Of a stretch of DNA of 44,562 nucleotides, positions 1 through 44,562 are shown piece after piece. The position numbers and the translations under genes were made by a program. Source of the stretch: a virus; the IMG/VR virus record IMGVR_UViG_3300048589_000384, positions 1-44,562 of that record; one strand, 5' to 3'. The notes below the pieces were generated by a model. It saw only the letters and a list, made by a program, of their open reading frames with translations, did no database searches and was not told the origin of the DNA. The stretch's first letter is position 1. The number at the start of each line of letters is the position of its first letter.

Positions 1-127
1 ATATTCAGATAAAAATACTTCGTGCATTTCATTGGTCGTATGTCCTATTACTTTTGCACATATTGGTATTATCTGATCCCAATACCACCCATTTTGATTT
101 CCTTTTTCGTCAGCTCTACCAGTCGTT
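1..127. repeat. Terminal direct repeat, left copy
   Basis: Bases 1-127 are identical to 44436-44562. A perfect repeat of exactly this length at both contig ends is what a de Bruijn assembler leaves when a circular (or circularly permuted) molecule closes on itself. It lies inside the NinB-like gene, whose frame continues cleanly through the join, so it is not a biological terminal repeat placed between genes. Confidence 0.95.
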
Positions 128-264
128 CTTTTTCGTGTTTTGTTCTTTACAGTTACTTCTACTATTTTTCCATTGAATTGTGAACACCACAAACCAAATT
201 CCTCAGGTTTTTCTAACTTCAATTTATTTTGTTCAACCTTAGCGGTGAATTTTGGTACAAACAT
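1..264 (-). CDS. NinB-like recombination protein, N-terminal part (crosses contig junction)
   Basis: The gene starts with ATG at 264, 1 nt after the YqaJ stop, and continues past position 1 into 44435-44286, giving 137 aa in all. Residues around 48-70 (ADEKGNQNGWYWDQIIPI) and the C-terminal part (RTSEMNTVQMAEYCDTIRR, ending NIPDP) match the pattern of phage NinB/Orf-type recombination mediators, which pair with phage annealases and exonucleases. The position directly behind RecT-like and YqaJ-like genes fits that role. The start has no SD. The assignment rests on pattern recognition only. Confidence 0.75.
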   Translation of the reverse strand, partial: MFVPKFTAKVEQNKLKLEKPEEFGLWCSQFNGKIVEVTVKNKTRKRTTGRADEKGNQNGWYWDQIIPICAKVIGHTTNEMHEVFLSEY

Positions 265-265
265 A

Positions 266-865
266 TTAAAAAGTCCATTCAGCGACAATAGTATTTACTG
301 CGTCAAGTATATTAACTTGATAATCTAAATACTCTTGTATTTTATCTTGTTTTTCTTCTCGTGTAACTTCAAAATAAAAGAAGTCTTTGACTTGTAAACG
401 TGGGTCATAAAAACAAAAGTATAATTTTTCTAGTTTCTCATTTACGATAAAATACTGGATAACCTGCTCTTCATATTCGCTTGGTATCTTTTCAAAAAAA
501 GCCTGTATGTGTCGAGCGGAAGATAGACACTTCACTTCGACAGCTTCAGTATCTCCAATATACCCGTCAGGACTTATTGCAATACTGTCGTTATCATCAC
601 GAACCCAGATTACCAAATCTTTGTTTACCTGTTTGCCTGTCTCTTTTTCAAATTTTAAAATAGCTTCTTCTTCAAGACGATGCCCCCTATCCATAGCGCT
701 TTCTGCTGTTGCAGGCAATGCAATTCGCTCTGCAATAAGTTCATAATATCCTATCTTCATCCCTGTTCCACGTTTTACAATTATATCTTTAAGACGTGAA
801 CCAGTTATTTTACATTTTCTAGCCTCAAGCCATTCTTCTTGAGTGTCAAATTTGAGTGTTTTCAT
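266..865 (-). CDS. YqaJ-type viral recombinase / exonuclease
   Basis: 199 aa with the PD-(D/E)XK nuclease layout of the lambda-exonuclease/YqaJ family: GSRLKDII near the N-terminus, glutamate in HRLEEEA (about 66-72), SPDG carrying the metal aspartate (about 98), VEVKC (about 109-113) and EEQVIQYF (about 133-140). The enzyme would resect double-stranded ends to give 3' single strands for the RecT-like annealase encoded just upstream (1 nt between the stop there and ATG here). The start lies behind TAAT with no SD. All catalytic positions I can recognise are present. Confidence 0.9.
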   Translation of the reverse strand: MKTLKFDTQEEWLEARKCKITGSRLKDIIVKRGTGMKIGYYELIAERIALPATAESAMDRGHRLEEEAILKFEKETGKQVNKDLVIWVRDDNDSIAISPDGYIGDTEAVEVKCLSSARHIQAFFEKIPSEYEEQVIQYFIVNEKLEKLYFCFYDPRLQVKDFFYFEVTREEKQDKIQEYLDYQVNILDAVNTIVAEWTF

Positions 866-866
866 A

Positions 867-1598
867 TTATTCGATTACTTCTCCGCCGATTGCGGTTGCT
901 AATTCACCTACTATTGCTTTTTGTTGTGCTTCGAGTTTATTTTTCATTTCGTCTTTTTTTGCTTCAAGTTCTTTTTTTGCTTGAGCGGGAAGAGAAGACC
1001 ATACTGTTTTAAGGTTATCTAAATTGGTACACGCTTCAAGTTTTTGTATATGTTCTTCTAAATTCAGCGGTGTTTCTTGTATTTCATTTTCTTCTTCAAC
1101 ATAAGACTGAGATAATTCTTCAGGACACGCCATACGTAATGCGTGCATCTCAGCAACCTTAGCTATCATCGTACGTGGCTTGCTCGCCCATTGATTACGA
1201 CCAGTAGTATATTCATTAAAATATACAGTAGCGGTAAAGTCCCCAATATGTTCATTCACTAATTTTTTTATTGTAATTGAACAAGATATAATCTTACCAT
1301 CTTTTTCTTCATAACTTGGAGCAGACTTTCCGATGACTCCGCTTTTCATACCTATTTTCCGTGCGTAATCAATCGAGGTAATCAAGCTATACCCGCTACT
1401 AAATGGTACTGCATAAATATTCTTTTCTAAAAAATCTTTAAATGTAAACCCTCTCATCACCCCCTCTAACATTGCTTGTTTGGCGACTGGTGCAGTCAAT
1501 CCCTTAAAGGTTGTAGTAAGTAGTGTATTAAATATCTCGGTGTCTTTAAGTTGTAATTCTAGGTTGTTTTTAAGTTCAACCAAGTTTACGTTTTCCAT
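867..1598 (-). CDS. recT: RecT-like single-strand annealing protein
   Basis: About 243 aa. RecT-family features include the internal block RKIGMKSGVIGKSAPSYEE, the YFNEYTTGRNQWASKPRTMI segment and KVAEMHALRMACPEEL. The C-terminal third is a charged coiled coil (QKLEACTNLDN to MKNKLEAQQK). It anneals complementary single strands in the phage recombination pathway with the YqaJ nuclease. An in-frame TTG exists at 1607, but the ATG at 1598 behind GCACAAT fits the genome's start pattern, so I use it. Confidence 0.88.
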   Translation of the reverse strand: MENVNLVELKNNLELQLKDTEIFNTLLTTTFKGLTAPVAKQAMLEGVMRGFTFKDFLEKNIYAVPFSSGYSLITSIDYARKIGMKSGVIGKSAPSYEEKDGKIISCSITIKKLVNEHIGDFTATVYFNEYTTGRNQWASKPRTMIAKVAEMHALRMACPEELSQSYVEEENEIQETPLNLEEHIQKLEACTNLDNLKTVWSSLPAQAKKELEAKKDEMKNKLEAQQKAIVGELATAIGGEVIE

Positions 1599-1633
1599 AT
1601 TGTGCAACGCTTAAAATTATAAATTAAGATTTT

Positions 1634-1735
1634 TTATTCACATTCACACTGTTCGTCTCTTTTTCCACATTCAGGGCACATCTCGGTATCAATATCATCT
1701 ATGTTTTCTTTACCTGCGGGGAAGTTTGAAAGCAT
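1634..1735 (-). CDS. 33-aa zinc-ribbon-like microprotein
   Basis: A short frame starting ATG at 1735 behind an A/T-rich leader (TTAATTAAAACTAT) like that of neighbouring real genes. It has CPEC and CEC cysteine pairs near its acidic C-terminus. It is the first gene after the promoter at 1913-1941 and precedes recT by 35 bp. No family is recognised. Four cysteines suggest one bound zinc or a dimeric site. Support is the start context, position and cysteine pattern. Confidence 0.5.
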   Translation of the reverse strand: MLSNFPAGKENIDDIDTEMCPECGKRDEQCECE

Positions 1736-1912
1736 ATAGTTTTAATTAAGTGAATTATGTAGAGAGTAGGAGACCGTAGCAATGAGCTGTCTAGCGTGGG
1801 CTGATTGAAGTCGAAACCTCTCTCGCCGTGCTGTCTAGTCTGAATGCTCGTGCCTCCGTGCTCTTACAGATACCTTGGATAGTGTTACAAGTAACACTCC
1901 AAATCTAAATGA
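1736..1912 (-). other. Leader of the recombination operon, no gene seen
   Basis: About 170 nt between the promoter and the 33-aa gene hold no open frame worth calling. A perfect 8-bp inverted repeat, AGTGTTAC / GTAACACT with a 2-nt spacer (1880-1897), lies about 10 nt after the expected transcript start. It could be a 5' stem protecting the RNA or an operator half-site pair. The rest shows no obvious structure by eye. Confidence 0.5.
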
Positions 1913-1941
1913 AGTATACCCTAGATTTAGAGATGTGTCAA
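1913..1941 (-). promoter_or_regulatory. Sigma70-type promoter of the recombination operon
   Basis: On the minus strand TTGACA (1936-1941) is followed after exactly 17 nt by TATACT (1913-1918). The -35 box sits in the middle of a perfect palindrome with arms AGAGATG / CATCTCT (1929-1948), which looks like a repressor or activator site. A perfect DnaA box lies immediately upstream. The same module recurs at 5408-5463. Confidence 0.85.
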
Positions 1942-1949
1942 CATCTCTA

Positions 1950-1958
1950 TGTGGATAA
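1950..1958. promoter_or_regulatory. DnaA box
   Basis: TTATCCACA on the minus strand, a perfect match to the bacterial DnaA 9-mer, one base from the promoter palindrome at 1929-1948. Identical 9-mers occur at 4381-4389, 5455-5463 and 38192-38200. It may be part of the phage origin or let host DnaA modulate the promoter. Confidence 0.5.
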
Positions 1959-1962
1959 CTAT

Positions 1963-2178
1963 TTATATTATTTTAGTAAATCCTTTATCTGTACTTCGAT
2001 GTTGTTCTTTGAGTAAATAGGTTTGTTGGCATAGTGGACATCGGACATACTTACGATTGTCTTCAATGCTTATCCACGCATCACTGCACTGACAATAACG
2101 GCATTTGAGATGTTGACCGAACTGCATCTTTGCAGGGACAGTGGATGGTTTTATAGCTGATGTATTGTTGTTCTCCAT
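1963..2178 (-). CDS. Small zinc-ribbon protein
   Basis: 71 aa from the ATG at 2178; a second in-frame ATG at 2127 (MQFGQHLKCRYC) would reduce the long overlap with the preceding gene and may be the true start. The core is CRYCQC, about 18 residues, then CPLCQQTY, a four-cysteine zinc ribbon of rubredoxin-knuckle type. It is the last gene before the promoter at 1913-1941. Such ribbons in phages usually bind nucleic acid or a host protein, but nothing here tells which. Confidence 0.65.
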   Translation of the reverse strand: MENNNTSAIKPSTVPAKMQFGQHLKCRYCQCSDAWISIEDNRKYVRCPLCQQTYLLKEQHRSTDKGFTKII

Positions 2179-2242
2179 AGTCAGAGAAAGTTACTTGCAC
2201 GTCTGCCATATGTTTTCCTTTGCAGGCTTTGCAATAAGACAT
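2081..2242 (-). CDS. Small zinc-binding protein with CxxC pairs
   Basis: 53 aa from ATG 2242 (leader AATTAACGCACGG); a longer form starts at 2269 inside the tail of the upstream gene. Cysteine pairs are SYCKACKGKH near the start and IHCPCK near residue 37. It overlaps the next zinc-ribbon gene in another frame. Both frames have cysteine-knuckle patterns, so both are probably translated. No family is recognised. Confidence 0.55.
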   Translation of the reverse strand: MSYCKACKGKHMADVQVTFSDYGEQQYISYKTIHCPCKDAVRSTSQMPLLSVQ

Positions 2243-2249
2243 CCGTGCG

Positions 2250-2507
2250 TTAATTATTTTTTTTAACATATTTTTTGTATAGATTATCCACTAACTTTTT
2301 ATAGTCTTCTTCATCTGGAAACACCCAATAACTCTCCGCAAATTTCCATAGCTTATCATATTCTTCTAAAACGTATTTATTTAATTCTTGTAAGCCAAAC
2401 TGTATGATGTAATCCTCTATATATTCTATTCCAAGTTGTTTTCTAAGTGCTAAACCTTCAGGGTTTTCAACATAGTACTTTCGTGTGTCTTCTGGTAGTT
2501 CGTGCAT
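2250..2507 (-). CDS. Hypothetical protein, acidic/aromatic, 85 aa
   Basis: No family is recognised. The protein is helical-looking and rich in Y, E and K, with a lysine-rich tail (YKKYVKKNN). It starts 1 nt after the helicase stop, so it is translationally linked to the replication genes and may be an accessory replication factor. That role is inferred from context only. Confidence 0.7.
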   Translation of the reverse strand: MHELPEDTRKYYVENPEGLALRKQLGIEYIEDYIIQFGLQELNKYVLEEYDKLWKFAESYWVFPDEEDYKKLVDNLYKKYVKKNN

Positions 2508-2508
2508 A

Positions 2509-3396
2509 TTATTTTATTAGTGGTGAAATAAAATCATCTAAGTCTGTCATTTCGACAAATTTTGCCCCATTATGCCTCATCTTCACCTTGCCAGTTTGTC
2601 CTCCCATACGATTAAGTTCTACAGATAAAATAGTTTTGTTTAGATAGATACTTTCGGTTGACTCATCTGTTTGTTTTTTCGCCGCCTCTTTGCTTTTAAT
2701 GCGGTACATCATCATTACCATATCCGCCTCTTGGGTGATAAACGAGGAGTCTCTAATCATTGTCCAATCTGGTACTTTATCATCTTGTATTTTCTGAGTA
2801 TGCGCAATGAGCATAATAGACATCTGCAAAGCCGTGGCAATCCGTTTAAGTTCTCGTACAATTCCACCGATAATGAATGACGTATTTTGAAAGTCTTTAA
2901 GTGGCAAAAGAAAATGTAAATGGTCTATCACGGCAAACGATACACCTTTTTCTTCTTTTGCTTTTGCCATTGCCTCATAGAGCCATTGAAATTGTAGATC
3001 TCCACCTCCTCGGTGAAGTTCGGTTGGAACATACACAGGCAACTCTGTTTTTACATTATCCACCTTATCCATTTCACCAAAGATAGTTGCTACTTCTCGC
3101 CAGCTCATCTCATAAGAAAATATCATCGACTTAATTCTTATCTTTCCCATATTGTGCATCATCGTTTGAGCCATTGTTGTCTTTCCTTGTTTGGTCATCG
3201 CCGATAAAACATATAAGCGTCCCTCTTGAAATCCACCGATAAGTGTATCAAGTCCGGGGATGTTTGTTTTGTTTACTTTTGGTTTTTCTTCTAAAGCTAA
3301 CTTACGTAATAACTCGGAATAGGTCTCAAGGATTATTGGCGTTATCTCATCGTAGGTTTTCCCTTGAGCCATCATTGATTTTACATACTCACTCAT
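2509..3396 (-). CDS. DnaB-type replicative helicase, C-terminal (RecA-fold) domain only
   Basis: 295 aa. After a short helical N-terminus comes NIPGLDTLIGGFQEGRLYVL, then a Walker A-like AMTKQGKTTMA (about 66-76), FSYEMSW (the DnaB H1a region), VIDHLHFL (Walker B, about 155-162), and IMLIAHTQK with DSSFITQEAD (DnaB H4 region). The N-terminal DnaG-binding domain of full DnaB (about 450 aa) is absent. It would act as a hexameric 5'-3' helicase at the phage origin. The start overlaps the preceding replication-organiser gene by 8 nt. No polymerase gene is visible, so it probably recruits the host replisome. Confidence 0.85.
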   Translation of the reverse strand: MSEYVKSMMAQGKTYDEITPIILETYSELLRKLALEEKPKVNKTNIPGLDTLIGGFQEGRLYVLSAMTKQGKTTMAQTMMHNMGKIRIKSMIFSYEMSWREVATIFGEMDKVDNVKTELPVYVPTELHRGGGDLQFQWLYEAMAKAKEEKGVSFAVIDHLHFLLPLKDFQNTSFIIGGIVRELKRIATALQMSIMLIAHTQKIQDDKVPDWTMIRDSSFITQEADMVMMMYRIKSKEAAKKQTDESTESIYLNKTILSVELNRMGGQTGKVKMRHNGAKFVEMTDLDDFISPLIK

Positions 3397-4222
3397 AAAG
3401 TTCTGGATTAAAGTTTTTAGTATCTTCTTCTTGTAGCCATTTTTCCATCATCTGTTTGTTTTTATCTAGTGTTTGTGGCGTATAGCTTAAGTTTTTGCTT
3501 TCGTAGTATCTCACCGCTTTTTCCATATATGCCATTGTGGTGTTTGGATCTTTGTTGAAGTACCGATACATTGAGCCAAGTGGTTTGCTCCATTCGCTTG
3601 CATTGAAGTTTCCCACAACAGGGATTTTTGCAAGCTCGGCAAACTTGCGAGCGAGAACTGCCATCACCTTTTTCCCGTAAGGGTTCTTGGATTTTGGTGT
3701 GTCCTCGTATACGTATTCCAATTCTTCTATGTCGTAGGTTTCGTTCATAATAGTGATTGAAGTGGCTTTTGCCACAGTATTATTTACTTTACTTTCCTTT
3801 ACTTTACTTTGTGGCATTTCTGCTCCAGAAACTGGGGTTTCTGCCGTTGAAACTCTCTTTTCTTCGTATTTCTGTCGCAGAAACTCTCTTTTTTGTGTCA
3901 TTGGCTCCAATCTCTTGATAAGGTTATCATTCCAAAACACGCCATCTTTTTCTTGCAAAAGTTCGATTCTGGAGCAGAAACTCAGTATGTTTTCCATTTC
4001 TTCCACAGAAACTCTTAAATCTCCTGCTAACAATTCCTTTTCAATATCTGTTTTTATTTTCTTTTTAAAGTTATCTTCATTGGTGAGTATTTCTAAAAAC
4101 ATACACCAAATAGCATAGCCTTCATTATTAAACTTACTCCTTAATGCTAAAATCTTTTCGTCATTCCTCATTCCACTATCATGAGAAAAATATTCGGCAT
4201 TGTTTTTTCTTGGTCTAGCCAT
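3389..4222 (-). CDS. Replication organiser with DUF4373 (Lin1244/Lin1753-like) N-terminal domain
   Basis: About 277 aa. The N-terminus (MARPRKNNAEYFSHDSGMRNDEKILALRSK, interrupted here as positions 1-30) has the family's typical phrase SHDSxxRNDEKILALR followed by GYAIWCMFLEIL. This domain is common at the front of phage replication initiators and helicase loaders. A linker with KVKESKV follows, then a helical C-terminal half. I chose ATG 4222 (leader TTTTAAAAAT) over the ATG eight codons upstream. Directly upstream of the helicase gene, so origin recognition or helicase loading is likely. Confidence 0.75.
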   Translation of the reverse strand: MARPRKNNAEYFSHDSGMRNDEKILALRSKFNNEGYAIWCMFLEILTNEDNFKKKIKTDIEKELLAGDLRVSVEEMENILSFCSRIELLQEKDGVFWNDNLIKRLEPMTQKREFLRQKYEEKRVSTAETPVSGAEMPQSKVKESKVNNTVAKATSITIMNETYDIEELEYVYEDTPKSKNPYGKKVMAVLARKFAELAKIPVVGNFNASEWSKPLGSMYRYFNKDPNTTMAYMEKAVRYYESKNLSYTPQTLDKNKQMMEKWLQEEDTKNFNPELYE

Positions 4223-4369
4223 ATTTTTAAAATACAAAAAACTCATATCTACTTGCGAAGCACACTTGCGATGACACTTCTTGGGTAGGTATGAGTTCTC
4301 TGAATTTTATATAAGTGCAAGTGTTTTGAGTCATAGTGCCGATATTTTATCACATTTTTACCTTTTCCC
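4223..4369 (-). other. Intergenic stretch before the replication genes
   Basis: About 147 bases with no convincing gene. It contains a short direct repeat (ACTTGCGA twice, around 4253-4279) and an A/T-rich segment near 4340. I see no consensus promoter in it. Confidence 0.35.
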
Positions 4370-4549
4370 CTAATCATCTATGTGGATAAGTTTTGCACAA
4401 CACCCACAGGGATTTTGTAATTGAAACGGGTGGAGAGAGCAAATACTTTTAAGGTCGTAACACTCCACACAAAAGCCTGTACCCTCTATATGATCTGCTT
4501 CGTCGAGGTTTTCAGAGTCTATGTTGATTAAGCATTTTTTACAGCGCAT
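4370..4549 (-). CDS. Small cysteine-rich zinc protein
   Basis: 59 aa from ATG 4549 (MRCKKC), 1 nt after the stop of the upstream zinc gene; a longer in-frame start at 4600 would overlap that gene. Cysteine pairs are RCKKC at the start, FCVEC in the middle and PCGCC near the end, with HPFQ between: probably two zinc sites, treble-clef or LIM-like spacing. The DnaA box 4381-4389 lies in its last codons. No family is recognised. Confidence 0.65.
   Translation of the reverse strand: MRCKKCLINIDSENLDEADHIEGTGFCVECYDLKSICSLHPFQLQNPCGCCAKLIHIDD
4381..4389. promoter_or_regulatory. DnaA box inside a coding region
   Basis: Perfect TTATCCACA on the minus strand, in the last codons of the zinc-protein gene and about 0.2 kb upstream of the replication-organiser gene. 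Its flank (TTATCCACATAGA) also resembles the start of the 1950 module. It could belong to the replication origin. Confidence 0.4.
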
Positions 4550-4550
4550 A

Positions 4551-4724
4551 TTATCGTTTAAGTAACCACGCACACGAAGAACAATATCCGTTCCATTCAC
4601 GACACTGGTCTTCGGTTAATTCTTCGCCACAATCACCACATAGATGTTCTTGTCCGTCCTCTCCCATCTCTACCTCACACACTTCACAGGATTGATATTG
4701 TGCGAGTACGTCTTCACTTTGCAT
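4551..4724 (-). CDS. Small double zinc-ribbon protein, 57 aa
   Basis: ATG at 4724 behind TTTATAGT, stop TAA at 4551-4553, followed 1 nt later by the next gene. Cysteines occur as SCEVC, LCGDC, then C in DQCRE and YCSSC: eight in 57 residues, typical of two small zinc knuckles. Otherwise very acidic in the first half. No named family is recognised. The open frame, tight spacing and cysteine pattern support a real gene. Confidence 0.65.
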   Translation of the reverse strand: MQSEDVLAQYQSCEVCEVEMGEDGQEHLCGDCGEELTEDQCREWNGYCSSCAWLLKR

Positions 4725-4725
4725 A

Positions 4726-4947
4726 CTATAAAATTATTATTTCTAAAGTTTGTTTCCCAAATTGTAGTGCTGATTGATACGCTTGTTCATCATATCCGAG
4801 AAAGAGGTCAAAACGCCCGTCATAGCGTAAATGTGTACGATCGCCACATGTCCACACCTTACCCATAATTTCTATTTGTATACCAAATTTGATGTTTCTT
4901 GGACACGCCACAGATTGACCAGCCACTGGTCGTTTGCCATTAGCCAT
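4726..4947 (-). CDS. 3D-domain protein, catalytic part (probably fused to 5016-5258 by -1 frameshift)
   Basis: The frame encodes the 3D (Asp-Asp-Asp) domain of RpfB/YuiC/MltA-like wall-active proteins: CPRNIKFGIQIEI, then CGDRTHLRYDGRFDLFLG with the three aspartates, then FGKQTLEI at the end. The ATG at 4947 cuts the domain: the preceding in-frame codons (4948-5028) encode its first strand, AVVTAYTAIETCTPEKC, yet contain no ATG, GTG or TTG before a stop at 5098-5100. Reading that part requires a -1 shift from the upstream membrane-anchor frame. The fused product would be 177 aa: anchor, linker, 3D domain. Known relatives are lytic transglycosylase-like muralytic domains. Confidence 0.8.
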   Translation of the reverse strand: MANGKRPVAGQSVACPRNIKFGIQIEIMGKVWTCGDRTHLRYDGRFDLFLGYDEQAYQSALQFGKQTLEIIIL

Positions 4948-5015
4948 AATACATTTTTCAGGTGTACACGTCTCAATCGCCGTATATGCAGTTACTACCG
5001 CTTCATATCCAGGTT

Positions 5016-5258
5016 CTAGCGGTTCCTTTTTACTTCTCGCATAAATATCATCTGTTCTTGGATGTTCTCGTGGTACTGTGCTAGTGCGTAATTGTACCTA
5101 GTTTCATTGGCATAGTGTACCGTACCTCCATACCATATCCCGAGCGTGGCGAATATGCCTATGTTTAGCCCGATAAGTACGGACGTGAGATACTTGTGTG
5201 TGTAGTGTTTGCTTGCAAGATAGCCGTATCTGCGCAAGAATTGTGTGTGTGAGGTCAT
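5016..5258 (-). CDS. Membrane anchor and linker of the 3D-domain protein
   Basis: 80 aa in the zero frame. The basic N-terminus is followed by one transmembrane segment (about residues 25-43, SVLIGLNIGIFATLGIWYGG) and a helical linker (ANETRYNYALAQYHENIQEQ). A GTG nine codons upstream is possible but ATG 5258, behind TAATAAATAT, fits better. The frame stops at 5016-5018, three codons after A AAA AGG (5031-5025), where a -1 slip enters the 3D frame. It is the first gene of the early operon from promoter 5408-5436. Confidence 0.75.
   Translation of the reverse strand: MTSHTQFLRRYGYLASKHYTHKYLTSVLIGLNIGIFATLGIWYGGTVHYANETRYNYALAQYHENIQEQMIFMREVKRNR
5025..5031 (-). promoter_or_regulatory. Candidate -1 frameshift slip site
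   Basis: Heptamer A AAA AGG in the anchor frame: lysine codon AAA in the P site can re-pair perfectly after a -1 move, and the next codon is the often rare AGG. The zero-frame stop follows three codons later. An AAGGA stretch overlaps it. No clear downstream hairpin was identified by eye. The alternative is a simple one-base error or mutation. Confidence 0.5.
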
Positions 5259-5407
5259 ATATTTATTACGTTTTCGTGCTATCACGAAAATGATTAAAAG
5301 GGTCTGGAGGCAACCCTGCGGAGTATATCAGTCGTAACCGATGTATCTGTTAAGATTGCCCCGTCCTTTTGAGCCGTGAGTCCCATGTCTCACAGCTGTA
5401 TGTATAT
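5259..5407 (-). other. Structured leader of the early operon
   Basis: About 140 nt between promoter and first gene, without an open frame. It holds a GTGAG / CTCAC hairpin near 5377-5396 and an AGGGT / ACCCT hairpin (about 5298-5316) followed by TTTT in the transcript, a weak attenuator-like element. Confidence 0.4.
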
Positions 5408-5436
5408 ACTATAGCAGAGTATTAGAGATATGTCAA
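5408..5436 (-). promoter_or_regulatory. Sigma70-type promoter of the early replication operon
   Basis: Minus-strand TTGACA (5431-5436), 17-nt spacer, TATAGT (5408-5413). The -35 lies within a palindrome, arms AGAGATG / TATCTCT (5424-5443), nearly identical to that at 1929-1948, and a perfect DnaA box lies upstream (5455-5463). It sits directly behind the late-operon terminator and reads toward 5258. Confidence 0.85.
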
Positions 5437-5454
5437 CATCTCTAAATAAGAGGC

Positions 5455-5463
5455 TGTGGATAA
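5455..5463. promoter_or_regulatory. DnaA box
   Basis: Perfect TTATCCACA on the minus strand, 11 nt from the promoter palindrome and touching the terminator U-tract. Same arrangement as at 1950-1958, with longer spacing. Confidence 0.5.
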
Positions 5464-5464
5464 C

Positions 5465-5517
5465 AAAAAATACGCTACCACGCAATACCCTTTTCGGGAC
5501 GTGTATTGTAGCGTATT
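5465..5517 (-). terminator. Rho-independent terminator of the late operon
   Basis: In the minus-strand transcript a 9-bp stem AATACGCTA / TAGCGTATT (5509-5517 with 5469-5477) encloses a second stem CAATAC / GTATTG and a CCC/GGG tip, and is followed by a run of six U (5465-5470). This is a strong intrinsic terminator ending transcription from the structural genes just before the early promoter at 5408-5436. The stem is symmetrical, but the plus strand lacks a matching U-tract. Confidence 0.85.
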
Positions 5518-5676
5518 CAGCACTCCTCTTGCGAGAAGATTTTAGCCGTCCAAGCGTTATCTCGGCGTACTCGCTTGGCGTGTTGTCCAAGGTCGGCGTA
5601 CTATGGGATAACGGAATGGATAGCTTGACAATCAGTGGATTATGTGGTATAGGTTTGGTATATCTAATTTTACTTT
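5518..5676. other. Non-coding boundary region with inverted and direct repeats
   Basis: Between the late terminator and the end of the last late gene. It has a 7-bp inverted repeat CCAAGCG / CGCTTGG (5550-5556 and 5572-5578) and a direct repeat TCGGCGTACT (5562-5571 and about 5593-5602). The repeats, the nearby DnaA box and the A/T-rich flank make it a candidate replication origin or regulatory RNA source. Confidence 0.4.
5625..5653 (+). promoter_or_regulatory. Possible plus-strand promoter
   Basis: TTGACA (5625-5630), 17-nt spacer, TATAGG (5648-5653), pointing against all other genes. It lies 23 nt upstream of a short hydrophobic frame at 5677. A consensus -35 with perfect spacing may still be chance in A/T-rich DNA. 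Confidence 0.45.
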
Positions 5677-5745
5677 ATGGTACCAGTAATACTTATTATT
5701 GCGTTAATAGTGATATATTTTTTTATTGATGTTTATTCATCATAA
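5677..5745 (+). CDS. Putative 22-aa membrane microprotein on the plus strand
   Basis: ATG at 5677, stop TAA at 5743-5745, overlapping the last codons of the convergent late gene by 13 bp. The peptide is almost wholly hydrophobic (starts MVPVILIIALIVIYFF, ends with DVYSS), one transmembrane span like those of type I toxins or small phage membrane peptides. The only support beyond composition is the promoter-like sequence at 5625-5653. T-rich DNA readily gives hydrophobic frames by chance. Confidence 0.3.
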   Translation: MVPVILIIALIVIYFFIDVYSS

Positions 5746-6980
5746 CTTTTTATAGCACTCTTAACAAATGGTGCAGTTATTTTTGCAACATTTTTTAATG
5801 TTTGCGTGCCTTTGCTAGTCAATACTTTAGCAACATACGTTTTAAAAGGAACAGATTCTACTGTTAGACGCACAAGTGTAGGAATTAGAGAACCTGTAGC
5901 ACCTGTCAACACAATGTCTTTAAGAGGTACTAATTCATTTGGTCCTGCTTTATTTATTCTTTTAGACATTAAATCTCTTGCCTTGCCGTAGATGGCAATT
6001 TTTTTATTTATATCAGCTGTTGCATATCCTGGTGTAGCTTCTTCTATACCTTCTTTTATGCCACGTGCTATTTGTTTTGCAGTCTCTTTTTCTGGTCCTT
6101 GCATTTGACCATACCCACTTTCTTTAAGAATACGATACGTATTTTCTTTAAATTCTTGTGCCTCTTTTATCGGCATTTTACCTTTTTCTAAAAATCTAGC
6201 CACCTTTTTTTTCACTATATCAGCGTATTCAGGGAATGGGCTATTTTCATAATATTTAACAAGTTGTTCAGTTGCCTCTGAGGCCTTCTGAGAATCTACA
6301 GTCTTTCCTTGTTCTGATGCTTCTTTCACTATTGTATCTATTTGTTTTTTAAATGTATCAACGGCTGCATCAGCTTTACTCGCAATACCACGTTTTGTCA
6401 GACCTGATATGCGTTCTACAAGAAAATCTTTGATTAAGTCAGGTCTTTTCTTTAAATCATTTTCACTTATTCTAAATGCACTTTTCATTAATTTACCTGC
6501 GAATCCTTTTGCCCCTTGTTCGGCAAGTTTTACTGCTGTTTTTGTCTGTGTACCCCCAGGTAAAACATTCAACAAATCTTCACCTGCCATTTTAATCTCC
6601 TCTAAAGGTTGATTTTGTGTTCGTACACCTATTTCACCAAGTGGTGTTTCTACTTTTTCAGGTAATATAGACTTAGTAATCGCACCTGTTGGATCAATCA
6701 TTTTTGCAGTCGGTGAAAGAGAAGTTAAAAAACGAGACCCAGTTTGCACACTAGAACGAACAACCTCTTTGCCAAAATCTTTTAAAAACCCAGTTGCTTT
6801 ATTTCCTTTCCTTTCTTCTACTACTTTTTTTGCATTATCAATAGCACGCTGTTCAGCAACGAGTTTTTGTCTGCGTGTGATTCTGTCTTGTGTAGTATTC
6901 GTTTCTTCTTCACTAAAACCCTCCTGTGGTATACCAAGTTCGTTTCGTATTTTTAAAATTTCTTCCTGTGTAAGAGCCAT
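5733..6980 (-). CDS. Putative internal virion protein
   Basis: 415 aa, no family firmly recognised. Charged N-terminal helix (LTQEEILKIRNELGIP), a long helical middle with many K/E/Q (about 170-330), and a hydrophobic C-terminal part (LIPTLVRLTVESVPFKTYVAKVL) that could insert in a membrane. It is the last gene of the late operon, 1 nt after the large M23-bearing virion protein. In short-tailed phages this position usually holds proteins ejected with the DNA. That role is inferred. Confidence 0.6.
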   Translation of the reverse strand: MALTQEEILKIRNELGIPQEGFSEEETNTTQDRITRRQKLVAEQRAIDNAKKVVEERKGNKATGFLKDFGKEVVRSSVQTGSRFLTSLSPTAKMIDPTGAITKSILPEKVETPLGEIGVRTQNQPLEEIKMAGEDLLNVLPGGTQTKTAVKLAEQGAKGFAGKLMKSAFRISENDLKKRPDLIKDFLVERISGLTKRGIASKADAAVDTFKKQIDTIVKEASEQGKTVDSQKASEATEQLVKYYENSPFPEYADIVKKKVARFLEKGKMPIKEAQEFKENTYRILKESGYGQMQGPEKETAKQIARGIKEGIEEATPGYATADINKKIAIYGKARDLMSKRINKAGPNELVPLKDIVLTGATGSLIPTLVRLTVESVPFKTYVAKVLTSKGTQTLKNVAKITAPFVKSAIKSYDE

Positions 6981-6981
6981 A

Positions 6982-9363
6982 TTATATAAGTTTAGTACTG
7001 AGTAAAGATGCGACTTGTTGTGAAGTGAGAAAGTTTTGCGGTTGTTTCAGGTTTGCCTCTTTGCCTGGTTTTTTTATCGTAATATCCACGTGCGTTCCCT
7101 TACCACTGGCGATTTGTGCAGTAGATAATTTTGTACCTTGGCTAGATAATACGTTACCTGTGTTTCCTTGCTTCCCAATCGCTGTGCCTGCTTGTACCAC
7201 TTGTCCTTTTTTCACATCAGTTGCGTCAAGATGGGACAGCCACATTTCACTGCCATCCGCAAGCTGAATACGTACTTGATTTCCAAAACCTGCGTAGTTC
7301 CCGACGTATGTTACCACACCGCTTAATGGAGCTTTAACAGTAGCTCCTTTTCCACCATCAAGATAAAAATCAAACCCAGGAGCCCACGCACTACTCCCCG
7401 CTTGGATACCTGTCGCAACACCTTTTCCAAGAGCTGTAGTCACTTTTGAGCCGTCTTTGATGCCTTTGACTTCTGAGCTGTTTATGCCCAAGCTCAAGGG
7501 CTTATTAAAACTTACGTTAAGTATCTCAAGTATTTCATCATCACTATATTGTCCCATAAGTTTATCAATATATTTTTGTTTGTCTTCGTTCTTTAAGTAA
7601 TAATCATCTAAAATAGTTGATACATCTTTGTTTAATACACCACTGAAATCAGGTAAATACGAGTTGCCATCGCTTTCTCCTGTTTTTTTGTCTATAAGAC
7701 GTGCCTTTTCGTTATAATAATTTTGGTATTGTTGGTTTATAGTATCAAATTTAATATCAATCAAATTTTTAAATTGGTTTTTAACATCAGTTGTTAAAAA
7801 TTGACCATCTTTAAATTGACCATTAAATTTTTTAAAGGCTCCTTCAAATATAGCGCCACTTTTTGCTGCGACATCATATTCACTTTCTCGTACTACAGAA
7901 CTTGGGTCAAGTGCCTTCATAAATTCAAAAACTAATGCCAAATCTACTGGTCCGGCTTCTTTTAAACTTACCATTTGGTCTACAGATAGCTTTTTGTTAA
8001 GTACTTCATTATAAGTTTTTGTAATAGGAGCACCCTCAAATTCTGACCGTATTTTATCTATTTGAGATATAATTTGTGGAGACAACTCATTGTTATAAAC
8101 TGGAGGTATTATTTGTTTCCAATCTTTTATAGTACTGTCATATTCATAATATCCAGTTTTTTCTGTACCTATTATTTTTTTACCTATTTGAGCTTCTTCT
8201 TTGCTAGCCAAATAATCAAAGAAATCTCCAGTGAAGTTCGCATTTTGTTTTGCATATTCAAACTCCTGAAAAGCCTGTGGGATAAATTGTTGTTGTGCAC
8301 TCAAAATATCTAGTTCTCTTTTTCTATCTTCTTGGGACATTTTAGATAATTCGTAGGCTTTAGTAGTCAATGTGTTTTTAAGTTGAGCTGAACTTACCCC
8401 CATTTGTTCAGAGAGCGTTTGTATATCTGCATCGGTTGGCATACTTACTTCTCCAGTCACTGTATCAAAATCTAACAATGAGGTAGCATATGAATCAAGG
8501 TTTGTCTGCATTATTTCTTGTTTTGTTTTTTGTAAATCTAATTCAGCTTGTTGTGTTTGTAGGTCAAGTAGTTGCTTCTTCTGTAAATCGTCTTCTTCTG
8601 TTTTCAAAAGAGTATGCAAGTCTAAAACAGCTTGTTTTTTGTCATTGTAGGCTTTAGATGCACTATCCATAAATTCACTAAAGGTCTTCCATTTATCTTT
8701 TGCTTGAGATTTAAGTGCTTGTTTTGCCTGTTCAACCGCTGCAAGTTTCTGACTCTCTAGTTCACTGATTCTGTTCATTCCATTCTTAATCTCATTTGAA
8801 ACAAAGCCTTGCTGTATTTGAGAGGCGTATCGTGAAAGACCTGACTTAACACCGCTTATGTCCACTTGTTTACTCATTGAATTATTGATAACACCCATTT
8901 GCTCAATACGCTTATTAAAAGTATCTTTAATACTTTGGAGCAGTGGATTATTTTCAGCGTCAATAGCTTCAATATCTTTTGTGTAGTTTTCAAATTCCTT
9001 GTTTAGTTTATCGTATTGATTTTGTGCAAAAACAGCCTGGTCTTGTAAGGCTTTGACTGCATCATTTTGAGCAGTTTCTATGGGAGACGCTGGGGGAGCA
9101 GGTGTGGCAGGAGCCGTGGGTGTCGTTGTAGGTGTAGGAGTTACTGTTGGTGGGGGAGTTACTGTTGGACTAGCTGGTGCCTTATTCACGGGTGCTTGTT
9201 TAATTTGATACATCCAATCTTCTTGACCCAATTTAGCACTACCAGGTGCAACAACTTTGCCCTGCATAGGGTCATAATCAGCGTATTCACCGACAAACGG
9301 GTTTTCTAGTGCTCCCGTGTCTTGCCACTGTTTTTTTAATATACCATAATCTGGTGCGGGCAT
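6982..9363 (-). CDS. Large virion protein with C-terminal M23-like (LytM) domain
   Basis: 793 aa. Proline/threonine-rich linker at about 55-95 (TPTPTTTPTAPATPAPPASP), long coiled coils to about 310, a helical middle, and a C-terminal M23 fold at about 655-770: PGFDFYLDGGKG, APLSGVVTYVGNYAGFGNQV, SHLDATDVKKGQVV, GKQGNTG, THVDITIKK. The fold is clear but the first zinc histidine (HxxxD) is alanine and the HxH motif reads HVD, so hydrolase activity is doubtful. Probably an ejected or tail-tip protein that binds or formerly cut peptidoglycan. A signal peptide is absent, as expected for a virion protein. Confidence 0.75.
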   Translation of the reverse strand: MPAPDYGILKKQWQDTGALENPFVGEYADYDPMQGKVVAPGSAKLGQEDWMYQIKQAPVNKAPASPTVTPPPTVTPTPTTTPTAPATPAPPASPIETAQNDAVKALQDQAVFAQNQYDKLNKEFENYTKDIEAIDAENNPLLQSIKDTFNKRIEQMGVINNSMSKQVDISGVKSGLSRYASQIQQGFVSNEIKNGMNRISELESQKLAAVEQAKQALKSQAKDKWKTFSEFMDSASKAYNDKKQAVLDLHTLLKTEEDDLQKKQLLDLQTQQAELDLQKTKQEIMQTNLDSYATSLLDFDTVTGEVSMPTDADIQTLSEQMGVSSAQLKNTLTTKAYELSKMSQEDRKRELDILSAQQQFIPQAFQEFEYAKQNANFTGDFFDYLASKEEAQIGKKIIGTEKTGYYEYDSTIKDWKQIIPPVYNNELSPQIISQIDKIRSEFEGAPITKTYNEVLNKKLSVDQMVSLKEAGPVDLALVFEFMKALDPSSVVRESEYDVAAKSGAIFEGAFKKFNGQFKDGQFLTTDVKNQFKNLIDIKFDTINQQYQNYYNEKARLIDKKTGESDGNSYLPDFSGVLNKDVSTILDDYYLKNEDKQKYIDKLMGQYSDDEILEILNVSFNKPLSLGINSSEVKGIKDGSKVTTALGKGVATGIQAGSSAWAPGFDFYLDGGKGATVKAPLSGVVTYVGNYAGFGNQVRIQLADGSEMWLSHLDATDVKKGQVVQAGTAIGKQGNTGNVLSSQGTKLSTAQIASGKGTHVDITIKKPGKEANLKQPQNFLTSQQVASLLSTKLI

Positions 9364-9368
9364 AGAGT

Positions 9369-9521
9369 TTATTTAGATTGAGTTAATTGTTTCAAAAAAT
9401 CGAGATGATTTGCCACTTTGTTTTTAGCTAATTTAGACGTGAGCATCATTGGTGGAGTGTAGTCAGGGTCAGGTAAGTTAATAGGTTGTTCCTCCTGTAG
9501 TGGTTGTGGTTCGATATTCAT
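9369..9521 (-). CDS. Small hypothetical protein, 50 aa
   Basis: ATG at 9521 behind TAATCTATACAT, stop TAA at 9369-9371, just before the large M23-bearing gene. Proline-rich acidic first half (PQPLQEEQPINLPDPDYTPP) and a basic helical second half. Perhaps a small virion adaptor; no family recognised. Confidence 0.55.
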   Translation of the reverse strand: MNIEPQPLQEEQPINLPDPDYTPPMMLTSKLAKNKVANHLDFLKQLTQSK

Positions 9522-9548
9522 ATGTATAGATTAGTTAATTCAATTCCA

Positions 9549-9582
9549 TATCCCCTATCCGAATAGTCAGATAGGGGGATGA
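9549..9582 (-). terminator. Strong hairpin after the fibre-like gene
   Basis: Perfect 8-bp stem CCCCTATC / GATAGGGG (9552-9559 with 9570-9577), extended by A/T pairs, 10-nt loop. It lies between the stop at 9606 and the next start at 9521. No clean U-tract follows, so it may be a weak terminator or an RNA processing/stability element. Confidence 0.45.
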
Positions 9583-9605
9583 TATTGAATGAATGATGTA
9601 ATAAA

Positions 9606-11468
9606 CTAGTTTACATTTAGTACAGCAAATGGACGTTTAAGAAAAAATTCTCCTAATACGGTAGAATCGTTAGCATTTCTAAAACTTACTATGGCACGTT
9701 CGCCAATATTACCTGTTGGTAAATTTGTTGTGTGTGTTGCCTTTAAAACTGTATCTACATAAAACAATACTTGTGTGCTTGTTATAACAATACGATAATC
9801 ATGTTCATCATAGGCACTAATAGCACTTAATGCAGAAGACAAAGTTTGTGTTGTGCCATTTGCCGTACTTGTATACACTGAGCCATCTGAAAATAAGAAT
9901 CCTGCATGGTTTTGAGTTACTGTCGTAGATAAAGTTGCTGTAATATCAGAAGCAAAATACCCAACTGAACCATACAATGTTACTCCTGTGTCGTCTTTAT
10001 TAACTTCCATTGTAGTAAATAATTCAGAATATTCTCCTGTACTATTTGGAAAAGAATAAGAGAAAGCTTGTGAACTTAACTCAGCTCCATAAGTGGCACC
10101 TGCTTTTAATAACACTTCCATTGTATCTGCCCCTGTACCAGAAGCGCCTGCTACACCAAAACTTTCCAATCCTGTGTTCGCAACAGAACCTGCCGCTTCC
10201 ATCCCCGTATAATCAATAGCTACATTTTTGTTGTATCTTGCAAAAATTAATCCATAGTTAGTTGCCCATTCTGGCGCAGTTGCACCATTGTTTGTTTGTA
10301 ATACCTGCCCTGCTGTTCCAATTCCTAATCGTTGTAAATAGGTTCCGTCGTAATAAATAATATCTCCAGTAGAACTCGCTCCAACCCAACCACCGTGTAA
10401 TGTTGAGCTTGCGTTCGCTATCGGAATTTTATCGGCAGTAGGAGTTGAGGTGGCGTTAGCGGGATTTTGGACTACCAGAGAATTAGCGTCGAGTGTTGCA
10501 AGAGTCTCGGCACTTCCGCCCCACGAGTCGTCTAATTTACCCGATGTATTGGTGATTGGTACTGTCGTAGTGCTAGGAGATGTAGAAGACGCATATTGAG
10601 ATTTTAAGAGCAAATATGCCCCTGTTGTTCCTGTCGCCGTACCTGCGCTCATTTCTGCTTGTGTAGCCCCCTCCCAGATACCTTTCACTGTCTCAGTCCC
10701 ATCTGGGGCTCCGGAGATAGCCGTATCATCTATATATTTTTTAGGAGCAAACTCTGTGTCAAGTGTCGGAGCGGTATAACTATCTACCCGTGGCAGATTA
10801 TCGCCATCAAAAGTCCACGTGCCATCAATTATCTCGTCGTTTTCTTTATTAGCAAAGTTATCGTAAAATGAGGCGGTATTGGTAAAACGAACAATCGCAT
10901 TGATTGAATGAGAACGTGCCAGACCTGATGTTTGTGTATAAGGGTACTTGGCAAGAACAGTCTTTATACCTGTGAGGGTAAACGTGCCATCTGAATTGGC
11001 AGTAACACCTGAGAATGTAAAAGACTCAGAGACCTCATCTCCATCAGGGTCAATACGTCCATAGCCGATATTCCCAAAATCAGCCATAGTGAGCGTATTC
11101 CCATAAATGTCTTCCAAGTCATTGAGAGTAATGGTAGTATCTCCGGCAACAGCAGGAGCGTATGCGTAAAAATCTGGTGCTTCTACATATTTAATTGATG
11201 CCGAGCTAGTTGGGGTCGGTGTAGCACCAAAAAGATTGTCAATTTCAGGTATCCATACCATTCCCCTAAAATATGCCTCCAGGGCCTTATTTTGAAACGC
11301 TGTGCCGTGGTATACGTCTTTATATACCTTTGTGTATTCTTTTGCACGCTCTTGAACTGAGGGCAATTTTAGACCCCGTTCACTATAGTAATCCCAAAGG
11401 GTTGCTGAAGCGGTTGAGCCAAAGGCAAGCCCCGCTAAAATGGTAAAAAGTAGTAGATACTTTTTCAT
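9606..11468 (-). CDS. Secreted-type fibre/appendage protein with signal peptide
   Basis: 620 aa. The first 22 residues (MKKYLLLFTILAGLAFGSTASA) form a classical Sec signal with an AxA cleavage site, unusual for a virion gene. A helical region follows (LPSVQERAKEYTKVYK), then long T/S/G-rich beta sequence, with the fibre-type phrase LGIGTAGQVLQTNNGATAPEW near 385-405 and a C-terminal lectin-like sheet (about 410-620). It lies within the tail/fibre cluster. It could be a host-surface-displayed or virion fibre. No exact family is claimed. Confidence 0.6.
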   Translation of the reverse strand: MKKYLLLFTILAGLAFGSTASATLWDYYSERGLKLPSVQERAKEYTKVYKDVYHGTAFQNKALEAYFRGMVWIPEIDNLFGATPTPTSSASIKYVEAPDFYAYAPAVAGDTTITLNDLEDIYGNTLTMADFGNIGYGRIDPDGDEVSESFTFSGVTANSDGTFTLTGIKTVLAKYPYTQTSGLARSHSINAIVRFTNTASFYDNFANKENDEIIDGTWTFDGDNLPRVDSYTAPTLDTEFAPKKYIDDTAISGAPDGTETVKGIWEGATQAEMSAGTATGTTGAYLLLKSQYASSTSPSTTTVPITNTSGKLDDSWGGSAETLATLDANSLVVQNPANATSTPTADKIPIANASSTLHGGWVGASSTGDIIYYDGTYLQRLGIGTAGQVLQTNNGATAPEWATNYGLIFARYNKNVAIDYTGMEAAGSVANTGLESFGVAGASGTGADTMEVLLKAGATYGAELSSQAFSYSFPNSTGEYSELFTTMEVNKDDTGVTLYGSVGYFASDITATLSTTVTQNHAGFLFSDGSVYTSTANGTTQTLSSALSAISAYDEHDYRIVITSTQVLFYVDTVLKATHTTNLPTGNIGERAIVSFRNANDSTVLGEFFLKRPFAVLNVN

Positions 11469-11474
11469 ATATTT

Positions 11475-13322
11475 TTAATTAAACTTTAAATTATTATTCT
11501 CACTGATAATTTTTCTGATATTAAATCCATATTCTACAGCCTCCCATCTATGGTTTACCCCGTTGCTTTGTAGAGAAGTTTGTAATTCATAAAAGGCTCG
11601 TGCAGGTACGGTAACAAAACCTCTAAAACGTCTCAAGCCTGTTTCTGATAGTGTCTGCCCTCGTCCACCAAGTGACCGAGACCCAAGTGAATAATACCCC
11701 AAACCTCCACCTGTATTCTGTAAAATGACATCTTCGTTAGTTCCGAGTAGACTTAGTTTTTGTGTGTATGCTCCAAAATCGTATGAGAGATAAATATAGA
11801 GTTTTGTGCTTGGAGTGATATATCCATCTATCCACATAACGTCGAATTCCTTTTGGTTGAATGGTAATCCAAAGTCATCCCACGGAGAGTACCATTTAGC
11901 GGATATTGGCGCTCCCTCGGTAGTACCGTCTTTTCCATCTGAATATCCTTGTAATAGCTTAAAGGTATTTCTAAGTGCAGGGTCGTGTGCATAGAGTGAA
12001 CCTTCGTGTTCAAAGGTATTAAGTGTTGGAATTGTCCACGGTGTTTCCCAGTGTCCTCGTTGTAAATCTCGAACTAATATATTATTATTTGAACCAAAAT
12101 TATTAGAGCTTTTAAGTGAGAGATACGACGCATTTTTATAATACCCTGACGACGCTTCGTCTACGACTGCACCGTCCATATAATTTTTTATATCATCTGA
12201 AATAGCATCACTGCGTATACCCTCGACATTGAGTATATTTCCAAGCAAGTCAAAAGTTGGCTCGTTAGTAATCATTGTAATGTAGTTTTTGATGTTTGAT
12301 ATTGCAAGATTGTTTGTAGCTCCACCATTGGGGATATAGGTTGGGTTGATATCAAAGGATTGATAGACAAGGTCTGAACTGTCTTTAAACGCAAACTGAT
12401 AATAATAGTTGCGAGTCTGTATATACAAAGATGAGCCTGTGGGGGCGACTGCTGACCCTGTAGGGGTTTCGTCTAGTGTAAGCGTTATCGAATCCCCAGG
12501 GGCACGAGGACTCCCAGGGGCAGAAAAGTCAGTATAATCATTGACTTCACTTGCAAGAACGATTCGACTTGTCTCATTAAATACAAAGAGGTGCTGGAGA
12601 TACTGGATAACGAAATCGTTTTTAGCAGTAGATGATGGTGTATTTGTAGTAGTACGAATAGACTGAAAAATAGGAGCACCAACGGGGATAGTAAACGCAG
12701 TAAGGTCAACAGACACACCGGTCAGTGTTGTCGTCCCCTCGCCCCCTGTATAGGTAAATTCTCTCCATACCCCTCCTGAATCCTTAACTCGCCCACCTCG
12801 TGTACCCGAAGCAAGCCATCGTTTTTCTCCCCAAGTAGTTGTACCCTCTAAAGTGAGCGTATTAACTGTTGCTGAGGCAAACGTAGCTGTTGCTCCACTC
12901 CACGCATAGATATTTGAAGTCCCATTGACTAAGATAAGCCAATCAGTAAGTTCAGTATTATCCCAGAATGTTGTCGAACGGAACTTCCCTCCGCTAAAAC
13001 TGTTATTTAACACTTCCCAAGCTCCATAGTATAAAATCTCAATCACACCGTTGGTGTCATTGAAGTATGAACGCCACATAATTTGCTCTCCACTTGATGT
13101 CTTCCAGCTTCCCCCGCCCTGTATACCATATCTATCCGTAGAGCGTCCGCCCACATACTCAAAACCAGGTCGTACTCCGACTTTTTCTCCATCCACAATG
13201 ATACAGTTTTGAGAACCACTTATAGCGACTCCACGGTCTTCTTTCGTAACATCTCGTTTTTCTTTATAACCCAAGAAACGGTCAGTGATTGTAAATGATT
13301 TTAGCGCTTCTTCTCTTGGCAT
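11475..13322 (-). CDS. Tail nozzle / hub-like beta-propeller protein
   Basis: 615 aa, nearly all beta, with repeating blade-like phrases (GEQIMWRSYFND, WDNTELTDWLILVNG, KNDFVIQYLQHLFVFNE, SSLYIQTRNYYYQF, WSPWDDFG-like). This matches the look of podovirus tail nozzle and tail-tube proteins of the T7 gp12 or P22 gp10 kind. ATG behind TATTAATTT, no SD. It sits between the 422-aa putative adaptor and the fibre gene at 9606. The fold is inferred from pattern, not from a motif. Confidence 0.5.
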   Translation of the reverse strand: MPREEALKSFTITDRFLGYKEKRDVTKEDRGVAISGSQNCIIVDGEKVGVRPGFEYVGGRSTDRYGIQGGGSWKTSSGEQIMWRSYFNDTNGVIEILYYGAWEVLNNSFSGGKFRSTTFWDNTELTDWLILVNGTSNIYAWSGATATFASATVNTLTLEGTTTWGEKRWLASGTRGGRVKDSGGVWREFTYTGGEGTTTLTGVSVDLTAFTIPVGAPIFQSIRTTTNTPSSTAKNDFVIQYLQHLFVFNETSRIVLASEVNDYTDFSAPGSPRAPGDSITLTLDETPTGSAVAPTGSSLYIQTRNYYYQFAFKDSSDLVYQSFDINPTYIPNGGATNNLAISNIKNYITMITNEPTFDLLGNILNVEGIRSDAISDDIKNYMDGAVVDEASSGYYKNASYLSLKSSNNFGSNNNILVRDLQRGHWETPWTIPTLNTFEHEGSLYAHDPALRNTFKLLQGYSDGKDGTTEGAPISAKWYSPWDDFGLPFNQKEFDVMWIDGYITPSTKLYIYLSYDFGAYTQKLSLLGTNEDVILQNTGGGLGYYSLGSRSLGGRGQTLSETGLRRFRGFVTVPARAFYELQTSLQSNGVNHRWEAVEYGFNIRKIISENNNLKFN

Positions 13323-13325
13323 AAA

Positions 13326-13454
13326 TTAATATTTTATTATATTAGTATATTTTGAACTATTACAGCTTTGGCATAAAGGTTGGATATTTTCAATTAAGTC
13401 TGAACCACCTTTACTTAGTGGTATTATATGATCTTCTGTAAGAGATATTATTGT
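13326..13454 (-). pseudogene. Remnant of an HNH endonuclease
   Basis: Forty-two codons ending at TAA 13326-13328 encode [18 protein letters not shown] then [12 protein letters not shown], the C-terminal HNH core (DH, N and CxxCN) of a small homing-type endonuclease. The N-terminal zinc knuckle is missing and no in-frame start exists. A nearby ATG (13465) reaches a stop after five codons in another frame, though a slip on its A-run would join them. It sits between two structural genes and is probably a decayed inserted gene. Confidence 0.65.
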
Positions 13455-13468
13455 TTTTTAGACATATA

Positions 13469-14737
13469 TCATAGAGCATTATTTATGTTGTCTAATTTAA
13501 CAAAATGTGTGTGTCTTTTATTAGTATTGATAGTTGGTCGATACATATAATTTCGCTCTTTAATTCGTCTACTAGGATACATTTGAGCATATGTTGCTTT
13601 AGCTTCACGATACTCGTTAAGGCGTATTTGTATCATCTCTTTGCTCAATGGGATAGAAGTTGAGGCTTCATACGCACACGATGCCAACCAGACACGATAT
13701 TCTGCATCAGTTGCGTTGATGACATCCTCATTAGTAGTAGAGTCAAGTTTCCATACCCCAGCTGAAGACTGCCACGGGAACTTTGAATAATAGATGTGTT
13801 GTATAGGGTCACCAATCCCAGCCATCAGGGAGTCAAACACAAATTCTTCAGTAATACTTGGAGCTGATGAGTAAGTTATTTTTATCTTAAAGTAATCGAT
13901 TGCTGTGATAACTGGGCTCCCTGTTGCTGTTCCTGTAGTAAACGAAACTAAGTTATACCCAGGCTTGAAACTTGTCGTATCAAATGGTTGACTTGCAAGA
14001 ACAGTGTAATAATTTGACGTATCAGAGCCATAATACAAACTAACTGAAGTGAGATTGGTTACTGTCGGGAAGTACACCCACACAAAGAACCGATTATATC
14101 CTGTTAAATCAATAACGGTCATCGTAGAGTTTACAATAGATATTTCAGTACCACCTGAAGCCATATCGCACGAAATAGCACTTCCCCCAGTGATATAGTT
14201 AAATTCGTTGACTGCAATATTTTCACCATCGTCTCCTGCAGACCACGTGCCATTACTTGTTAGACTGTCCATTCCGTGAATAAGCAGGTTAGTATCATCA
14301 GTATTGAAATCCCCCAACATCCATTGTAATCCATCGGCATAATCAAACGCAATGGTGTCTTTTTCTTGCATAGTTCTAAACACATTCGGGCTTACTTTTC
14401 GATATCTTCGAGAACTTGGGTTGTCAAAGTTTTTGTACATCAAAACATCCACTAACGCCTCTTGTTTCATATCTGCGTGCAACGGGTAGCGAAAGATATC
14501 ATCGTAAACAGCTTGATAAGTTAAAGAGTGTCGCAGTAAAGAAGAGTAGTCATACGAAGCCACTTCATTTCGTAACACTTGGTTGATAAGTGTACGCACT
14601 GACACGGGGATAGAACCAGACTTGTTTTGTATTTTTACATTCAAATCATTCAAAAACTGTAGATAGGTATAATTAAAAGACTGGGTTGATATGCTCCCCG
14701 CTAAAGCACTGGTAGATTCACCATCGTAAGTAGACAT
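13469..14737 (-). CDS. Putative head-tail adaptor / tail structural protein
   Basis: 422 aa. Helical N-terminal third (NYTYLQFLNDLNVKIQNKSG, RTLINQVLRNEVASYDYS), then a beta-sandwich middle with WSAGDDGENIAV and DLTGYNRFFVWVYFPT, typical of jelly-roll carbohydrate-binding modules, and a helical C-terminus ending at RYMYRP-like basic residues. It precedes the nozzle-like gene. Adaptor is a positional guess. Confidence 0.5.
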   Translation of the reverse strand: MSTYDGESTSALAGSISTQSFNYTYLQFLNDLNVKIQNKSGSIPVSVRTLINQVLRNEVASYDYSSLLRHSLTYQAVYDDIFRYPLHADMKQEALVDVLMYKNFDNPSSRRYRKVSPNVFRTMQEKDTIAFDYADGLQWMLGDFNTDDTNLLIHGMDSLTSNGTWSAGDDGENIAVNEFNYITGGSAISCDMASGGTEISIVNSTMTVIDLTGYNRFFVWVYFPTVTNLTSVSLYYGSDTSNYYTVLASQPFDTTSFKPGYNLVSFTTGTATGSPVITAIDYFKIKITYSSAPSITEEFVFDSLMAGIGDPIQHIYYSKFPWQSSAGVWKLDSTTNEDVINATDAEYRVWLASCAYEASTSIPLSKEMIQIRLNEYREAKATYAQMYPSRRIKERNYMYRPTINTNKRHTHFVKLDNINNAL

Positions 14738-14746
14738 AAGATATAA

Positions 14747-15280
14747 TTAAAACATGAGTAACATTTTATCGTTTGTCTCTCCGTACACATAGAAAGACAA
14801 ATCTGTTGAGCTAACTGGTGTCCATGTGACAAAATCTGTTGTGTGTACATAATTACCTGAATGTGTCGGGGAAGAACTATCTCCTTCAACACCTACTATA
14901 TGTGATGTATTACCATCACCAGGGTATTCTAGTGATAATATGTATTTGGCTCCATTTGATAAATTTATTTTATTTTCTCCACTAAAAGTAAAAGTGACAA
15001 GTGAACCACTACTAATCGTGGTTACATCCACAGTATCAGATTCGGCTATAGAATCGCCCGTTGGTACAGACGATGTACCGTGCGTACCAGTTGCATTATA
15101 GACTTTTGCCGACACATTTCCAGTGGGTGTTGAAATCTTGCTAACCAAAAATTTACAAGAATCTAATTTAACACTTTTACCTGTAAAAGATTGAGCGACA
15201 GCTTTTCTTGAGCCTGTTCTCATTGTTGCCAAAAAACCGTCTACATTGCTTTCATTGTATGTGTCAACAGTCTTTATCAT
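14747..15280 (-). CDS. Beta-sandwich fibre/appendage protein
   Basis: 177 aa of beta-strand sequence (VAQSFTGKSVKLDSCKFLVS, YILSLEYPGD, LSFYVYGETND), resembling jelly-roll accessory domains that occur in fibres and cell-surface proteins. No catalytic motif. It lies in a tight run of fibre-region genes, 9 nt before the 422-aa gene. Possible carbohydrate binding is inferred. Confidence 0.55.
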   Translation of the reverse strand: MIKTVDTYNESNVDGFLATMRTGSRKAVAQSFTGKSVKLDSCKFLVSKISTPTGNVSAKVYNATGTHGTSSVPTGDSIAESDTVDVTTISSGSLVTFTFSGENKINLSNGAKYILSLEYPGDGNTSHIVGVEGDSSSPTHSGNYVHTTDFVTWTPVSSTDLSFYVYGETNDKMLLMF

Positions 15281-15281
15281 A

Positions 15282-15920
15282 CTAATCCTCTTCTACACTG
15301 GCGACGCAACCCCATTTTGAGGTAACGGTGTCATAAATAAAACCTACAATTAGTCTTTTGTTTGCTGTTGTAGTAGTCGGTAATGCTACCCCCACCGCTT
15401 CAAAACTGTCACCCCACGTAATTGCTCGCCCTGTTCCATCGTCTTTTATTCTAAATAATAATTTTTGAAAATTAGTTGGTGTACCACTCAAATTAGTGGT
15501 CATTGAGGTAATCGCCTCCTCTTGTGCGGTAATAGTCACTGCATCACAATTATCTGTGTTGATAGTGGGAGTTGCGTGTGAGGTTATGGTGGTTATACGA
15601 GGTGTTATGCGTTTATTGGTGAATGTGGTTGTTTCATTATTGGTAATCTTGGTATTAAGTTGTGTCTGTATAGCACTCGTCACCCCACTCAAATATCCTA
15701 TCTCGGCAGTAGTTGCTCCGGCGGTTTTTGTTTCAAGTTGTGTGATTTTGTAGTCGTGTGAGCTTGTTACCGCTGAACTATTTACACCGACTTTAGCCTC
15801 AAGTGCTTCGATAGCGTCATTTTGGTCAGATTGTTGCCCAGCCAAAGAAGGTTCAGACCTACTATCTGTTGGTTGCGGATTCTCAAAGTCATCCAATTGT
15901 GAGGGGTAGCTAATAGACAT
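15282..15920 (-). CDS. Fibre-like trimeric protein
   Basis: 212 aa from ATG 15920 (leader AAAATAAT), one base after the stop of the holin-like gene. Acidic N-terminus, a short coiled coil (DQNDAIEALEAKVG to DYKITQLETK), the phrase TTAEIGYLSGVTSAIQTQLN seen in many phage tail fibres, and a C-terminal beta domain ending SKWGCVASVEED. Probably trimeric; role as fibre or fibre-associated protein is inferred from these repeats. Confidence 0.6.
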   Translation of the reverse strand: MSISYPSQLDDFENPQPTDSRSEPSLAGQQSDQNDAIEALEAKVGVNSSAVTSSHDYKITQLETKTAGATTAEIGYLSGVTSAIQTQLNTKITNNETTTFTNKRITPRITTITSHATPTINTDNCDAVTITAQEEAITSMTTNLSGTPTNFQKLLFRIKDDGTGRAITWGDSFEAVGVALPTTTTANKRLIVGFIYDTVTSKWGCVASVEED

Positions 15921-15921
15921 A

Positions 15922-16122
15922 TTATTTTCTGGTTGTTCCAAGTTTTACACCGGTTGCATAATCTGCTCCACCAGCAAGAAGCGTAAGTACCCCTGCGATA
16001 TATGTCGCAATGTCTGTGTCATACACACCTTTTAGAGATAATAGTGCATTGGTAAGGTGTGCAAGACCAAACAATATTGCTTTTTTCCCGTGTAAAAATT
16101 CGAGTGCGTTATACATATTCAT
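15922..16122 (-). CDS. Small two-helix membrane protein, holin candidate
   Basis: 66 aa from ATG 16122, which overlaps the end of the upstream cysteine peptidase gene by 14 nt. Two hydrophobic stretches (AILFGLAHLTNALLSL and TYIAGVLTLLAGGADYA) flank a short polar turn, with a basic end (GTTRK), the size and layout of many small phage holins. Neighbouring peptidase genes make a lysis role plausible. An upstream in-frame ATG at 16179 is less likely. Confidence 0.55.
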   Translation of the reverse strand: MNMYNALEFLHGKKAILFGLAHLTNALLSLKGVYDTDIATYIAGVLTLLAGGADYATGVKLGTTRK

Positions 16123-17110
16123 AATGATTACCCTCTGGAATAGCATCCAGAAGTTCTTTTTGGACATAGGATAGTCCAATTTCTGATTTAAGTTTAAAAA
16201 AAGTTTTCATTCCGTCGTCTCCCCTGACGTGGTGTTTCACGCCGTCTTGAATTACATAGCACTTCGGGTCATCAAAATGGTCTGCAACTTTGACCATCTT
16301 CCCTTCGTATTGTTTTTTCCACGCCTCAAGTCGAGACTCAAGGGGCAACATATCTTCAATATATATCCCATAATGTGAAAAATCTCTGGTGTAGACCATT
16401 CCATTTTTTCCATACTGCTTACCAAATGTCTGTGGATTTTCTTTGAGATTCATTTTGTAGCCACTGAGTTCGCAGGCGTGTCCACCTTGTAAAGAACCTG
16501 TAAAAGGGAGCACATAGTTAAATCGTGCAGGATAGTTATTGTTTGAATACCATTTGTACCCAACAAATAGTGTGTGTCCATTATCAAGTGCTTCGTATGC
16601 GGTGCTGTCTGTATGGATTTTTCGGTATTCAGATGTTCTAAACTTTTCAGCTATCTTGGATAAACGTATAAACTCTGCGTTTTCCATACTGACAAAATGT
16701 TTAAACGAGCTAAACCTACTTCTATCACTTGGGCATTCATATTCAGGTACATATCCGATGTTGTAAGGGATTTTATTTCCCACTTCTAAGGTACTAAATC
16801 CGTCTTTAGAGAGCCACCCATTACGATAGGCAACCACTACAAGCCAACGTGCGGAGAGATGTATACCTTGTTGGTGCGAGGCTCCTTGCGCACGAGAGAA
16901 AAAGACACAAGTATTATCCGGCTGTTGGTTAAGTATAAGCCCATCAAAAATACTCCATTCATCACGTTTGCGTTCTTTCATAAACACACCCAGTTCTTCG
17001 GCATTGTGGTCTCGTGCATCTTCCGGGTGTGCCAAAAGTCCTGTTGGCTGACTTTGTACCAAGCTAATTACTTGTGCTTTGACTGCATTTTTAAGTGTTT
17101 GGTATTTCAT
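16109..17110 (-). CDS. Papain-like (C1-type) cysteine peptidase, second copy
   Basis: 333 aa. The catalytic pattern of papain-like peptidases is visible: Gln in LNQQPDNTC with the Cys of TCVFFSRAQG (about 66-70), His in GGHACELSGY (about 223), and a polar residue in RDFSHYGIY (about 256). The C-terminal about 60 residues (GKMVKVADHFDDPKCYVIQD, then a GDDGMKTFF segment ending DAIPEG) resemble a short repeat common on secreted bacterial proteins. Start is 1 nt after the related upstream gene. Function could be lysis, entry, or cleavage of host surface proteins. Confidence 0.65.
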   Translation of the reverse strand: MKYQTLKNAVKAQVISLVQSQPTGLLAHPEDARDHNAEELGVFMKERKRDEWSIFDGLILNQQPDNTCVFFSRAQGASHQQGIHLSARWLVVVAYRNGWLSKDGFSTLEVGNKIPYNIGYVPEYECPSDRSRFSSFKHFVSMENAEFIRLSKIAEKFRTSEYRKIHTDSTAYEALDNGHTLFVGYKWYSNNNYPARFNYVLPFTGSLQGGHACELSGYKMNLKENPQTFGKQYGKNGMVYTRDFSHYGIYIEDMLPLESRLEAWKKQYEGKMVKVADHFDDPKCYVIQDGVKHHVRGDDGMKTFFKLKSEIGLSYVQKELLDAIPEGNHYEYV

Positions 17111-17111
17111 A

Positions 17112-18074
17112 TTAAAAAGTTATATATTCTTCAATGGGCTCAGAAACATCAATAATCTCATTCCACCCACCCCAGATTTTTTCGTCTCGCCCAAACTCGA
17201 ATTTAGCAGGGTTTTCAATCCAAATAAGTTTTCCAGTCACTGTTCCTACCCAAAATACCTTTGGACTGGTGGTGTTTTTAATAAGTTTCCCCCTGTACTG
17301 TTCAAAAGGGTTTTTTAATTCAAGGGTCATAATTGACGAAAAACTAAGTGGAAAGTCTGCGGACAGTGTTCGCACTTGCATATAATGGTCTAAAATATCC
17401 ACTTTACCATCTGGATGTACATAGAGCGCTACTACTCGATGACCAAACACTGTTTTATCAGTATGATATACCCCATCAGCGTCTCGTACACTTGCTGAGG
17501 GGATAGAAACACCCACAGGTGAATAGGTAAGTGCTTCTCGTAATGCCTTTTTGTGTACATAGGGCGTTGCCTCGTGCCAGCCCCAGCTTGCCTCCCACAT
17601 ATCAAACCATTTAAGCGCTTCATCCTTTATATTTTGAGGGATTTCACTATAGTATTGTTCGGGAGTCATTATTTTTTTATCCCACGCCCACTGGTCTTCT
17701 GTAACAATACCGTGTTTTTGAGTTAAAGAACTGAGTGCTCCTGAGGCATAGTTACCCACTTTATAGGTAGTTCCACTCATTTTTGAGTTAAATCTGTCCG
17801 AATAATTGTACTCTTTACCATATTTATAAATTCCAAGTATCTCAGCTTGATTTGTTGCAGCGAAATTGGTACACGCATAGGTATCAAATATATCGCTATA
17901 TTGTTGTTCGTGTACAGGTAAAAATGGTCGCCAGTCTGCAATATTGTTAATCGCTTTCAATTCTCCACCAAGTAACGATTCACCCTCTATTTCTTCAATC
18001 GGACGCAAAGACTCGTCCAAGAGACCTGAATTAGGCAGAAATAAGTAATTGTCTTTGGTGAGTAGTGGTTCCAT
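17112..18074 (-). CDS. Papain-like (C1-type) cysteine peptidase, first copy
   Basis: 320 aa from ATG 18074 (leader TGTGTAAT); an upstream GTG at 18143 is less likely. Gln-rich HEQQYSDIFDTYACTNFA carries the presumed nucleophile Cys, FGHRVVALYVHPDG the His, and ILDHYMQ the third residue. The C-terminal segment SPKVFWVGTVTGKLIWIEN parallels the end of the downstream gene. Sequence divergence within the pair suggests different targets. No signal peptide is seen, so release would need a holin-like pore or packaging in the virion. Confidence 0.65.
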   Translation of the reverse strand: MEPLLTKDNYLFLPNSGLLDESLRPIEEIEGESLLGGELKAINNIADWRPFLPVHEQQYSDIFDTYACTNFAATNQAEILGIYKYGKEYNYSDRFNSKMSGTTYKVGNYASGALSSLTQKHGIVTEDQWAWDKKIMTPEQYYSEIPQNIKDEALKWFDMWEASWGWHEATPYVHKKALREALTYSPVGVSIPSASVRDADGVYHTDKTVFGHRVVALYVHPDGKVDILDHYMQVRTLSADFPLSFSSIMTLELKNPFEQYRGKLIKNTTSPKVFWVGTVTGKLIWIENPAKFEFGRDEKIWGGWNEIIDVSEPIEEYITF

Positions 18075-18124
18075 ATTACACAGTCTTATAGTATTTAGGT
18101 AAATATTTTTTCGGCTTACTTTTC

Positions 18125-18313
18125 TTAACAGTTGCCTTGACACGATGGGGAGTATTCGATTTCGGTTTCAATTTCAATTTGACTTTGGGCATATATCGCA
18201 GTGATGATACGTTGATTTAAAATTTCATTTTGTAAAAGTAGTGCAATAAAACCAAGTAAGACTCCCAAAATAAACAAAAATAATATAATTTTTTCAGGTA
18301 AGCCAATTTTCAT
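18125..18313 (-). CDS. Single-span membrane protein, possible lysis factor
   Basis: 62 aa from ATG 18313 (ATGA overlap with the upstream stop). Short basic N-terminus, one strong transmembrane segment (KIILFLFILGVLLGFIALLL), then a periplasm- or cytosol-exposed acidic tail ending in SPSCQGNC with two cysteines. The layout resembles holin or spanin-like phage lysis proteins; the cysteines could pair or anchor. Not assignable to a named family. Confidence 0.55.
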   Translation of the reverse strand: MKIGLPEKIILFLFILGVLLGFIALLLQNEILNQRIITAIYAQSQIEIETEIEYSPSCQGNC

Positions 18314-18648
18314 AGAATTAGAGATATTACTTGTTCTGCATTTATCCCAAATAGCGTAACTACGGATGCAACAGCAACAATTTTCCAAATTAAGTTTTTG
18401 ATACGTTGTCGTTCTTGCTTATTTGTTTCGTAAGTCTCTTTAATGGAGTCCCCGTATTTATTGATAAAATCATCGTGTCTATTAACTCTACCATTGGTTA
18501 ATCTAGTTTGTTCGTGGATGTTCTCAGTCGTCGTTTTAATTTGTATGACAAGCTCTTTGACTTCTGAAATAGACTCGCCGAGTTCTTTGTTGATTGTGAG
18601 TTGACGTTCCATAAAACGTAAGGTTTCAGGGCTAGGTGAGTCTGCCAT
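18310..18648 (-). CDS. Coiled-coil protein with C-terminal membrane span
   Basis: 112 aa. Helical, coiled-coil body (LTINKELGESISEVKELVIQ, TNGRVNRHDDFIN) and one C-terminal hydrophobic segment (LIWKIVAVASVVTLFGI). This is the layout of XhlA-like and other phage lysis-accessory proteins. Overlaps the next membrane gene by ATGA. Lysis role is inferred from context. Confidence 0.6.
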   Translation of the reverse strand: MADSPSPETLRFMERQLTINKELGESISEVKELVIQIKTTTENIHEQTRLTNGRVNRHDDFINKYGDSIKETYETNKQERQRIKNLIWKIVAVASVVTLFGINAEQVISLIL

Positions 18649-18649
18649 A

Positions 18650-18973
18650 TTACTTCTTCTTTAGAGATTGTCTTACTCCCTCAAGTAACTCAAGCACCTG
18701 CCCGACTACAACAGATGAGCGAGTTGTATTCTTTTCAAGCATTTCTTCAATAACTTTCAAATCAGCGTTATCAATATCAATCTCTTTTTCATTAAAAAAT
18801 TTATTCATCATGGTATATCTCTTTACATGACCAAAACTGCACTTATCTTCAGGGCTTGCAAGCATGTCTGCAATTAGTCTACCAATAGAAAATGGCTTCA
18901 CTTCTCCTCCTTCTGTAATAGTAATTTGCTCTCCGTTAAGAGCTTTGAGACCTATGGTTGTATCTATCTTCAT
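18650..18973 (-). CDS. Hypothetical protein, 107 aa
   Basis: No family is recognised. It begins with a short beta part (TIGLKALNGEQITITEGGEV) and ends helical (DLKVIEEMLEKNTTRSSVVV, then VRQSLKKK). It starts 3 nt after the preceding stop, within the fibre/lysis run. Possibly a tail assembly or chaperone protein, but nothing here proves it. Confidence 0.65.
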   Translation of the reverse strand: MKIDTTIGLKALNGEQITITEGGEVKPFSIGRLIADMLASPEDKCSFGHVKRYTMMNKFFNEKEIDIDNADLKVIEEMLEKNTTRSSVVVGQVLELLEGVRQSLKKK

Positions 18974-18975
18974 AC

Positions 18976-19197
18976 TTATGGATTAGGTGTCGGGACAGGG
19001 GAAATGTCCGACAGGTTTTTAAGTTTAGTTAATTTAGATTTTTTTATCTTGAGTCCTTCTGGCTTGAGTGCTTCAAGGTCTTTAGCCTGCACTCGTTTTT
19101 GGGCTAAGTTTCTTCCAGTAATTTCGTCCACAATAAACGTCGTTCCTACTAATTGATTCTTATCCCACGTAAATTCCACGGTTCGTAGTTTATTCAT
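18976..19197 (-). CDS. Hypothetical protein, 73 aa
   Basis: Unrecognised small protein with a beta first half (LRTVEFTWDKNQLVGTTFIV) and a basic, lysine-rich second half ending SPVPTPNP. Tight spacing to neighbours supports translation. No function can be given. Confidence 0.6.
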   Translation of the reverse strand: MNKLRTVEFTWDKNQLVGTTFIVDEITGRNLAQKRVQAKDLEALKPEGLKIKKSKLTKLKNLSDISPVPTPNP

Positions 19198-19208
19198 AGT
19201 ATAGCATT

Positions 19209-19571
19209 TTACGGTAAAATAGTCGCCCCATAATCCAGAACGATAGCGTCACCAAATTCGTCCAAGGTATCAATACCAAAGAAATGGTCGTCAAAATCAG
19301 TTTTCAAGGTAGCTACTGGCTCACTGATTTCATTACCGTCAGCGTCTCTCGTGGTGACAATCTTTGAGTACCAATAATTTTTATAGACAAACGGAACAGG
19401 AGCACGCCAGAGTTTTGTTAAATCGGCTTGAGATTCATACGCAAAGGCATAGAAGGTGTAGCCATTAGGTTCCGCTGAAAAATCTTCTTCAACATTGTAG
19501 TATGAGAGCTGATAATAGGCTTCAATCGTTTCGCCAGTGTCAGGGTGAATTGTCGGTTGTGTCCAGTGCAT
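19209..19571 (-). CDS. Hypothetical tail-region protein, 120 aa
   Basis: Acidic and aromatic-rich (HWTQPTIHPDTGETIEAYYQ, PFVYKNYWYSKIVTT). ATG behind TTAATTAAAAAAAT. Its place between fibre genes suggests a small virion or fibre-assembly protein; not assigned to any family. Confidence 0.65.
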   Translation of the reverse strand: MHWTQPTIHPDTGETIEAYYQLSYYNVEEDFSAEPNGYTFYAFAYESQADLTKLWRAPVPFVYKNYWYSKIVTTRDADGNEISEPVATLKTDFDDHFFGIDTLDEFGDAIVLDYGATILP

Positions 19572-19581
19572 ATTTTTTTAA

Positions 19582-20520
19582 TTAAAAAGCGGTTACTCCG
19601 TCCCATTCCCATGCTACCGGCAAATATGAAGCATTATTGGAAGCCCATACATAGGTTAAGTCGGCAAAGCTTCCCTTTCCTGTTGATTGCTTATTTAGAG
19701 TATAAACCCCATCTAATCGCCCGGGAGTCGTTACATGACTTGCTGTAGAACAGGTTAAATAAACAGGAAAAAGCCTATACTCTCCACTTGCCGTGTCTTG
19801 TCCGTACTGTCCGGTGGTAAGAATATGTGTATTAACACCAAAAGGTTCTGTCGGATGTAGTGCAATAGACGTTAAATCATCAACCGCCGAAAGCTTGAGT
19901 AATGAGTGCGTAAGAGAAGCTGTTGCGTTCCCAGTTCGTATGTGAACGTTTCCTGTATAGGCTGAAATTGAGGCATTGGTAGTGTCCCCTGTATGTACAT
20001 CTAATAAATCCCCACAATACATAAAATCCATCGTCGGGCTGTTGTCTGCAAAAAGAATAAATCGTGAAGTGTTAGCCACAACAGACCAAGTAATTGTTGA
20101 GTCAACAATCGTCATATCTACCGTGGTGACAACCGCACTTCCCCAGTTTCCTGCTGTAGTCATGTCTGCATTGTCCGCTCCTGTTGACCACCCTCCCAGT
20201 GGAGCAAGAATAAACCGAATAATAGTAGCCGACTGAAACTCAATCCCCAGTTGAAAAGTTGATCCGCCGTTAGCCTGCAAAACAATATAATCATTTACTG
20301 CTGGTAGATTTGTGCGCCATTTGTTGTCAGCCGCCAGAGAATCCATGTCCGTGGCCGTACCAGGCACTTCATGTGGTGAAGCTGATCCGGCTGAATAGGT
20401 ATCTATTATTGTCCAACCAGGACCAGTAAACCCGCTTAAGTCATTGACTAAAAAACGAGCGAAATCTCCTAGAAATTCTTGTGTCCCCCCCTTTGCTGCT
20501 TTGTAAAATGTATTAGCCAT
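19582..20520 (-). CDS. Tail fibre-associated beta protein
   Basis: 312 aa. N-terminal phrase YKAAKGGTQEFLGDFARFLV, then beta-sandwich sequence with many T, S, G and W (IIRFILAPLGGWSTG, DFMYCGDLLDVHTGD). The composition fits phage receptor-binding or fibre proteins. ATG behind AATAAAAAATT. No catalytic residues identified. Confidence 0.6.
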   Translation of the reverse strand: MANTFYKAAKGGTQEFLGDFARFLVNDLSGFTGPGWTIIDTYSAGSASPHEVPGTATDMDSLAADNKWRTNLPAVNDYIVLQANGGSTFQLGIEFQSATIIRFILAPLGGWSTGADNADMTTAGNWGSAVVTTVDMTIVDSTITWSVVANTSRFILFADNSPTMDFMYCGDLLDVHTGDTTNASISAYTGNVHIRTGNATASLTHSLLKLSAVDDLTSIALHPTEPFGVNTHILTTGQYGQDTASGEYRLFPVYLTCSTASHVTTPGRLDGVYTLNKQSTGKGSFADLTYVWASNNASYLPVAWEWDGVTAF

Positions 20521-20529
20521 AATTTTTTA

Positions 20530-20652
20530 TTAAATAGTTCCTTTAGGATCAGTTGTTTGTTCGGAGATTTTGCTTACTCCGATTTGTGAATCTTTTGGAT
20601 CTGCCGTTACTGGGCATATCGTTGGTGTCGGTATGTTAAATATTGCTGGCAT
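20530..20652 (-). CDS. Small hypothetical protein, 40 aa
   Basis: Frame from ATG 20652 (leader ATAATTAT) to TAA 20530-20532, filling the gap between two fibre genes. Proline/threonine-rich start (PAIFNIPTPTICPVTADPKD). Probably a small linker or fibre accessory; support is the start context and exact fit. Confidence 0.45.
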   Translation of the reverse strand: MPAIFNIPTPTICPVTADPKDSQIGVSKISEQTTDPKGTI

Positions 20653-20656
20653 ATAA

Positions 20657-23092
20657 TTATGAATCAATTAACCAAGGATTGGCCTCCTTAGCTTCCAAGG
20701 AATGAATAAACCACGTCCCATTGGCAAACATCATTTCTAGGGTATTCCCTACCGTATCAGACCTAACATACCCTCCTCCCGCTGATACCGTGTCTACATA
20801 TCTAATCACATCCGAACCACTCGCAATCACTTTAAGATAAGAATTGTGTTGAACTATAAATCTAAAATTTAATCCGTCAGACCCAGTCGGTAAAGTCAAA
20901 TCAACCGCTGCGGTATTATAAAATGTTTTACCTGTTTCAGCGGTGGTTATGGTGTCATTACTTCCCATTGCTTCAATAATAACACCTGCGGTAATAGTAG
21001 TGATTATTCCGCCCGTAACCGTAGCGGAATCATTTTTACTAATAGTTCCTGAAACACCGTCCGTACCATTTGCATTAAAATTAGTGTTCGCTTGTACTTT
21101 ACCAGTCGAAATAAAATGGGCGGCGCTGCTGGACGAATCAAGCGTCAAAGCGTTGTTGGCGCTGCGATACAGCCACGGGGCATTTGTGGTTCCCCAGCGT
21201 ATCATATTATTAACTTCGTTCGTGCCGTCGAGTTGAATCGCTCCGTTGAATGTTGAAGAACTACTTACGCGTCCAATTTCAAAACCATAAACATTGCCGG
21301 CGGTAGTTCCAGTTCCAGCTAACGCCCAAAAGTATCGCCACGCATTACTGACGGTTAAGTTCCCAAAAGTAATAGTTGCCACCGCAGCGGCAGCACTTGG
21401 TGAGGTTGGGACCGCTCCGCCAGTGGAAAAATCGGACAGAGCATAGACACCCCCGTATACAGCATTGGAATAAACCGTGTCACAAGTTGAGTTGATTTGT
21501 CCAGTTGCACTAATACCAGCAATTGTCGTACCTGTATAACCTACTCGCGAATCACGTGCCCCATAGAAAAGACCGTACGCCGTTCCAGTCATGTTACCTG
21601 TTGAAAGATTGGCAAACCCAAATACTCCACCCAGCCCGGAACTATTGTTTGCCCCGCCGTTCAGGGTGATGTTGACAGTTTGAGTTGAAGCAAAACCAGT
21701 ATTTCCCCAAACAGTAAAGTTATTTAAAAATAAGTTGGGTGAAGAGGTGACGGTGAAAACTGTTTTAGTAAAATTATTAAATACGGTAGACGTAGGTGTC
21801 GCTCCGTAGCCAATTCCCCCATCCGCTCGTATTATATCGGGAGTTGTCCAAACATTAGCGGCACTGCGGTAAAATTGACAATCGCCACCAACAAGAAGAC
21901 CACCTGTTGAGCCTTGAGTTGACAGTGCTAATTGCCCATTATCATCCACTGTTGCATTTGCTCCGTCTTGAATGATTTTTCCTGTCGTTCCATCAAACCT
22001 TGCTATAGAATTGTCTGTTGCTGATGATGGCCCCAATACATCCCCACCAGCAGCACTACCAGTTGCCGCCTCTCCGAACTTCCCCGCAGGGATAAACACC
22101 GCTTTAGTCGTATCATTGAGGTCGGTACATCCTTGTCTAATAATAAGCCATCCTCTCAGTGAAGTTTCGGCTAAAGCAGGTGAAACTGATGGAGAATAAT
22201 TAGCCAGAGCACTTTGAGCGTTAGACAACGAAGTATATATTTCTTGACCATAAATCAAAAACACGTCGTTAATTGCCGCACTGTAATAGATAAGTTTAAT
22301 TTGCCACTTGTTGGAAGTAACAGAAGCCAGTGTTCCCGAACCGTCATCATAATTATTAGGGTCAATATCTTCAGTTGCGGATGTAGTCGTAAATCCTCCC
22401 GCCCCATTTCGATATTGATATTGGAAAGAGACAGGGTCTTGTAGAGCGTCTGTGGTTAGACTACTTACCTTTGCTCCATTGTTGTAATTCGTACCAATTC
22501 TGAATGTTTCTCCTGCTGATTTTATCATTTTCAGATTTGCACCATCAGGCTGAAACACGTTCCCTGATTTGTTAATAGTACCAATAGCATGAAAAGCGTC
22601 AAAAATGAGTCCTGTCATATCTCCCACAATGTGAGCGAGAGGTAACACGTCGCTAATACTTGTTAGATTTGTATGGATAAGCCGACCCAGAAGTATGTAG
22701 TCTCTGTAATCATCATGAGTAGTTATCCCCGCACCCTGAATAATAGCTCCGTTTGAATCTATAAAAATGTTTGTAGTTCTCTGAGTAGCGATGTTCGTGA
22801 CCGTTTGGGCGGTAAACTCATTCCATGTTACAGTAATGATTGTTGGATTATTGGGATCTGTCCAGGTGTCTACTATCTGCCCTGAACCTGGGGAGACTTC
22901 AAACTTAGTAGTGTCGGCGTTGATAGATAACACACCACCATTGATAAGTCCGGTAGCGGTGTTACGAACAGAGCGAATGCCAGCCTCTTGTAAAGCTGTT
23001 TCGACATTATTACCAATATAATAAGAGCCTGCGTCGGTAACAGAAATATATTTAGCCTCGCTGAGAAGAAATTGTGGTAGGAGGCTATCCAT
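20657..23092 (-). CDS. Large tail fibre / receptor-binding protein
   Basis: 811 aa. N-terminal part contains AKYISVTDAGSYYIGNNVET, and the middle has the fibre phrase DNSIARFDGTTGKIIQDGA (about 365-385), common in phage fibres. Long T/S/G/N-rich beta region follows (about 400-700). The C-terminal about 95 residues (GKTFYNTAAVDLTLPTGSDG ... NGTWFIHSL) share a pattern with the C-terminal part of the protein at 25294-25986. Probably a trimeric host-recognition fibre. Confidence 0.75.
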   Translation of the reverse strand: MDSLLPQFLLSEAKYISVTDAGSYYIGNNVETALQEAGIRSVRNTATGLINGGVLSINADTTKFEVSPGSGQIVDTWTDPNNPTIITVTWNEFTAQTVTNIATQRTTNIFIDSNGAIIQGAGITTHDDYRDYILLGRLIHTNLTSISDVLPLAHIVGDMTGLIFDAFHAIGTINKSGNVFQPDGANLKMIKSAGETFRIGTNYNNGAKVSSLTTDALQDPVSFQYQYRNGAGGFTTTSATEDIDPNNYDDGSGTLASVTSNKWQIKLIYYSAAINDVFLIYGQEIYTSLSNAQSALANYSPSVSPALAETSLRGWLIIRQGCTDLNDTTKAVFIPAGKFGEAATGSAAGGDVLGPSSATDNSIARFDGTTGKIIQDGANATVDDNGQLALSTQGSTGGLLVGGDCQFYRSAANVWTTPDIIRADGGIGYGATPTSTVFNNFTKTVFTVTSSPNLFLNNFTVWGNTGFASTQTVNITLNGGANNSSGLGGVFGFANLSTGNMTGTAYGLFYGARDSRVGYTGTTIAGISATGQINSTCDTVYSNAVYGGVYALSDFSTGGAVPTSPSAAAAVATITFGNLTVSNAWRYFWALAGTGTTAGNVYGFEIGRVSSSSTFNGAIQLDGTNEVNNMIRWGTTNAPWLYRSANNALTLDSSSSAAHFISTGKVQANTNFNANGTDGVSGTISKNDSATVTGGIITTITAGVIIEAMGSNDTITTAETGKTFYNTAAVDLTLPTGSDGLNFRFIVQHNSYLKVIASGSDVIRYVDTVSAGGGYVRSDTVGNTLEMMFANGTWFIHSLEAKEANPWLIDS

Positions 23093-23093
23093 A

Positions 23094-23480
23094 TTAAATC
23101 ACTTTATAAGTGTAATTTATTAAATCAGTTGCGTCACTTGACGATATATAAATACTTGTCCCACCTTCTACTTGGAAACTTGCAGGATTTCCTCTCAACT
23201 GTAATCCTACAGCTGTTCCGGGCGTGCCTGTATTGTCATATGACCATCGTACCGTTCCCTCAACATCTTCTTTATCAAATGTTATGACATAATCGTCAGC
23301 GGGAGGTGAAGATGGTACGGCTTGCCAAGCGGTTGAAAGGGTAATTTGTCCGTGAGAAGTTGCGCCAGTCGGTACTTGACGTAAAGAAACCAGAATATCA
23401 TCTTGCTTTTCCTCTGTGGCAGGATTTATAACAGCTTCAGCGTCATTTAATAATCCAACTTTTGAAAATTCGCTATCCAT
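23094..23480 (-). CDS. Hypothetical fibre-region protein, 128 aa
   Basis: Beta-rich C-terminal half (GQITLSTAWQAVPSSPPADD, VEGGTSIYISSSDATD) following a helical start; one base before the large fibre gene. Looks like the small head-fibre or fibre-base proteins found next to such fibres. Not assigned. Confidence 0.6.
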   Translation of the reverse strand: MDSEFSKVGLLNDAEAVINPATEEKQDDILVSLRQVPTGATSHGQITLSTAWQAVPSSPPADDYVITFDKEDVEGTVRWSYDNTGTPGTAVGLQLRGNPASFQVEGGTSIYISSSDATDLINYTYKVI

Positions 23481-23481
23481 A

Positions 23482-23928
23482 TTATAAGACTGAGTACACT
23501 TCGGTGAATGCTTCCCAATGAAATGTTGAGGAAGTTAATCCGTTTACTTTTAGCAATACAGAACCTGTTGATGTTACCATTTCAAAACCTAGACCAGATG
23601 ATGCATTACTATCACAAGTAGTCGTTCCAATCTGTGTTACAGTTGAGCTCACATTCTTATATACTGCGTTACAGTGCCAACCACCACCGTATGTTGAAGT
23701 GGTTGCGTCCCCCACTCCGTTAGCGACCACATTCACTACTATTTGTGTGGTTGAAGTCGGATTTGAGAGAGCTATGGTTTTAATGGTTGTAGTAGTCACC
23801 TCTGTTGTGGTAAGAGTTGAGGTTGTTTCTCGATTGAGAAAACCACGATTAGACGAAAATCCGTAGCCGAGCATTGAGGTTGTACCAATACCAAGTATGG
23901 CTAAGATTGCAAGTATTCTTTGTTTCAT
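23482..23928 (-). CDS. Secreted-type beta protein with signal peptide
   Basis: 148 aa. N-terminus MKQRILAILAILGIGTTSM is a typical signal/anchor sequence; the remainder is threonine/serine-rich beta sequence (TTTEVTTTTIKTIALSNPTS) with a pair of cysteines. Overlaps the stop of the upstream coiled-coil gene by 4 nt. A Sec signal on a gene lying among structural genes is unusual; it could be an exported fibre or superinfection factor. Confidence 0.55.
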   Translation of the reverse strand: MKQRILAILAILGIGTTSMLGYGFSSNRGFLNRETTSTLTTTEVTTTTIKTIALSNPTSTTQIVVNVVANGVGDATTSTYGGGWHCNAVYKNVSSTVTQIGTTTCDSNASSGLGFEMVTSTGSVLLKVNGLTSSTFHWEAFTEVYSVL

Positions 23929-24818
23929 AGAAGTTCTTTAACTTGTTGATTAACTTTAGAGACTTTATGTTGTTTTGCTGTCTTATAAATATCATTAAGA
24001 GCTTGCTGTTTTATTACAGCGATGTTCTCTTCTCGTTTCTCAATTTCCGCTTTTTCTTTGGCTAGTTTCTCTAATTTTTTACCAGCTTTGAGACTCTCTA
24101 CTTTATTGACATCGACGAGGTGTTTATGCTCTACTTTAAGCATTTGATTTTGTTTTTCAAGTTCCTCATTTTGTTTAATAAGAGCTTTCTTTATTTGTTC
24201 TGGCTCAATGAGGAGTGTTTTTGCGTCCTCATTCGCTTGAGAAAATATATTTTTAGCTTTTAGTACCGCTTCATCTAATAACTCTTTACTTTTGACGACA
24301 TTTTTTTCGTAGACTTCTTTTTGTTTGCTGGTTTTTTCTTTGAGTTCTTCATATTCTTTTGTTAGATTTTCTTTTTGTAAATTAAAGGTATCTTGTATTT
24401 GTTTGAGTCCATTTTTATACGACAGAATGTCCGTTTTGAGTTGGGTTTGTTCAGTTTTTAATATCTTGACTTGTTCTTGTGAAGTAATTACTTGCTGTTG
24501 TACTTTTACAAGTTCCTGCCTTTTAAGACTGAGCGTTTTATCTGTCTCCTCAATATCATTTTTCAATCTATTAAGTTGTCCGGTATGTCCAAGAATATCT
24601 AAAGACGCAAGTTGTTTAGCAAGTACATCATATTTCTTCTGTTCAGTGTCAATCTCGTGTAAGATAATCTGCATTTTAGACGAAATAGTCTCAAATTCTT
24701 GCTTTTTCTCTTGAATTTGTGCGTCTAGATTCTCGATGTCTTGCGTTTTCCCTGATACACCAAATAATTGCTTCTCAGCTTTTGTCAAAACGACCTGTTC
24801 TCTACTGAGAATTTTCAT
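23925..24818 (-). CDS. Long coiled-coil protein
   Basis: 297 aa from ATG 24818 (MKILSREQ), one base after the preceding stop; an earlier in-frame start would overlap that gene. Heptad-rich throughout (LDAQIQEKKQEFETISSKMQ, KLEKLAKEKAEIEKREENIA). No catalytic motif. Possibly a scaffold, internal or fibre-shaft protein of the particle. Length is far short of a normal tape measure. Confidence 0.6.
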   Translation of the reverse strand: MKILSREQVVLTKAEKQLFGVSGKTQDIENLDAQIQEKKQEFETISSKMQIILHEIDTEQKKYDVLAKQLASLDILGHTGQLNRLKNDIEETDKTLSLKRQELVKVQQQVITSQEQVKILKTEQTQLKTDILSYKNGLKQIQDTFNLQKENLTKEYEELKEKTSKQKEVYEKNVVKSKELLDEAVLKAKNIFSQANEDAKTLLIEPEQIKKALIKQNEELEKQNQMLKVEHKHLVDVNKVESLKAGKKLEKLAKEKAEIEKREENIAVIKQQALNDIYKTAKQHKVSKVNQQVKELL

Positions 24819-24819
24819 A

Positions 24820-25203
24820 TTATCCAAATAAAACCACACGAACAACTGTATCTGCCGTGGTGGTAATGAATAAATTTGTTACGGGATATCCTGAGATTCT
24901 AATTTCTTCACCAGCAAGTAGGTTTATAGTACTTGCTGCTGCAAGGTTTAGTCTTACTGTACACGCAACATCAGCATATACCGTTGTTACTTTAGAAGTA
25001 GCTACCGTACTAAACATCGATTCCTCTGTATCTACATTATAATTTGTTTCAGCTCCAGTGATAGTAAAAGTCTTTGCTTCATACAAAGTAAAGTCATTTC
25101 CCTCTGTACTAACTACATTGACGTCGAGACAATTTTTAGTAGATTTTGTTGTTCCTGATATTGCGTGTTCATTAGTCACGCCAGGTGCGTAAATTGGGGG
25201 CAT
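24820..25203 (-). CDS. Head or fibre decoration-like protein, 127 aa
   Basis: Small all-beta protein (NCLDVNVVSTEGNDFTLYEA, INLLAGEEIRISGYPVTNLF, TADTVVRVVLFG). The alternating hydrophobic pattern fits a jelly-roll or decoration protein. It comes after the capsid-region genes and before the coiled-coil gene. Function not assignable. Confidence 0.55.
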   Translation of the reverse strand: MPPIYAPGVTNEHAISGTTKSTKNCLDVNVVSTEGNDFTLYEAKTFTITGAETNYNVDTEESMFSTVATSKVTTVYADVACTVRLNLAAASTINLLAGEEIRISGYPVTNLFITTTADTVVRVVLFG

Positions 25204-25293
25204 ATATTTGAGTTAAGGCTGAGCCTCAGGCTTTCGCCCATTTATTAAGTTATATAGGGAGACAAGTGTTCGTCTGCCCTATAATTCAACAAA
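25204..25293 (-). terminator. Hairpin behind the capsid-region genes
   Basis: TATAGGG-AGAC pairs with GTCT-(one bulged G)-CCCTATA (25253-25263 with 25272-25283), an 11-bp stem, followed by A/T-rich sequence without a clean U-run. It lies between the stop at 25294 and the next start at 25203. A second short palindrome, AGCCTGAGGCT, follows near 25218-25232. It may be a partial terminator or mRNA 3' stabiliser setting capsid-to-fibre ratios. Confidence 0.5.
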
Positions 25294-25986
25294 CTACGTT
25301 GCTGAACACGTAAGTTTTGATGCCGTTAGTGCTCCACTTGCTCCGATAAACCAATTAGTTCCATTAGAGCGGAGTTCTACAAAGTCACCGAGGTTTTCAC
25401 CATCACCTACAAAGGTGAGTGTGTCTTCTGCATCACAGTCCACGACTGCTCCTGCAACAATTAAAGCTCCCTCGATATGATTACCAAGGTCTGATGTTTG
25501 AATGGTGTTAGTTGAGGACATCGCACTATCCACGACAAATCGGTAAAACACACCAGCTGAGGTGGAAGTAGCCGGAAGCACAAATGCAGTACTACTTACT
25601 CCACCAAAATAGAATGTTTCACCAGACATTGCGACGGTAAGAGTTGTGGTAACAGTTGATGTGAGGTTAAGGTCAGTGTATCCCTCAAGTGTGTTGAGTG
25701 TACCTGTCAAAGCCAAATCACCACCAATTGTTACATCATCGGTAATTGCTACATCATCAGTAACGGTCAAATCAGTTGTCTGTGTTTCACCAGTTACCTC
25801 AAGATGAGTGAACTTAGTTGCACGTTGTGCAATACCGAGTTCGCTTACATCGCCACTACCGTTGTAGTTAAAGTTCTCTACATTTTCAATTACAATACCC
25901 GACACTGCGGCGTACGCAACTGAAGCGGTAAAAAGCACAGCAACTACAACTCCAATAGCCCACGAGTATTTTTTTAGTTTTTCCAT
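25294..25986 (-). CDS. Capsid-adjacent beta protein with signal peptide
   Basis: 230 aa. Basic start MEKLKK, hydrophobic core IGVVVAVLFTASVAYA ending AYA-A, a classical Sec cleavage signal. Then TDLTVTDDVAITDDVTIGGD, a phrase typical of stalk repeats, and a C-terminal domain (about 105-230) with ETFYFGG, STSAGVFYRFVVD and NGTNWFIGASG that parallels the end of the large fibre. Position next to the major capsid gene is odd for an exported protein. Possibly a surface fibre. Confidence 0.6.
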   Translation of the reverse strand: MEKLKKYSWAIGVVVAVLFTASVAYAAVSGIVIENVENFNYNGSGDVSELGIAQRATKFTHLEVTGETQTTDLTVTDDVAITDDVTIGGDLALTGTLNTLEGYTDLNLTSTVTTTLTVAMSGETFYFGGVSSTAFVLPATSTSAGVFYRFVVDSAMSSTNTIQTSDLGNHIEGALIVAGAVVDCDAEDTLTFVGDGENLGDFVELRSNGTNWFIGASGALTASKLTCSAT

Positions 25987-26036
25987 AGGATATTAAGTTA
26001 TATGAGAGGGGGAGTTTCCTCCCCCGTCGTTAGTTA

Positions 26037-27038
26037 CTAAGCCTGTGAACCTGTACTTTTCAAAGCATACTCGAAATTCGAATATCCGAATGCGCACGCA
26101 CCGTCCACTGAGATTTTGATAGATTTAGTATCAAAATCTACTTCCTGTTCAATCTTTGGTTCAATCAAACTCACATACCGAAGTGAAGTTGAATTGTCAG
26201 ATGCACCAGGTGCCGCCATTACATACCACGCTGTATCAGAACCACCGTTTGCAGCTCCAAGGTACGTTGTTGAGATAACATCTACTTCTCCGGCAAAGTA
26301 GTTGGTATCGTTGTTTGCTGTATCGGAACGTAGGGTTGATTTCGTGATTTCAATAGCCAACTTTGAAAGAGCGGTAGGTACGACCAATACAATTTTTCCG
26401 TTGTAGTTAATTGGCAATCCTCGACCGTTCAACATTTCCATCAACTGTTTTCTAGCCTCAAAAAGAGAAGTTTCGTTCAACACTGGATTTACACCAGAAT
26501 AAACACCAGAACCTGTACCAGTGATTACATTAGAACGCACAGCAAATCCAGGTACTTTACTAGGATGTGAGGCGCTAAAGAAAGAAACACCATCATCCAA
26601 ACGATATGTTGGAAAGTTAGATGAAGTATCACTTGTTGAGTTACCATCATTCAAGATAGTCCAAAAGTTCCGTTCAAGTGTTCTATTCATCGCGATACGA
26701 AGCTGTCGTACTTCATCCAATTTAGCTTCTAAATCAGCAGGTCGAGTAGCCATCAAAAGCTGAGACACACTCACACCTTTACCTTTTTGAGACAAAACAT
26801 ATTCAGTTTTGTAAGCTGGGTATGTCCTGTCATACTTGATTCCATCGCCTTCGTTAAATTCCTCTACATATCCAAAGCCAGTCACACCTTCAGTTCGATA
26901 AATCAAGCTGTCAGTTTGTACTTTCTTATAGATTGGCAGACTCATCCAACTAGGGGCTAGGTCTTTTGTTTCGTCAATGATTTCATTGACTTGGGCGGAA
27001 ACTCCTTTTACAAAGTCGCCCCATTGTCCTGTTTGCAT
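26037..27038 (-). CDS. Major capsid protein (HK97 fold, Mu gpT-like)
   Basis: 333 aa. N-terminal helix (GDFVKGVSAQVNEIIDETKD), E-loop-like region, FFSASHPSKVPG (the gpT family's hallmark SAxHP loop), ARKQLMEMLNGRGLPINYNG of the spine helix, GKIVLVVPTALSKLAIEI, and C-terminal IEPKIEQEVDFDTKSIKISV with VDGACAFGYSNFEYALK. Length and order after a scaffold and a decoration-like gene agree with a major head subunit. Confidence 0.88.
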   Translation of the reverse strand: MQTGQWGDFVKGVSAQVNEIIDETKDLAPSWMSLPIYKKVQTDSLIYRTEGVTGFGYVEEFNEGDGIKYDRTYPAYKTEYVLSQKGKGVSVSQLLMATRPADLEAKLDEVRQLRIAMNRTLERNFWTILNDGNSTSDTSSNFPTYRLDDGVSFFSASHPSKVPGFAVRSNVITGTGSGVYSGVNPVLNETSLFEARKQLMEMLNGRGLPINYNGKIVLVVPTALSKLAIEITKSTLRSDTANNDTNYFAGEVDVISTTYLGAANGGSDTAWYVMAAPGASDNSTSLRYVSLIEPKIEQEVDFDTKSIKISVDGACAFGYSNFEYALKSTGSQA

Positions 27039-27066
27039 AAAATTTTAGTTAGAGTTAATAAGGAGC

Positions 27067-27567
27067 TTACAACCAGAATTGAGATTCTTGAATGTGTACC
27101 AAGACTGAATTATCTGGTGCAAGTGGGTCTGGGTCAACACCTTCAATACAGAATGATGCAGTTGTTGAAACAGTTGAACTTTCATCCAAATCAACTGAAC
27201 CGGCACCACAATCTGTGTTGTAGCCAGCGAGACCTGAACCAGTTGTTGTACCAAGTGCTGCATCCTGAGCTACACTATATACACTCAATTTTGAGACATC
27301 TACAACAGCAACAGCGAGTTCGGTTGCTCCTGCGGTATAAGTATTTGTGAAGTCTCCACCAGCTCCATTGTCAGTCAATGGTGAACCATCCAATTTTCGG
27401 ATATCCGCCACAATACCAAGACCTTCTCCACCAACACCCCATGTTACTAGCTTGCCAGAAGCAAGTTTGACAGCCTCGCCAACAGAAATAACAGATGCAT
27501 TGGTGATAACATATTCACGCAATACTCGTCCGTCGTTAGCAAGTCCGCTTTTTTTGAAAACAAACAT
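27067..27567 (-). CDS. Head decoration / stabilisation protein
   Basis: 166 aa. Begins FVFKKSGLANDGRVLREYVI; VGEAVKLASGKLVTWGVGGE and AATDL-like beta stretches recall the small beta proteins that lie just upstream of phage major capsid genes. Located directly between the scaffold and the major capsid gene. Decoration role is by position and beta content. Confidence 0.6.
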   Translation of the reverse strand: MFVFKKSGLANDGRVLREYVITNASVISVGEAVKLASGKLVTWGVGGEGLGIVADIRKLDGSPLTDNGAGGDFTNTYTAGATELAVAVVDVSKLSVYSVAQDAALGTTTGSGLAGYNTDCGAGSVDLDESSTVSTTASFCIEGVDPDPLAPDNSVLVHIQESQFWL

Positions 27568-27585
27568 ACATTTTTATTTAATAAA

Positions 27586-28299
27586 TTAAGTCTTATATTT
27601 CATCCATTTTTTTACATCACCTTTAAAGTATTTTTGAGCCATATGCTTATCGTATTCTGATACGGCTGATGACTTGTTAGGTGGTGTACCCGTGAAGTTC
27701 TGAGTACTTGATGAGTTTTTAGATTGTTCTTGCTTTTTAATAACTTTAGAGGCTATAGCGAGCTTGCCCTTATTAGCAAGGGCTTTGGCATCACTTACAT
27801 AATCTCTAATATCCCTGCGAGACCACCCTGTTTTGATGATTCTGTTGTCAAAGTACCAGCGAATGAGTTTCTTTTCATCGTCATTAGACGATATCTTTTC
27901 CACTTCTTCGTCAATGGTATCTTCAGTTAGTGCAGACATTTGTTCCTCTACTTGTTTTTTGACAAGTAAGCTTATGTCTGGGCTTTCCTCCTCATCTTCA
28001 TCTTGTTCTTCATCTTGCTCATTACTTCGTTGTTTGAGCTTCAAGATTTTTTTATCTTGTTTTGTAATACGTTCGTTCTTTTGGGCTAATTCACCCTGTA
28101 AACGCTCATATTCAGACTTATAGTCAACACCTTTGTCATCAGATTGCTCATCTTCAGACTCGACGCTTTCCTGCTTTTCAGCAGACTGGTCGCCTTCCAG
28201 CTCGGTGCCTTCTTCGTTTGTTTCAAGATTTTCATCTTCAGTAGTTTCTTCTACTTTTTTATCGTCTTCCGACATACACATTTTGATTAGAGAGGTCAT
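27586..28299 (-). CDS. Scaffold-like acidic coiled-coil protein
   Basis: 237 aa from ATG 28299; a second start at 28275 (MSEDDKKVEE) is equally plausible. Very acidic first 80 residues (EETTEDENLETNEEGTELEG), coiled coil (YERLQGELAQKNERITKQDK), C-terminal basic region ending GDVKKWMKYKT, which is the typical scaffold layout for binding capsid subunits. Upstream of the capsid gene, as in most tailed phages. The start overlaps an RNA hairpin (see 28300-28455). Confidence 0.75.
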   Translation of the reverse strand: MTSLIKMCMSEDDKKVEETTEDENLETNEEGTELEGDQSAEKQESVESEDEQSDDKGVDYKSEYERLQGELAQKNERITKQDKKILKLKQRSNEQDEEQDEDEEESPDISLLVKKQVEEQMSALTEDTIDEEVEKISSNDDEKKLIRWYFDNRIIKTGWSRRDIRDYVSDAKALANKGKLAIASKVIKKQEQSKNSSSTQNFTGTPPNKSSAVSEYDKHMAQKYFKGDVKKWMKYKT

Positions 28300-28344
28300 T
28301 GGCAGACCTCGTAATTAACGCATTTATGAAGGTCGTGGCAGACC
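28300..28344 (-). other. Inverted repeats at the scaffold start
   Basis: Two hairpins share the sequence GGTCTGCCA: GAGGT/ACCTC (around 28289-28307, including the scaffold ATG) and AGGTC/GACCT (around 28330-28345). The former would hide the ATG at 28299. With the terminator at 28345-28374 and the stem 28324-28331 / 28377-28384 they form a multi-branched leader. Confidence 0.5.
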
Positions 28345-28374
28345 TAAAAAACTATGACCTGTTAAGTCATAGTT
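28345..28374 (-). terminator. Intrinsic terminator upstream of the scaffold gene
   Basis: Perfect 9-bp stem AACTATGAC / GTCATAGTT (28366-28374 with 28350-28358), loop of 7, followed directly by U6 in the minus-strand transcript. An outer 8-bp stem TTATGAAG / CTTCATAA (28324-28331 and 28377-28384) encloses it with a second small hairpin. It separates the terminase-portal part from the capsid part, so some read-through or a second promoter is needed. Confidence 0.75.
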
Positions 28375-28384
28375 CTCTTCATAA

Positions 28385-28455
28385 AACATCCAGCGACAGA
28401 TGCCTTACGAAGATAATTATGACTTCACAAGGTTTGTCGCTGAATTGTTAATTGT
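28385..28455 (-). other. Long stem-loop before the intrinsic terminator
   Basis: Stem CAGCGACA (28391-28398) / TGTCGCTG (28435-28442), 8 bp perfect, with inner pairs CCTT/AAGG and GAAG/CTTC in mirror order. It lies just after the stop of the 59-aa gene and before the terminator. It could stop RNA decay or act as an antiterminator. Confidence 0.6.
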
Positions 28456-28635
28456 CTAGTATCCTATTTTATAATGTAACAAACTGTTATCTACCTTGAC
28501 TTCAACACTACCCTTTACTAGTTCCCTAATCTCTTTTTCTTGATGAGCTGGAGCGTATATATAAATCTTAGTAGTAAAGTCTTGAGTAGGCTCTCTGAAA
28601 TCCTTAATTGATTGGTATATTTGGTCAAAGGTCAT
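28456..28635 (-). CDS. Small hypothetical protein, 59 aa
   Basis: ATG at 28635 (leader AAAGAATAAAT), stop at 28456-28458. Helical with a basic middle (TFDQIYQSIKDFREPTQDFT; HQEKEIRELVKGSVEVKVDN). No family recognised. It fits the gap between the zinc protein at 28661 and the structured region. Confidence 0.55.
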   Translation of the reverse strand: MTFDQIYQSIKDFREPTQDFTTKIYIYAPAHQEKEIRELVKGSVEVKVDNSLLHYKIGY

Positions 28636-28660
28636 ATTTATTCTTTAAAATCTGATACTA

Positions 28661-28870
28661 TTATTTTTTCATTTTTTCTCTAAATATATTACCACATTCA
28701 CAAATTCCCAAGAAAATAGCCCTCATTTTGTGTTTTTGACTTATTTTATCCCTCAAAGTAAGTGCCTCATTCTTATCTTCTCCTTCTCTAAACCAAATAT
28801 ATTTTCTCAACTCAACCGTTTTGCCACATTCACACAGATTAGCATAATTTTCAGTAATAATTACTTTCAT
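28661..28870 (-). CDS. Small zinc-binding protein
   Basis: 69 aa with two CECG motifs (LCECGKTVEL near the start, GICECGNIFRE near the end), spaced about 42 residues: a zinc ribbon. Basic C-terminus. Set among head genes but with no known head family. Confidence 0.6.
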   Translation of the reverse strand: MKVIITENYANLCECGKTVELRKYIWFREGEDKNEALTLRDKISQKHKMRAIFLGICECGNIFREKMKK

Positions 28871-28879
28871 ATGATTATC

Positions 28880-29209
28880 TTACCATTTTACAGGTTCGCC
28901 AGTCTTGGGTTTCTCATAACTAGCAAACTCTTTTAATTTAGTACGTTGAGTTAATACATAATAAATCATCGCTTTACCAAAGAGCATATCTGTTGCAGTG
29001 TTACTCTCTCGTGCCATCTTAGTAATCGCAAGCTGTTCCATTAGGCGTAAAAACTCAATATAGAACTTACTTTCTAGTATTTGTTTTGCTTCAAGCGCAT
29101 ATTCTTCTCGTTTATCTGGGTTCAACTCTGTAAACACTTCCTCAATGAGTGGTGCTTTGAATACTTGTGCGAGTATCCAATTAGCTAGAATGTGTTTTAG
29201 TTTGTTCAT
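28880..29209 (-). CDS. Hypothetical head-region protein, 109 aa
   Basis: All-helical (NKLKHILANWILAQVFKAPL; ESKFYIEFLRLMEQLAITKM), overlapping the upstream gene by 4 nt. Small helical proteins often lie behind the portal of podoviruses, sometimes as connectors. Not assigned. Confidence 0.65.
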   Translation of the reverse strand: MNKLKHILANWILAQVFKAPLIEEVFTELNPDKREEYALEAKQILESKFYIEFLRLMEQLAITKMARESNTATDMLFGKAMIYYVLTQRTKLKEFASYEKPKTGEPVKW

Positions 29210-29430
29210 ACAAGTTCATTAAGTTTTTTTTGTCCTACAAAGTTTTGTGCTTTCTCATTGACTCGTTTTCCCAATAACTCAATCACCAACCCGCATTCAT
29301 ACACTTGTAGACCTTTTTCTTCAAAAAGTTTATATAGTTCGTTTGCTTGTTCAACAAGGTGCATTGCTTTGTCTTGTTGTTCTTTTGCTTGTTTTTGTTG
29401 TAATTCTTTAGCTTGTTTTGCTAAGTTCAT
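29206..29430 (-). CDS. Hypothetical coiled-coil protein, 74 aa
   Basis: Strong heptad-rich start (LAKQAKELQQKQAKEQQDKA), then NELYKLFEEKGLQVYECGLV. No catalytic motif. Located between portal and scaffold genes; may be a small scaffold or assembly factor. Confidence 0.6.
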   Translation of the reverse strand: MNLAKQAKELQQKQAKEQQDKAMHLVEQANELYKLFEEKGLQVYECGLVIELLGKRVNEKAQNFVGQKKLNELV

Positions 29431-29444
29431 AGTGTCGCTGTTAA

Positions 29445-29699
29445 TTATTTACGTTTCTTTGTTTTTTTTACTGGTTGTTCTTTTACCTCTTCTGACACTT
29501 CTACAAGTGTTTCTTCCAGTACTTCGTCTGATACTTCAACTGGTTGTTCTTTTACAACCAATAGACCTTTTGGCAATTTATTTTCTAGCTCAAATTCCAG
29601 CTGTTGGTCGGTTGTACCAAACCATTTAATCCCATACTGCCCTGCTAATTGCATTTGTTTTGCTTGTGGTAATGCTTTCCACACACTAAGTAGTCCCAT
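29445..29699 (-). CDS. Small acidic C-terminal-tail protein, 84 aa
   Basis: Helical N-terminus (GLLSVWKALPQAKQMQLAGQ), aromatic middle (IKWFGTTDQQLEFELEN), acidic/valine repeats (EEVKEQPVKKTKKRK at the end). Starts after a short ACACC/GGTGT hairpin (29711-29728) behind the portal stop. Unassigned. Confidence 0.6.
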   Translation of the reverse strand: MGLLSVWKALPQAKQMQLAGQYGIKWFGTTDQQLEFELENKLPKGLLVVKEQPVEVSDEVLEETLVEVSEEVKEQPVKKTKKRK

Positions 29700-29731
29700 A
29701 TATTATATAGTTACACCTTCTTTCGGTGTGT

Positions 29732-31663
29732 TTAAATTAACTTGTTTTTAGGTTTAGACATTGGTTTTTGTTGTTGCTCCATAATGTTACGAGCCATCTG
29801 GTCTATCGGTTGCTCTCCACTGGGTAGATACTTGTATTCTTCCCCAGGTACAAGTTGACCAAGTAACAAATCTCTCGTCACTGCCTCCATAATCTGTGGG
29901 TTTTGCTGTGCAAGTGGGTTAGCAAGCATTCTGTCATATAGACCAAGTGAGCGAGTTATCTTGGTTTGTCTGTCCATAAATGTTGGCTCTACTTTTACCA
30001 ATAATTTTAGTCGTTCCATTATCGCAGGGTTCATCTTAAAAATAGACATTTCCTTACTTGATTCTTCGTCTAATAAATCAAAACTACGTTTCATCTCGTC
30101 TTTTTCATTGACTGGCATATCTGTTGTAAATTCAATCTTGCGTGTTACTGTTTTACCCGAGACTTGTCGATTAGGAAGTATAATCGGCATCATTTTAATT
30201 TCAGCGTCAGTATCGGTTATCTCTCCAATATCAGCGATTGGGATGTGTTGCAATACAAGACCAAGTGCCAGTTCTCCCAGTTGTTTTACCAAGTGTCCTA
30301 GCATCTCTCCACTAAGTCCCAAGACTGTCTGGGCGTTAGCTTCAAGACGCTGTACTTCATATTTCGTCTTATTACCTCCACCATCTACACCTTGTTGTAG
30401 TGGAGCTTGTGAGCTTTCATTTTGTGCACCTTCAAGCATTTGAATGACACGCAACGCACCTGATAAATCCGAGCCATTGTTAATTGGTACTACGCCAGCC
30501 TCTTTACTCTGTGTGTTAGTGTTCATCCCTGGGATAACTACTGAATTATCCATCTCTTCAAATCCGTATGAGAATGTTGCGGGGGTCGCTTGGTATCGTG
30601 CCATATCTTTGACAGCGTTCCATAGGTCGTTAAGGTCAATTTGTACTGATGCCAATTTAGACACAAGAGACTTCTTGATAATAAATCGGTTGTGTATACG
30701 TTCATACCCTGTCTCAGCAAATTGATACTTTTTGTCCATTCGTCGCATTGGTCTATCGGGGTCGTTGTGTACAAGTATTCCATTGATATATACCAATTCA
30801 AGGTCAGCAAATCTATTGTAATACGTGTCTTCGTATACCTTCGTGCCATTCAAATTTTCGTCATCTTTCTCGTAAAATGTTGTATCGTGCTCATTAAAAA
30901 ATGTATATTTACCCGGTGTTACATATCTAAAATTAGGTGTGTCCTCATATTTAATCTGTGCTTGTGTATAGTCAATAATACGTCTTGTAATGATAAAGGG
31001 TTGTTTTTGTATGTCTACTTCGTGGATATTACCAAAATATATCTCATCATATGGGATGATGTCGAGTTGGAATCCACCAAATTCATCATCATTGATTTCT
31101 TGGTACTCCCATTTCTTACCATCTTTTTCTTCGTCTAGTTCTTTTTTAATCTTTCGAGTGGCTTTGACATAGTCCATCTTAATTACCACTATTGGCTCAG
31201 AGATAAACGCATAGAGTATTTGCATCATTTTTTCGCTATAGTGTGCTTGTTCAAGTGCCCACTCCACCATATCCCCAAACGCAATAGATGCATCTTTGTC
31301 TTCTTCGCTTTGTTCGTTTTGTGCGATGATTGTTGGGTAAAGGTACGCTTGAATAAGATGCGCCATAATAGAAATACATCTATTGCGCACCATTGGGTTG
31401 ACTGTATTGGCTTTCCAATAATCACTGGGGTCGCCACTTCCAAGAGGGGTGTTTCCATTAAACATCTCTTGGTCTTTGCCCGCTCTGTCGTAGATAGTAC
31501 ACCCATTTAATTCACTCCAAGTTTGGTCTATATAATCTTGAGCTGTCTTGTAATCTCGTTTAACATCAACTGCACGAGCTAAAATATCATCTGTTGGTTG
31601 ATAAAGTGATTTTGTATCTATAATCTTGTCGTCTTTTATGGTTGGTTGTGTTATGAGACTCAT
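29732..31663 (-). CDS. Portal protein (P22-type)
   Basis: 643 aa, a length and composition typical of podovirus portals. Helical N-terminal domain (RDYKTAQDYIDQTWSELNG), wing/stem with YLYPTIIAQNEQSEEDKDAS, core beta pieces (FGGFQLDIIPYDEIYFGNIH), GYERIHNRFIIKKSLVSKLA, then VQIDLNDLWNAVKDMARYQA of the crown region and a long helical C-terminus. Encoded behind terminase and a zinc ribbon gene; it forms the dodecameric DNA entry channel. Confidence 0.88.
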   Translation of the reverse strand: MSLITQPTIKDDKIIDTKSLYQPTDDILARAVDVKRDYKTAQDYIDQTWSELNGCTIYDRAGKDQEMFNGNTPLGSGDPSDYWKANTVNPMVRNRCISIMAHLIQAYLYPTIIAQNEQSEEDKDASIAFGDMVEWALEQAHYSEKMMQILYAFISEPIVVIKMDYVKATRKIKKELDEEKDGKKWEYQEINDDEFGGFQLDIIPYDEIYFGNIHEVDIQKQPFIITRRIIDYTQAQIKYEDTPNFRYVTPGKYTFFNEHDTTFYEKDDENLNGTKVYEDTYYNRFADLELVYINGILVHNDPDRPMRRMDKKYQFAETGYERIHNRFIIKKSLVSKLASVQIDLNDLWNAVKDMARYQATPATFSYGFEEMDNSVVIPGMNTNTQSKEAGVVPINNGSDLSGALRVIQMLEGAQNESSQAPLQQGVDGGGNKTKYEVQRLEANAQTVLGLSGEMLGHLVKQLGELALGLVLQHIPIADIGEITDTDAEIKMMPIILPNRQVSGKTVTRKIEFTTDMPVNEKDEMKRSFDLLDEESSKEMSIFKMNPAIMERLKLLVKVEPTFMDRQTKITRSLGLYDRMLANPLAQQNPQIMEAVTRDLLLGQLVPGEEYKYLPSGEQPIDQMARNIMEQQQKPMSKPKNKLI

Positions 31664-31854
31664 ACACCTGTTGTGGTGTCGCTGTTGGGATTAAATAAGT
31701 GAGTTACATCTATGATTTTATTATCTGCAAAAGTTACTATTCGTGCGTGTTCAGTTAATTTCAGAAAACACTGTGGACAATAATCTTTTGTGCCTTTGTG
31801 TATGTAGTCATTAGTGATATTCTTTCCACACTGATCACAAAAGGTTTGCTTCAT
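31660..31854 (-). CDS. Small zinc ribbon between terminase and portal
   Basis: 64 aa, CDQCGKNITNDYIHKGTKDY then YCPQC (about 26-29): four cysteines spaced as a zinc ribbon. Starts 1 nt after the large terminase stop and overlaps the portal ATG by 4 nt (ATGA), so expression is coupled to packaging genes. Role unknown; may be a packaging accessory. Confidence 0.65.
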   Translation of the reverse strand: MKQTFCDQCGKNITNDYIHKGTKDYCPQCFLKLTEHARIVTFADNKIIDVTHLFNPNSDTTTGV

Positions 31855-31855
31855 A

Positions 31856-33163
31856 TTACCATTTTCTTATTACTTGTTTAGGGATTGTGCGTTGTACTTG
31901 TGATTGTCGTTCTATGAATTTGAACACTGCGGTTGCCAAATATCTAAACGCATCTGCACCGTGTGAACTCCAATCGTGTTTGGGGGAGTTTTTATAATAC
32001 TTGTTCTTTTCATCAAATTCCTTGTGGTATTGCCTAAGACACTCAAGCCCTCGTTTACACTTCTCTGCATCAAAGTATACTCGTGGTAAGATAAGTCTTA
32101 CGCTTGATATGCCTTCTTCTATCGTAAGTTTTGGTATGACTTCTATTGGTCTTAGCCCCAAACTCTCTGCGGTTGACTTTCTACTTACTCCTGTGCCTAT
32201 TTCATCCACATCGATATCGTGTGGCATAAAGTGCTTTTCGTATGTGTAACCTTTGTCCTTTAATTCATTGACATAGTATAGTAATCCCTCTCCGTTAGCT
32301 TCAAGATAGTCTATAATCCGTATTTCTTTACCAACTTTCTGTAAAAACCATATAGCTGTTGAGTCTCCGATACCTATATCCCACACAGTATATACGGGTA
32401 ATTGTGGCTCATAAGGTACATTGGTGATCCGGTTCTCTTTACTTGCTTGTTCAATTAGTTTTCCGTAATAACTTCCTTGCATTGAGCCTTCAAAACTACA
32501 CATATACTCTTGTTCAAATCGTAGGTCATCTCCGTCTTCCATTAAATACTGTTCTCGTTCTTTCTCTAGTTGCTCTGGGGTAAAAACATCAGTGTCGGTA
32601 GCTTTACTTATTTGAACAAACCAATCTGGTTGAGTCTTGGCATATTTTACTAAATCATAGCCATGATTTTTTCCACGACTTGTGAAGTTAAATACTGCCC
32701 ATCCACCATTTTCTGCAAGTATCGGACGAATATACCCCCACGCTATTGGGTCTTGCAAGGCATATTCTGAAAATACACAGCCTATTGGGTTTGTTCCAAC
32801 AATACTATCCACGTTGTCTGTTCCAATGATTTGAAAGATTGACCCATTCTTTAGTTCTATTAGCATTTCTTGGCTACTTTCTCGTACCCTCAATTCTTGA
32901 GGTATATGGTCTAAGAATTTAAATCCGTCTTTATCAATTCCATTCCATAATATCTTTTTTCCTTGATTGTATGTGGGGAAGAAATAAAAGTATGTGCCTA
33001 CTTTTTCTATCATCTTCTTTGCTACAAGGTTTATCAAGGTTTTGTCTTTTCCCCATCGTCGGTGAGCTACTACTACTGCCCTTGTTATTCCACTATCAAT
33101 CGCTTTGAGGAGTGGTATTTGATATTCCCTTGGAAGGTAGTTGAATGGTATTTGAATCTGCAT
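31856..33163 (-). CDS. terL: Terminase large subunit (ATPase/nuclease)
   Basis: 435 aa. ATPase: Walker A-like AHRRWGKDKT (33-42), Walker B GCVFSEYAL (about 129-137), FNFTSRGKNHG (motif III region). Nuclease of RNase H fold: WDIGIGDSTAIWF (first aspartate, about 260), HDIDVDEIG (about 310-318), DWSSHGADAFRYL (about 403-415). It cuts and translocates DNA at the portal. The first 68 nt overlap the end of terS in another frame. Confidence 0.92.
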   Translation of the reverse strand: MQIQIPFNYLPREYQIPLLKAIDSGITRAVVVAHRRWGKDKTLINLVAKKMIEKVGTYFYFFPTYNQGKKILWNGIDKDGFKFLDHIPQELRVRESSQEMLIELKNGSIFQIIGTDNVDSIVGTNPIGCVFSEYALQDPIAWGYIRPILAENGGWAVFNFTSRGKNHGYDLVKYAKTQPDWFVQISKATDTDVFTPEQLEKEREQYLMEDGDDLRFEQEYMCSFEGSMQGSYYGKLIEQASKENRITNVPYEPQLPVYTVWDIGIGDSTAIWFLQKVGKEIRIIDYLEANGEGLLYYVNELKDKGYTYEKHFMPHDIDVDEIGTGVSRKSTAESLGLRPIEVIPKLTIEEGISSVRLILPRVYFDAEKCKRGLECLRQYHKEFDEKNKYYKNSPKHDWSSHGADAFRYLATAVFKFIERQSQVQRTIPKQVIRKW

Positions 33164-33524
33164 AATTGATTATTTGAATTTGTAGATTCTCTCCGTATTT
33201 TCCAGTTAGTTCTTGTCTTTCACTCCATTTATCTTTTTGGAGTCTACTTTTTACGAATTTAGTGAGGTCTGCTTTTACTTTTAAATCTTTGTCTTGTGTA
33301 AGTAATTCTTTAAGGTTTTTATCTGATATTTGGATGAGTTCTTCGTCTCTTACAGCATCTGACACCCATTCAAGGTCTCGAGATACAATAGTTTTAGCAT
33401 ATTCTTCACTATATCCCACCTTGATAGCTGATTGGTATGCGTTTGCAAAAGTATCACTTTGTCTATCAAGGTATGCTTTCAAAAAATCTACTTGTCGTGG
33501 ATCAGTCTCGTATTGATTTGCCAT
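33096..33524 (-). CDS. terS: Terminase small subunit
   Basis: 142 aa. Helix-turn-helix-like DNA-binding start: DPRQVDFLKAYLD, TFANAYQSAIKVGYSEEYA, then helices KNLKELLTQDKDLKVKADL and KSRLQKDKWSER. This is the TerS arrangement (recognition helix then oligomerisation helices). Its last 68 nt overlap terL. Start behind AACATAAGT, no SD. Confidence 0.8.
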   Translation of the reverse strand: MANQYETDPRQVDFLKAYLDRQSDTFANAYQSAIKVGYSEEYAKTIVSRDLEWVSDAVRDEELIQISDKNLKELLTQDKDLKVKADLTKFVKSRLQKDKWSERQELTGKYGENLQIQIINYADSNTIQLPSKGISNTTPQSD

Positions 33525-33526
33525 AC

Positions 33527-33733
33527 TTATGTTACAAAAGAAATGGGAATTTCCTCAACCCCCTCCTTGGGGGGTGAAGATATTAAATACTGATAACGGC
33601 ATAGAGCCGTTCCGCCTTCTGTGGACAAGCATTGGTCACAGAATAATAGCGCAGTGTTCGTCTCTAGGACGTTATGAGTATTCAATGTATTCTCGTCCAC
33701 CTTCCGCTCCAGATGAACGTATTGTATTCCCAT
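33527..33733 (-). CDS. Possible small cysteine protein before terS
   Basis: 68 aa from ATG 33733 (leader GCCTTTAGT), TAA 2 nt before terS ATG. Has CDQC (about 32-35) and one later C; otherwise no family. The stretch also holds hairpins (AACGGC/GCCGTT at 33596-33612; C6/G6 near 33562-33580), so part may act as RNA leader. Tight fit to the next gene favours coding. Confidence 0.5.
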   Translation of the reverse strand: MGIQYVHLERKVDENTLNTHNVLETNTALLFCDQCLSTEGGTALCRYQYLISSPPKEGVEEIPISFVT

Positions 33734-33776
33734 ACTAAAGGCAGTTCACAATGAACAAAGCGGGCGAGAATACACA
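33734..33776 (-). other. Stretch between leader RNA and the next gene
   Basis: Short spacer after the intrinsic terminator; no motif seen. Confidence 0.3.
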
Positions 33777-33798
33777 AAAACTCCACATCGGGAGTTTT
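33777..33798 (-). terminator. Intrinsic terminator in the late leader
   Basis: AAAACTCC (33791-33798 as read on minus) pairs with GGAGTTTT, 6-nt loop, then more U. About 110-130 nt after the expected start of late transcription. The stem is symmetrical and can also act on the plus strand. It implies antitermination or partial read-through control of the late operon. Confidence 0.75.
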
Positions 33799-33908
33799 CC
33801 TTTCATTCTTTTTCAACACATACCCCCTATCACAGCAAGAATCGGAGGGAAAACTATGTTAAAAGGAGGGGATTAACACAGTTCTCAACCGCCAATTCTT
33901 GCAATGAT
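33777..33908 (-). ncRNA. Structured terminated leader RNA of the late operon
   Basis: From the promoter at 33915-33942 the first 130 nt can form one long rod: TATCA/TGATA (33905-33909 with 33828-33832), GCAAGAATTGG with CCGATTCTTGC (33892-33902 with 33835-33845, one G-U), AACTGTGTTAA with TTAACATAGTT (33873-33883 with 33852-33862, one G-U), and a C/U-rich apical loop with CCUCC. An intrinsic terminator follows. Layout recalls the short terminated RNA from the lambda late promoter, and CCUCC could pair with SD sites. No known RNA family assigned. Confidence 0.7.
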
Positions 33909-33914
33909 ACACCT

Positions 33915-33942
33915 AGTATACACCGTTTATGCACAAGGTCAA
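33915..33942 (-). promoter_or_regulatory. Late operon promoter
   Basis: TTGACC (33937-33942), 16-nt spacer, TATACT (33915-33920) on the minus strand. Transcript would start near 33908. The -35 overlaps the stop of the zinc gene 33939-34109. No other consensus promoter was noticed between it and the late terminator at 5465-5517. Confidence 0.75.
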
Positions 33943-34109
33943 TCGTACAAAGTGGATATAGTGGGGATATATATTCTGTTTTTTCTTTTCCATTGTGCTT
34001 TGCTGGCTTTTCTCTTGCGTTCTTTTTTACACAAGAAGCACGCATTATCTACTCTGTTTGTTTTTCGACCTTTAATTTCATCACTGCAGATGGAACAAAT
34101 AACTATCAT
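33939..34109 (-). CDS. Small basic zinc-ribbon protein, 56 aa
   Basis: ATG 34109, stop TGA 33939-33941. ICSICSDEIKGRKTNRVDNA followed by CFLCKKERKRKASKAQWKRK: CxxC ... CxxC with a basic tail, the common phage zinc ribbon that likely binds nucleic acid. It sits upstream of the late promoter and after a GC-rich hairpin. May be a late regulator; role not shown. Confidence 0.65.
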   Translation of the reverse strand: MIVICSICSDEIKGRKTNRVDNACFLCKKERKRKASKAQWKRKNRIYIPTISTLYD

Positions 34110-34127
34110 AGACAGGCTGAGTTACGA

Positions 34128-34153
34128 TGGGGCGAAATGACAGGCTCGCCCCA
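34128..34153 (-). terminator. GC-rich hairpin after the foreign cassette
   Basis: Perfect 8-bp stem TGGGGCGA / TCGCCCCA with a 10-nt loop, between the stop at 34161 and the next ATG at 34109. It lacks a U-run on the minus side, so it may be factor-dependent. It marks the boundary of the GC-rich insert. Confidence 0.5.
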
Positions 34154-34160
34154 GTGCCTG

Positions 34161-34394
34161 CTAGACTTCCTCTAGTTCCATCACCTCCTTGGTGTTGCCG
34201 TCGACCCGCAGACCGTGCTTCTTGTACAACCCCCACACAAGTCCAAGTAACTCGTGCATCGAGTGCGTCCCCTCCGAGAGAGCATCCAAGTAGAGCCTTC
34301 CCAAGACCTGCGCCTCGGGGCAATTCCAGATGTTCCCTTTACGTTGGACGATTGCCTCGACCGAGGCAAGGTACTGCTCCACGGCAGTTTTCAT
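34161..34394 (-). CDS. GC-rich foreign gene, 77 aa, strong SD
   Basis: Starts ATG 34394 with a perfect AGGAGGTGA eight bases upstream, a feature lacking in almost all other genes here, and a far higher GC third-codon use. Helical protein (TAVEQYLASVEAIVQRKGNI; EGTHSMHELLGLVWGLYKK). No family recognised. Leader carries nested stems CCACCC/GGGTGG (34417-34422, 34452-34457). Likely acquired from a GC-rich phage or host; retained SD suggests it is still translated by an SD-using host. Confidence 0.7.
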   Translation of the reverse strand: MKTAVEQYLASVEAIVQRKGNIWNCPEAQVLGRLYLDALSEGTHSMHELLGLVWGLYKKHGLRVDGNTKEVMELEEV

Positions 34395-34457
34395 GGCGTC
34401 ACCTCCTAGTTGATAGCCACCCGAGAACCCCCGATGTATCAGGGGCTGTGAGGGTGG

Positions 34458-34634
34458 TTATGAATATAATTCTGCAAGATTTTTTTTGTCCTCTTGAAAC
34501 AAGCGTTGAGTTAAAAATTTACTCTTTCCTTTTTTCCAAAGTTCTTTTGGTAATTTAATTTTCCGGCTAAATCCGGTATGTTTTACAATTCTACTCTTAT
34601 TCCATTCCCTTATTCGACGGTCTTTTTCAATCAT
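34458..34634 (-). CDS. Small basic protein, 58 aa
   Basis: ATG 34634, stop 34458-34460. Strongly basic and helical (IEKDRRIREWNKSRIVKHTG; KLPKELWKKGKSKFLTQRLF). Its frame is open further upstream with a Lys/Glu-rich helix but no start codon there. Could bind nucleic acid. Stop adjoins the hairpin of the GC-rich cassette. Confidence 0.5.
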   Translation of the reverse strand: MIEKDRRIREWNKSRIVKHTGFSRKIKLPKELWKKGKSKFLTQRLFQEDKKNLAELYS

Positions 34635-34681
34635 CTCTAATTGTTTTTCTCTTTGTAATTTTTCCTCTCGTAAAATATTAT

Positions 34682-34942
34682 CTAGTCCTTAGGTACACCA
34701 TTCAATTCAAAATACACAGCCACTCCAACATCATCAACTGTTTGGTTGGAATAAAAACCATCGCCTCTCATCCGTTCTTTTAGATTTGTACTGATAACGA
34801 TTTGTTTCGCCCTAAGTCTGACTAATTCATCACACAATTTTTGTCCAGCTGAGTAAGGGGATGTTACACCAAAGCGTGAACGCTCATTATGTACGGTTCT
34901 GGACTGCTGTTGTGGCCATTGTAGTGGATTTTCAAATTGCAT
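34682..34942 (-). CDS. Short version of a phage family often linked to J-domain proteins
   Basis: 86 aa from ATG 34942 (leader ACACATAAT). LQWPQQQSRTVHNERSRFGV, AKQIVISTNLKERMRGDGF and DVGVAVYFELNG match the N-terminal half of a phage protein family with the phrase VISTN ... GVAVYF, normally about twice as long. The C-terminal half is absent here. Function of the family is unclear. Confidence 0.6.
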   Translation of the reverse strand: MQFENPLQWPQQQSRTVHNERSRFGVTSPYSAGQKLCDELVRLRAKQIVISTNLKERMRGDGFYSNQTVDDVGVAVYFELNGVPKD

Positions 34943-34943
34943 A

Positions 34944-35204
34944 TTATGTGTTGTTATAAATAGGTAATTTGTTTTCAATTTCTTCGATAGCTTGTCTGTA
35001 GCCAGAATTATAATATCTGGATTTTTCAAATTCTTTTTTGATGTCTTCTTTCAGTGCAAAGTTAAACTTAATAAAATCAAAAATGTCCTGTATTGCCAAA
35101 TGTTTATCTAAATTTATTCTTTCATTTCCATCTTTGTCTTTTACTTCTACTAAGTAACTGTCAATAATGTTATATAATTTTTCTTTAATTTCTTCGTTTG
35201 TCAT
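34944..35204 (-). CDS. Hypothetical protein, 86 aa
   Basis: Charged helical protein (TNEEIKEKLYNIIDSYLVEV; KEDIKKEFEKSRYYNSGYRQ). Similar KEDIxxEFE segments appear in the proteins at 35829 and 36162 (VPKEDVEREIDRK; SKEDIERGIEKME), so these three may be diverged relatives. Preceded by the repeated leader motif at 35216-35229. Confidence 0.65.
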   Translation of the reverse strand: MTNEEIKEKLYNIIDSYLVEVKDKDGNERINLDKHLAIQDIFDFIKFNFALKEDIKKEFEKSRYYNSGYRQAIEEIENKLPIYNNT

Positions 35205-35215
35205 ATTAGGTTTTG

Positions 35216-35229
35216 TTATTGAGTAGAGT
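35216..35229 (-). promoter_or_regulatory. Repeated leader motif, copy 1
   Basis: Plus-strand TTATTGAGTAGAGT (ACTCTACTCAATAA in the transcript) directly upstream of the ATG at 35204. The same 10-14 nt recur at 35430-35443, 35839-35852, 36131-36144 and 38696-38707, each 10-30 nt from a gene start. Confidence 0.6.
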
Positions 35230-35231
35230 AT

Positions 35232-35417
35232 TTATACAATAATGAGTCTATCCTGCTTTTCTATTATAAAAGGATCAGCCCATTCAGACTTTTTTTTTAA
35301 TCTTTGCTTCACTTTTTGCTCAGCTTCTTTAAAACTATCTGCCAAAACATATGCAATGCGTATGTCATTATCTGCTCCAGGGTAGTGCATACTGTACGTC
35401 ACTTGGAAAGTTTCCAT
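35232..35417 (-). CDS. Small hypothetical protein, 61 aa
   Basis: Beta-alpha-beta look: FQVTYSMHYPGADNDIRIAY, SFKEAEQKVKQRLKKK, then DPFIIEKQDRLIIV. A small single-domain fold of unknown role that recurs in many phages (cytosolic, perhaps nucleic-acid related). The repeated leader motif precedes it. Confidence 0.65.
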   Translation of the reverse strand: METFQVTYSMHYPGADNDIRIAYVLADSFKEAEQKVKQRLKKKSEWADPFIIEKQDRLIIV

Positions 35418-35429
35418 ATAGGTTATTTA

Positions 35430-35443
35430 TTATTGAGTAGAGT
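35430..35443 (-). promoter_or_regulatory. Repeated leader motif, copy 2
   Basis: Same TTATTGAGTAGAGT upstream of the ATG at 35417, 13 nt away. Confidence 0.6.
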
Positions 35444-35445
35444 GT

Positions 35446-35832
35446 TTAATACACTGTTAAAAGTGTAGGATATTCGCAACCCTCCGAAAACTTGAATGTC
35501 ATTTTCTTATATTTTATTTCTACATTATACTTATCAGATTCATAGGCTTCTAGCGCTAGGTCGTGAAGCCATGTATGCAAACCAATCTTTTTTTCGGTTT
35601 CTTGAATCCACCTGTCGATAAAACGTTGAGAAGCCCTATCAATAGCATGATTACTCAGTTCTATCTTTGGCATTTGTGAACTTCCACGCCTTTCCAATTC
35701 AGCTTTAGCATACTCAGCGTGAACGTTCTCGTTGACACACCAGCGTAAATAGCTAAGCGGTATTCTTGTCCATAGCTCACCACTATACTTACCAAAATGT
35801 ACTTTCAGATTGTGCATTTCTTCAGGTTTCAT
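35446..35832 (-). CDS. DUF3820-like protein with extra C-terminal domain
   Basis: 128 aa. N-terminal VHFGKYSGELWTRIPLSYLR matches the DUF3820 pattern (FGKYKG...PxSYLxW). The C-terminal half (ELSNHAIDRASQRFIDRWI) looks like a separate domain. DUF3820 occurs near exonucleases in several phages; function unproven. Confidence 0.65.
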   Translation of the reverse strand: MKPEEMHNLKVHFGKYSGELWTRIPLSYLRWCVNENVHAEYAKAELERRGSSQMPKIELSNHAIDRASQRFIDRWIQETEKKIGLHTWLHDLALEAYESDKYNVEIKYKKMTFKFSEGCEYPTLLTVY

Positions 35833-36119
35833 ATATTTTTATTGAGTAGAGTGTTTTTTAGTTCGTTTAATACTTCGGCACAACCGTACATTTCGTTTCC
35901 TTTTTCGTACATACGAGCTCGCATTGCCTTTTCGTGTATTTCCATAAACTTTTTTACTTTTCTATCTATCTCCCTCTCAACATCCTCTTTTGGTACAAAG
36001 TTGTCTTTGATGAATTGAGTAATATCCCAAAATTCATATCCACCGTTTCCACCATCTTGTGCCCAGCAAAAACCTCCAATTATAGTTTTTAATTTTTCTT
36101 CCCAGTTGTTGTTTTCCAT
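35829..36119 (-). CDS. Hypothetical protein, 96 aa
   Basis: WEEKLKTIIGGFCWAQDGGN, then VPKEDVEREIDRKVKKFMEI, ends LNELKNTLLNKNI. The third copy of the TTATTGAGTAGAGT sequence encodes its last residues. It shares the KEDxxREI block with neighbouring proteins. No function. Confidence 0.65.
   Translation of the reverse strand: MENNNWEEKLKTIIGGFCWAQDGGNGGYEFWDITQFIKDNFVPKEDVEREIDRKVKKFMEIHEKAMRARMYEKGNEMYGCAEVLNELKNTLLNKNI
35839..35852 (-). promoter_or_regulatory. Repeated leader motif, copy 3
   Basis: TTATTGAGTAGAGT within the last codons of the 35829 gene and upstream of ATG 35832. The overlap with a gene end shows the motif is constrained as sequence, not as protein. Confidence 0.55.
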
Positions 36120-36130
36120 AGGGTTATTTG

Positions 36131-36144
36131 TTAGTGAGTAGGGT
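36131..36144 (-). promoter_or_regulatory. Repeated leader motif, copy 4 (diverged)
   Basis: TTAGTGAGTAGGGT, two mismatches to the consensus, upstream of the ATG at 36119. Confidence 0.5.
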
Positions 36145-36161
36145 GTTTTTGAGGTCGTAAA

Positions 36162-36671
36162 TTAGTAAAACAATTCTCTCATTCGGGCATACATTTTTGG
36201 AGCAGACCAATGCTCTCCAACACATTCTTTTTCGTACATCAAGCAAAGCTCCTCGTAATTGTCCGCAAAAATCTTCCATAAGTTTGTAAGCTGTTCTCCA
36301 TTCACTATAGGGCTATAATCAATTAAATCTCCCAACTCCTTGACCCTACTCTCCCATTCAGGGAACTGCTTGAGCAAACGATAACACCTACCAAAATCAC
36401 TAGGGTCTAATGGTGTGCTTTTATCTTTATGTGGAACCCCCACCATTGCCCTAAAAATAGCTTTTGAGCTCGTCCCCGTGTCATCACTCAACAGCCACTC
36501 CATCTTTTCTATCCCCCTCTCAATATCCTCTTTAGAGACAAAATTTTCTTTTAGGGTTATTTCTAAAAAATCTTTTTTATAACATCCTAAATCATACATA
36601 ATATTTGATATACTTGTCCCGCAACCATAATTATCAAAAATCATTTCTGCATATTTTTCTTCTAAAGTCAT
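36162..36671 (-). CDS. Hypothetical protein, 169 aa
   Basis: Start ATG 36671 (leader AAATAATTAT). Begins TLEEKYAEMIFDNYGCGTSI, contains SKEDIERGIEKMEWLL and C-terminal LDPSDFGRCYRLLKQFPEWE, a phrase widespread in uncharacterised phage proteins. The C-terminal half is recurrent in phages and may be a separate domain. Unassigned. Confidence 0.7.
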   Translation of the reverse strand: MTLEEKYAEMIFDNYGCGTSISNIMYDLGCYKKDFLEITLKENFVSKEDIERGIEKMEWLLSDDTGTSSKAIFRAMVGVPHKDKSTPLDPSDFGRCYRLLKQFPEWESRVKELGDLIDYSPIVNGEQLTNLWKIFADNYEELCLMYEKECVGEHWSAPKMYARMRELFY

Positions 36672-36675
36672 ATAA

Positions 36676-37284
36676 TTATTTTTTAAATACAAACCAATAT
36701 GAGTGATATTTTCTTGCGTGGCGTTGCACTAAATTACTATTCCATACACGACCACCTTTGAAAGCCATAATAAATAAATCCTCTACCTTAAACCCAATAT
36801 CTATCGCCCAATTATGAACAAAGCAATGTGTTAGCGTTGTTTTGCTATCTGTAAAATCTTGACACTTGAAAGCAACGATGCCACCTTTGTTTAGTATTTT
36901 ATAAAATGCTAGCAAAGCGGTTTTATACATAGTTTCTAATTCTTCAAATCCATTATGGAACATAGTAAATCTTTGTTTCATTAAATTTAAATTTTCTCTA
37001 TTTCTTTTCTCAAACATAAATGGTGGGTCAAAAACGATACCTTTTATCGTTTGATTAAAATTATAATTTTCTAAGTGTTCTATATCCCATTTTATTGTAT
37101 CGTCTGTTTTTGGGTTTATATCTATTTTTATTTTAGGTCTTTCCAAGTCTTCATAAAACTTTCCACTTGAATAACAAGGGTCTAAATCAAAATTTTTGCC
37201 ATTAAGATACAATTTTCTGATAGACCAAAGTATATCTCTGTCTGAATTTTGTATTGATTTTATACATTTCGTATTTTTTTCCAT
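36676..37284 (-). CDS. DNA adenine/cytosine N-methyltransferase-like protein
   Basis: 202 aa. Catalytic DPPF in VFDPPFMFEKR (about 85-94) is the N4/N6 amino-methyltransferase motif IV; FDLDPCYSSGKFYED and IVAFKCQDFTD (motif V-like, GG before it) fit a class I fold, and the start resembles a site-specific phage methylase. No SD. It may mask phage DNA from host restriction, or be an orphan methylase. The FxGxG motif I is degenerate, which leaves some doubt. Confidence 0.75.
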   Translation of the reverse strand: MEKNTKCIKSIQNSDRDILWSIRKLYLNGKNFDLDPCYSSGKFYEDLERPKIKIDINPKTDDTIKWDIEHLENYNFNQTIKGIVFDPPFMFEKRNRENLNLMKQRFTMFHNGFEELETMYKTALLAFYKILNKGGIVAFKCQDFTDSKTTLTHCFVHNWAIDIGFKVEDLFIMAFKGGRVWNSNLVQRHARKYHSYWFVFKK

Positions 37285-37288
37285 ACTA

Positions 37289-37846
37289 CTAATTAAATAT
37301 CTCTAACAAATAATCAAATAGGGCACGAGCTGAGGGGTCTTTTAGAATGTATTCTTGTTCCTTCCCTGGCTTTAGTGTGGAGTATCTTTTTGTATAACCA
37401 CTCTCCGCTACTATCTCTTGTAAACTTTTGGTGAAGCCACAGGATTGCCATAATAAATTAAGGTATTCTCCACAATGTATTTGTCCATAAGGAGTTTCAA
37501 TTCCGTAATTAAGTACCTCTGTGTTTATTGTTCCAATTTCATCAAGTTTATTTAGCACATCACCAATCAAGATAGGGTGTCCGAGGATTTTTGCGATATC
37601 ATAAAATGACTGCTCAGTGTCCTCATCATACTCATCAAAACTAAACAATTCTTTGTGTATGTCTTTTATTTTATACGCTTGCAATTCAAAACTACTTCTC
37701 TCAGTAAATATATCTTCAAACTCAGTTACATTCACAATTCTATAGTTTACTTCATTATAATCTTCATCTACCCATTCAAATTCGCACCCAAAAGAAAGGG
37801 TCTTATCAGCCAGTCTATCAATTAAATTTTCTATTTTATTTTGCAT
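37289..37846 (-). CDS. Hypothetical protein, 185 aa
   Basis: ATG 37846 (a TTG five codons earlier is less likely). NKIENLIDRLADKTLSFGCE, then a beta/alpha middle (KDIHKELFSFDEYDEDTEQS), LIGDVLNKLDEIGTINTEVL, and a repeat-like end YTKRYSTLKPGKEQEYILKD. Recurrent in phage genomes but without known role. Confidence 0.65.
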   Translation of the reverse strand: MQNKIENLIDRLADKTLSFGCEFEWVDEDYNEVNYRIVNVTEFEDIFTERSSFELQAYKIKDIHKELFSFDEYDEDTEQSFYDIAKILGHPILIGDVLNKLDEIGTINTEVLNYGIETPYGQIHCGEYLNLLWQSCGFTKSLQEIVAESGYTKRYSTLKPGKEQEYILKDPSARALFDYLLEIFN

Positions 37847-37850
37847 AGGA

Positions 37851-38018
37851 TTATTTATCAACTTCCTCTCCTAATAAAATAATTTGTCCTCTTTCTTCTA
37901 TTAACTTCCAATGTTTTTCAATTAGTTTAATCAGTGCTTTTTTCTCAGTCGTTTCTTTTATATTTATTGGAAAATTATCTTCATTCCCAAGTATAAAGCC
38001 AAATGTTTTTTCTTTCAT
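37851..38018 (-). CDS. Small hypothetical protein, 55 aa
   Basis: ATG 38018, 2 nt after the preceding stop; its end overlaps the next gene's possible TTG start. Beta start then helix (KEKTFGFILGNEDNFPINIK; EKKALIKLIEKHWKLIEERG). Unassigned. Confidence 0.5.
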   Translation of the reverse strand: MKEKTFGFILGNEDNFPINIKETTEKKALIKLIEKHWKLIEERGQIILLGEEVDK

Positions 38019-38020
38019 AT

Positions 38021-38125
38021 TCAATAAATAAACTTATAATAAAACCACATAGACCCTAAATGTACCAAGAAGTCAAGAACGATTGTAAGGATAACGAGTT
38101 CAATGGTGGTGGAGGGTTTGAGCAT
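38021..38125 (-). CDS. Single-span membrane microprotein, 34 aa
   Basis: ATG 38125, stop 38021-38023. One hydrophobic helix (ELVILTIVLDFLVHLGSMWF) flanked by polar ends. Tightly followed by the next gene. Unknown; small early membrane proteins of this kind often act against host functions. Confidence 0.45.
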   Translation of the reverse strand: MLKPSTTIELVILTIVLDFLVHLGSMWFYYKFIY

Positions 38126-38191
38126 AGTTATATAAAATTATTTTTCTTCTATAAGTTCGATTTGGTGCTAATGATAGCTGTATATGTACAT

Positions 38192-38200
38192 TGTGGATAA
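38192..38200. promoter_or_regulatory. DnaA box in an intergenic gap
   Basis: Perfect TTATCCACA on the minus strand in the 80-bp gap 38126-38206, which otherwise holds only A/T-rich sequence with no gene. Confidence 0.4.
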
Positions 38201-38206
38201 GTATAG

Positions 38207-38383
38207 TTATATTTTACTTTCCCAATAGCGCCTGTGTAATTCAATAAAAAATACTGCGGCAAACGTAAACCAAAAAACTTGGTATATCCAAACGTCTGTC
38301 TTTGCTCCCAGTATCATCCCGGACCCAATGGTAATATTCCACAATAATAAATCTACTATTCTATGTCGAGTCATATTATTCAT
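38207..38383 (-). CDS. Small membrane protein, 58 aa
   Basis: In-frame ATGs at 38383 and 38374 behind TATAATTAAG. Two hydrophobic stretches (IVDLLLWNITIGSGMILGA, WIYQVFWFTFAAVFFIEL) separated by a short polar turn with a basic tail. A minor two-span protein of unknown role. It is the first gene after a TATAAT-like site in the gap at 38384-38430, which lacks a clear -35. Confidence 0.5.
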   Translation of the reverse strand: MNNMTRHRIVDLLLWNITIGSGMILGAKTDVWIYQVFWFTFAAVFFIELHRRYWESKI

Positions 38384-38430
38384 CTTAATTATAAGGTTTT
38401 TATGTAATATCTATAAAAGTTTAGGTATCT

Positions 38431-38679
38431 TTATAACAATTCATTCGCTATTTTATCTTTGAGTTCTTTTTCAAAATATCCACAGTAGCCGTACCTCTCA
38501 CCGTGTTCAAGCCACTTGGAATATCCCTTAGGGGTATCACATTTTCGACATTGTGTTTGTAGGTGATTAGTCATCTGTTGGCAATCCTCGCAGAACTTTA
38601 GATCGTAGTTATGTTCAGGCATACCGCAACCGTCATTCAGTGAGTGCGTTTGTCCTTTTGAAGAGTCTGTGAATGGCAT
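38431..38679 (-). CDS. Small zinc-ribbon protein, 82 aa
   Basis: CGMPEHNYDLKFCEDCQQMT and CRKCDTPKGYSKWLEHGERY, then a final CGYFEK: at least two CxxC pairs, one zinc ribbon. Leader motif copy 5 precedes the ATG. Role unknown. Confidence 0.65.
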   Translation of the reverse strand: MPFTDSSKGQTHSLNDGCGMPEHNYDLKFCEDCQQMTNHLQTQCRKCDTPKGYSKWLEHGERYGYCGYFEKELKDKIANELL

Positions 38680-38695
38680 ATAGTTTATTGTTAGG

Positions 38696-38707
38696 TTTTG
38701 AGTAGAG
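38696..38707 (-). promoter_or_regulatory. Repeated leader motif, copy 5
   Basis: TTTTGAGTAGAG (consensus TTATTGAGTAGAG) upstream of the ATG at 38679 and after the kinase gene stop. Confidence 0.45.
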
Positions 38708-38719
38708 GTTGAATGGAGG

Positions 38720-39565
38720 TTAGAAGTTGCCGTTATTTACTTGAAAACAAGTTAGTCCAAGCGATCGCCACATTTCTACCACTTGATTTCTATCGTCAAA
38801 TACACCCAGTATACAATAATCATTTTTAATCTTTTCAAACATTCTTTTTTTTATGATTGCATCTTTTTCAATATTTCCCTCTGGTCGAATGTCAAAATAA
38901 TCATATTCAATACCATTATCCATAAGCCATTGTTTTGTTTTTACTTCGCATACTCCATCACGTCCAGTGAATATTATTATTTTATATCCCTGTTGTTTAA
39001 GTTCCATTAGAATATTTTTTACATCGGTATTCACTTTATCAGTTTCAACCATTGACCAGTCATACGGATTTCTTTTTTTCATTATAGCCAAAGTTCCATC
39101 AACATCAAATATATATGCATTAGGCTTATTTTCTGGTGCTCCATACTTTTCTGGTTTTGGTTTTAAAAATTGCTCATACATATTTCTTATTACATTTTCT
39201 CCAACAGAGATAGGTCGCTTTAAATCACGCTTAATGGCTTCCTCAACATCTATTTCAAAAAACTTTACAATAACTTCCCCTTGTCCTTTGACTAAATCAC
39301 GGATGTGTTGCTCGTGTTTTTCAGCTAAATTTGTATCATCAACAATCACGTGTTTACCATCTTCAAGTGCGTTTATAATAATTACATCCCGTAGCGAAAG
39401 TACAAATTTCTCGTTTTCTTTGCTCCATTTTCCATTATCAAGCATAGCACGCAAGTCATCTTTATTGACTCGTTTATACTTTCCAGGATTTTCTTCGATA
39501 GTTTGTTTTGCCCAAGTGCTTTTTCCGCTTGCCGGAAGTCCTTTAAGAATGATTACTTGTTTCAT
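38720..39565 (-). CDS. pnkP: Polynucleotide kinase / 3'-phosphatase
   Basis: 281 aa. Kinase half: GLPASGKSTWAK (P-loop, 9-20), DDLR and DDTN (about 77). Phosphatase half: IFDVDGTLA (acyl-phosphatase DxDGT, about 153-161), IIIFTGRDG, and GVFDDRNQVV. This is the T4 PnkP layout. It heals RNA or DNA ends, restoring 5' phosphate and 3' hydroxyl for the adjacent ligase. It overlaps the ligase end by 23 nt. In T4 the pair repairs tRNA cut by host anticodon nucleases. Confidence 0.9.
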   Translation of the reverse strand: MKQVIILKGLPASGKSTWAKQTIEENPGKYKRVNKDDLRAMLDNGKWSKENEKFVLSLRDVIIINALEDGKHVIVDDTNLAEKHEQHIRDLVKGQGEVIVKFFEIDVEEAIKRDLKRPISVGENVIRNMYEQFLKPKPEKYGAPENKPNAYIFDVDGTLAIMKKRNPYDWSMVETDKVNTDVKNILMELKQQGYKIIIFTGRDGVCEVKTKQWLMDNGIEYDYFDIRPEGNIEKDAIIKKRMFEKIKNDYCILGVFDDRNQVVEMWRSLGLTCFQVNNGNF

Positions 39566-40445
39566 AGGCTACACTAATATGATTATCTAAAATGTCATGA
39601 AAAATTTTTACAGCTTTCCTTTGTGAAAGTTTTGCTAATTTCTTAAAATCAATTACCGGTACTTTCTTTTGTATCTCCCAAATTTCCTCAGTTATCATAT
39701 CGTGGTAAGCGGTGTTAATCATTCGCGCAGTATGCTCCCTATTTAATCTAACATCTATTTGGGGTTGTAATTTATTCATAATTTTTTGTATTCGTGGTAA
39801 CGTCATGTATTTATTCACGACATACATTTCCCAGTAGGTGTCCGAATGTTTATTGTTTCCACCAAATACCAAAGCATTATCTTCCTTAAATGATTGAGTA
39901 ACTATTTTAGCATAGACTGTATCTCCAAATGTATTAACATATTCTATATTCTTTAAGACTACACCCTCTCCTTTGTCTCCAATATGTGATTTTCCAACAT
40001 ATTCCATAATTTGTTCAAGTGTTGGATTTTTCAGTGTCGCAAATATTTCTGCATATTGTAAACCGAATATCTCTGCTGTTTCCTCAACTTCGTTTTGTAA
40101 TAAAAATTTGCCGTTCTCCTCGATGTCAAACAAATAAAAATCTTTGTAGGCTGTTTCTTTATAAGCAAGAGTGTGTCGAACAAGCCATTCCCCATATAGT
40201 CTATAACTAGGATAATGTTCAAACAATTGCGAGATTCTATCGTTATTTTTTACCCAATCATAAAATCCATTAAAACCGCCATGAAGAAGTTGAGTGCGTG
40301 AGGCACATAATAACTCATCATTCTCAATCCAAATAGAGGTATTTGCACCATCTATTTTCTCTTGAACAACGACCGTGCCTAGTAGTATTCCATCATTTTC
40401 TTCACTTCCTAGACGTTTAATTTTTGGGTATTCTTTGAATGGCAT
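39543..40445 (-). CDS. RNA ligase (T4 Rnl2-like)
   Basis: 300 aa from ATG 40445 (an earlier in-frame start overlaps the zinc gene). Nucleotidyl transfer motif I QEKIDGAN (lysine about residue 30), motif III FYLFDIEENGKF, motif IV GEGVVLKN, motif V AKIVTQSFKE. Size and motif order agree with Rnl2/REL-type ligases sealing nicked or repaired RNA. Directly upstream of PnkP, a classic repair pair. Confidence 0.88.
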   Translation of the reverse strand: MPFKEYPKIKRLGSEENDGILLGTVVVQEKIDGANTSIWIENDELLCASRTQLLHGGFNGFYDWVKNNDRISQLFEHYPSYRLYGEWLVRHTLAYKETAYKDFYLFDIEENGKFLLQNEVEETAEIFGLQYAEIFATLKNPTLEQIMEYVGKSHIGDKGEGVVLKNIEYVNTFGDTVYAKIVTQSFKEDNALVFGGNNKHSDTYWEMYVVNKYMTLPRIQKIMNKLQPQIDVRLNREHTARMINTAYHDMITEEIWEIQKKVPVIDFKKLAKLSQRKAVKIFHDILDNHISVAYETSNHS

Positions 40446-40452
40446 ATATTTA

Positions 40453-40668
40453 TTATTTAGTGAAGCCAGTTTTTTCAAGACTAATAACTTCTAAGGTCAC
40501 GTCTCTTTTATCAATCGTAAAATATCTTGCACAGCCAGTCTTACAAAAAACATAGGGCGGGAAAAAAGAGTGAAAAGATATTCCAATTCTCTTTTCTAAA
40601 AATGAATTTCCACAATGCGGGCAATCCCAATCTATTTTTTTAAATTGTTCATTTTCTAATTGTGACAT
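40453..40668 (-). CDS. Small zinc protein before the RNA ligase
   Basis: 71 aa from ATG 40668 (second ATG after 40674). DCPHCGNSFLEKRIGISF and VFCKTGCARYF: two cysteine pairs, a zinc ribbon. The final codons (LEKTGFTK) recur as a remnant at about 40686-40706. Might assist RNA repair but that is a guess. Confidence 0.65.
   Translation of the reverse strand: MSQLENEQFKKIDWDCPHCGNSFLEKRIGISFHSFFPPYVFCKTGCARYFTIDKRDVTLEVISLEKTGFTK
40462..40482. repeat. Imperfect direct repeat, copy 1
   Basis: GAAGCCAGTTTT then CAAGACT; 18 of 21 positions match 40686-40706. It encodes the end of the zinc gene (SLEKTGF). Confidence 0.55.
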
Positions 40669-40685
40669 AAACATTATTTATATTG

Positions 40686-40706
40686 GAAGCCAGTTTTGTT
40701 GAGACT
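40686..40706. repeat. Imperfect direct repeat, copy 2 (gene-end remnant)
   Basis: Same block with a frame reading SLNKTGF then a stop, i.e. the C-terminal coding piece of a paralogue of the gene at 40453 left at the edge of the GC-rich cassette. Confidence 0.55.
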
Positions 40707-40722
40707 GGCGAACTCGGTTGGA

Positions 40723-41019
40723 TTATGCTCGCTTCTTCTTCTGGAAGCTCATCGGCTTGTCGCCGTACTGGTCGTTGAACTTGCGTTGCGCCGCCTCCTC
40801 CCGCCCTTTGGCGAGGTACGCCACGGTCTTGGCACTGAGCGTCGCCTTGGGGTGGTTGCCCCAGTGGCTGGACTTGTTGTAGCCTTGACGGTTCTTGTCC
40901 AGTTCGTCGCACTCGCTACAGAGTACAGGGATGGTCTCGGAGTGGGTGTACTCACCCTCTCCGAACTTGAGCTTGGCGACGACTCGGGAACAGCCACACA
41001 CGAGTGAAATGCTTTTCAT
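40723..41019 (-). CDS. GC-rich foreign gene with zinc motif, 98 aa
   Basis: ATG 41019 overlaps the preceding stop as ATGA and has GGAGGA five bases upstream. LVCGCSRVVAKLKFGEGEYT and VLCSECDELDKNR give a CGC...CSEC zinc site; basic end FNDQYGDKPMSFQKKKRA. GC-rich codons differ sharply from the phage average. Part of a three-gene cassette. Unknown function. Confidence 0.7.
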   Translation of the reverse strand: MKSISLVCGCSRVVAKLKFGEGEYTHSETIPVLCSECDELDKNRQGYNKSSHWGNHPKATLSAKTVAYLAKGREEAAQRKFNDQYGDKPMSFQKKKRA

Positions 41020-41246
41020 CAGTCCTCCGTGTATCGCCAGACGGTCGTGTGCTGGGTCTGCCGACACTTTCGGCAGGTCGTCCACGACTTGAAGTGTCCG
41101 GAGTCATAGACCACGTGGTAGAGCGTTGCGTCCCAGTGCCTGTTGCACGTGGGGCAAAACTCCACTGTACGTGCGGTTTGAGCGTCCACTACTTTTGCAT
41201 CGTCTGGGATTTCCAGACGCGCTTTCAGTCGTTCGTACAGAGTCAT
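41019..41246 (-). CDS. GC-rich foreign zinc-ribbon protein, 75 aa
   Basis: ATG 41246 with perfect AGGAGG five bases upstream. Contains FCPTCNRHWDATLYHVVY and TTCRKCRQTQHTTVW: CxxC ... CxxC ribbon. Coupled by ATGA to the next gene. Origin distinct from the AT-rich phage genes. Confidence 0.75.
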   Translation of the reverse strand: MTLYERLKARLEIPDDAKVVDAQTARTVEFCPTCNRHWDATLYHVVYDSGHFKSWTTCRKCRQTQHTTVWRYTED

Positions 41247-41254
41247 TGCACCTC

Positions 41255-41338
41255 CTATGGCAGGTTGAAACGGTCAATAAGTTGTCCAAGTGGTATCATC
41301 AACACGACGACCACGCAAAGAGCGAGTATATAATCCAT
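41255..41338 (-). CDS. Membrane microprotein of the GC-rich cassette, 27 aa
   Basis: ATG 41338 behind a perfect AGGAGGTGA, TAG at 41255-41257 and the next SD overlapping its stop. Hydrophobic core LALCVVVVLMIPLGQLI, one transmembrane span. Tight SD coupling makes it likely real although short. Confidence 0.65.
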   Translation of the reverse strand: MDYILALCVVVVLMIPLGQLIDRFNLP

Positions 41339-41386
41339 TGGTTCACCTCCTCATCCCAGCTCTCAGATAAGAGATGGGGGAAGAGG
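41339..41386 (-). other. Hairpin leader of the GC-rich cassette
   Basis: CCCA/TGGG and CTCT/AGAG pairs (41355-41378) form a stem separated from the SD by a few bases. It could end transcription of the pentapeptide gene or regulate the cassette. Confidence 0.45.
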
Positions 41387-41938
41387 TTAATTTTCTTCAA
41401 TTGTGAAACCAAGTGCGGCGAGAAAATCTGGGAGTTGACTGCGGAGTAGTGGTTTTGTTCCGCCTCGTCCATAGAATTTGACGTTTTGTAATTCAGTATT
41501 TTGCAAGTTCGAGCCACGCAAGTTCGAGCTACTCAAGTCCGAGCTACTCAAGTTCGAGCTACTCAAGTCCGAGCTACTCAAGTCCGAGCCACGCAAGTTC
41601 GAGCCACTCAAGTCCGAGCTACTCAAGTCCGAGCTACTCAAGTCCGAGCTACTCAAGTCCGAGCTACTCAAGTTCGAGCCACGCAAGTCCGAGCCACGCA
41701 AGTTCGAGCCACTCAAGTCCGAGCCACGCAAGTTCGAGCCACGCAAGTTCGAGCTACTATCCAACGCTTCTCTTACAGCCTCTTTCATTGTTGTTTTAGT
41801 CGACTGAAAAATAATCTCTCCTGTCCATCTGTTTTTTATTGCAATACCTAACGTCTTTGTTTCTTTCTGGTCGATAGTGTCGACATATTGTTTTAGCTCA
41901 TCAATCTTTTTGAGAGCTTCTTCTTTGGTGAGTGACAT
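41387..41938 (-). CDS. Pentapeptide-repeat protein
   Basis: 183 aa. N-terminal helix-beta domain (LTKEEALKKIDELKQYVDTI; IAIKNRWTGEIIFQSTKTTM), then about 17 pentapeptides of the form (D/N)L(S/R)(S/G)S from about 80 to 160 and a short helical end. Such repeats fold as a square beta-helix; Qnr/MfpA-type members mimic DNA and shield gyrase. The DNA encoding it is a near-perfect 15-bp tandem repeat. Gyrase protection is only a family possibility. Confidence 0.75.
   Translation of the reverse strand: MSLTKEEALKKIDELKQYVDTIDQKETKTLGIAIKNRWTGEIIFQSTKTTMKEAVREALDSSSNLRGSNLRGSDLSGSNLRGSDLRGSNLSSSDLSSSDLSSSDLSSSDLSGSNLRGSDLSSSDLSSSNLSSSDLSSSNLRGSNLQNTELQNVKFYGRGGTKPLLRSQLPDFLAALGFTIEEN
41504..41758. 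repeat. 15-bp tandem repeat (minisatellite) in the pentapeptide gene
   Basis: About 17 units of CAAGTTCGAGCTACT-like sequence in which only two or three positions vary. It opens all plus-strand frames, creating spurious frames of QVRAT and KFEPR repeats. Such purity suggests recent slippage-driven expansion, so copy number may vary between phages. Confidence 0.9.
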
Positions 41939-41970
41939 ACTGTTTTTTGTTACGCCTTACGGCTGAATAA

Positions 41971-42180
41971 TTAGGTTAATTCAACTTTACTTTTTATCTT
42001 ACCCTCATCAGCGAGTTTGTTTACGGTATCAATGGCTTGTTGTTGTTCGGGGGTGAGTTCGGGGGTTGGTTCTTCGGTGACTATGGTGCAATCAAATTCT
42101 TGGAGTTCAAAGAGGGTCCAACCAGACCCATGTCTTTTCAAATTATCGTGGTTTTTGTCTTTGTCAGGAATACTTACCAT
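41971..42180 (-). CDS. Hypothetical protein, 69 aa
   Basis: ATG 42180; a TTG at 42192 is possible. Starts VSIPDKDKNHDNLKRHGSGW, has LFELQEFDCTIV and a helical proline-rich tail TEEPTPELTPEQQQAIDTV. Unknown. Confidence 0.6.
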   Translation of the reverse strand: MVSIPDKDKNHDNLKRHGSGWTLFELQEFDCTIVTEEPTPELTPEQQQAIDTVNKLADEGKIKSKVELT

Positions 42181-42192
42181 TACAATCGCCAA

Positions 42193-42549
42193 TTATCCCA
42201 GTTCAGGATACATCACATCTGATAAAGCACGGCGGTAATTTCCGTCTCCGACTGTAATTAAATCTCCTGCTTTGATGTTAGATAATAAATACATAGGTTT
42301 GAAGGTTAGGATGGTTACACTATAATGTATTTCTTCGTCATCTCCTTTATTTCCAAAAAAAATAAACCAAGAATATTTATAGCCAAGTTTATCCTCAACA
42401 CTTCTTCCATCTATTTTGTTTTGACAAATATACCAACAACCATCTTTATCTTTACTCAGTTTTGCGTCTGTGATTTTTGTACCATAAATCGTACACGTTA
42501 CTGGAATTTTGTGATAGGGGTAGAGTTTAAGAAATTCTTTGTAGGTCAT
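42193..42549 (-). CDS. Hypothetical protein, 118 aa
   Basis: TYKEFLKLYPYHKIPVTCTI followed by beta segments (IYGTKITDAKLSKDKDGCWY; WFIFFGNKGDDEEIHYSVTI) and YRRALSDVMYPELG. Looks like a single beta domain. Early region, between the nuclease and pentapeptide genes. Unassigned. Confidence 0.65.
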   Translation of the reverse strand: MTYKEFLKLYPYHKIPVTCTIYGTKITDAKLSKDKDGCWYICQNKIDGRSVEDKLGYKYSWFIFFGNKGDDEEIHYSVTILTFKPMYLLSNIKAGDLITVGDGNYRRALSDVMYPELG

Positions 42550-42567
42550 AGTGTGTGGTTATGTAAT

Positions 42568-42711
42568 TTATAGTAAACTCCCAAAATATAATCCGGTTAA
42601 AATGCCGATACATAGTGTTACTGTAATCACGATAAATACAGTTGTGTTTGAGCAGTAATCACAGGCTTCGTGTATTTGATATGGTTGATTGTGTTTGGGG
42701 CAGAGTCTCAT
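42568..42711 (-). CDS. Zinc-knuckle plus transmembrane microprotein, 47 aa
   Basis: ATG 42711 overlaps the VRR-NUC stop as ATGA. LCPKHNQPYQIHEACDYC is a CPxH...CDYC zinc site and VFIVITVTLCIGILTGLYFG one transmembrane span. Could tether a nucleic-acid or protein partner to the membrane. Unknown family. Confidence 0.6.
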   Translation of the reverse strand: MRLCPKHNQPYQIHEACDYCSNTTVFIVITVTLCIGILTGLYFGSLL

Positions 42712-43022
42712 AGATTATTTTTTACATCCTCAATGCTTCGAGCAACGAATGCGATACCGCCTTGTTTTATTACTTCGGCGATAAACTCTTTTTGTTCTTT
42801 GCTTGGGTATGTTTTAGGATTATTATTTTTGACTTCGATATAGAGTGGTTTCCCCTTGTATATACCGACAATATCTGATGTACCTTTAATTGACCACTTT
42901 GGCATTGCCCGGTATGCACCACGCTTTGCATCATACATTGCCGTGTTATTGTTACGATAAAAAAATATCTTGTTGTACCACAAGTATTCACAGATTGATT
43001 GCAATACATCATTTTCGTTCAT
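42708..43022 (-). CDS. VRR-NUC nuclease
   Basis: 104 aa. EYLWYNKIFFYRNNNTAMYD, PKWSIKGTSDIVGIYKGKPL, YIEVKNNNPK and SKEQKEFIAEVIKQGGIAFV match the compact VRR-NUC layout: (P/K)GxxD, ExK and Q as active residues of a PD-(D/E)XK fold. It is the usual small phage resolvase-like nuclease. Located behind the HNH gene. Confidence 0.85.
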   Translation of the reverse strand: MNENDVLQSICEYLWYNKIFFYRNNNTAMYDAKRGAYRAMPKWSIKGTSDIVGIYKGKPLYIEVKNNNPKTYPSKEQKEFIAEVIKQGGIAFVARSIEDVKNNL

Positions 43023-43041
43023 AGACTCTTTATCTTTTCTG

Positions 43042-43803
43042 TTAGGTACTTTTTACGTTGCACCCAAATAATTCTTTCAAACCACGTTCTTTTTCTATTT
43101 TTTTAAATACCTCTTTGTATTCCTCTTTATGAAATTTATTATGACATTCAATACAAATATGAATTAAATTCTTAAAATTATGTAATTCTTTATGTTTTGG
43201 ATACCTACTAGCATAATAAATATGGTGAACTTCAAATCTTTTTGTGCCATTTTTGTTTATCTTGCACACCTCACAAAATAAATACTCATTTTTTTCATTA
43301 AAATATTTTCGATACTTCAGACAAGCATTCAAATGAATCCCTTGTTTTCCTTTACGAAGTTTACCAGTGTTTTTTGCATAGTCCCCACTCCGAAAAGCTG
43401 GATTTTGTTTTCCTATCCTAATCTTTTTATAGTGGTTGTATTGGCACTCTAATGTACAATATTTCCTCTTTATAAATTCATTACCTACAAAATAATTACT
43501 ACACCCTTTACATTTATATTTTTTAGGTGTTTTTTTTCTCTTTTCTACAGATTTGTCTGAAATTTTTCTACGTAATGTATATTGACACTCCAAACTACAC
43601 GTCTTTTTGTGTACTTGTATTCCTGTTTTTATAAAAAAAGATTTTTTACAAATCACACAATATTTTTTTCTTTCCTTAAAACCAAAGTTATCATCTTTTG
43701 CACATTTTTTTGAACAATATTTTTTAGTTTTTAAGTTACAAAAAGCTACATAAAACTCTTTACTGCACGTCTTGCATTTTTTATTTTTTCCATTTTTTTG
43801 CAT
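43042..43803 (-). CDS. HNH endonuclease with zinc-finger array
   Basis: 253 aa. Four or more treble-clef CxxC pairs (CKTCSKEFYVAFC, YCSKKC, YCVICKKSFF, CKGCSNYF, YCTLECQ) form a DNA-binding array typical of IS-like/homing NUMOD fingers. HNH core: FEVHHIYYASRYPKHKELHN, IHICIECHNKFHK near the C-terminus. Extremely A/T-rich compared with neighbours and directly behind promoter 43833-43860. Likely a free-standing homing endonuclease. Confidence 0.85.
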   Translation of the reverse strand: MQKNGKNKKCKTCSKEFYVAFCNLKTKKYCSKKCAKDDNFGFKERKKYCVICKKSFFIKTGIQVHKKTCSLECQYTLRRKISDKSVEKRKKTPKKYKCKGCSNYFVGNEFIKRKYCTLECQYNHYKKIRIGKQNPAFRSGDYAKNTGKLRKGKQGIHLNACLKYRKYFNEKNEYLFCEVCKINKNGTKRFEVHHIYYASRYPKHKELHNFKNLIHICIECHNKFHKEEYKEVFKKIEKERGLKELFGCNVKST

Positions 43804-43830
43804 AGTAGATAATTATTCAATACATCTACT
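43804..43830 (-). promoter_or_regulatory. Inverted repeat between promoter and HNH start
   Basis: AGTAGAT (43804-43810) / ATCTACT (43824-43830), 7-bp perfect arms, 13-nt spacer, covering the transcription start and start-codon region. Candidate operator or 5' stem. Confidence 0.5.
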
Positions 43831-43957
43831 ATATTATAACAGAAAGTGAATATTTGTCAACCCATATATTTTTTTGGACAGGTTCGCCTTTACACGCAAT
43901 ACATCTTTTCATTCGTGGGTCGTTTTCAAGTTGTTGTTTTATCTTTTTTGGTATCAT
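43829..43957 (-). CDS. Possible small CxxC protein overlapping the promoter, 42 aa
   Basis: ATG 43957 overlapping the end of the preceding gene, stop TAG 43829-43831. Middle has RCIACKGEPVQKNIWV, a CxxC. The last codons cover the TATAAT promoter elements, so sequence constraint there is regulatory. Weak support. Confidence 0.35.
   Translation of the reverse strand: MIPKKIKQQLENDPRMKRCIACKGEPVQKNIWVDKYSLSVII
43833..43860 (-). promoter_or_regulatory. Consensus sigma70 promoter of the HNH/nuclease operon
   Basis: TTGACA (43855-43860), 16-nt spacer, TATAAT (43833-43838) on the minus strand: perfect hexamers. Drives the HNH gene and probably the early block down to 34161. Confidence 0.85.
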
Positions 43958-44075
43958 AACGTAGGAATAATCCGGGGTATTCTCGTTTTAGTTTTTCTTT
44001 GGCTTTTTCTTCTTCGGTTTGTCCGGGAGATTTAAATCCGTTTAAAAAGTCTTTGATAATGTCAGGGGATTCCAT
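43926..44075 (-). CDS. Small basic protein, 49 aa
   Basis: ATG 44075 behind AAATAAATAGT, stop TGA. Helical, highly charged (ESPDIIKDFLNGFKSPGQTE; EKAKEKLKREYPGLFLRYDT). Follows the zinc gene by 1 nt. Unassigned. Confidence 0.55.
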   Translation of the reverse strand: MESPDIIKDFLNGFKSPGQTEEEKAKEKLKREYPGLFLRYDTKKDKTTT

Positions 44076-44076
44076 A

Positions 44077-44289
44077 CTATTTATTTTTAGTGAGGTTTGT
44101 GTGGAATAGAATACCTAGAGATTTGAGTATTTTTCTGTATTTAGGTTTTGGGAAGTTGCGCTTGTTTTCCAGGGGGTTGCCACAAGTAGGGCAGTATATT
44201 CGTTTTGCCTCTCGTATCTTAGTCATTTTTTGTGCTGCTTTTCTTCGTTCTTCAGGGGTGTCAAACCTAGTGAAGTTTCCTCGTATCAT
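44077..44289 (-). CDS. Small zinc-binding protein, 70 aa
   Basis: ATG 44289 overlaps the NinB-like stop (ATGA). Basic helical N-terminus (FDTPEERRKAAQKMTKIREA), then YCPTCGNPLENKRNF with one CxxC and a basic end. Possibly a small nucleic-acid-binding accessory of the recombination genes. No named family. Confidence 0.65.
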   Translation of the reverse strand: MIRGNFTRFDTPEERRKAAQKMTKIREAKRIYCPTCGNPLENKRNFPKPKYRKILKSLGILFHTNLTKNK

Positions 44290-44562
44290 ATCGGGTCTGG
44301 TATGTTAATGTTTAATTCTGCCATTTCTCTACGTATTGTATCACAATATTCAGCCATCTGCACTGTGTTCATTTCGCTTGTTCTTATTTTAACAACTACT
44401 TTTTTATTTCCTAAATCTTTATACACATACGGGGCATATTCAGATAAAAATACTTCGTGCATTTCATTGGTCGTATGTCCTATTACTTTTGCACATATTG
44501 GTATTATCTGATCCCAATACCACCCATTTTGATTTCCTTTTTCGTCAGCTCTACCAGTCGTT
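44286..44562 (-). CDS. NinB-like recombination protein, C-terminal part (crosses contig junction)
   Basis: This is the other end of the junction-spanning gene; the stop TGA is at 44286-44288 and overlaps the next ATG as ATGA. It encodes the conserved C-terminal helices with EMHEVFLSEYAPY, the TSEM loop and MAEYCDTIRREMAE. Bases 44436-44562 duplicate 1-127. No start codon is needed here because the frame enters from position 1 of the circular map. Confidence 0.75.
   Translation of the reverse strand, partial: TTGRADEKGNQNGWYWDQIIPICAKVIGHTTNEMHEVFLSEYAPYVYKDLGNKKVVVKIRTSEMNTVQMAEYCDTIRREMAELNINIPDPI
44436..44562. repeat. Terminal direct repeat, right copy
   Basis: Second copy of the 127-bp end overlap. 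When the ends are merged at this repeat the unique genome is 44,435 bp and the coding frame of the gene on the minus strand stays open across it. Confidence 0.95.

Follow-up and report, generated by a model that had tools for sequence, protein, structure and literature searches.

How a protein that is spread over two overlapping reading frames comes to be made, if it is made at all, is the question raised by a locus on the minus strand of IMG/VR virus record IMGVR_UViG_3300048589_000384, of which 44,562 nucleotides were analysed (the window). An upstream ORF of 80 amino acids (5016..5258, minus strand) extends from the ATG at 5258 to a TAG at 5016-5018. It has a basic N-terminus and, judging from its sequence, specifies a single transmembrane (TM) helix in N-in orientation followed by a helical linker; the predicted transmembrane stretch, LTSVLIGLNIGIFATLGIWYGG (5124..5189, minus strand), is preceded by positive residues. 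The -1 frame, which is closed on the upstream side by a TAG (5098..5100, minus strand) and open from there to a TAG at 4726, encodes the 98 residues of a 3D (MltA/YuiC-type) domain (4726..5022, minus strand), recognised by homology and fold. No ATG, GTG or TTG occurs in this frame before the ATG at 4947 (4945..4947, minus strand), which corresponds to residue 26 of the domain. Initiation at this codon cuts into the domain: according to an AlphaFold model, the first strand, YEAVVTAY (4984..5007, minus strand; model residues 6-13), would be deleted. By homology to T91 of YuiC, it would also remove the threonine expected to orient the catalytic aspartate. In the zero frame of the anchor ORF lies the heptamer A_AAA_AGG (5025..5031, minus strand), the proposed slip site or else the site of a one-base indel. 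Re-reading of the frames upheld these positions as given in the preliminary description, which had proposed that the protein is made by -1 ribosomal frameshifting at the heptamer and had named a single-base assembly or mutation error as the rival explanation.

Most probably, this is a normally fused gene that has been broken by a single-base indel, be it a natural mutation or an assembly or sequencing error. Relatives were gathered by profile scans of IMG/VR and GTDB contigs and by host-group searches. Nearly all of them carry a hydrophobic N-terminal segment, a linker and the 3D domain in a single frame, an architecture that supports the earlier view of anchor and 3D domain as one intended protein. 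In the tree, the window clusters with L183, L185, L188 and L189 (support 94/98, unstarred), which belong to the same domain subgroup with a GR(F/Y)D(I/L)F(I/M/L)G(Y/F) insert; like the window, L185 has a TM segment and then a helical linker. Unlike the window, all four have one uninterrupted TM+3D frame and lack the slip heptamer at the junction, a region in which L185 has GAAGTAAGTGATGAA and no A-run. Overlapping frames and heptamer are therefore not kept by these four nearest relatives, which are at most about 53 % identical to the window. The gene is likewise uninterrupted in L100, from a record whose terminase is related to that of the window (52 % over 244 aa). Since the closest relatives have the gene in one piece, a one-base break is likelier than a programmed frameshift, and what was initially the rival reading is now preferred, with the qualification that no uninterrupted relative is closer than about 50 % identity.

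In its usual form, the gene would specify a short cytoplasmic N-terminus, one transmembrane helix, a linker and an extracellular 3D domain, all in one frame. In the window, this frame would have suffered one break, plausibly in the A-run at 5031-5027; the -1-frame TAG at 5098-5100 and the anchor stop at 5016 confine any change of frame to the interval from 5100 to 5016. Translation of the sequence as written would give the 80-residue anchor, with the 3D domain made hardly or not at all. Codon usage, used as a locator of the frame switch, is flat across the overlap and uninformative. No other frameshifts were seen in the window relative to its relatives in the terminase, YqaJ, RecT and 3D regions, the only ones that could be compared. 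An altered genetic code for the window was also considered and rejected; the breaks consist of a frame change together with a TAG, and 6-7 other genes terminate in TGA. If the break is indeed ordinary, the locus carries a caution, namely that a fused gene with one break in it mimics a frameshift cassette when it is read alone, and that relatives settle the matter.

Several observations nevertheless count against an indel. The nearest relatives are only 43-51 % identical to the window in the family alignment (53 % at most, for L188, in the tree analysis), so that none represents the intact version of the window's own gene. Both halves are fully conserved, unlike those of an old pseudogene, and assemblies built from short reads today seldom get the length of a five-A run wrong by one base. 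Moreover, two other phages, L085 and L160, have retained a stop codon at this junction. On the other hand, sister copies demonstrate that the gene does get broken in such contigs with no programmed shift involved. Over 700 bases, the only difference between L173 and L179 is an 8-base tandem duplication (GGAATGCA), by which the 3D protein has its C-terminus shifted and changed, and L180:2240-2737 is a broken copy in which the first strand lies in a frame other than that of the anchor and the domain core.

The domain is a diverged member of the 3D/MltA-YuiC family, an assignment made by homology and predicted fold and not by Pfam. It falls below the gathering threshold of Pfam 3D (PF06725) and has no Pfam match, and one relative scores 16.5 bits where the threshold is 23.8. 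It is 43 % identical to a Paenibacillus plasmid protein annotated as '3D domain-containing' and is matched by the 3D protein of phage Perkons (E 6e-6). The AlphaFold model (pLDDT 94.8, with 22 aligned relatives) and its matches to PDB structures indicate an MltA-like double-psi barrel; MltA is matched with E 6e-4 and TMq 0.64 and YuiC lower, with E 0.03-0.04 and TMq 0.53-0.55, and the best viral matches are 3D proteins. In YuiC, D162 is catalytic and D151 binds sugar (PMC4499186). Their equivalents in the window, D72 and D61, are invariant in the family alignment, and the threonine of the first strand is present. The equivalent of YuiC D129 is absent from the window domain, which has VACPR in place of AVDP, and from close homologues including that of Perkons. 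Of the three-aspartate motif originally reported, two aspartates are thus conserved and the first is replaced, so the motif is two-thirds present only. The window domain resembles E. coli MltA and B. subtilis YuiC (SpsC group) in predicted fold, in the two invariant aspartates and in the first-strand threonine. It is unlike these lytic transglycosylases in lacking the first aspartate, in consisting of the minimal domain only, in scoring below the PF06725 threshold and in its split frame. Lytic transglycosylase activity, that is the cutting of glycan strands, is predicted.

Slippery motifs of -1 frameshifting have the form X_XXY_YYZ, with a stimulator usually spaced by 5-9 nt, and A_AAA_AAG, the E. 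coli dnaX site, shifts far more readily than other heptamers with an A-run (PMC5009743). The zero frame of the overlap contains no X_XXY_YYZ, only A_AAA_AGG, on which the P-site lysine tRNA can re-pair but a shift of the A site from AGG to AAG leaves a middle mismatch. The window shares with dnaX A_AAA_AAG-type cassettes a zero-frame A-run and an overlapping -1 ORF; it differs from them in that the heptamer departs from X_XXY_YYZ, no properly spaced stimulator was found and conservation is lacking. In random 27-codon stretches from this genome's genes, a zero-frame A_AAA is present in 39.5 % and a true X_XXY_YYZ in 16 %. A_AAA_AGG has its sole zero-frame copy here among the genes counted (0.7 expected), A_AAA_AAG is found in the zero frame of other genes in 4 copies, and AGG is a rare codon in this genome (33/10960). 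Over a 96-nt region, the downstream RNA has no extra stability compared with shuffled sequence (z = +0.67), and a stem of 6 bp that might form, ACCGCT/AGCGGT, would begin 1 nt past the heptamer as against the usual spacing. By eye, no SD-like purine run is present 10-14 nt upstream of the heptamer. Rfam and tRNA scans found nothing, and neither an exact nor a gapped DNA pattern across the slip site retrieved a second copy from IMG/VR. A run of only five A is short for transcriptional slippage, which was rejected on that account.

If a programmed -1 frameshift took place at A_AAA_AGG, the product would be mostly the 80-residue anchor, with a minority of a 177-residue anchored 3D enzyme whose dose is set by slippage. 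The frames overlap in the right direction for such a scheme, the A-run is near the anchor end and includes the rare AGG, the fused product has the normal architecture of the family, and in a related lineage, L085/L160, the junction retains a UGA. Set against these points are the uninterrupted nearest relatives, an A-site tRNA that cannot fully re-pair, a heptamer that is unconserved and at chance frequency, and a stem too close to it in a region no more stable than its shuffles. We consider a frameshift unlikely, and this mode of production, the central claim of the preliminary description, is not supported. Still less probable is an arrangement of two distinct genes, in which the anchor is a peptide of its own and translation of the 3D domain begins at a non-canonical codon (e.g., the ATT at 5046-5044) or by re-initiation. 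A precedent may exist in L102:2851-3288, a 3D ORF that has no ATG, GTG or TTG before its hydrophobic N-terminus and in which a purine-rich stretch, AGGGGGGG, precedes an ATT, so that a non-canonical start is possible there; L085 and L160 also have a conserved GTG within the first strand. However, the window has no canonical start before that strand, a domain devoid of anchor or signal would remain cytoplasmic, and the relatives are fused. As a special case of the indel, the gene could be a decaying pseudogene, its 3D enzyme no longer needed and its frame being lost. The disruption is a single one in an accessory gene, and broken copies occur in other family contigs (L180, L179), but the family alignment reveals no second lesion and all invariant domain residues are kept, so any loss would be recent; decay is the least probable of these explanations.

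The UGA of L085 and L160 deserves attention in its own right. In both (L085:481-1110, L160:2168-2779), an in-frame TGA (TGA AGA GTN) lies exactly between the TM anchor ORF and the 3D domain, which follows directly in the same frame; the first strand has no start codon ahead of it and itself contains a GTG. The two 3D domains are 71 % and the anchors 47 % identical, with an excess of synonymous change in both parts (dN ~0.45 and dS ~1.36 for the anchor, dN 0.24 and dS 1.35 for the domain). A sense reading of UGA was rejected; TGA ends 9/37 long ORFs of the L160 phage, the anchor ORF included and thus about eight others, and hence is a stop there. Fused relatives have residues ahead of the strand (VVRAEVSAYT in L162) that match the RVxAE encoded between TGA and GTG, a point in favour of readthrough rather than initiation at the GTG, albeit one that concerns only a few codons. 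The junction is a candidate for UGA readthrough or, alternatively, for a split gene with an internal GTG start. As a candidate for recoding it surpasses the window locus, whose split is separate from that of L085/L160 on the tree. A broader proposal is that Patescibacteria phages repeatedly recode the anchor-3D junction, by a -1 shift in the window and by UGA readthrough in L085/L160, producing mostly anchor and a little tuned anchored enzyme. We regard this as rather improbable, and without the conserved UGA we would have set its probability lower. Were recoding true of the window as well as of L085/L160, it would represent a new means by which a phage limits its supply of a wall-cutting enzyme at an early stage of infection, in hosts that are hardly culturable.

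Returning to the split gene of the window, its surroundings bear on the role of the protein. A consensus scan predicts a sigma-70-like promoter upstream of the anchor gene (TTGACA-17-TATAGT, 11/12, extended -10; 5408..5436, minus strand), the best sigma-70 match of its neighbourhood. Genes for Lin1244-like, DnaB_C, RecT and YqaJ proteins are located downstream, and the split locus would be the first gene of an early/replication operon. In L160, SSB is encoded directly downstream of the 3D gene, and a separate holin gene is followed by an amidase-like ORF (by eye). Because the best promoter match is upstream, replication genes are downstream and the lysis genes of L160 are separate, lysis is less likely than early wall modification. 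The protein had been described as lysis- or wall-active; the second part of this description is favoured, and the protein is likely to cut glycan strands or modify the wall early on, from its membrane anchor, instead of serving as the lysis enzyme.

Similar settings are known from Bacillota elements. The 3D proteins of the Psychrobacillus phage Perkons (QJI52411.1), a Paenibacillus plasmid (WP_235123145.1) and a B. pumilus plasmid (WP_345806631.1) combine the domain with an N-terminal extension, as in the window, and their genes adjoin those for DNA polymerase or a DnaB-type helicase, comparable to the DnaB_C, RecT and YqaJ genes of the window. In contrast to the split gene, they are single and uninterrupted. 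Just upstream of the early operon, the window encodes at 6982-9363 a protein of 793 aa whose C-terminal part is an M23 peptidase domain, probably a virion-associated wall enzyme. Elsewhere, at 41387-41938, there is a pentapeptide-like repeat protein (S/N-L-R/S-G/S-S repeats), and the opposite strand also has long open frames.

Membrane-anchored 3D-domain (MltA/YuiC-fold) proteins are widespread in Patescibacteria and their probable phages. The domain is present in 101 of 380 sampled Patescibacteria genomes and in 182 of the 244 genomes of one order. Among the strong Patescibacteria matches listed, cuts at contig ends aside, open frames have at least 117 aa and none is domain-only. From the relatives of its 3D domain, we infer that the window phage probably has a Patescibacteria host; searches that started from P0001 alone, from the helicase or from the 415-aa neighbour found no relatives. 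A membrane-anchored 3D protein at the head of an early operon is a lead to how phages modify the Patescibacteria envelope. Within this family, L204, L205 and L206 (Patescibacteria genomes G613, G615 and G616) carry an in-frame TGA in the 3D domain at a position where relatives have Trp (VDIW), and the anchor of L205 has a second one, which suggests that UGA may be read as Trp in that host lineage.
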